Source of the DNA: Vicinamibacterales bacterium
Lineage (GTDB): Bacteria; Acidobacteriota; Vicinamibacteria; Vicinamibacterales; CAVVIG01
Reading direction: 5' to 3'
Assembly (NCBI GenBank): GCA_025450765.1
Contig: JANWLS010000002.1
Location: 1-33,789 of the forward strand
DNA length: 33,789 bases
The notes under the pieces are model-generated. The model was not told where the DNA came from. It did not search any database and saw only the letters and a list, made by a program, of their open reading frames with translations. Position 1 is the stretch's first letter, and the number at the start of each line of letters is the position of its first letter. Positions 1 through 33,789 of this stretch are shown one piece after another. A program made the position numbers and the translations under genes.

Positions 1-2114
1 GGCACAGGAGGCGGCTTGGGCGTGGCGCGGCGCGGCTCCAGCGAAAATCGCCGATCGGCCGCACGACCGGCCGCCAGGGCCTCGAACAATGGACCAAGGA
101 GGCCGTCGGCTTCGAGCGCGTAACACGTGAAGCGATCCGGCTGACGATGCGCGAGAATCGTGAAGAGGCTCTCCTCCGTTCCCATGAGCCCGGCCTCGAG
201 CGTGTCGTCGAGAAGCTGCGCGAAATCGCCGGCGACCCCGGCGATGGCCTCGGCGCGCCCACCGAAGAACCCGCCGCGCATCACGACGTCGGCGTCTTCC
301 ACGCCCGCGATCCGGGCGAGGTCGCGCCGGGGAAATCCGTGAATCTCCGCCGACTCGCGATACGGAAAGCCGGCCAACAGGAAATCGCCGGCCGCGTGCA
401 CCAGCTGCGCCGGGATGGCGCGATGCGTCAGGAGACCCTCCGGGACCGTGTGCGTCAAGCCGGCGTCGATCCAGAAGAGATGCGAGCTCTCGAACGGATT
501 CTCCGCGGCGGCGTCGTGCAGCCAGCGCATCTTCGACAGCACCAGCGGGTTGTACAGCGGGAGCTGCGCCTGCGGGCTTTCGGCCAGCCAGGAGGCCTGG
601 TCCCGCCATGCACCGCGCTCGCGAATCGCTTGGACGCGACCGAACCAGGGGAGCGCCTCGAGCTCGGTCGCAGCCAGCGGGACCACTCGCGTATTGGCGG
701 GGCGACGATGGCGCCAGACCAGCGCTTCGTACTCCGCCGGCACGTGGATGATCATCGGAACATCGACCTGCAGGAGGCGAACGAACAGCCGCAGGTAATG
801 CGCCGCGAACGAGCGCGCGAAGGATGGTGCGAGCTGGTCCCGGCCGATGTCGAGCAGCGCGGTGACGAACGTGACGTCGGGATCGAGCGCGAGCGTCGGT
901 CCCTGCAGCTTCTCGAGCCACGTGCGGCTTTCGCTGTATGGCCAGACGGTCCACGACACCGGGTCACGCTCGGATTCGAACGACCGGCGGATCAGCGCCG
1001 TCGGGCCCTCCGCCGCCATGAGCGCGCGCACCTCCTCTCGATCGACATCCAGCCGGTACACCTCCTGATCGGCGGCGTCATGGAATCCGACATACCAGAA
1101 CAGATAGTCGTCGATGTCCGCCGGCAGACCCGCTTTCTCGACGCCAATCTCAATCTCATACCTGCCGATCCGATCGGCCCAATCGGGAGGGAGCGGTGGA
1201 TTCGGCGGCTCGAGAAATCGTCGCGTATAGTCGGTCGTCCGCTGCCGTCGAAAGCTGACGCCAGCGTAAGCCTCGTACTCGGCGGCCGTCCGCGCGCGGC
1301 CGCAGCCGAAGCGACCGATGAACGGCTCGGCCAGAAAGGACTGAACCCGGTCCAGGCTGGCGCGGTCCCGCGTGTGCCACTCGACGGCGATGCCGTTCGC
1401 CTTCACGTGGTCGCCCCAGTGCTTGTGCGGCCTGTAATCGCGCGTGTATTCGTGCCAGACCAGGATCTCCGTGGGATGGAAGAGATCGTATCCGTGCGTG
1501 AACGCGCGCACGGCCAGCGTGATCTCCTCGCCGATGAAATAGAGCTCCGGATCGTAAGGCACGTCGGCCACGAAGGACCCTGGCGCGAACAGGAAGTGCG
1601 CCGAGAGAAACCTGGCCCGCACCGGCGTCGCCCGGTGCCGCCAGTCCGCGATCGCGCCGGGACGGAACAGGATGATGCCCTCAGGCGTGAACCGATCGAA
1701 GTTCATCTGCATCGGCTCGTCGCCAAACGAGTCGGGCCGGTCCGGATGGAAGGGGGTGGCGTAGGCGGTGAGAATGGGCCTGGCGCTCCCCGTCCGTGCC
1801 GCCTGGGCCATCGCCTTGACATCCCAGTCCTGCGCAAAACGGTGGTGGGAGTCGATCTGGAGAAACCACTCCTCGCCCGCGAACCGCTTCATGATTTCCG
1901 CGCGCGCCCAGCAGGCGCCGCGGCTCTCCTGCCAGTCCACGTCGATGATCTGAAATCGCGGATCAGCGGCGAAGGGCAGAGGTCCTTCTTCAGGGCCGTG
2001 CTGCCAACAGATGCCGAAGCGAAGATCTTCCGGGTGCGCCGCCTTTGCCAGGCAGTCCGCGATGGTGGGAACGAGCTGAGGGTCCCGGTATGCAGCGATG
2101 GAAACGAAGATCAC
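1..2114 (-). CDS. GT60-type (GlcNAc) glycosyltransferase fused to HtrL/WlaTC-like domain; 3' end truncated by window edge
   Basis: Own reverse-strand translation from GTG at 2114: VIFVSIAAYRDPQLVPTIADCLAKAAHPEDLRFGICWQHGPEE...IIDVDWQESRGACWARAEIMKRFAGEEWFLQIDSHHRFAQDWD... (GlcNAc/GT60 pattern), then C-terminal TFVTALLDIGR...PQAQLPLYNPLVLSKMRW...HLFWIDAGL (HtrL/WlaTC-like). Open to window edge, so absent from the ORF track. GTG overlaps the TGA of the upstream gene (GTGA). Confidence 0.82.
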   Translation of the reverse strand, partial: MIFVSIAAYRDPQLVPTIADCLAKAAHPEDLRFGICWQHGPEEGPLPFAADPRFQIIDVDWQESRGACWARAEIMKRFAGEEWFLQIDSHHRFAQDWDVKAMAQAARTGSARPILTAYATPFHPDRPDSFGDEPMQMNFDRFTPEGIILFRPGAIADWRHRATPVRARFLSAHFLFAPGSFVADVPYDPELYFIGEEITLAVRAFTHGYDLFHPTEILVWHEYTRDYRPHKHWGDHVKANGIAVEWHTRDRASLDRVQSFLAEPFIGRFGCGRARTAAEYEAYAGVSFRRQRTTDYTRRFLEPPNPPLPPDWADRIGRYEIEIGVEKAGLPADIDDYLFWYVGFHDAADQEVYRLDVDREEVRALMAAEGPTALIRRSFESERDPVSWTVWPYSESRTWLEKLQGPTLALDPDVTFVTALLDIGRDQLAPSFARSFAAHYLRLFVRLLQVDVPMIIHVPAEYEALVWRHRRPANTRVVPLAATELEALPWFGRVQAIRERGAWRDQASWLAESPQAQLPLYNPLVLSKMRWLHDAAAENPFESSHLFWIDAGLTHTVPEGLLTHRAIPAQLVHAAGDFLLAGFPYRESAEIHGFPRRDLARIAGVEDADVVMRGGFFGGRAEAIAGVAGDFAQLLDDTLEAGLMGTEESLFTILAHRQPDRFTCYALEADGLLGPLFEALAAGRAADRRFSLEPRRATPKPPPV

Positions 2115-3652
2115 CGTCCGGACCGATTGTCCCCTGAGCGCCCGCGGTCGTCGCGATCATGGTCGTGGTCGCCATCGCCGCCCCGGTGATCGTCGTCGCG
2201 GTCGTGCCCTTTCTCGCGATGCCGCCGATGGTCGGGCGGGTGCGACGGATGCGGGGGATGCGACGGGTGCGGATGCCGCCGGCTTGACGGGGACGGCGCC
2301 GGCGTGGGCGTCGGAGTCGGCACGGGTGTTGGCGTCGGTGACGGCTGGCTCGTCGCGCTCGGCGTCGGTGTCGGCAACGGCGTCGGCGTGATCGTCGGTG
2401 TCGGCGTCGACGACGCGCTCATCGTCGGCGTGGGCGTGAACGTGGCTGAAGGCGACGGTGACGGCGTGTTGGTCGACGAGGGGAGCGGCGTCGGCGTGAG
2501 GTTCAGCACCGGCGTGGGCGTCGGCGTGAACGAGCCCGCGGGCGTCGGGGTATTCGTCATCGAGAAGGCCGGCGTGCTCGACGCGGAGAGCTCCGGCAGC
2601 GGCGTACTCGAAGGCGATGGCATCGGCGCGTGCGTCGATGACGCCGTCGGCGGGACCGGCGTGGCTGAAGCCGACGGCATCGGCGTTGCGGGAAGTGAGA
2701 GGGCTGGCGTGGCCGAGACCGAGGCCTCCGGAAAGCTGCCGCCTGGGGTGATCAGCGGGAGCATGGCCGCCAGCAGCGGCGTGTCCGGAGCCGCCGTGCT
2801 GAACCGGAGCTGCGGCCACGTCTTCTGATCCTGAGCGCCCTGAGTCGAGAGGTACTCGACGGTGCCGCCGTAATTCGCCTCGAACCCCGGAGACGACGGC
2901 CCGCCGCCGGTCGGCGCTTCCTGATCGCCCTTCAGCAGCCAGCCCGAACAACCCGCCAGCACGTCGGCCGTCACGTCCCAGGCGACTTCGCCCGACATCT
3001 GGTTGACGTGGAGAGCGCCGCCACTCGACGCGGCGCCGAAGCGGCCGCCCGACCAGGCTCCGGCGAGCGGGTCGGCTGAATCGTCGGCGCACTCGCTGTC
3101 GGCCGGGGAGCCCCAGGTCGCGCCGGCGCCGCGCGCCCGGCGCTGCATGCTGCCAGGCAGCGCCAACTGCGCACCGTTGCCTTCGACGAAATCGTCCAAC
3201 AGCGGATGGCACGACACCGTGCGATTGTCGAGCTGGCCCCAGTCGTTATGATTCGCGGAAATGGTCAGGACGAGCTGAACGGACCGGATGTCAGCCGTCA
3301 GTGCTCGATAGACCAGGGCCGGATCGAATCGCAGCACGGCTCGCGTCGTCGGCTCGACGCCCACACGAAGCACGGGGCTTCCGCCTTCGTTCGTGTTGGG
3401 TGCGTCGGCGCGCAAGGTACTGTCGCCGCTGGCGAGGACAATGGCCGACACGCCCCTCAGCGAGGGAACCGTGGCAGACGGCGTCGGGGGTGGCTGGTCG
3501 GCAGGCGTGGACGAGGGCGCTTGCGCGTGCAGGCTGTCCTCGAGCGGACCGATGGCAGCCGCCGCGATGGTGCCTCCGGCCAAGCGCCGCACGAACGTCC
3601 GTCGAGAAACACCAGGAACGGTAGACGGGAGATCAGGGTTGTCGTGGTCCAT
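2111..3652 (-). CDS. Tat-exported protein with DNRLRE/CBM96-like domain, long Thr/Pro/Ser-rich (mucin-like) region and His/Asp/Arg-rich C-terminal tail
   Basis: 513 aa ORF; twin-arginine motif SRRTFVRRLAGG followed by hydrophobic stretch; 'ASGDSTLRADAPNTNEGGSPVLRVG...RAVLRFD' resembles DNRLRE/CBM96-type modules; about 150 aa of TPTP/SSTP repeats; tail HPHPSHPPHPSHPPDHRRHREKGHDRDDDHRGGDGDHDHD. Confidence 0.8.
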   Translation of the reverse strand: MDHDNPDLPSTVPGVSRRTFVRRLAGGTIAAAAIGPLEDSLHAQAPSSTPADQPPPTPSATVPSLRGVSAIVLASGDSTLRADAPNTNEGGSPVLRVGVEPTTRAVLRFDPALVYRALTADIRSVQLVLTISANHNDWGQLDNRTVSCHPLLDDFVEGNGAQLALPGSMQRRARGAGATWGSPADSECADDSADPLAGAWSGGRFGAASSGGALHVNQMSGEVAWDVTADVLAGCSGWLLKGDQEAPTGGGPSSPGFEANYGGTVEYLSTQGAQDQKTWPQLRFSTAAPDTPLLAAMLPLITPGGSFPEASVSATPALSLPATPMPSASATPVPPTASSTHAPMPSPSSTPLPELSASSTPAFSMTNTPTPAGSFTPTPTPVLNLTPTPLPSSTNTPSPSPSATFTPTPTMSASSTPTPTITPTPLPTPTPSATSQPSPTPTPVPTPTPTPAPSPSSRRHPHPSHPPHPSHPPDHRRHREKGHDRDDDHRGGDGDHDHDRDDRGRSGDNRSGR

Positions 3653-3681
3653 AGCCGCTCTCGGAGCGGTACAGCGTGGAC

Positions 3682-3710
3682 AGCCTACTCAGTGCCGCTC
3701 GCCCTGTCAA
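3682..3710 (-). promoter_or_regulatory. sigma70-like promoter for the mucin-like protein/GT60 operon
   Basis: On the minus strand: TTGACA (3710-3705) - 17 bp - TAGGCT (3687-3682), 30 bp upstream of ATG at 3652; -35 box overlaps the end of greB. Confidence 0.5.
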
Positions 3711-4318
3711 ACGCCGCCGGTGTTCGTCGGAGCCTTGCCGGCCGATTCCGCGCCGGGAGGCTCGCGGAACGGCGCCACGGGAATGGACTCGTACCGCACG
3801 TCCAGGATCTCGAGCCGATCGACCTTGCCCGGCGCCCGAAGGAGCACGCGGTCGCCTGCGCCCGCCTTCATGAGCGCCCGCGCAAGCGGCGACACCCAGC
3901 TGATGTGCCGTCGATCGAGGTCCACCTCGTCGGTGCCGACGATGCAGACTTCGTGCGCCGCGCCGGACCCGTCGGCATAGCGCACCGTCGCACCAAAGAA
4001 GATGCGTGACGCCGCGGCGGCGGGTCTCGGCGCCTCAGGATTCACCACGACGGCCGCATCGATACGCTTCGTGAGGAATCGAATGCGGCTGTCGATCTGG
4101 CGCAGCCGCCGCTTGGCATATTGATAGTCGGCGTTCTCGCTGCGGTCGCCGTTGCTGGCGGCCCACGTCACCACGGCCGTCACCGCCGGCCGCTCCCGGC
4201 TGAGCAAAAAGCGGTGCTCGTCCTTCAGCCGCTGCAGGCCGCCAGGAGTAATGTAGTTCTTCCGCTGCGGACCCGGCGGCTCCCGCTTCGGTTGCCTGCT
4301 GCCGGCTCGAAACGCCAT
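3707..4318 (-). CDS. greB: transcription elongation factor GreB-like
   Basis: NYITPGGLQRLKDEHRFLL...NGDRSENADYQYAKRRLRQIDSRIRFLTKRID...SWVSPLARALMKAGAGD: Gre coiled-coil and FKBP-like C domain. Confidence 0.88.
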   Translation of the reverse strand: MAFRAGSRQPKREPPGPQRKNYITPGGLQRLKDEHRFLLSRERPAVTAVVTWAASNGDRSENADYQYAKRRLRQIDSRIRFLTKRIDAAVVVNPEAPRPAAAASRIFFGATVRYADGSGAAHEVCIVGTDEVDLDRRHISWVSPLARALMKAGAGDRVLLRAPGKVDRLEILDVRYESIPVAPFREPPGAESAGKAPTNTGGV

Positions 4319-4424
4319 CGTCGGTATTCTAGGCGAACGGCCTCGGCTGCCTCGCGGCAGTTGGGGTACGCTAAGAGGATTGGTTGGACCGGGTTGGCAT
4401 CATTCAGCAGCTTCAGAGGACATC

Positions 4425-5999
4425 ATGACCAGGGTGGCGGAACCAGCAGACATGCTCGACGCGCTCGGCATCGCGCAGACGAACGCCGGCGGATTTTGCG
4501 GTGAATGGATCGGCAGCGGGACCGAGATGGGCGTCCTCACGCCGGTCGATGGCTCCCCGATCGCACGGGTGCGGCAGGTCACCGAACAGGAATACGACCG
4601 CATCGTCAGCCGCGCGCACGAGGCCTTTCTGCACTGGCGCACCGTGCCGGCGCCGCAGCGCGGCGAGTTGGTCCGCCGTCTCGGCGAGCGGCTGCGTGCG
4701 CTGAAGGCTCCGCTCGGCGCCCTCGTGACGTTGGAGATGGGAAAGATCACCGCCGAAGGCCTTGGCGAAGTACAGGAGATGATCGACATCTGCGACTTCG
4801 CGACCGGGCTCTCGCGGCAGCTCTATGGCCTGACGATGTCGTCGGAGCGGCCCGATCATCGGATGTACGAGCAGTGGCAGCCACTCGGAGTCGTCGGGGT
4901 GATCAGCGCGTTCAACTTCCCCGTGGCCGTGTGGAGCTGGAATGCCGCGATCGCAGCGGTGTGCGGCGACGCCGTGGTCTGGAAGCCGGCGAGCAAGACG
5001 CCGCTGACGGCGATCGCCGTGACGAAGATTGCGGCGCACGTGTGTACGGAGATGGGCGTCGACTCGGCGATCTTCTCGCTCGTGGTCGGTCCCGGATCGA
5101 CCGTCGGCGAGCGGTTGATCCGCGATCAGCGGATTCCGCTCGTGTCGTGCACCGGCAGCAGCGAGGTGGGCCGCCACGTGGCGGAGGTCGTGGCCGGGCG
5201 GTTCGGCCGGACCATCCTCGAGCTCGGCGGGAACAACGCCATCGTGGTCACGCCCTCGGCAAACCTCGACCTGGCCCTGCCCGCAATCCTCTTCGGCGCC
5301 GTCGGCACCGCCGGCCAGCGCTGCACGAGCACTCGGCGGATCATCGTGCACGAGTCCGTCAAGGACGAGCTCGTCCGCCGCTTGCGGCGGGCGTACGCCG
5401 ACGTCGCCATTGGGGATCCGCGGCAGGCGCGGACGTTGATGGGCCCGCTCGTCACGAAGAAGTCCGTCGAGGACATGCAGCAGGCGATCGCGGCCATCAA
5501 GAAGCAGGGGGGCGAGATCCTGTACGGCGGCGAGCCGCTCGATGGCGCCGAACACCCGGGCGGGCATTACGTCCGGCCGTGCATCGCAGCCGTCCGGAAC
5601 GAGATGGAGATCGTGCAGACGGAAACATTCGCGCCGATCCTCTACATCATCGGGTACGGATCGGCGTCGGCATCACCGAAGCAGGCCGTGGCGGAGCTGG
5701 ACGACGCCGTGCGGCTGCACAACGACGTGCCGCAGGGGCTGTCGTCGGCCATCTTCACCGATCACGTGCGCGAGGCCGAGCGCTTCCTCTCGTCGCGGGG
5801 CAGCGATTGCGGCATCGCGAACGTGAACATCGGGACGAGCGGCGCGGAGATCGGCGGCGCCTTCGGCGGGGAGAAGGAGACGGGCGGCGGCCGCGAATCA
5901 GGTTCGGACGCCTGGAAGGCCTACATGCGCCGCCAGACGAACACGATCAACTGGAGCACCGAGCTGCCGCTCGCGCAGGGGATCAAGTTCGGGGAGTAA
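4425..5999 (+). CDS. aldehyde dehydrogenase family protein, ALDH7 (aminoadipic semialdehyde dehydrogenase)-like
   Basis: FNFPVAVWSWNAAIAAVCGDAVVWKPASKTPLT, ELGGNNAIVV, GTAGQRCTSTRR, ETFAPILYI; ALDH7-like GGEKETGGGRESGSDAWKAYMRRQTNTINW. Start at 4425 preferred over 4380 (AGAGGA upstream). Confidence 0.9.
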   Translation: MTRVAEPADMLDALGIAQTNAGGFCGEWIGSGTEMGVLTPVDGSPIARVRQVTEQEYDRIVSRAHEAFLHWRTVPAPQRGELVRRLGERLRALKAPLGALVTLEMGKITAEGLGEVQEMIDICDFATGLSRQLYGLTMSSERPDHRMYEQWQPLGVVGVISAFNFPVAVWSWNAAIAAVCGDAVVWKPASKTPLTAIAVTKIAAHVCTEMGVDSAIFSLVVGPGSTVGERLIRDQRIPLVSCTGSSEVGRHVAEVVAGRFGRTILELGGNNAIVVTPSANLDLALPAILFGAVGTAGQRCTSTRRIIVHESVKDELVRRLRRAYADVAIGDPRQARTLMGPLVTKKSVEDMQQAIAAIKKQGGEILYGGEPLDGAEHPGGHYVRPCIAAVRNEMEIVQTETFAPILYIIGYGSASASPKQAVAELDDAVRLHNDVPQGLSSAIFTDHVREAERFLSSRGSDCGIANVNIGTSGAEIGGAFGGEKETGGGRESGSDAWKAYMRRQTNTINWSTELPLAQGIKFGE

Positions 6000-6007
6000 C
6001 GCGCTCT

Positions 6008-6049
6008 GAGGAACGAGGAATGAGTTTCCTTTCCACTCATTCCTCGTTC
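6008..6049. terminator. stem-loop between convergent ALDH and DinB genes (candidate bidirectional terminator)
   Basis: GAACGAGGAATGAGT (6011-6025) - TTCCTTTCC - ACTCATTCCTCGTTC (6035-6049): perfect 15-bp inverted repeat, 9-nt loop. No clear U-tract. Confidence 0.6.
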
Positions 6050-6552
6050 AGGGCCTTGATCGTCGTCGACAGCTGCCCCGCGTGGCGCGTGGCGTGCTCG
6101 GCGGCGTGAAAGAGCAGGCCGAGCACCGACGATGGGAGCTTGGCGCGGCCGACCTCGCGTGGGTCGGTGAGCGAGGCGCGCGGCGTGCGGCGCAGCTGGT
6201 CCAGGCAGCGGTCGATCTGCGCTGACAGCTGCTGCACCAGTTGGCGTGCGGTGTCAGAGTCCGCCCCACCACCGGCCGGCTTTGGCTTTTCCGAAGCGAG
6301 CGCCGTTTTCTGCGCATCGCTCAGGGTTTCGCCGCGCGCGTAGGTGAAGAGCCGGTCGAGGCTGCCCGCCAGGTGCATCAGGTGAAACCCTGGCGACGCC
6401 GCCGCTCCGGGGTGCTGCCAGAGATCCATCTGCTCCAGATCCGGCAGCAGCCGTTCGGCGTCCTGCCGCACCTGCGCCAGCGAGTGGGCGACCGGCATCA
6501 GGAAGGGATCGACGCCCTCGACGGGCCCACTCAGCCAGGCTTCTGTCGCCAT
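6037..6552 (-). CDS. DinB family protein
   Basis: 171 aa; helical-bundle pattern with GFHLMHLAGSLDRLFTYARG and LFHAAEHATRHAGQLSTTIKAL (metal-binding His spacing of DinB_2). Confidence 0.82.
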   Translation of the reverse strand: MATEAWLSGPVEGVDPFLMPVAHSLAQVRQDAERLLPDLEQMDLWQHPGAAASPGFHLMHLAGSLDRLFTYARGETLSDAQKTALASEKPKPAGGGADSDTARQLVQQLSAQIDRCLDQLRRTPRASLTDPREVGRAKLPSSVLGLLFHAAEHATRHAGQLSTTIKALNEE

Positions 6553-6562
6553 TGCTCCTCCT

Positions 6563-7144
6563 CTACTCCGGGTCCTGCATGATGGCGCGCCGCGTCTCCT
6601 CGGAGAGCACCGCCTGCGCCTGGTAGTACGGATGATCGATGACGAGGCGCAGCACCGTGCCGTCGGTCTTCAGCAGCCGACCCTGGTTCGCGTCAATCCG
6701 CCACTTCACATATTGCACCGCCGACACCTTGTGCTCGTCGATCTGGCCGCGATCGAAGACAGCCCGCACCGGGTCGGTGTCGCCGACGATGAGCCAGAGG
6801 TGCCGGTCGATGCCGACGAACCTCGGCAGCTCGGTGGCGCGCGCCTCGGCCGTTTCGTACTCGAACATCGCCGTCGCGGACAGCTCGCCCGCCTGCGGGA
6901 TGAGGGGATTATAGGCGCGCAGCTCGTCCTCGACTGCCCGCTCGGTGTTCCAGGTCCCTTCGGCCCGCAACATCTCGAGCACCTGGTAGCGCATCGTCTC
7001 GCGGCTCTCGAAGTGAACCGTGCAGTGCGGTCCCACCTGCACGCGGCGGAGGTCCTTCTGCCGCATGATGCGGCGCCGCAGTTCGGGCCGCTGCTGCTCG
7101 TACTCGTCTTTGGACAGCAGATCAGATTTCGTCAGGAGTGGCAT
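6563..7144 (-). CDS. DUF3501 family protein
   Basis: MPLLTKSDLLSKDEYEQQRPELRRRIMRQKDLRRVQVGPHCTVHFESRETMRYQVLEMLRAE; overlaps the end of the Fe-S gene if the ORF start at 7162 is used. Confidence 0.78.
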   Translation of the reverse strand: MPLLTKSDLLSKDEYEQQRPELRRRIMRQKDLRRVQVGPHCTVHFESRETMRYQVLEMLRAEGTWNTERAVEDELRAYNPLIPQAGELSATAMFEYETAEARATELPRFVGIDRHLWLIVGDTDPVRAVFDRGQIDEHKVSAVQYVKWRIDANQGRLLKTDGTVLRLVIDHPYYQAQAVLSEETRRAIMQDPE

Positions 7145-7151
7145 GGTCGTG

Positions 7152-8555
7152 TCAGCCCTCACTCCGGCTCTGCTGGCCGTCGTTCGGCATGGCCGCAGGC
7201 GCTATCTTCGTGGCGAAGCCGTCTTCGCGGTACGCGCGGTCCAGAATCTCGACCGGATGGAGCACCTCGCGGCCGCAGGCCTGCCCGAACTGGAGTGCCG
7301 CGAGTGGGCACTCCGTCGCCCAGACGTCCGCCTCGACCTCCTGCATGCCGACGAACGACTTCTGGCCGTTCTTCATCGCGAGCGGAAAGTTCTCCGTCTT
7401 CATCGCCCATGTGCCGTCGTGGCCGCAGCACTCGGCCACGAGCTGGGGCTTTGCCTGCGGAATGCGCCGGATGAGATCCCGTCCGCGGAACCCGACGTTC
7501 TGTTTCCGCAGATGACAGGGCGCATGGCACGCGACGGGGCCGGCCGGCGTGCTCCGGAAATCCTCTTTCAAACGGCCGGCCACCCGGAGCTCGTGCAGCA
7601 GCTCGCCCAGGTCTCGCGTCCCGGCCGCCACGCGCCTGGCAGCCTCCGCCATGGCGGGATCCGCCGGGTCGTCGAGCAGTTCAGGATATTCCTGCTTGAG
7701 CATCAGGGAACAGGTGGGATTGATGACACCTATCCGATACCCGCGTTCGACGTACGGCCGCAGCGTCTTCACGTTCTCGCGCGCCTGCCGGATCGCAGCC
7801 GGCACGTCGCCGCCGTCGAGCGCCGGCATGCCGCAGCAGCGCAGCTCCGGGCACGCGACCGTGCACTCGTTGTGACGCAGAACCCGCCAGGCCGCCTGCC
7901 CGAGCTCCGGCTTGTTCCAGTTCACGTAGCAGGTCGGCATCAGGACGACCCGATCGTCCGAGCCGTCTGTCTCGCCGCGGCCGTCAGTCTCCCGTGTCAC
8001 CCACTCGGCAAACGGCTGCCCGGCGAACATCGGCAGCCGCTTGTCGCGATGGATGCCGATCGTCTTCTCCATCAGCACGCGATTCGGTTTGAGCGTGTTC
8101 CCCCAGTTGGCGAGCGCCGGCATCGCCGTGCCGAGGCGGCCGATCCGATCCGGGTCGGCCAGCAGCCGCTCCCGCAGCGGCAGCCCCTGCGCCTTCCGGC
8201 GAATCGCGTTCGCGCGCATGATGAGCCGCGGAAAATCGATCTTGAACTCGTGCCCCTCCGCTTCCGTGTAGGGGCAGTTCGTGTAACAGAGCTTGCACTG
8301 GAAGCATTCGTCGACGACCTGGTCGACCTTGGCCTCGGGCAGCTCGCGCACGTCGCCCGCTTCATCGACGGCGTCGAACAGCGTCGGAAAGGACTGGCAG
8401 AAGCGGAAGCAGAGCCGGCACCCGTTGCACAGGTCGAACGTGCGGTGGACTTCCTGGTCGAGGGACCGACGATCCCAGTACTTGGGATCGTTCGGGTTGT
8501 AGGTGAGCCCGTCGGTCGGCGCGTAGCGAATGGGCGATGGCGGGCTCGGAGGCAT
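7152..8555 (-). CDS. (Fe-S)-binding / heterodisulfide reductase-related CCG-domain protein (GlpC/HdrD-like)
   Basis: Two ferredoxin-type motifs [11 protein letters not shown] and [13 protein letters not shown]; two CCG motifs PELRCCGMP and AECCGHDG. Confidence 0.88.
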
Positions 8556-8558
8556 GGG

Positions 8559-8975
8559 TCAGATGGTCTCGAGCGCCCGCTGGAACCTGCCGGCGTGCGA
8601 CCGCTCCGCCTTGGCGAGTGTCTCGAACCAGTCGGCGATTTCGGCAAAGCCCTCTTCGCGCGCCGCCTTGGCCATGCCGGGATACATGTCGGTGTACTCG
8701 TGCGTCTCGCCGGCGACGGCCGACTTGAGCATCTCGGGGACATCCGTGAACGGCAGGTCGGTCGCCGGGTCGCCGACTTTCTTCATGTATTCGAGGTGGC
8801 CGTGCGCGTGACCCGTCTCGCCTTCCGCGGTGTCGCGGAACAGGCCGGCCACGTCCGGATAGCCCTCGATGTCGGCCTGCTTGGCGAAGAACAGATACCG
8901 CCGGTTCGCCTGCGACTCGCCGGCGAAGGCGTACTTCAGATTCTCGTGCGTTTTCGTGCCCTTGAGTGGCGCCAT
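8559..8975 (-). CDS. rubrerythrin family protein lacking a rubredoxin domain
   Basis: [64 protein letters not shown]... and a second E..H motif ([11 protein letters not shown]); ends without CxxC knuckles. Confidence 0.92.
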
Positions 8976-9022
8976 GCATCTCTCCATTTCTTCGAGCCGC
9001 CTCGGCGGCCAGATCCTGAGTC

Positions 9023-9057
9023 TAGTCCTAGATAAGAATTATTATCAAGTAGGACTA
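9023..9057. promoter_or_regulatory. nested palindromic Fur/PerR-like operator in a divergent promoter region
   Basis: TAGTCCTA GATAAGAATTATTATC AAG TAGGACTA: outer 8-bp perfect inverted repeat (9023-9030/9050-9057) around inner near-palindrome GATAA-N-AATT-N-TTATC (9031-9046). Minus-strand TTGATA (9048-9043) - 18 bp - TAGACT (9024-9019) overlaps it. Confidence 0.7.
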
Positions 9058-9117
9058 ACGAACAACTTGGCCAGCCGGGGTTGCCGCCTGGCGGCCGCTT
9101 GTGTTACCTGTGTGTCA

Positions 9118-9588
9118 ATGAAGAGGAGCGTGGCGGAGCGCCGGTTCGCGACCCTGCACGAGCGTTCGGCCTCGAGCGGACTGCGGATGACGCCCCAGCG
9201 TGAGGTGCTGTTGCGCGTGCTCAGCCGCGCGGCGGACCACCCGACGGCCGATCAGCTCTACCGCCAGGTGCGCCGCCACCTGCCGTCGATCTCGCTGGCC
9301 ACGGTCTACCGCAACGTGCAGGATCTCGTCCGGGCCGGCGTGCTCGCGCCGCTCGAGCACGCGGGCGCGGCCGTGCAGTACGAGGTCAACCCCGACGATC
9401 ACCATCATTTCGTCTGCCGCGCCTGCGGCCGCGTGTGGGACGTATACCTGCGGAGCATCGACTACGCCGTCGATCGCCGGAAGTCGCCGGTGCCGGCCGC
9501 CACGATCGACCGCGCCGACATCCAGCTGCACGGCCTGTGCGCGGGGTGCGCCGCCAGGGCGGGCTCCGGTTCGGCTGGCGCGCGCTAG
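9118..9588 (+). CDS. Fur family transcriptional regulator (PerR-like)
   Basis: [55 protein letters not shown]...[17 protein letters not shown]...LHGLCAGCA. Start ATG 9118 preferred over 8869, which lies inside the rubrerythrin gene. Confidence 0.9.
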
Positions 9589-9953
9589 CGGTTCTGCCGT
9601 TCCTCGATCTTCGCCCACGTATCGCGCAGCGACACGGTTCGGTTGAAGACCAGGTGACCGGATGTCGTGTCGGCGTCGACGCAGAAATAGCCGAGGCGCT
9701 CGAACTGGCACCGGTGGCCGGGCGCCGAGCCCGCCAGCGACGGCTCCGCCTTGCAGCCCGTGAGGACTTCGAGAGAATCGGGATTGAGGAAATCGGTGTA
9801 ATCCCGCCCGTCGTGGCCGTCGGGATCCTCGACCGTGAACAGCCGGTCGTACAGCCGGACCTCGACATCCTGCGCGTGGGCCGCCGACACCCAGTGCAGC
9901 GTCGCCTTCACGCGGCGGCCGTCGGGCGCATCACCGCCTCGGGTCGCCGGATC
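9585..9953 (-). pseudogene. glnS: C-terminal part of glutaminyl-tRNA synthetase separated by in-frame TAA
   Basis: In-frame continuation after TAA (9956-9954): [44 protein letters not shown]...[37 protein letters not shown], typical GlnRS anticodon-binding C-terminus. Confidence 0.8.
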
Positions 9954-11318
<1,365 letters not shown>

Positions 11319-11342
11319 AAGACGGTTCAGTGCTCCCGCTTC

Positions 11343-11372
11343 ACGATACCGGCCCCGCGCCAGACACGTCAA
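11343..11372 (-). promoter_or_regulatory. sigma70-like promoter upstream of glnS
   Basis: Minus strand TTGACG (11372-11367) - 18 bp - TATCGT (11348-11343), 24 bp upstream of the glnS ATG. Confidence 0.45.
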
Positions 11373-11373
11373 T

Positions 11374-11404
11374 TTGAGGGAGACCGGCGGGTCGGTCCTA
11401 CAAT
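11374..11404 (+). promoter_or_regulatory. promoter-like elements upstream of the DUF488-pdxH-monooxygenase operon
   Basis: TTGAGG (11374-11379) - 19 bp - TACAAT (11399-11404), upstream of ATG 11436; back-to-back with the glnS promoter. Confidence 0.35.
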
Positions 11405-11435
11405 GGAGGACAAGCGTGCACGAAGGGGGAACATC

Positions 11436-11858
11436 ATGTTGAAGCTCAAACGCGCGTACGATCCGGCGGCGGCCGGCGACGGCCGGCGGGTGCTCGTCGA
11501 ACGGCTCTGGCCGCGCGGCATCTCGAAGGACAACCTGAAACTGGACGGGTGGCTGAAGGACGTCGCGCCATCGACCGGTCTGCGGCAGTGGTTTCACCAC
11601 GATCCGGAGCGGTGGACCGAATTCCAGCGACGATACCGTCGGGAATTGAGCGCGCATCCCGACGTCTGGAAGCCGCTCGTCGCCGCGGCAACGGCGGGAC
11701 CGGTCACGCTCGTCTACAGCTCGCACGACACCGAGCACAACAACGCCGTGGCGCTTCGCGCGTTCCTCACACCGAAGATCCGGCGCCGCACCACCTCGTC
11801 GACGGCCGGCCGGCGTACGAGCGGCACGGCGCGCGCCCGCACGCGAGCGAAATCGTGA
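11436..11858 (+). CDS. DUF488 family protein
   Basis: [82 protein letters not shown]. Confidence 0.9.
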
Positions 11859-12445
11859 CGGTTGTCGAACCGGATCCGATCGCGGCCGTCACCGCGATCC
11901 TCGAGCGGGCGAAGGCGGCAGGCGGCTACGACCACACGGCGATGACGCTGGCCACGGTCGGTCCCGACGGCCGGCCGGCGTGCCGCTTCGTCCTGCTGAA
12001 GGGCATCGATGCACGGGGGTTCGTGTTCTTCACGAATCTCTCGAGCCGCAAGGCCGAACAGATCGCCGGGTCCCCGTTCGCGGCACTCTGCTTCTACTGG
12101 GCCTCCATCCTGGTCCAGGTCCGTGTCGAAGGCACCGTCGAACCGATCGCCGCTGCCGAAGCCGATGCGTACTTCGCGTCGCGCCCGCGCGGACATCAGC
12201 TGTCGGCGTGGGCCTCCCGCCAGAGCTCCGTGCTCGACAACCGCGCGACGTTGGAGCGGCGGTTCGAGGAATACACCCGCCGGTTCGAGGGCGAGCCGGT
12301 TCCGCGACCGCCTTTCTGGTCCGGCTATCGGGTGATCCCCGATCGGATTGAAATCTGGACACACCACGACGACCGGATGCACGACCGCCTCTTGTACACG
12401 CGCACAGCCTCCGGCGGCTGGACCACCGAACACCTCTACCCATGA
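11855..12445 (+). CDS. pdxH: pyridoxamine 5'-phosphate oxidase
   Basis: [52 protein letters not shown]...[29 protein letters not shown] start overlaps DUF488 stop (GTGA). Confidence 0.92.
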
Positions 12446-13611
12446 CCCGAGTCGCCATCGTCGGCGCCGGCATCGGTGGGCTGACCACGGCCATCGCGTT
12501 GCGGAGTTTCGGGTTCGAGGCTGCCATCTACGAGGCGGCACCAGCCCTCGCACCGGTCGGGGCAGGGATCTGGGTTCCCCCGAACGCGATGCAAGTGCTG
12601 GCAGCCCTCGGCGCGCGCGAGGCTGTCGCCGCTGCCGGCGTGCGAATCGATCGGGTCCAGATCAGAACCATCGAAGGCACGGTCCTGCAGGAGCTCGACG
12701 CGGCAGCCGCCCGCGAGCGATACGGCGAACCCATCATCTCGATCCTTCGCACGCGTCTCGTCGAGGCGCTGGCAGCTCGGCTCCCGGGGCACCTCGTCCA
12801 ACCGGGCAAGCGATGTCTCGGGGCCACTCACGATCAGGAAGGCGTCACGCTCCGCTTCGATGACGGATCAGAGGCACGCGCCGACCTCGTGGTGGCCGCC
12901 GACGGCATCCATTCGGCCCTCCGCAACTCCCTGTTCGGCCCGACCTCCCTTCGCTATGCCGGCCAGACCTGCTACCGCGGCATCGCGCGCATGGCGTCTG
13001 GCGAGCTCGGGCACACGTGCGCTGAGACGTGGGGAACACGTTGCCGAATCGGCTACTCCGCCGTCGGACCGGACGAGGTCTACTGGTTCGCGCCAGTGTC
13101 CTCGCCGGCCGGCACGCGCCTCGATCCGGTCCGCGTCAAGGCGCAGCTGCTCGACATGTACGCAGCCTTTCCGCACCCGGTGCGGTTGATGCTGAGCGAG
13201 ACGCCGACCGATCGGATCATCCAGACGGACCTGCACGACTTCGCGCCGTTGCCGCGCTGGTCGACCGGTCACATCGTGCTGCTCGGCGACGCGGCCCACG
13301 CGATGACGCCAAATCTCGGCCAGGGCGGTGCCCAGGCGATCGAAGATGCGTGGGTGCTCGCCTCGGAGCTGGCTCGGCAGGATTGGCGCGGTGCGCTCGA
13401 GGCCTACGAGGCGGCGCGCAAGCCGCGCACGAGCTGGGTGGCCGCCGCCGCACGCCGGATCGGGCAGATCGCCCACCTCGAGAATCCTCTCGCGCAGGGG
13501 TTGCGCAATGCGCTGATGACGCGAACCCCCGCCTCGATCCAGCGGCGACACGTCCAACGGCTCTTCTCGGCCGAACACCTGGATCTACCGACCACGGCGC
13601 CGGCCACCTAG
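12442..13611 (+). CDS. FAD-dependent monooxygenase (PHBH-fold family)
   Basis: VAIVGAGIGGLTTAIAL (Rossmann GxGxxG), DLVVAADGIHSALR (DG motif), VLLGDAAHAMTPNLGQGGAQAIEDA (GD motif). ATGA overlap with pdxH. Confidence 0.92.
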   Translation: MTRVAIVGAGIGGLTTAIALRSFGFEAAIYEAAPALAPVGAGIWVPPNAMQVLAALGAREAVAAAGVRIDRVQIRTIEGTVLQELDAAAARERYGEPIISILRTRLVEALAARLPGHLVQPGKRCLGATHDQEGVTLRFDDGSEARADLVVAADGIHSALRNSLFGPTSLRYAGQTCYRGIARMASGELGHTCAETWGTRCRIGYSAVGPDEVYWFAPVSSPAGTRLDPVRVKAQLLDMYAAFPHPVRLMLSETPTDRIIQTDLHDFAPLPRWSTGHIVLLGDAAHAMTPNLGQGGAQAIEDAWVLASELARQDWRGALEAYEAARKPRTSWVAAAARRIGQIAHLENPLAQGLRNALMTRTPASIQRRHVQRLFSAEHLDLPTTAPAT

Positions 13612-13621
13612 CCGGGACCGC

Positions 13622-15190
13622 TCACATCCAGTTCTTCGTGGTCGGCCACACCGCCGCCAGCGGCCTCTTCAGTCCGCGACAGAGGAATATCGACCGATTC
13701 TCGTACGGCATCGCCAGCGGGTCGTGGGTGCGGGCGGCGACGATGGCTGAGCTGAATTCCTGCTGAAGCTTTGCGAGCGAGTCGTCGCTGTCAATGACGA
13801 TCATGACCTCGCCCGTGTATCCGCGCGGGCCCCAGAAGAAATAGTTCTGATGACCGCTGATGGCGTGCGGCAGGCCATAGGCCGCACCGAGGACGTCAAC
13901 GGCGGCAGCCTCCCCGTAGTTGCTGCCGTAGATCGCCGCCTTCTCGCGATCGACGGGAGACAGGCTGTCATACACCTGCGCGACGCGAGCCACCATCGCC
14001 GACCACCCGAACCGATCCGCGAAGAACTGCGGCAGCGGTCCACTGCCCTGCGTCTCGGTGTTCGTGCTGTTGAGGTGGAGAGCCCGCGTGTAGCGGATCC
14101 AGGCCTGCGGCGCGAGCACAGGAATCGCCATCGGAAGCGTGAGCGCGCCCGCGATCGCGAGCACGACGCACCAGGCGGGCAGCAGCCAGCGCGTTCTGCG
14201 GGATCCCGCGAATGCGTGCTCCCAGGCCAACGCGCCGGCCGCGAACAACACGGGATAGATCGGCGCCAGGTAGTAATCCTTCGCGTGAAGGTGCATCATC
14301 AGCGCGAGGAACACCAGGTAGGCCACCCCGATCCAGAGAAAGCGCCTGGCGTCGCGCGCGGCGAACAGCCAGACCAGCCCGGGCAGCAGCAGGAAGATGC
14401 TGAGCGGATGCAGCATCAGGATCTGCGCGCCGACGAACGGCAACGGCGCCAGCACGACATTCTTCTGGCTCTGACGGACGTTGTTCAGCCACTCCAGCGT
14501 CGGCCAGTGGTGCTGGAGCTGCCAGAGGCCGTACGGCAGGACGAGGAGCGCCATCAATCCGCCAGCGACCAGCACCCAGCGGCTCCACAACAGCCGGCGC
14601 TGAGGCGTGATGAGAAGCCCGATCACCAGGGCCGCCAGGAAAAAGACCGCCGACGGCTTGTTCAGGATGCCGAGGCCGCCGCAGAGCCCGACGACCAGCC
14701 ACCACCGTGGACTGGCGCCGCGCACCATCAGCATCACGGCGAGCAGAGCGCCCATCCAGAAGACCGGCTCGAAGGCATTCATCGAGAGATAACTGTCGAT
14801 GCCGAGATAGACCGGTGCGATGAGCACGGCGACCATCGCCAGGATCTGCGCCGGGCGCCGCCCTCCGAGCCCCCACACGAGAAGGCCGGTCAGCAGGATC
14901 TTGATCCCTCCCGCGACGGCGGCCGTCAGGCGGAAGAGCGCCAGATCATGAAAGCCGAAAAGCGCGGTGGCGAGGCGGGCCTGCACCGCGACGAGCGGCG
15001 CCTGGTCGACGTAGCCCCACGCGAGGTGCCGACCGCAGACAATGTAGTAGAGCTCGTCGCGGAAGATGCCGTAGCCGGCGTGCTGCGCGACGAGGTTGCC
15101 GAAGAATTCGACGCCGATCTTGACGGCGGCGAAGGCGAGCCCGAGCGCCAGGGCCGCCGTGACACGCTGATGCCGCTCGGCTATGCTCAT
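13622..15190 (-). CDS. glycosyltransferase family 39 (ArnT/PMT-like) membrane protein
   Basis: 522 aa, multi-TM; FRDELYYIVCGRHLAWGYVDQAPLVAVQARLATALFG typical N-terminal GT39 loop. Confidence 0.85.
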   Translation of the reverse strand: MSIAERHQRVTAALALGLAFAAVKIGVEFFGNLVAQHAGYGIFRDELYYIVCGRHLAWGYVDQAPLVAVQARLATALFGFHDLALFRLTAAVAGGIKILLTGLLVWGLGGRRPAQILAMVAVLIAPVYLGIDSYLSMNAFEPVFWMGALLAVMLMVRGASPRWWLVVGLCGGLGILNKPSAVFFLAALVIGLLITPQRRLLWSRWVLVAGGLMALLVLPYGLWQLQHHWPTLEWLNNVRQSQKNVVLAPLPFVGAQILMLHPLSIFLLLPGLVWLFAARDARRFLWIGVAYLVFLALMMHLHAKDYYLAPIYPVLFAAGALAWEHAFAGSRRTRWLLPAWCVVLAIAGALTLPMAIPVLAPQAWIRYTRALHLNSTNTETQGSGPLPQFFADRFGWSAMVARVAQVYDSLSPVDREKAAIYGSNYGEAAAVDVLGAAYGLPHAISGHQNYFFWGPRGYTGEVMIVIDSDDSLAKLQQEFSSAIVAARTHDPLAMPYENRSIFLCRGLKRPLAAVWPTTKNWM

Positions 15191-15211
15191 ACATCTATAG
15201 GAGAGAACGAA

Positions 15212-15817
15212 ATGTCAGACGAAGTTCGTTATTCCCGGAAACTCGGTCCGCTCACGCCACTCGTGGGCGCATGGGAGGGCAACAAGGGGGTCGACCTCTC
15301 ATTCCACAACAAGGACAAGTGGACGACCAAGACCACCTATTTCGAAAAGGCCTGGTTCAAGCCGATTCCCGTCCAGGAAAACGGGCAGCAGGTCCTGTGG
15401 GGCCTCAATTACGGCATGACCGCCTGGCGCCACGGCGAGGAAGCGATGGATCCGTTCCACGACGAGGTCGGCTTCCTGCTGTGGGACAAAGCCAACGGCC
15501 AGGTGATGCGTAACGTCGTGTTCGGACGCGGCATCGCGATCCTCGCCGGCAGCAGCGCCGGACCGGATGACAAGGTGCTGCGGTTCGACGCCAAGCCAGG
15601 CGACCCGTGCTACGGCGTGCTGCAGAACAAGTATCTGCTCGACCGCGCCGAGCTCCGGAACTTCACCAGCACCTTCACCATCAACAAGGATGGGACGATC
15701 AGCTACACGTCGGATCTGCTGCTGAAGCTCGCCGCCCTCGGCGCGGAGATGCACCACACGGACGAAAACACGCTGCATCTCGTGAAGCGCTTTCACCCGA
15801 GCGCCGAGCAGGCCTGA
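15212..15817 (+). CDS. heme-binding beta-barrel (nitrobindin/THAP4-like) domain protein
   Basis: PLVGAWEGNKGVDLS, VLWGLNYGMTAWRHGE, FHDEVGFLLWDKANGQVMRNVVFGRGIAILAG; lipocalin-like barrel pattern. RBS AGGAGAG; start 15212 rather than 13850. Confidence 0.68.
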   Translation: MSDEVRYSRKLGPLTPLVGAWEGNKGVDLSFHNKDKWTTKTTYFEKAWFKPIPVQENGQQVLWGLNYGMTAWRHGEEAMDPFHDEVGFLLWDKANGQVMRNVVFGRGIAILAGSSAGPDDKVLRFDAKPGDPCYGVLQNKYLLDRAELRNFTSTFTINKDGTISYTSDLLLKLAALGAEMHHTDENTLHLVKRFHPSAEQA

Positions 15818-15832
15818 CCACCCGAGCCCGAC

Positions 15833-15874
15833 CCCTGTCCTTCAGGCGCCTCTTCGGCGGCCTGGCGGACAGGG
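15833..15874. terminator. long bulged stem-loop between convergent genes (candidate bidirectional terminator)
   Basis: CCCTGTCC (15833-15840)/GGACAGGG (15867-15874) outer stem, inner CAGGCGCC/GGCGGCCTG with one bulge, loop TCTTC. Confidence 0.6.
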
Positions 15875-15900
15875 AAGAGGGCGCGTCAGCCCGCGCGGGA

Positions 15901-16902
15901 TCACTTGTGCGCGGGCAAGTACTTCTTGTCGATACCGGCGACCACGACGTAGTTCGGGTCGACCATCTCCGTGAGGTGAATCGTCGCCGCCTGCGAGAGC
16001 AACTGGTAGGCGTCGAGATCCGACAGGCCGTAGTCGTTGTGGATCCACTGCACCAGCTCGGTGAACGCGATCCGCAGCGCATCGTCGAGCGGGCGATACG
16101 CGCCCACGGCCATGATCGCCTGATCGCTCTCGACCCGCGGCCAGTGAATCGCCTGCCCCTTGATCACGCGCACCTGCACCCGCGCGCGCAGCGGCACCTC
16201 GATGGCGGTGCCGGCCACTTCCCCGTCGCCCATCGCCGCGTGGCCGTCGCCCATGTAGAGGAGCGCGCCCGCCACATTGACTGGTAGATACACGGTGTTG
16301 CCCGCCCGCACTTCGGGCGCGTCCATGTTGCCGCCGAACTCGGCCGGCACGATCGAGCTCCGCGCCTCGCCACCCGCCGGCGCCACGCCGATGCAGCCGA
16401 AGAACGGGTTGAGCGGAATCTTCACCGAGAAGTTCGAGTCCTTGGCCTTGAACGTGGCCTCGTTCGAGGCATGGTCGATCGGATAGAGCCAGATGCGCTC
16501 GGGCAGCGGCGCATTCAGCATCGGCGTGTAGTTCGTGGTGTTGATCGCGCCGAACCCCGGCGCCAGTGCGCCGACGCCCTGGTTGGAGTCCACCTGCAGA
16601 TCGAGAATCTTCACCGCGAGTGTGTCGCCCGGCTCGGCGCCGTCGATGTAGAACGGCCCGGTGAGCGGGTTGTCGCCCTTCACCTTCGCGAGTGTGTCGC
16701 TCGGCGTCTGAATGACATTCCCGAAGCAGTCCACGGTGTTCGTCTCGAGGGTGTCGCCCGACTTCAGGTGCGCCACCGCCGGTGCCGTCGCGAACGTGTA
16801 CTTCAAATCGTTCGGGCCGGGGTGGTACTGCACGACGTGGGATTGCGCGAGGGCGGGAGCGGCCAGCAGGAGACAGGCCGCCGTCAGGGACAGTTTGCGC
16901 AT
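15901..16902 (-). CDS. acetamidase/formamidase family protein with N-terminal signal peptide
   Basis: MRKLSLTAACLLLAAPALAQ signal; AVAHLKSGDTLETNTVDCFGN, GDTLAVKILDLQ, ALLYMGDGHAAMGDGEVAGTAIE motifs. Confidence 0.9.
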   Translation of the reverse strand: MRKLSLTAACLLLAAPALAQSHVVQYHPGPNDLKYTFATAPAVAHLKSGDTLETNTVDCFGNVIQTPSDTLAKVKGDNPLTGPFYIDGAEPGDTLAVKILDLQVDSNQGVGALAPGFGAINTTNYTPMLNAPLPERIWLYPIDHASNEATFKAKDSNFSVKIPLNPFFGCIGVAPAGGEARSSIVPAEFGGNMDAPEVRAGNTVYLPVNVAGALLYMGDGHAAMGDGEVAGTAIEVPLRARVQVRVIKGQAIHWPRVESDQAIMAVGAYRPLDDALRIAFTELVQWIHNDYGLSDLDAYQLLSQAATIHLTEMVDPNYVVVAGIDKKYLPAHK

Positions 16903-16912
16903 GTGAGCTCTC

Positions 16913-17581
16913 CTATCGTTCGCGCCAGCCGACCGGAAAGCGCACCACCTGATCGGCGTTCGCCTCGGGTTCGTCCGATTCGTCCGGGAAACGCACCAAC
17001 GCCCGCGCGCTCCGGTGCTGGGCCAGCACGTCCGGCCGGAGCTTCTTGCTCAGGTATACCTTCGATTCCGCGTTGTCGCCCCCATGCGGCTCGTACTTGA
17101 TCACCTCGAACCGCAGGTGATCGAGCGTGCCGCGCATTTCGTAGAAGCGATTCTTCGTCTTGACGACGACCTCGTTGAAGCCCTGCTCGGAGGCCCAGAC
17201 TTCCTGCTGCTCGGTGAGGGCCCGGAAGTGCCCCTGTCCGCGCCAGTCGATGCGTGTGCCGCCGATCCAGGAATAGAGCACGCGGCGCCCGTCGAACTGC
17301 ACGCAGCCGTCGAGGCGCTCCACGAGATCCTTCAACTTCGGAATGGTCTCCCCGCGCCGGATCTCGTGTGACACCTTGAAGGCCACCGGCACGATCGCCG
17401 CCGGATCATCGGGGAGCGGCGCCATGGCCAGCAGAATCAGGTGCGGCCGATCCGCCAGGCGCGCGACGATCTCCGCCGCCATCTTCTTGCGGTCGAACTC
17501 GCCGAAATACTCCTCGATGTACTGGATCTCGAGCGCACCCTGGTCGAGCGGATATTGGACGATGCGGTATTCGGGCGGCAA
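16913..17581 (-). CDS. GNAT-like N-acetyltransferase family protein
   Basis: VAFKVSHEIR...VLYSWIGGTRIDWRGQGHFRALTEQQEVWASEQGFNEVVVKTKNRFYEMRGTLDHLRFEVIKYE: acetyl-CoA-binding-like R-G-Q-G-x-x-R segment and C-terminal GNAT pattern. Confidence 0.6.
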   Translation of the reverse strand: MPPEYRIVQYPLDQGALEIQYIEEYFGEFDRKKMAAEIVARLADRPHLILLAMAPLPDDPAAIVPVAFKVSHEIRRGETIPKLKDLVERLDGCVQFDGRRVLYSWIGGTRIDWRGQGHFRALTEQQEVWASEQGFNEVVVKTKNRFYEMRGTLDHLRFEVIKYEPHGGDNAESKVYLSKKLRPDVLAQHRSARALVRFPDESDEPEANADQVVRFPVGWRER

Positions 17582-17603
17582 GGGGTTCGCAGGGCTCCTT
17601 CCT

Positions 17604-17638
17604 GGCTACGGGCCACAGGCCTCGGACGACGGGCTAGA
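17604..17638. repeat. degenerate 7-bp tandem array in divergent intergenic region
   Basis: GGCTACG GGCCACA GGCCTCG GACGACG GGCTAGA. Confidence 0.55.
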
Positions 17639-17646
17639 ATGACGGC

Positions 17647-18060
17647 ATGCTCCGGATCACGCCGGCGATCGCGATCGATGATGACGACATCTCGATCGCC
17701 TTCGTTCGCGCCTCTGGCCCCGGCGGCCAGAACGTCAACAAGGTGGCGACGGCCGCGCACCTGCGGTTCGAGGCCGCGGCCTCGCCTGCGTTGACCGATG
17801 CCGTGCGTGGACGCCTGGCGCGTCTGGCCGGCCGGAAGATGACCCGCGAGGGCGTCCTCATCATCGATGCCCGCCGATTCCGCTCGCAGGAGCAGAACCG
17901 CCAGGATGCCATCGACCGGCTCGTCGATCTCCTCCGCCGGGCCGCCGTGCCGCCGCGTCCGCGGCGTCCGTCAAAGCCGACGCGGGCATCGCGGGAGAAG
18001 CGCCTCGCGGACAAGAAGCACCACTCCGAGAAAAAGGAGACTCGGCGCACGAAGTCGTGA
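17647..18060 (+). CDS. arfB: alternative ribosome-rescue factor ArfB (peptidyl-tRNA hydrolase, GGQ)
   Basis: VRASGPGGQNVNKVATAAHLRFEA; Arg/Lys-rich C-terminal tail ...ASREKRLADKKHHSEKKETRRTKS. Confidence 0.93.
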   Translation: MLRITPAIAIDDDDISIAFVRASGPGGQNVNKVATAAHLRFEAAASPALTDAVRGRLARLAGRKMTREGVLIIDARRFRSQEQNRQDAIDRLVDLLRRAAVPPRPRRPSKPTRASREKRLADKKHHSEKKETRRTKS

Positions 18061-18093
18061 GCGCTGAGTGCCGCAGCAAGACTCATGACTCAC
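18059..18093. repeat. degenerate 7-bp tandem array
   Basis: GAGCGCT GAGTGCC GCAGCAA GACTCAT GACTCAC. Confidence 0.4.
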
Positions 18094-18102
18094 ACCTGCA
18101 CA

Positions 18103-18134
18103 CGCACCAGTCCGTTCTCGACGGACGTGGTGTG
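18103..18134. terminator. stem-loop between convergent arfB and patatin genes
   Basis: CGCACCA-GTCCGT / TCTCG / ACGGAC-g-TGGTGTG: 13-bp stem with one bulged G and one G:U pair. Confidence 0.55.
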
Positions 18135-18144
18135 GGTCTGGCGA

Positions 18145-19320
18145 TTATAGCGGCACCGTCGACGGCCGCGCACCCAGAAACTGCGCGATTTCCTCACGCC
18201 GCGCGCGGGCGTCGGTCTCGCCGAGCGCCACGAGCCGCCGCAGATAGCCTGGCTGGAAGAGGATCAGGCTGAGCATGTCGGCCGAGCGCGTCTGGTGCGT
18301 CCCGAGCCCGCGAACCAGGAACCGGAACGCGCGTGGCAAGTCGATCTCGTACTCGCTGGCGAGCAGGCCGAGATCCAGCGAGGGGCGCAGAATCAGCAGC
18401 TCGACGTGCCGCATGCCATTGCGCCGCTCGCGCGGCAGCGCGTCGACGAGCTCGTTGATCCGCTCCAGCCGCAGCGCATCGCCATCGAGCAGGTCGAGAA
18501 AGATGGCGTTCAGCAGCACGCCCGCCACCTGCGCCGGCGGCGGATAGCCGTCGATCGCCGAGGCCTCGGCCTCTTCGGGGCTCCGCATGTACCGCGTCGA
18601 AATGGCGAGGATGCGATCCGCGCCAAGGTGCACGGCCGGCGAGAGCGGTGCCGTGAGCCGGATCCCGCCATCACCGTACCAGCTCCGATCGAGCCGCACG
18701 GCCGGGACGAACAGCGGCAACGCCGCGGAGGCCATCACGTGCTCTACCGACAGCGCGGCGGTGACGCTCCGGCGATGCGCACGCTCCCACGCCTGAATGT
18801 GACTGCCCTCCGACGCCTGCACCCAGGTGACCGATCGGCCCGTCGCATAGCTCGTCGTCGTGAGCGCGACGGCGTCGTGGACGCCCGACTCGAGATTCCG
18901 CGCGATACCCGGCAGGCGGCCGCCCTCGGCGTTGAGCACGCGGTGCAGCAGCTGCCGGAGCGGCTCGGTGTCGACCAGCCCCTGCACGCCCGTTTGCCGG
19001 CGTGAGCCGCCCGACACCAGTTGCGCGCCCCATCGACTCACCTGCCAGGCGAGGTGCCGTGCGTCGACGCGGAAGACGTCGGACATCTCGAGGTCCATCC
19101 AGAGGCGGCGGAGCCCCGCCACCCTGGCTGGGAACGGCTCCTCGTGCGCGGCCAGGAAGGCGGCGTTGACCGCGCCAGCCGACACCCCGGTGAGGATGGG
19201 CGGCACGATCTTGGGAAATTCCTTCGATAAATAGCTCAGAAAGCCGACCTGATAGGCGGCGCGCGCGCCGCCGCCGCTCAGAATCAGCGCGAGTCTCGAT
19301 CCAGTCGCCGCATCGTCCAT
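18145..19320 (-). CDS. patatin-like phospholipase family protein
   Basis: LALILSGGGARAAYQVGFLSYL (oxyanion GGGxR), GVSAGAVNAAF (GxSxG), WYGDGGI (DGG dyad). Confidence 0.92.
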   Translation of the reverse strand: MDDAATGSRLALILSGGGARAAYQVGFLSYLSKEFPKIVPPILTGVSAGAVNAAFLAAHEEPFPARVAGLRRLWMDLEMSDVFRVDARHLAWQVSRWGAQLVSGGSRRQTGVQGLVDTEPLRQLLHRVLNAEGGRLPGIARNLESGVHDAVALTTTSYATGRSVTWVQASEGSHIQAWERAHRRSVTAALSVEHVMASAALPLFVPAVRLDRSWYGDGGIRLTAPLSPAVHLGADRILAISTRYMRSPEEAEASAIDGYPPPAQVAGVLLNAIFLDLLDGDALRLERINELVDALPRERRNGMRHVELLILRPSLDLGLLASEYEIDLPRAFRFLVRGLGTHQTRSADMLSLILFQPGYLRRLVALGETDARARREEIAQFLGARPSTVPL

Positions 19321-19376
19321 ACGCCGGTCCGGATTCGTGCCAGAATGGGGATCCCACCGCGGACCCGGCGGCCCGC

Positions 19377-19961
19377 GTGTCGTACCGAATGATTCCTGCA
19401 CCCTTTCTGCTCGAAGCTTATCGTACCGGCATGTTCCCGATGGGCAACCGGGAGGGCGGCATCGATTGGTACTCGCCGCACCAGCGCGGCATCATCCCGA
19501 TCGACGGCTTTCACGTGCCGCGCCGGCTGTCCCGGCTGCTGCGTCAGCACTCGTTCGAGATCCGGATCAACACGGCGTTCCGCGAGGTGATCTTCGCGTG
19601 CGCCGCCCTCGAGGACAGCTGGATCTCGCGCGAGATCCGCGAGAGCTACGTCCACCTCTACCGGATCGGCTTCGCGCATTCCGTTGAAGCCTGGCAGGGC
19701 GCCATGCTCGCTGGGGGCCTGTACGGCGTCAGCCTGCACGGAGCCTTCTTCGGCGAGTCGATGTTCCATCGCGTGACGAACGCCTCGAAGGCCGCGCTGG
19801 TCGCGCTCGTCGAGCGGCTGCGCGACCGCGGCTACCTCCTGCTCGACACCCAGTGGACGACCCCTCACCTCGAGCGCTTCGGGGCCATCGACATTCCCCG
19901 GGCGCGCTATCTCCGCATGCTCGACGAGAGCATGCAGCGGGAGTGCACATTCTTCCCATGA
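19377..19961 (+). CDS. aat: leucyl/phenylalanyl-tRNA--protein transferase
   Basis: LLEAYRTGMFPMG...IDWYSPHQRGIIPIDGFHVPRRLSRLLRQ...SWISREIRESYVHLYRIGFAHSVEAWQ...GGLYGVSLHGAFFGESMFHRVTNASKAAL...LLDTQWTTPHLERFGA. Start could be ATG 19389. Confidence 0.95.
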   Translation: MSYRMIPAPFLLEAYRTGMFPMGNREGGIDWYSPHQRGIIPIDGFHVPRRLSRLLRQHSFEIRINTAFREVIFACAALEDSWISREIRESYVHLYRIGFAHSVEAWQGAMLAGGLYGVSLHGAFFGESMFHRVTNASKAALVALVERLRDRGYLLLDTQWTTPHLERFGAIDIPRARYLRMLDESMQRECTFFP

Positions 19962-21427
19962 CTCACGCCGACTCGACGCATCGTCAAATCCTGAAGCGGA
20001 TCGCCCGGCAGGCCATGATCGATTTCGGCTTCGAACCGGATTTCCCGGCAGACGCCGAGGCGGAGTTGTTGCGCCTCCAGGCCGTGCCGCTGCCGACGGG
20101 CGCCGCTGTCCGCGACCTGCGCGATCGGCTGTGGTGCTCGATCGACAACGACGACACGCGCGACGTGGATCAGCTCACCGTCAGCGCGCCCGCCGAGAAC
20201 GGCGGCGTCCGCCTGCTCGTCGCGATTGCCGACGTGGACAGCCTCGTGCCGGCCCACTCGGCGCTCGACGATCATGCGCGCCGGAACACGACGTCCATCT
20301 ACACGCCGGCCCAGATCTTCTGGATGCTTCCGGAACGACTCTCGGCCGACCTGACGTCGCTCGTTGCCGATGAAGATCGAGCGTCGGTCGTCGTCGACAT
20401 GCTCTTCGATGAGGACGGCACGCTTCAATCCGCTGATCTTGCGCCCGCGCTGGTCCGCAATCGCGCGAAGCTCGCCTACGACAGCGTCGCCGCCTGGCTC
20501 GATGGCCATGGCCCCCTCCCGCCGGCCGCGGCCGCGGTGCCGGGCATGGATGCGCAGCTGCGCACGCAGGACCGGCTGGCCCATGTGCTTCGCACCTGCC
20601 GTCACGAGCACGGTGCGCTCGATCTCCGCACGATCGAAGCGAAGACGGTGTTCGACGATGGGCGCCTGCAGGATCTCGAGGCGGACGTGAAGAATCGCGC
20701 GCGCGACCTGATCGAGGACTTCATGATTGCCGCCAACGGGGCGACCGCACGGTTCCTGCAGGCGCGCGGCCTGCCGTCGATCCGTCGCGTGGTTCGTACA
20801 CCCGCCCGCTGGTCGCGCATCGTCGAGCTCGCCGCCGGATTCGGCGAGACGCTGCCGGCCGACCCGGACGCGGTGGCGCTCCAGGCGTTCCTCACGAAGC
20901 GACGGCATGCCGACCCGGATACCTATCCCGACTTGTCGCAAACGGTCGTGAAGCTGCTCGGCCCGGGCGAATACGTGGCCGAGGCGCCGGGCGGCAGCGC
21001 CCCCGGTCACTTCAGCCTGGCGGTCCGCGACTACACGCACTCCACCGCGCCGAATCGCCGGTATCCGGATCTCATCACGCAGCGGCTGCTGAAGGCGGCA
21101 TTCGCGACCGCGGCGCCGCCGTATCGCTTCGATGATCTCCAGCAGCTGGCCCTGCACTGCACCGATCGCGAGGATGCTGCCAATCGTGTCGAGCGCCGCG
21201 TCCGCAAGTCGGCCGCCGCCCTGCTGCTCGAACGGCGCATCGGCGACCGGTTCGACGGCATCGTGACCGGCGCATCGGTCAAGGGCACGTGGGCGCGAGT
21301 GTTCGATCCGCCGGTGGAAGGACGCGTGGTGTCGGGGGAAGAGGGATTGGATGTGGGCGATCACATCCGCGTGCGTCTCGTGCGCACGGACGTGGATCGC
21401 GGCTTCATCGACTTCGCACGCGCGTGA
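19958..21427 (+). CDS. RNB-domain ribonuclease (RNase II-like)
   Basis: LRDRLWCSIDNDDTRDVDQLTVS...LLVAIADVDSLVP..., MLPERLSADLTSL, SLAVRDYTHSTAPNRRYPDLITQRLL, C-terminal S1-like barrel. ATGA overlap with aat. Confidence 0.9.
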   Translation: MTHADSTHRQILKRIARQAMIDFGFEPDFPADAEAELLRLQAVPLPTGAAVRDLRDRLWCSIDNDDTRDVDQLTVSAPAENGGVRLLVAIADVDSLVPAHSALDDHARRNTTSIYTPAQIFWMLPERLSADLTSLVADEDRASVVVDMLFDEDGTLQSADLAPALVRNRAKLAYDSVAAWLDGHGPLPPAAAAVPGMDAQLRTQDRLAHVLRTCRHEHGALDLRTIEAKTVFDDGRLQDLEADVKNRARDLIEDFMIAANGATARFLQARGLPSIRRVVRTPARWSRIVELAAGFGETLPADPDAVALQAFLTKRRHADPDTYPDLSQTVVKLLGPGEYVAEAPGGSAPGHFSLAVRDYTHSTAPNRRYPDLITQRLLKAAFATAAPPYRFDDLQQLALHCTDREDAANRVERRVRKSAAALLLERRIGDRFDGIVTGASVKGTWARVFDPPVEGRVVSGEEGLDVGDHIRVRLVRTDVDRGFIDFARA

Positions 21428-21432
21428 CCGCC

Positions 21433-21453
21433 GACCCCGGATTCCGGACCTGA
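21433..21453. repeat. short degenerate 7-bp tandem array in convergent gap
   Basis: GACCCCG GATTCCG GACCTGA. Confidence 0.35.
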
Positions 21454-21459
21454 CCGCTT

Positions 21460-22818
21460 CTACGGAAACTGTCCCAGCGCAACCAGCAGCGCGAGCTTGG
21501 CCTGCCGGAGCTGATCCTCGGCCTGTGCGACGGCCGTATCGGCCGCGAGTGATGCGTTCTGTGCGTCGACGACTTCGATGTTGGTCGACGCCCCCGCCTT
21601 GAACGAGATCTCCACGATCTGGACCACGCGCCGGGCCTGATCTGCCGCCGCTTGCGCGCTCTGGAGCGCCTGCTGCGCGCTCGCGATCGCCGCCTGGGCC
21701 GCCCGCACGTCCGATTGCGCCTGCCGCGTGAGGCCCTGCTGCTGAAGCTGCGCTTCGTTGACGAGCGCCAGGCGCTCCGCGCGTTCTGCCTTCCGGAAGC
21801 CGCTGTCGAAAATCGGGATGCTGCCCTGGAACGTCAGCCGCCAGCTCCGGGCGCTCTGAAAGAACGACGCCGGCTCGATGTCCTGCGGCTGGAACAGCGC
21901 GGAGACCGACGGCAGCCATTCCTTCCAGGTGTCGTTGTACACGCGGTTGGCGGCCGCCACTCGTGCCGTGGCGAGCCGCAGGTCGGGCCTCGTCGTCGGC
22001 ATCGCCGCCGTGGCCTGCGCCACCGACATCGGCGTGTCGAGCGTCGGGTCTCCGTTGGTGTCGACTGGATGCTCGGCCCCAATCAGGACGCCCAGTGCCT
22101 CCTGAGCCTCATAGATGGCATTCGCGGACTGCGTCACCAGCGTCTCATCGGTCGAGAGCACCTGCTGCGCCCGCAGTTCGTTCAGCAGGCTGCCGGCGCC
22201 GCCCATTCGCTGCGCGTGCGCCAGATCGAACTGGGCTTTCGCCGTGTCACGGGCGGTGACGTTGGCCTGATGCACGAGCCGTCGCGTGATCACCGCGAGA
22301 TACGCCTGCGCCGCGGTGTAGGCGATTTGCTGCGCCACCTCGGTCTCGCTGATCTGTGCGATCTGCGCCTGATCGGCGGCCTGCGTCCGGAGCGCCCACT
22401 GCACCGGCGCGAACAGCAGCGCGTTCAGGCTCACCGACAGCGTCGTCTGGTTGCGCGGCTGCGCCACCTGCCCGTTGAATTCGACGCCGGTATTCAGCGT
22501 CGCGTTGCTGATGGACGCCGATACGCTCGGCAGCGCCGACGCCTTCGCCTGGCCCAGAAACCCCTGCGCGCGCAAAATCTCCTGGCCGGCCTGCAGCACG
22601 GTCGGATTCTGCTTGATGGCGAGATCCACCGCCTCGCGGAAGGTCACGCGCTGTGTCACGGGGGGCAGCGATGGAGGCGCGGGCGCTGCGGCCGGTGGGT
22701 CCGGCTGCGCCGCGGCTGGCGCCGGTGTTTGGGCGGAGACGAGGGGCGCCCCCGTGAGCATCGCGACGATCAGCGCGCCCGCACTGCACGCGGCCAGGGC
22801 CGCCGGCCGCCTACGCAT
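21460..22818 (-). CDS. TolC family outer-membrane efflux protein
   Basis: Signal peptide; VTFREAVDLAIKQNPTVLQAGQEILRAQGFLGQAKASALPSVS...; coiled-coil repeats. Start MRRRPAAL at 22818 overlaps the permease stop. Confidence 0.9.
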   Translation of the reverse strand: MRRRPAALAACSAGALIVAMLTGAPLVSAQTPAPAAAQPDPPAAAPAPPSLPPVTQRVTFREAVDLAIKQNPTVLQAGQEILRAQGFLGQAKASALPSVSASISNATLNTGVEFNGQVAQPRNQTTLSVSLNALLFAPVQWALRTQAADQAQIAQISETEVAQQIAYTAAQAYLAVITRRLVHQANVTARDTAKAQFDLAHAQRMGGAGSLLNELRAQQVLSTDETLVTQSANAIYEAQEALGVLIGAEHPVDTNGDPTLDTPMSVAQATAAMPTTRPDLRLATARVAAANRVYNDTWKEWLPSVSALFQPQDIEPASFFQSARSWRLTFQGSIPIFDSGFRKAERAERLALVNEAQLQQQGLTRQAQSDVRAAQAAIASAQQALQSAQAAADQARRVVQIVEISFKAGASTNIEVVDAQNASLAADTAVAQAEDQLRQAKLALLVALGQFP

Positions 22819-25800
22819 GGGGACCTTCCGGTGCCGGCGTGAGGCCGTCGGTGCGATCGTGCCGCGCCGGGAGCACGGTGCGCACGGCAACGTACAGCAC
22901 CGGGATGATGATCAGGTTCAGCATCGTGGAGACCACCATCCCGCCGACGACCGCGGTGCCAACCGAGTGGCGCGACGCGCTGCCGGCGCCGGTCGCGAGC
23001 GCCAGCGGCAGCACGCCGAAGATGAACGCGAACGACGTCATCAGAATCGGCCGGAGCCGGATGTGCGCCGCTTCAATCGCGGCGTCGACGATGTTGCGGC
23101 CTTCGTGGTGCAGGTGCTCGGCAAACTGGACAACCAGGATGCCGTTCTTGGCGGCGAGGCCAATCAACATGACGAGGCCGATCTGCACGTAGACGTCGTC
23201 CACGAGTCCGCGCGCCCAGACCGCCGCCAGCGCGCCGAGAATCGCCAGCGGCACCGACAAGAGGATGATGAACGGCAGCACCACGCTTTCGTACTGCGCC
23301 GCGAGCACGAGATACACGAGCAGCAGGCCGAGCGCGAAGATGAAGATCGCCTGGCCTCCGGCCTTGATCTCTTCGAGGGACAGGCCGGTCCACTCGTAGG
23401 TCATGCCGGGCGGCAGGTTCTTGGCGAGCTGCTGCATGGCCTGGATCGCCTGGCCGGAGCTGTAGCCAGGCGCCGCACCGCCGTCGATTTCCGCCGAGCG
23501 GAACAGGTTGTAGTGATTGATAATCTGCGGCCCCGTCGTCTGCTCCACCGTGATCAGGTTGCTCAGGCGCTCCATCTGGCCGGACGGCGTCCTGATGTAG
23601 TAACGCCCGATGTCCTGCGGCCGATTGCGGAACGCCTGGTCCGCCTGCACGTAGACGCGGTACGCCCGATCGTTGAAGTCGAAGTCGTTCACGTAGACCG
23701 ATCCGAGCAGCGTCTGCAGCGTCTGCGCGACGTCGGTGAACTGCAGCCCGAGCGCCTTGAGCTTCGACCGATCGATCGTCACGAGCAGCTGGGGCGTGTT
23801 CGCCGTGAAGGCGGTGAACAGGCCGGCCAGCCCGGGCGTCCGGTTGCCGCGCATGGCGAGGCTCTGCGCCTGGTTGGCGAGGTCCTCGATGTTGCCGCCG
23901 GACTGATCGAGCAGCTCGAACTGGAAGCCGCCGAACTGGCCGATGCCCTGGATCGGCGGCGGCTCGAAGGGAATGACCATCGCGCCGGTGATCGCCCGGA
24001 AGCGCCCGTACAGCTGCCCGACAATCGCGGCCGCCGAGTCCTGCGCGGCCGTGCGTTCATCGAACGGCCGCAGGTGCGCGAACATCATCGCGCGATTCGA
24101 TCCGCTGCCCATGAAGCTGAAGCCGTTAACCGTGAACACCGAGTCGATGTCGTGGAAGCTGTCCAGGATCTTCTCGGCCTGCTTCGTGATGCCTTCCGTG
24201 TACTGCAGCGAGGCGCCTTCCGGCCCCTGCACGGTGACGAAGAAGTAGCCCTGGTCTTCGGATGGCACGAACCCCGTCGGCACCTTCTCGTACATCCAGC
24301 CGGTGGCCACGAGGCCGCCGACGAACACCACGATCACCAGCACTTTCTGGTTCATCAGGTGCCGCAGCATCCGGATGAACAGGCGCGTGCCGCCCTCGAT
24401 CCCCCGATCCACGTTCCGGAAGAAGAAGCCCTTCGGCCGCTCACCGCGCAGGATCAACGCGGAGAGCGACGGCGTGAGCGTGAGCGCGTTGAACGCCGAG
24501 ATGAACACCGAGACGGCGATCGTCAGCGCGAACTGCTGATACAGGAGCCCCGTCGTCCCCGGAAAGAACGCGACCGGCACGAACACGGCGCCGAGCACGA
24601 GCGCCGTCGCGATGACCGGGCCCATGACTTCCGCCATGGCTTCCGAGGCCGATTCGCGCGCGCTCCGATGGTACTCGTGAATATGCCGCTGCACGTTCTC
24701 CACGACCACGATCGCATCGTCGACGACGAGACCGGTGGCGAGCGTGATGCCGAACAGCGTGAGCGTGTTGATCGAGAAGCCGAAGAGCTTCACGAACGCG
24801 AAGGTGCCGACGAGCGAGACCGGGATCGTGATCGTCGGAATGATCGTGGCGCGCCAATCCTGCAGGAACAGGAACATCACCAGGATGACGAGCCCGATCG
24901 CTTCGAGCAGCGTGATGACGACTTCGCGAATCGACTCCGACACGACCGTCGTGTTGTCGAACGCGAGTGAGTACTTCAGTCCCGGCGGAAAGCGCGTCGA
25001 GAGCTGCTGCAGGACCTGGAGCGCGTTGTGATACACGTCCAGCGTGTTCGCCGTCGGCAGCTGCGTGACGCCGATGCCGACCGCTTCCTGGCCGTTGTAG
25101 CGCAGGCTCGAGCCGTAGGTCTCGGCGCCGAGCTCCGCGCGGCCCACGTCGCGGACCCGCACGAGGGAGCCGTCCGTCCCCTGTTTCAGGATGACGGCGT
25201 CGAACTGGCTGGGGTCGGTGAGCCGCCCGACAGCGCGGACGCTCATCTGATAGCTCTGACCCGCCGGAACGGGCGGGGCGCCGACCTGGCCCGCCGCGAC
25301 CTGCACGTTCTGGTCGCGCAGGGCGTTGACGACGTCGGTGGCGGTCAGGTTGTGCGCGGCGAGCCGGTCCGGATCGAGCCACAGCCGCATGGCGTAGCGG
25401 CGCTCGCCGAAAATCGTGACGTCCGCGACCCCGGGGACGCGCTTCACCGCGTCGCGCACGTAGACGTCGAGGTAATTGCTGACGAAGAGCGGTGAGTACT
25501 CGCTGTTGGCCGAATAGAAGGCCGCGCCGAAGACGAACCCGGCGGCCGCCTTGCTCACGGTGACGCCGATCTGCTTCACCTCGTTCGGCAGCAGCCCTTC
25601 GGCCTGGTTCACGCGGTTCTGCACGTCGACCGCGGCCAGGTCGACGTCACGCGAGATGTCGAAGGTGACCGTGATCGAGCTGGTGCCGTCGTTGCCGCTC
25701 GTCGACGTCATGTAGGCCATGCCCTGCACGCCGTTGATGGCTTCCTCGAGCGGCCGCGTGACGGTGGTTTCGACCGTCTGCGCGTTCGCGCCCGTGTAGA

Positions 25801-25945
25801 CGGCGTTCACGATGACCTGGGGGGGCGTGAGCTGCGGGAACTGCGCGATCGGCAGCGTCGGAATGGCGATCGCGCCGAGCAGCACGATCACGATGGCGCA
25901 GACGCTGGCCAGAATCGGGCGTTTGATGAAGACGTCGACGAACAT
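22811..25945 (-). CDS. RND efflux permease, HAE1 (AcrB/MexB) family
   Basis: MFVDVFIKRPILASVCAIVIVLLGAIAIPTLPIAQFPQLTPPQVIVNAVYTGA...GLVVDDAIVVVENVQRH...GFVPSEDQGYFFVTVQGPEGAS...LIGLAAKNGILVVQFAEH. Confidence 0.96.
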   Translation of the reverse strand: MFVDVFIKRPILASVCAIVIVLLGAIAIPTLPIAQFPQLTPPQVIVNAVYTGANAQTVETTVTRPLEEAINGVQGMAYMTSTSGNDGTSSITVTFDISRDVDLAAVDVQNRVNQAEGLLPNEVKQIGVTVSKAAAGFVFGAAFYSANSEYSPLFVSNYLDVYVRDAVKRVPGVADVTIFGERRYAMRLWLDPDRLAAHNLTATDVVNALRDQNVQVAAGQVGAPPVPAGQSYQMSVRAVGRLTDPSQFDAVILKQGTDGSLVRVRDVGRAELGAETYGSSLRYNGQEAVGIGVTQLPTANTLDVYHNALQVLQQLSTRFPPGLKYSLAFDNTTVVSESIREVVITLLEAIGLVILVMFLFLQDWRATIIPTITIPVSLVGTFAFVKLFGFSINTLTLFGITLATGLVVDDAIVVVENVQRHIHEYHRSARESASEAMAEVMGPVIATALVLGAVFVPVAFFPGTTGLLYQQFALTIAVSVFISAFNALTLTPSLSALILRGERPKGFFFRNVDRGIEGGTRLFIRMLRHLMNQKVLVIVVFVGGLVATGWMYEKVPTGFVPSEDQGYFFVTVQGPEGASLQYTEGITKQAEKILDSFHDIDSVFTVNGFSFMGSGSNRAMMFAHLRPFDERTAAQDSAAAIVGQLYGRFRAITGAMVIPFEPPPIQGIGQFGGFQFELLDQSGGNIEDLANQAQSLAMRGNRTPGLAGLFTAFTANTPQLLVTIDRSKLKALGLQFTDVAQTLQTLLGSVYVNDFDFNDRAYRVYVQADQAFRNRPQDIGRYYIRTPSGQMERLSNLITVEQTTGPQIINHYNLFRSAEIDGGAAPGYSSGQAIQAMQQLAKNLPPGMTYEWTGLSLEEIKAGGQAIFIFALGLLLVYLVLAAQYESVVLPFIILLSVPLAILGALAAVWARGLVDDVYVQIGLVMLIGLAAKNGILVVQFAEHLHHEGRNIVDAAIEAAHIRLRPILMTSFAFIFGVLPLALATGAGSASRHSVGTAVVGGMVVSTMLNLIIIPVLYVAVRTVLPARHDRTDGLTPAPEGPHA

Positions 25946-25991
25946 GTCCTGCTCTCGTGTGAAGCGGCGGTGACGGCAGCCGGGCGCGGCG

Positions 25992-27137
25992 CTAGGCCGG
26001 CCGGATGGAGGCGCCGTCGAAGAGCGTCTGGGTGCCGGAGACGACGACCCGGTCGCCGGCCTTCAGTCCGCCCAGCACACGATAGTTGTTGCCTACGATT
26101 TCTCCGACTTGAATCGCCCGCTGGTGGGCGATGAGCGTTCCGTGCTGCTCGTCGGCGACGAAGACGAACGGCTGGCCATTGATGCGGACCACCGACAGCA
26201 CCGGCACGGTGAGGCCGGTCGTCGTCCGCCAGATGATGCGCGCCTGCACGAACTGGGACGAGCGCAGGGTCCCCTCGCCCGCGAGTCGTCCCTTGACGAG
26301 AATCGACTGTGTGGCCGGGTCGACGCTCGGCGAGATGTAGGTGACCGTCGTGTTCGCCAGCGTGTCGCCCTGCGGGTTCAGGATCGCGATCGGCAGGCCC
26401 AGGTGGAGATCGGCGGCGCGCGCGAGCGGCACCTGCACGTAAATCTCCAGCTCCTGATTGCGATCGATCGTGGTCAACTCCGTGTCGGACGTCACGTGCG
26501 TGCCGACGCGGATCGGAATGTCGCCCACGGTCCCATCGGTCGGCGCGTTCACGGTGTAGTACTGAAGCGTCACCTGGCCCTGGTGGAGCTGCGCCTGCAG
26601 CGCGTCGAGCTGCGCCTTCGCCGTATCGAAGGTCGTCTGCGCCTGGTCGAGCTCCTGCTGGCTGATCGCGCCCGCCTTGAGCAGGGTCTGCGCGCGATCG
26701 AGCTGCTGCTTGGCGTAGCCGACCGCCGCCTGCTGCGCCTGCAGGCTGGCGCTCTGGCTGGACACCGTGGCGCGCTGCCGCCGCGGATCGATCTGGAACA
26801 GCGGCGCGCCCGCCTTCACCCGGTCGCCGGATCGGACGAAGATGCGGACGACCTGGCCGTCGACCTCCGGCTTGATGCTGGTCGACGACAGCGACTTCAG
26901 CGTGGCGACGAACACCGAGGCATCCTCGAGGGAGGTCGGCTCGATCGAGGCGAGCTTGACCGGCGAGGCCGGCGGCGGGCCCTGCTGGGCCGATGCCGCA
27001 TTCGAGCCGCCGCCACAGGCCGTCGTGAACAGCGCGACCGCCAGGAGTGCGGCCGGGAGGAACGCCGGAAATCGAGCACGGTCGGATCGGCCTTGATCGG
27101 AAAATGGGGTGCGCACAAGCAAGAACGACAAATGCAT
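25992..27137 (-). CDS. RND efflux periplasmic adaptor (MFP) subunit, lipoprotein
   Basis: Lipobox-like ALFTTACGGG; SSTSIKPEVDGQVVRIFVRSGDRVKAGAPLFQIDPRRQ...YYTVNAPTDGTVGDIPIRVGTHV. Confidence 0.93.
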   Translation of the reverse strand: MHLSFLLVRTPFSDQGRSDRARFPAFLPAALLAVALFTTACGGGSNAASAQQGPPPASPVKLASIEPTSLEDASVFVATLKSLSSTSIKPEVDGQVVRIFVRSGDRVKAGAPLFQIDPRRQRATVSSQSASLQAQQAAVGYAKQQLDRAQTLLKAGAISQQELDQAQTTFDTAKAQLDALQAQLHQGQVTLQYYTVNAPTDGTVGDIPIRVGTHVTSDTELTTIDRNQELEIYVQVPLARAADLHLGLPIAILNPQGDTLANTTVTYISPSVDPATQSILVKGRLAGEGTLRSSQFVQARIIWRTTTGLTVPVLSVVRINGQPFVFVADEQHGTLIAHQRAIQVGEIVGNNYRVLGGLKAGDRVVVSGTQTLFDGASIRPA

Positions 27138-27264
27138 CTCCAGATAAGACGCGCGCGGGCGGACTTCGTTCCAAGCCCAGCCTCCTAACTTGACCCAAGC
27201 GCCCCTCGGGCGTCAAGGGACACCGGCTATAATGCCGCACCGTTTCCTTGCTGAAGGAGAGCTC

Positions 27265-27663
27265 ATGACCGACTCGACCCGCCACCGCGCCATCACGTCG
27301 CCGGCGCTGCCCGCGCCCGCCGGACCGTATTCGCCGGGCGTTGCCCTCGACCGCCTGGTCTTCGTCTCCGGACAGGGGGCGAACGATCCGAAGACCGGTC
27401 AGCTGATCGGGCCGGACGTGGACGCGCAGACGGAGCAGTGCCTCAAAAATGTGCAGGCCATTCTCGAGGCCGCCGGATCCAGCCTGCAGCACGTGCTGCG
27501 GTGCGGGGTGTTTCTGGCGGACATGCGGGATTTTCCGAAGATGAACGCCGTGTATGCGCGCATGTTCAACGGGCATCGCCCGGCCCGCACGACCATCCAG
27601 GCCGGGGCGCTCCCCGGCGACGGCATGCGCGTCGAGATCGATGCCATCGCGTATATTCCGTGA
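27265..27663 (+). CDS. RidA family protein (enamine/imine deaminase)
   Basis: AGPYSPGVALDRLVFVSGQGANDPKTG...QTEQCLKNVQAILEAAGSSLQHVLRCGVFLADMRDFPKMNAVYARMF...ARTTIQAGALPGDGMRVEIDAIAYI. RBS AAGGAGA. Confidence 0.94.
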   Translation: MTDSTRHRAITSPALPAPAGPYSPGVALDRLVFVSGQGANDPKTGQLIGPDVDAQTEQCLKNVQAILEAAGSSLQHVLRCGVFLADMRDFPKMNAVYARMFNGHRPARTTIQAGALPGDGMRVEIDAIAYIP

Positions 27664-27720
27664 AGAGGAGGCGCGGCGGCGGGGGCAGAATGACTCGCGT
27701 CCGCCCGCGCGGAGAATGAG

Positions 27721-28566
27721 ATGCCGTTCAGCACGTTGATGTCCACCTCGGAGCTCGCCGCCCATCTCGGAGACCCGGCCTGGGCGATCGTCGACTGCCG
27801 CTTTGATCTGCAGAACGCAGATGCGGGCGAGCAGCAGTATCGCGACGGACACATTCCCGGCGCGGTCTACGCGCATCTCGGCCGCGATCTGGCGGGACCG
27901 AAGACCGGCGCAAACGGACGCCATCCCCTGCCGTCGCCCGAGACGTTCGCGGCCACGCTGGGCAGATGGGGCATCGGGCCCGGCGTGCAGGTGGTCGTGT
28001 ACGACCAGCAGAACGGCATGTTCGCGGCGCGCCTCTGGTGGATGCTGCGCGCGTCGGGCCACGACGCCGTCGCCGTGCTCAACGGGGGTATCGCCGCGTG
28101 GCAACGCGAGGGCCGGCCGCTGCAGACCGGCGACGAGCACCGGACGCCGACGACGTTTACGGGCCGGCTGGCGCGCGAGCGCTGGATGACGGGAGACGAG
28201 GTGGCCGCCCTCGTCGGGGACGGCTCGCATGTGCTGATCGATGCCCGCTCGCCCGAGCGCTACCAGGGCCTGGTCGAACCGATCGATCCACGCGCGGGCC
28301 ATATTCCGGGCGCGACCAACCACTATTACGCCGACAATCTCTCGGCCAACGGACAATTCCGCGATCCGGCGGAACTGCGCGCGCTGTTCGCCGAGACCGC
28401 GGACACGCCGGCGAGCGACATCATCTGTTATTGCGGCTCGGGCGTGTCGGCCTGCCACAACCTGCTCGCGCTCGAAATCGCCGGCCGCCCGGGCGCCCGC
28501 CTGTACGTCGGTTCGTGGAGCGAGTGGTCGACCAACCCGGATCGGGATGTAGAAACCGGGGCCTGA
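27721..28566 (+). CDS. sulfurtransferase, tandem rhodanese (thiosulfate/3-mercaptopyruvate type)
   Basis: IVDCRFDLQNADAGEQQYRDGHIPGAVYAHLGRDLAG...VVVYDQQNGMFAARLWWMLR...IDARSPERYQG...CYCGSGVSACHNLLALEIAG (active-site Cys loop). Confidence 0.94.
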   Translation: MPFSTLMSTSELAAHLGDPAWAIVDCRFDLQNADAGEQQYRDGHIPGAVYAHLGRDLAGPKTGANGRHPLPSPETFAATLGRWGIGPGVQVVVYDQQNGMFAARLWWMLRASGHDAVAVLNGGIAAWQREGRPLQTGDEHRTPTTFTGRLARERWMTGDEVAALVGDGSHVLIDARSPERYQGLVEPIDPRAGHIPGATNHYYADNLSANGQFRDPAELRALFAETADTPASDIICYCGSGVSACHNLLALEIAGRPGARLYVGSWSEWSTNPDRDVETGA

Positions 28567-28632
28567 CCTGATGCCGCTCGAAGCGACGCGCCGGTGCGAG
28601 GATCCCGAGCGCGCTGTTTGCGCGAGGTACAG

Positions 28633-28656
28633 GCGGCGGGGGTGGGGCCCCGCCGC
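28633..28656 (+). terminator. GC-rich stem-loop downstream of sulfurtransferase gene
   Basis: GCGGCGGGG - GTGGGG - CCCCGCCGC (perfect 9-bp stem) followed by AAATTTGATT. Confidence 0.5.
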
Positions 28657-28675
28657 AAATTTGATTAATGCCGAC

Positions 28676-29020
28676 ATGCACACCGTGAAGCTTCGCGCGC
28701 GCTATCGCACCGCTCCCGGAAATCACGTGCGGCTCACCGTGCGGTTCGGTGACGCGCAGCTGGGCACGTCGCGCGTGATGCTGGACGAAGAGCTCCTCCT
28801 CGTCGGCGACGTCGAGAAGCTCGATCTCGGTGACGGCAGCGACCTGCGCGGCCGGCATCTCTCCGTCGTCTCGACGATTTCCGATGTGAACGCAGAGAGC
28901 GACCGGCTGCTCGCGAGCTATGAGCTGTCGGGCGGTCTCGAGCCGCTGCACCTCTCGCTGGAGCGGCACGCCGCCGACGAAGCGGCCGAGCGTTTCGTGG
29001 TGGACGTCTCACTCATGTAG
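28676..29020 (+). CDS. hypothetical protein (114 aa)
   Basis: MHTVKLRARYRTAPGNHVRLTVRFGDAQLGTSRVMLDEELLLVGDVEKLDLGDG...; start placed after the GC-rich hairpin because residues 1-35 of the longer ORF look non-native. Confidence 0.55.
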   Translation: MHTVKLRARYRTAPGNHVRLTVRFGDAQLGTSRVMLDEELLLVGDVEKLDLGDGSDLRGRHLSVVSTISDVNAESDRLLASYELSGGLEPLHLSLERHAADEAAERFVVDVSLM

Positions 29021-30293
29021 GCCTCCGAGGCGAGCAGCCCGGGTCCTCGTCGCAACGGTCGTCGGGGCGGGGCTGCTCGCCACGGGCGCCACGGCGCGCG
29101 CGCAGGCGCCCGGCACGACCAGCGTCGAAGACGTTCGCACACCGGAATCGCCCGCCTTCGTGCTGCTGGGCGTGGCTCCCAGCCTGGTTGAACGCCCGTC
29201 GACGCCGGCCGCCCTCTCGGTCACGCTCCTGTCCACGCTGGCCACCGGCGACAATGCCCTGCCGGCGCATTACGCGCTCGAGCTTGCGCCGTACTGGCTC
29301 GCCGCGCACCGCTCGCTCTCGCGCCAGGCCTACGAGCACCCGCACGTCGGCCAGTCGATTCTCCAGACGTTCTCGGTCTCCGTCGCCACCTCGAAGCCGC
29401 CGAAGAAGGTCGCCGCCGATGCGGTAGATGTCGGGGTCGGGATCAGGTTCGCGCTGCTGGCCGGACACGTGAACGCGAGATTCGACGATCTCGCGGCACG
29501 ACTCTCGGCGCTGCAGCTCGAGTATCAAGTCCTCGACGCCATCGCCTCGCGGCTTCCGCGCCGCCCGTCACCCTCTCCCGCGCTTCCTCCCGAGGTTGAA
29601 GCGCTATTCGACCAGCTGCAGGCGGACCCATCGATGGTCCGCGTTGAGGGCCTCTCCGCCGCGGCGCAGCAACGGGCCATCGCCGCCGCCAGGCGCGAGC
29701 TGGTCGACGCATGGACGATGCCCGAGGACCCCGGACACGCCGCGCTGGATGCCGTCCGCGCGACGCTCGAGCAACGGATGCAGAGCGCGGCGCGGCGCTT
29801 GTCGACCGAGGATCTCCGCCGGCGCGGGTGGATGGTGACCGTGGCGGGTGCCGCCGCCGCTCGCGTCCCCGCCGGGACCGAGACGGGCGTCGCCGCGAGC
29901 CGCTTGATGCGATGGGGCCTCTGGGCGACGCCGGCGTATCGCTTCGATACGCCGGCGATCGATCTCGTCTCCGTCGCACGGCTCACGGTCGATCGGAGCA
30001 CCGGGGCGCGGCTGGTCGACGTGGGCGGACGGCTGGCGCAGCAGGTCGGACACCTCACGTGGGCCGGCGAGCTCCTGCAGCGCTTCGCGCCGGTGTCGGG
30101 CGCATGGCCGGCACAGAGCCAGCGAGCGGCGCTCACGGTCGACTATCGCTTCACGCGCGGCCTCGTGCTGACGAGCGCCATCGGCAAGGACTTCGCGGCG
30201 CCGCTCTCGCCGGACACACGCGGCGGTCTCCTGAGCCAGCTCGGTCTGACCATCGGGTTCGGGAACGCACCCGTCGTCGAGCTATTGCCGTAG
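28920..30293 (+). CDS. hypothetical exported protein, possibly outer-membrane beta-barrel
   Basis: RPPRRAARVLVATVVGAGLLATGATARAQA signal-peptide-like segment; C-terminal alternating strands AALTVDYRFTRGLVLTSAIGKDF...GLLSQLGLTIGFGNAP. N-terminal start uncertain. Confidence 0.6.
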   Translation: MSCRAVSSRCTSRWSGTPPTKRPSVSWWTSHSCRPPRRAARVLVATVVGAGLLATGATARAQAPGTTSVEDVRTPESPAFVLLGVAPSLVERPSTPAALSVTLLSTLATGDNALPAHYALELAPYWLAAHRSLSRQAYEHPHVGQSILQTFSVSVATSKPPKKVAADAVDVGVGIRFALLAGHVNARFDDLAARLSALQLEYQVLDAIASRLPRRPSPSPALPPEVEALFDQLQADPSMVRVEGLSAAAQQRAIAAARRELVDAWTMPEDPGHAALDAVRATLEQRMQSAARRLSTEDLRRRGWMVTVAGAAAARVPAGTETGVAASRLMRWGLWATPAYRFDTPAIDLVSVARLTVDRSTGARLVDVGGRLAQQVGHLTWAGELLQRFAPVSGAWPAQSQRAALTVDYRFTRGLVLTSAIGKDFAAPLSPDTRGGLLSQLGLTIGFGNAPVVELLP

Positions 30294-30313
30294 GCCACAG
30301 GCCACAGGCGCAG
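30293..30313. repeat. 7-bp tandem repeat
   Basis: GGCCACA GGCCACA GGCGCAG immediately upstream of the PEGA-domain gene. Confidence 0.5.
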
Positions 30314-30329
30314 CTGATAGCATGACAAG

Positions 30330-31160
30330 ATGTCGCTGATGGATGACGATCCTGACGATCAGGCTTCGGGCGCGCCGTGGGGACGCCGTCTTCTCCTGCT
30401 CCTTGTGGTGATCGCCGCAGCGGCCGGGGTGTACTTCGGCGTCCGCTCGTATTTCGTCAGCCCGCCTCAGTCGGCGCGGGCGCCCGCGTCACAAACGCCG
30501 CAGCCGGCACCGGCGCCACCGCTCACACCGACGCCGCCGGCCGCCAGGCCGAGCGAGCCGCCGGTCTCGCGCGACGCCGCGCGCGCTCCGCGCCCGCGCG
30601 CCGCGCACCCGTCGGCGCCCACAGAGGCCGCGCCCGTCGCCCCCGCGCCGAGCGACACCACGCTGGCCGTGCAGAGCGATGTGGACGGCGCCCTTGTCTT
30701 CATCGACCGCAAGTACGTGGGCAAGACGCCGCTCTCGCCGCAGGCGATCGCGCCGGGCGCACATCGCCTCAACGTCTCCGCTGAAGGCTACGATCCGTAC
30801 TCCGAAAACATCGACGTCAAGCCGGGCGGGCAGTCGGTCGACGTCACGTTCAAGGTCGTCCGCGTGAACGAGCGCCTGGCCGTGAAGCACAAGCACGCGT
30901 TCGGCTCGTGCGAGGGGACGCTCATCGCCACCGTGAAGGGCCTCCGCTACCAGACGGATCACACGAGCGACGCGTTCATCGCGCCCTTCTCGGATCTGCA
31001 GGTGTTCAAAGTCGACTACCTGAAGAACAATCTTGAAATCAGGCTTCGCGACGGGCACACGTACAATTTCACCGAGCAGCAGGGTGGCCCCGACGCCCTG
31101 TTCGTCTTCCAGCGCGACGTCCAGAAGTCGATCGATCAACTGAAGAAACAAGCCGGCTAG
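30330..31160 (+). CDS. PEGA-domain membrane-anchored protein
   Basis: N-terminal TM LLLLLVVIAAAAGVYFGV; Pro/Ala linker; LAVQSDVDGALVFIDRKYVGKTPLSPQAIAPGAHRLNVSAEGYDPYSENIDVKPGGQ (PEGA). Confidence 0.85.
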   Translation: MSLMDDDPDDQASGAPWGRRLLLLLVVIAAAAGVYFGVRSYFVSPPQSARAPASQTPQPAPAPPLTPTPPAARPSEPPVSRDAARAPRPRAAHPSAPTEAAPVAPAPSDTTLAVQSDVDGALVFIDRKYVGKTPLSPQAIAPGAHRLNVSAEGYDPYSENIDVKPGGQSVDVTFKVVRVNERLAVKHKHAFGSCEGTLIATVKGLRYQTDHTSDAFIAPFSDLQVFKVDYLKNNLEIRLRDGHTYNFTEQQGGPDALFVFQRDVQKSIDQLKKQAG

Positions 31161-31184
31161 CAGGTCTGCTACCCTATCCCGCGC

Positions 31185-31931
31185 GTGACGACGAGCCCTC
31201 TGGCCCTCCTGATGCTGTTCGGTGTCGGGGTCGTCGCCGGCTTCTTCAATGTGTTCGCCGGCGGCGGCTCCACCATCACCCTCCCGGCCCTCATCTTCAT
31301 GGGCCTCGATTCGACGCTCGCCAACGGCACGAACCGCGTCGGGATCGTGATGCAGAACCTCGCGGCGGTCCTCTCGTTCCGCAACGAGGGGCATTCGGAA
31401 ATGCGCCGCAGCCTGACGCTCGCCGCCTGGACGCTGCCGGGCGCCGTCGCGGGCGCGATCTTCGCGCTGAAGATCAACGATGCGCTCTTCGAGCGGATCC
31501 TCGCCATCGTCATGATCGCCGTCGTCGCGTCGATGTTCGCGTCGCCGGTGACGCGCGGCGCCGCGCGCCCGCACGGGCGATCGTGGCTGGTGTACCCGGC
31601 GATGTTCGCGATCGGCTTCTACGGCGGGTTCATCCAGGTGGGGGTCGGCTTCGCGCAGATGGCGACGCTCTTCCACCTCGAGGGCGCGAGCCTCGTGCGG
31701 GTGAACATGCACAAGGTGTTCATCGTGTTCATCTACACGCTGCCGGCCCTGGCGATCTTCGCCTGGTCGGGCAACGTGGACTGGATCATCGGCCTGGTGC
31801 TGGCCGCCGGTACCTCATGCGGCGCCTGGTGGGGCGCGCGCCTGGCGGTGCGCCGTGGGGATCGGCTGATTCGGTTCGTGCTGGTCGGGGCTATCATCGT
31901 GATGGCGCTGAAGCTGCTGGGAGCGTTCTAG
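31185..31931 (+). CDS. sulfite exporter TauE/SafE (TSUP) family membrane protein
   Basis: VGVVAGFFNVFAGGGSTITLPALIFMGLDSTLANGTNRVGI; 7-8 TM; GFYGGFIQVGVGF. Confidence 0.92.
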   Translation: MTTSPLALLMLFGVGVVAGFFNVFAGGGSTITLPALIFMGLDSTLANGTNRVGIVMQNLAAVLSFRNEGHSEMRRSLTLAAWTLPGAVAGAIFALKINDALFERILAIVMIAVVASMFASPVTRGAARPHGRSWLVYPAMFAIGFYGGFIQVGVGFAQMATLFHLEGASLVRVNMHKVFIVFIYTLPALAIFAWSGNVDWIIGLVLAAGTSCGAWWGARLAVRRGDRLIRFVLVGAIIVMALKLLGAF

Positions 31932-32602
31932 TGACCCGTCTGTATCTGGTTCGACATGGTGCCACCGTCGCGGCGCCCGAAGATCGCTTTGCGGGCTCGA
32001 TCGACGTCGAGCTCTCCAAACGGGGCCGCGAGCAGGCGCAGGCGCTCGCGCGCCGGCTGTCGCACACGAAGATCGCCGCCGCCTATGCCAGCCCGATGCA
32101 GCGGACGCGCGACACCGCGGCGATCGTGGCCGCCCCGCACGGGCTCGTTCCGGGTGTCGACGACGCGCTGCGTGAGGTGAGCCATGGGCATTGGGAGGGG
32201 ATGAAGCGGGCGGACGTCGAAGCGCAGTTCCCGATGGAGTACGCCGCCTGGGAAGCCGACCCGTTCACGATCGCGCCCGAGGGCGGCGAGTCCGGCGCGC
32301 AGCTGATCGCGCGCACGCTCCCCGCCATCCGGCAGATCGTCGTGCGCCACGACGGCGAATCGGTGCTGATGGTCTCGCACAAGGCGACGATCCGGCTCGT
32401 GATCAGCTCGCTGCTCGGCTTCGATCCCCGAGGCTATCGCGATCGCCTCGACCAGTCGCCTGCGGCGTTGAACGTCCTGGACTTCAAGGATCCCGTCCGT
32501 GCGCGGCTGATGCTCTTCAACGACACCTCGCACTACGAGACCTCGCCGCATCCGTCGGGAGCACGGTTGTCGGGATGGTGGCGCGGGGAAGAACGCGGAT
32601 AA
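31931..32602 (+). CDS. histidine phosphatase family protein
   Basis: GTG start: VTRLYLVRHGATVAAPEDRFAGSIDVELSKRGREQAQALARRL...REVSHGHWEGM...VLMVSHKATIRLVI. TAGTG overlap with the TSUP gene. Confidence 0.93.
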   Translation: MTRLYLVRHGATVAAPEDRFAGSIDVELSKRGREQAQALARRLSHTKIAAAYASPMQRTRDTAAIVAAPHGLVPGVDDALREVSHGHWEGMKRADVEAQFPMEYAAWEADPFTIAPEGGESGAQLIARTLPAIRQIVVRHDGESVLMVSHKATIRLVISSLLGFDPRGYRDRLDQSPAALNVLDFKDPVRARLMLFNDTSHYETSPHPSGARLSGWWRGEERG

Positions 32603-32605
32603 GTT

Positions 32606-32626
32606 GAGCATTGCGAATTGAGAATG
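32606..32626. repeat. degenerate 7-bp tandem array
   Basis: GAGCATT GCGAATT GAGAATG. Confidence 0.4.
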
Positions 32627-32645
32627 TAGAAAGGCGAAGCGCGGC

Positions 32646-33789
32646 ATGAACCGGACCTCGGACGTCATCATCATCGGCGGTGGCTGCATGGGCGCCAGCA
32701 CCGCGTATCACCTGGCGAAGCGCGGCATCACGCGCGTCACGCTCATCGAACGCGAGCCCGTGCTCGGCGCCGGATCGACCGGCCGCAACGCCGGCGGCGT
32801 GCGCTACCAGTTTTCCAGCGAGGCGAACATCCGGCTCTCGATCGAATCGATCGGCGTCATGGAGCGATTCCAGGACGAAGTCGGCCAGACGATCGACTTC
32901 CACCAGGATGGCTACCTGTTCCTGCTCTCCGAACAGGCCAACGTTGAATCGTTCCAGCGCAATCGCGCCCTCCAGCAGCGGCTCGGAATTGAGGTCCAGT
33001 GGCTCACGCCGGACGACGCCGCGAAGCTCGCGCCGGGCCTTCGGACCGATGGCGTCAAGGGCGCCACGTTCTGCAACGGCGACGGCATCGCGGACCCGAA
33101 CGGCGTCACGATGGGCTTTGCGAAGGCGGCGCAATCGATGGGCGTCGAGCTCGTGAAGGAGACCGAGGTCACCGGCGTCCGCGTGGCGAACGGACGTATC
33201 CAGGGCGTCGACACCTCGCGCGGGCCCGTGGATGCGCCGATCGTGGTGAACGCCGCCGGACCCTACGCGCAGCGGATCGGCGCGATGCTCGGCGTCGACA
33301 CGCCCGTCACGCCGATGCGGCATCACATCTTCATCGCGCAGCCGGCATCGCGCCCGTCCGACAACCCGTCGGCGTTCCCCGGTGCGCCGTCGAATCACAT
33401 CATGGTGATCGACTTCGAGACGACCTTCTACTTCCATCGCGAAGGCGCGAATCTGCTCTTCGGGATGGCCGACCGACAGGAACAGCCCGGCTTCGATCTG
33501 AGCGTGAACTGGGAATTCCTGGAGCGGGTGACGCCGATCGCGGTTCGCCGGCTGCCGGCGCTCGCCGACGCATCGATCTCGCACGCCTGGGCCGGGCTCT
33601 ACGAAATGACGCCGGACGCGATGCCGATTATCGGCCCGGCGGGTGAGCCGGACGGCTACTACCTGATCACCGGCTTCAGCGGCCACGGCTTCCAGCACTC
33701 GCCGGCCGCCGGCCGGATCCTCGCCGACGTCATCGCCGGCCGCGATCCGAAGTTCGACCTGACGCCGTTCGCCTACGCGCGGTTTGCGA
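32646..33789 (+). CDS. FAD-dependent oxidoreductase (DAO/sarcosine oxidase beta-like), 3' truncated by window edge
   Basis: MNRTSDVIIIGGGCMGASTAYHLAKRGITRVTLIEREPVLGAGSTGRNAGGVRYQFSSEANIRLS...YYLITGFSGHGFQHSPAAGRILADVIAG; open to window end, so absent from the ORF track. Confidence 0.92.
   Translation, partial: MNRTSDVIIIGGGCMGASTAYHLAKRGITRVTLIEREPVLGAGSTGRNAGGVRYQFSSEANIRLSIESIGVMERFQDEVGQTIDFHQDGYLFLLSEQANVESFQRNRALQQRLGIEVQWLTPDDAAKLAPGLRTDGVKGATFCNGDGIADPNGVTMGFAKAAQSMGVELVKETEVTGVRVANGRIQGVDTSRGPVDAPIVVNAAGPYAQRIGAMLGVDTPVTPMRHHIFIAQPASRPSDNPSAFPGAPSNHIMVIDFETTFYFHREGANLLFGMADRQEQPGFDLSVNWEFLERVTPIAVRRLPALADASISHAWAGLYEMTPDAMPIIGPAGEPDGYYLITGFSGHGFQHSPAAGRILADVIAGRDPKFDLTPFAYARFA

Follow-up and report, generated by a model that had tools for sequence, protein, structure and literature searches.

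Whether a bacterium can encode a mucin-like exported protein side by side with the enzyme that glycosylates it is the question raised by a gene pair at positions 1 to 3710 of the DNA analysed here (the window, a stretch of 33,789 nucleotides from a bacterium of the order Vicinamibacterales). Comparison with other genomes supports reading the locus as a cassette dedicated to protein O-glycosylation, in which a substrate is encoded with its own enzyme, and this reading we modestly favour. It is based on the architecture of the two genes, on the persistence of the pair in a second family whose outer flanks differ, on the existence of phage relatives of every enzyme module, and on a significant association of GT60 with TP-rich genes in viral contigs.

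Both genes are real by ORF and profile analysis, and are arranged as follows.
2111 to 3652, minus strand: gene 1, 513 amino acids, with a Tat-type signal, a DNRLRE-like domain, a Thr/Pro/Ser-rich tract and a His/Asp/Arg-rich tail; the proposed glycosylation substrate
3 to 2114, minus strand: gene 2, its N-terminal 704 residues; it runs off contig C2 and most likely continues on contig G000:C1
2111 to 2114, minus strand: GTGA overlap of the gene 1 stop and the gene 2 start (GTG 2114-2112, TGA 2113-2111)
The overlapping start of gene 2 had been predicted and is borne out at these bases. A TTGACA-N17-TAGGCT promoter had also been proposed for the pair, but its −10 box matches at only three of six positions and its TTGA sits on the stop codon of a greA-like gene (3707-4318). 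A sigma-70 promoter ahead of the pair was rejected because a scan of 3400-4500 found no promoter-like site, and the promoter claim is not supported.

The product of gene 1 has three parts that bear on its proposed role.
3521 to 3652, minus strand: twin-arginine signal region, covering residues 1-44 with an approximate end (SRRTFVRRLAGG), read by eye; its motif is kept in the ortholog from genome G088 (see below)
3182 to 3424, minus strand: core match of the DNRLRE-like domain (residues 77-157)
2282 to 2749, minus strand: Thr/Pro/Ser-rich tract (residues 302-457), the proposed acceptor region, conserved in G088
The repeat of roughly 150 residues described originally proves to be a tract of 156 residues with 35 Thr, 45 Pro and 30 Ser (71% T+P+S) and 27 TP dipeptides, and the pattern coding for TPTPTP is rare in this genome, with three matches of which two lie inside the tract. 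The Tat assignment stands in part: an SRRxF-type motif precedes a hydrophobic stretch in VSRRTFVRRLAGGTIAAAAIG and is kept in G088 as LSRRGFVQQLVGG, both read by eye, but the curated Tat model TIGR01409 scores gene 1 at 13.1 bits, below its cut-off of 16.7, and the protein is best called predicted Tat-exported. The same holds for the DNRLRE domain, where the NCBIfam model NF033679 gives 19.5 bits for the N-terminal part of the window protein, short of the cut-off of 34, but 41.3 bits against the G088 ortholog; the domain is therefore named DNRLRE-like.

Gene 2 as far as it lies in the window carries the following.
1251 to 2111, minus strand: GT60 catalytic domain (PF11397); residues 88-90 read DSH, and His 221 is invariant
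891 to 1187, minus strand: beta-rich domain of WTVWP type after GT60 (residues about 310-408), from a structure model; shared with solo and viral GT60 proteins
60 to 884, minus strand: HtrL_YibB domain (PF09612), a profile match with approximate limits
1 to 7: contig edge GGCACAG, the same as the last seven bases of contig G000:C1
The proposed GT60 identity was upheld by profile search, with PF11397 at 227 bits (cut-off 21, E 6e-67) and PF09612 at 38.1 bits (cut-off 24.1, E 1.7e-9), both above curated cut-offs. The YibB equivalog models fall far below their cut-offs against gene 2, so its HtrL domain is a family relative and not YibB.

The gene had been taken as complete at 1-2114, but contig C2 begins at base 1 of the window and the reading frame is cut there. 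Joining C1 to C2 in frame through the shared seven bases yields a 1,185-amino-acid open frame without stops, the continuation at the end of G000:C1 (L008:9078-10526) coding for methyltransferase-like and GT-like domains. The joined protein matches a continuous 1,196-amino-acid ortholog in G088 along its length, the identity being 60% in one part and 50% in the other, and from overlap, frame and ortholog the join is most likely correct. The GT60-HtrL fusion of the original prediction is thus right as to both domains but too short, as this is a four-part fusion whose order is GT60, HtrL, methyltransferase, GT-like, with a further, separate HtrL gene behind it. A motif, together with the place of the domain in the protein, suggests that the last domain is GT-like; PDB sequence searches with the methyltransferase and GT-like (MT-GT) module gave nothing useful, and an AlphaFold model of it from two sequences was poor (pLDDT 42) and was left unused.

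For the GT60 domain the fold search was the informative one, PDB sequence searches having returned no GT27 and nothing useful. The model of residues 1-408 has a pLDDT of about 95 over most of its length, and the 45 best PDB matches of the gene 2 model are all ppGalNAc transferases of GT27 (E from 1.9e-9), at a TM of about 0.3 over the whole 704-residue query and 12-16% identity in structural alignments. By Pfam this part of the protein belongs to PF11397 only, outside GT27 as a sequence family. D88-S89-H90, the DxH motif, and H221 are invariant in an alignment of 11 relatives; GT60 and GT27 have the DxH motif and Ser/Thr acceptors in common (PMC7185993), and the GT60 enzyme TcOGNT1 of T. cruzi makes GlcNAc-alpha-O-Thr on mucins (PMC9472816). 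"Mucin-type" is meant here as a putative function, which the ppGalNAc-transferase matches of the model support.

Among 162 genomes of the order the enzyme is present in two, in both directly behind a Tat/DNRLRE/TPTP gene. The conserved adjacency that had been named as a check was therefore found in G088, the sole other genome with the same enzyme, which belongs to another family and holds the only ortholog of gene 2 found. The outer flanks of the two loci differ, with no other neighbouring gene in common except the HtrL paralog, and the two gene 1 proteins keep the T/P/S tract while their C-terminal parts differ. A search for the MT-GT module in plasmids, 396 genomes of the phylum (G088 not among them) and 148 genomes of another phylum returned the window genome only, with a partial methyltransferase-type match in genome G058. 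The bacterial cassette is known from these two genomes only and its occurrence is sporadic.

In viral contigs the linkage of GT60 with TP-rich genes is significant. A T/P/S-rich ORF lies at most two genes from GT60 in 51 of 117 clusters (66 have none within two genes), against 4 of 106 for random genes in control loci, and in the same viral loci such genes make up 63/443 near GT60 and 33/874 far from it (p = 3e-11, or 3e-5 with 70% clusters). HtrL accompanies viral GT60 in 44 of 80 loci, HtrL-GT in 33 and a methyltransferase in 13, with 0 of 120 in control loci. The cultured jumbo phages XacN1 and RAS14 have GT60, HtrL and HtrL-GT together with a giant TPTP-bearing protein; in XacN1 the TPTP segment belongs to ORF325, which has a counterpart in RAS14. 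At least two glycoproteins have been reported from the virions of XacN1 (PMC5852040). In the part of the literature on phage Thr/Pro-rich virion glycosylation and PF11397 that was covered, the linkage to TP-rich genes is undescribed. TP-rich partners, which the original prediction had proposed to survey, are then common among viral GT60 genes but not universal, and are absent beside most solo bacterial GT60s, which sit in contractile-injection, T6SS or heptose/LPS loci. Adjacency as a rule for all GT60 was rejected, since Granulicella-like, eCIS-type, T6SS and Phyllobacterium RTX/T1SS copies are without it; that every TPTP protein needs a GT60 was likewise rejected, as the fetched stretch holds one in 5 of 77 TPTP-rich viral loci.

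In the proposed mechanism the GT60 domain, as a GT-A enzyme of the GT60/ppGalNAc-T clade, would put the first sugar, probably an alpha-linked HexNAc, on Thr/Ser of the TPTP/SSTP tract in the cytoplasm. Further sugars could then be added by the HtrL and C-terminal GT-like domains of the fusion and by the product of the separate HtrL gene, and the methyltransferase-like domain could modify the glycan. Export of the folded, glycosylated gene 1 protein would be by Tat, as its SRRxF signal suggests.

Other readings of the locus have to be weighed. The enzyme might build a cell-surface glycan (LPS, exopolysaccharide or a lipid-linked sugar) which the TP-rich protein merely binds or spans, and DNRLRE-like domains are indeed known from surface proteins. 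Granulicella-like solo GT60s lie at a conserved position next to heptosyltransferase, hldE-like and hldD-like genes, and HtrL_YibB is associated with LOS/LPS loci (PMC4172580). However the gene 2 model best matches polypeptide transferases, GT60 is linked to TP-rich genes also in phages, which have no LPS of their own, and it is the pair with the TP protein that is conserved and not the outer flanks; a surface glycan seems unlikely. That the pair is simply co-inherited, the tract being an unglycosylated stalk and the adjacency reflecting transfer of both genes together or a phage structural region in which low-complexity proteins abound, would suit the sporadic occurrence of the cassette, the commonness of TP tracts as linkers and the 72 of 77 TPTP-rich viral loci without GT60 in the fetched stretch. 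Against this, T/P/S-rich genes crowd near GT60 within the same viral loci, and the tracts of both bacterial proteins are kept though their C-terminal parts differ, and we consider co-inheritance distinctly improbable.

A variant of the glycosylation reading would place the sugar on hydroxyproline and not on Thr/Ser, as in the Skp1 Gnt1 pathway. The tract is Pro-rich, and in a Sphingomonadales genome (G1051) 2OG-Fe(II) oxygenase, GT60 and TTL domains occur together in one protein, which provides a naturally occurring link of GT60 to a prolyl-hydroxylase-like enzyme. But Thr and Ser are plentiful in the tract, and a search of the cassette and of bacterial and viral GT60 loci turned up no relative of the hydroxylase domain, using a single-sequence query that distant relatives may escape; there would seem to be very little chance of this variant.

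That many phages have the same enzyme set next to tracts of this kind points to a system shared with them, so far little studied, that coats proteins with sugars as animal mucins are coated. More speculatively, and short of what we would call probable, GT60-HtrL-MT-GT modules may make up a mucin-type O-glycosylation system widely distributed in phages and bacteria, with TPTP tracts of virion and exported proteins as its starting points; in the present bacterium a phage-type extension module would then have been fused with a bacterial GT60 into a single polypeptide and aimed at a Tat-exported substrate, the glycoprotein being finished in the cytoplasm before export. If this holds, eukaryotes would not be alone in mucin-like O-glycosylation by the GT60/GT27 clade, and phages and some bacteria would have self-contained cassettes for it. 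Gene 2 would be a four-module candidate for O-glycoprotein production in E. coli, the virion glycoproteins reported in XacN1 would gain a candidate enzyme set, and a testable function is offered for hundreds of phage GT60 genes and for HtrL_YibB, which Pfam still lists as a family of "unknown function".

Among known systems, the polypeptide alpha-GlcNAc transferases of CAZy GT60/PF11397 (T. cruzi TcOGNT1, Dictyostelium Gnt2 and Skp1 Gnt1) share the Pfam family and the DxH motif, and TcOGNT1 acts on mucin-like Thr-rich proteins (PMC9472816), a Thr/Ser-rich acceptor being proposed here too. In contrast to these characterised enzymes, gene 2 comes from a prokaryote, joins its GT60 domain to HtrL, methyltransferase-like and GT-like domains, and lies next to the gene of its putative substrate. 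The GT27 ppGalNAc transferases, which initiate mucin-type O-glycosylation in animals, are alike in fold and DxH motif (PMC7185993). They are nonetheless a different family at the low identity given above, and no ricin-type lectin domain was recognised in gene 2.

In the SRRP loci of streptococci and staphylococci a secreted repeat protein is encoded beside dedicated glycosyltransferases, multi-domain ones among them, that act in the cytoplasm before export. The window and G088 likewise encode a repeat-rich, predicted exported protein beside a putative glycosyltransferase, but with a Tat-type signal in place of accessory Sec, a Thr/Pro tract, and GT60/HtrL enzymes in place of GtfA/GtfB; at most, and by analogy, the cassette may work like an SRRP locus. 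In phages (the jumbo phages XacN1, RAS14 and CM1, and IMG/VR contigs) related modules, namely GT60, HtrL, HtrL-GT, methyltransferase and carbamoyltransferase, are clustered, often beside TPTP-rich genes, and the HtrL and GT-like modules of the cassette are about 40% identical to their phage relatives. The phages have separate genes (GT60; HtrL-GT; MT) where the cassette has one fusion, the protein partnered with them presumably belongs to the virion and has no Tat signal, and the carbamoyltransferase of the phages looked at was not seen in the bacterial cassette. These phage modules are the closest system-level relatives of the cassette enzyme, and gene 2 resembles a phage virion-glycosylation module in fused form.

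The architecture of the locus, the kept pairing of its two genes and the linkage of GT60 to TP-rich genes in viral contigs are observations, and the analysis favours reading the locus as a cassette dedicated to the cytoplasmic O-glycosylation of a TP-rich protein exported by Tat.

3652-2111, minus strand: gene 1, 513 aa

The gene 1 protein consists of a twin-arginine signal, a DNRLRE-like domain, a T/P/S tract and a His/Asp/Arg-rich tail. The tract, first described as a TPTP/SSTP stretch of about 150 residues, was counted at 156 residues and is 71% Thr/Pro/Ser (35 T, 45 P, 30 S, 27 TP); TPTPTP-coding DNA is scarce in this genome, a pattern search giving three matches, two of them inside the tract. 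Gene 2 does begin at the proposed GTG (2114), GTGA overlapping the gene 1 stop, and its assignment to GT60 is borne out by profile search (PF11397 at 6e-67, with PF09612, HtrL, at 1.7e-9); DSH occupies residues 88-90 and His 221 is invariant. The promoter proposed for gene 1 did not hold up: its −10 box is weak, the proposed site runs into the stop of a greA-like gene (3707-4318), and a promoter scan did not recover it. This GreA/GreB-like gene (minus strand) ends 54 bp ahead of gene 1 on the same strand, and does not adjoin the cassette in G088, a genome of the same order. Some 10 kb off the cassette, a gene for a PMT_2-type (GT39-like) membrane glycosyltransferase (13622-15190, minus strand) possibly represents an unrelated protein glycosylation route.

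Gene 2 runs past the window, whose base 1 is also base 1 of contig C2. The missing part lies in the same assembly, where contig C1 ends within an open reading frame whose product matches the C-terminus of the G088 protein at 50%. Joined at GGCACAG, the 7 bases common to the end of C1 and the start of C2, the frame is continuous for 1,185 aa with no stop, and the putative join rests on these bases, the open frame and the G088 match. The G088 enzyme has the domain order GT60, HtrL, methyltransferase-like (PF13578, 24.7 bits, slightly below the cut-off of 26.3) and GT-like, the last having an EDDM motif and no match in Pfam.

L008:8170-9084 (end of C1): separate HtrL gene, after the fused gene
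L007:10360-12303 (G088): gene 1 counterpart, directly before the enzyme gene, 11 bp apart

With the first 704 residues of gene 2 as query, a search of 162 genomes of the order gave a single ortholog, that of G088, from another family (1,196 aa, 60% identity). Its gene 1 counterpart has an SRRxF Tat-type signal, a DNRLRE domain scoring 41.3 bits (cut-off 34) and a tract of 141 residues, 77% of them T/P/S, with C-terminal fn3 domains where gene 1 has the charged tail. Pairing of the enzyme gene with a Tat-type TP-rich gene is kept in both genomes, while the fetched neighbourhoods have no further gene in common except the HtrL paralog, which in G088 lies upstream of gene 1 and divergent. GT60 is sporadic, in 2/193 genomes of the class and 19/396 of the phylum.

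An AlphaFold2 prediction (alignment of 43 sequences) reached a pLDDT of about 95 across most of residues 1-408, the HtrL part being weaker. The best 45 PDB fold matches were all ppGalNAc transferases, from animals and from Toxoplasma (E from 1.9e-9); these enzymes initiate mucin-type O-glycosylation. GT60 has been placed beside GT27, the DxH motif and Ser/Thr polypeptide acceptors being common to both (PMC7185993), and the T. cruzi GT60 TcOGNT1 forms GlcNAc-alpha-O-Thr on mucins (PMC9472816).

At least 588 GT60 relatives were counted in viral contigs. T/P/S-rich ORFs, meaning those in which a 40-aa window reaches 60% T+P+S or more, were scored in two samples of the relatives closest to the query (160 loci, forming 117 clusters at 90% identity; gene calling was mechanical). 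Such an ORF lay within two genes of GT60 in 51/117 clusters, against 4/106 for random genes of control loci; in 38/117 it was the next gene upstream, in the same orientation (gaps of 16-100 bp in the first sample). Within the same viral loci 63 of 443 near genes and 33 of 874 far ones were T/P/S-rich (Fisher 3e-11; 3e-5 with 70% clusters). The reverse link is weaker, GT60 occurring in the fetched stretch of 5/77 TPTP-rich viral loci and 0/163 others. Among the 80 GT60 loci of the first sample, HtrL was present in 44, an HtrL-GT fusion, both domains of which are related to those of the window enzyme, in 33 and a methyltransferase in 13; all three were absent from 120 control loci. GT60, HtrL and HtrL-GT genes are present in the cultured jumbo phages XacN1 and RAS14. 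Both also encode a giant protein, longer than 3,100 aa, that includes TPTP stretches, about nine genes away in XacN1 and about six in RAS14; Stenotrophomonas phage CM1 also has GT60 and HtrL-GT. XacN1 virions are reported to contain at least two glycoproteins, possibly owing, according to the authors, to phage glycosyltransferases including ORF334 (PMC5852040), which is the GT60. Because a carbamoyltransferase, Pfam-confirmed in XacN1, belongs to the phage GT60 clusters examined, the phage glycan may be carbamoylated.

L073:8137-9723: carbamoyltransferase (PF02543/PF16861)
L455:23792-26089: carbamoyltransferase (PF02543/PF16861), XacN1 ORF333

The expected adjacency of bacterial GT60 to TP-rich genes stood in part: it was found in the G088 pair, in a Klebsiella plasmid, with a low-complexity T/P/S-rich linker (PTPTPSPTPTPTPTPEPTP) in the gene before GT60, and in an Actinobacteria MAG, where a low-complexity SSHSSSSHSGSS ORF, truncated at the contig edge, overlaps a GT60-GT60 fusion at its start, but not for most solo bacterial GT60s. 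Solo GT60s occur in contractile-injection-like loci of Azospirillum, Sphingomonas, Novosphingobium, Eremiobacterota and family f34 of the window's phylum; nine such loci with solo or tandem GT60 (L009, L010, L012, L013, L014, L015, L021, L022, L024) carry tail sheath, VgrG, PAAR, GPW/gp25 and DUF4157-like proteins, and a WTVWP-type C-terminal domain is also found on several other GTs there. On Burkholderia and Paraburkholderia plasmids GT60 adjoins a 'fimbrial protein' gene within T6SS clusters; in Phyllobacterium its neighbours are T1SS genes and an RTX-like protein, and Granulicella-like genomes have it beside genes of the heptose/LPS core. The Granulicella-like loci listed (L020, L023, L025-L030, L032) have a single GT60 gene each, most with a heptosyltransferase, hldE-like and hldD-like set beside it. 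In the Sphingomonadales genome G1051 a single 875-aa protein with a prolyl-4-hydroxylase-like oxygenase domain forms a natural fusion reminiscent of the Skp1 hydroxyproline-GlcNAc pathway.

L017:4930-7341 and L036:5851-8371: 'fimbrial protein' gene directly before GT60, plasmid T6SS clusters
L460:8045-10672, minus strand: 2OG-Fe(II) oxygenase, GT60 and tubulin-tyrosine-ligase-like ATP-grasp fusion, G1051 (order of Novosphingobium)

The window GT60 domain groups, tentatively given fork support of 83/76, with bacterial GT60s of Azospirillum, Sphingomonas, Eremiobacterota and Actinobacteria, and the HtrL domain falls within a clade otherwise all viral HtrL-GT proteins (94/97). Among the sequences compared, the closest methyltransferase and GT relatives outside G088 are viral. 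A 'phage-derived' HtrL-methyltransferase-GT part is a lead and not a result, the bacterial search for the methyltransferase-GT module having covered plasmids, 396 genomes of the phylum and 148 of another phylum.

In the proposed cassette GT60 would transfer its sugar to an acceptor site on the tract, ordered glycosylation steps and methylation would take place, and Tat export of the gene 1 protein would come after glycosylation. The cassette would work in the same way as a serine-rich repeat glycoprotein locus, although with a different enzyme set.
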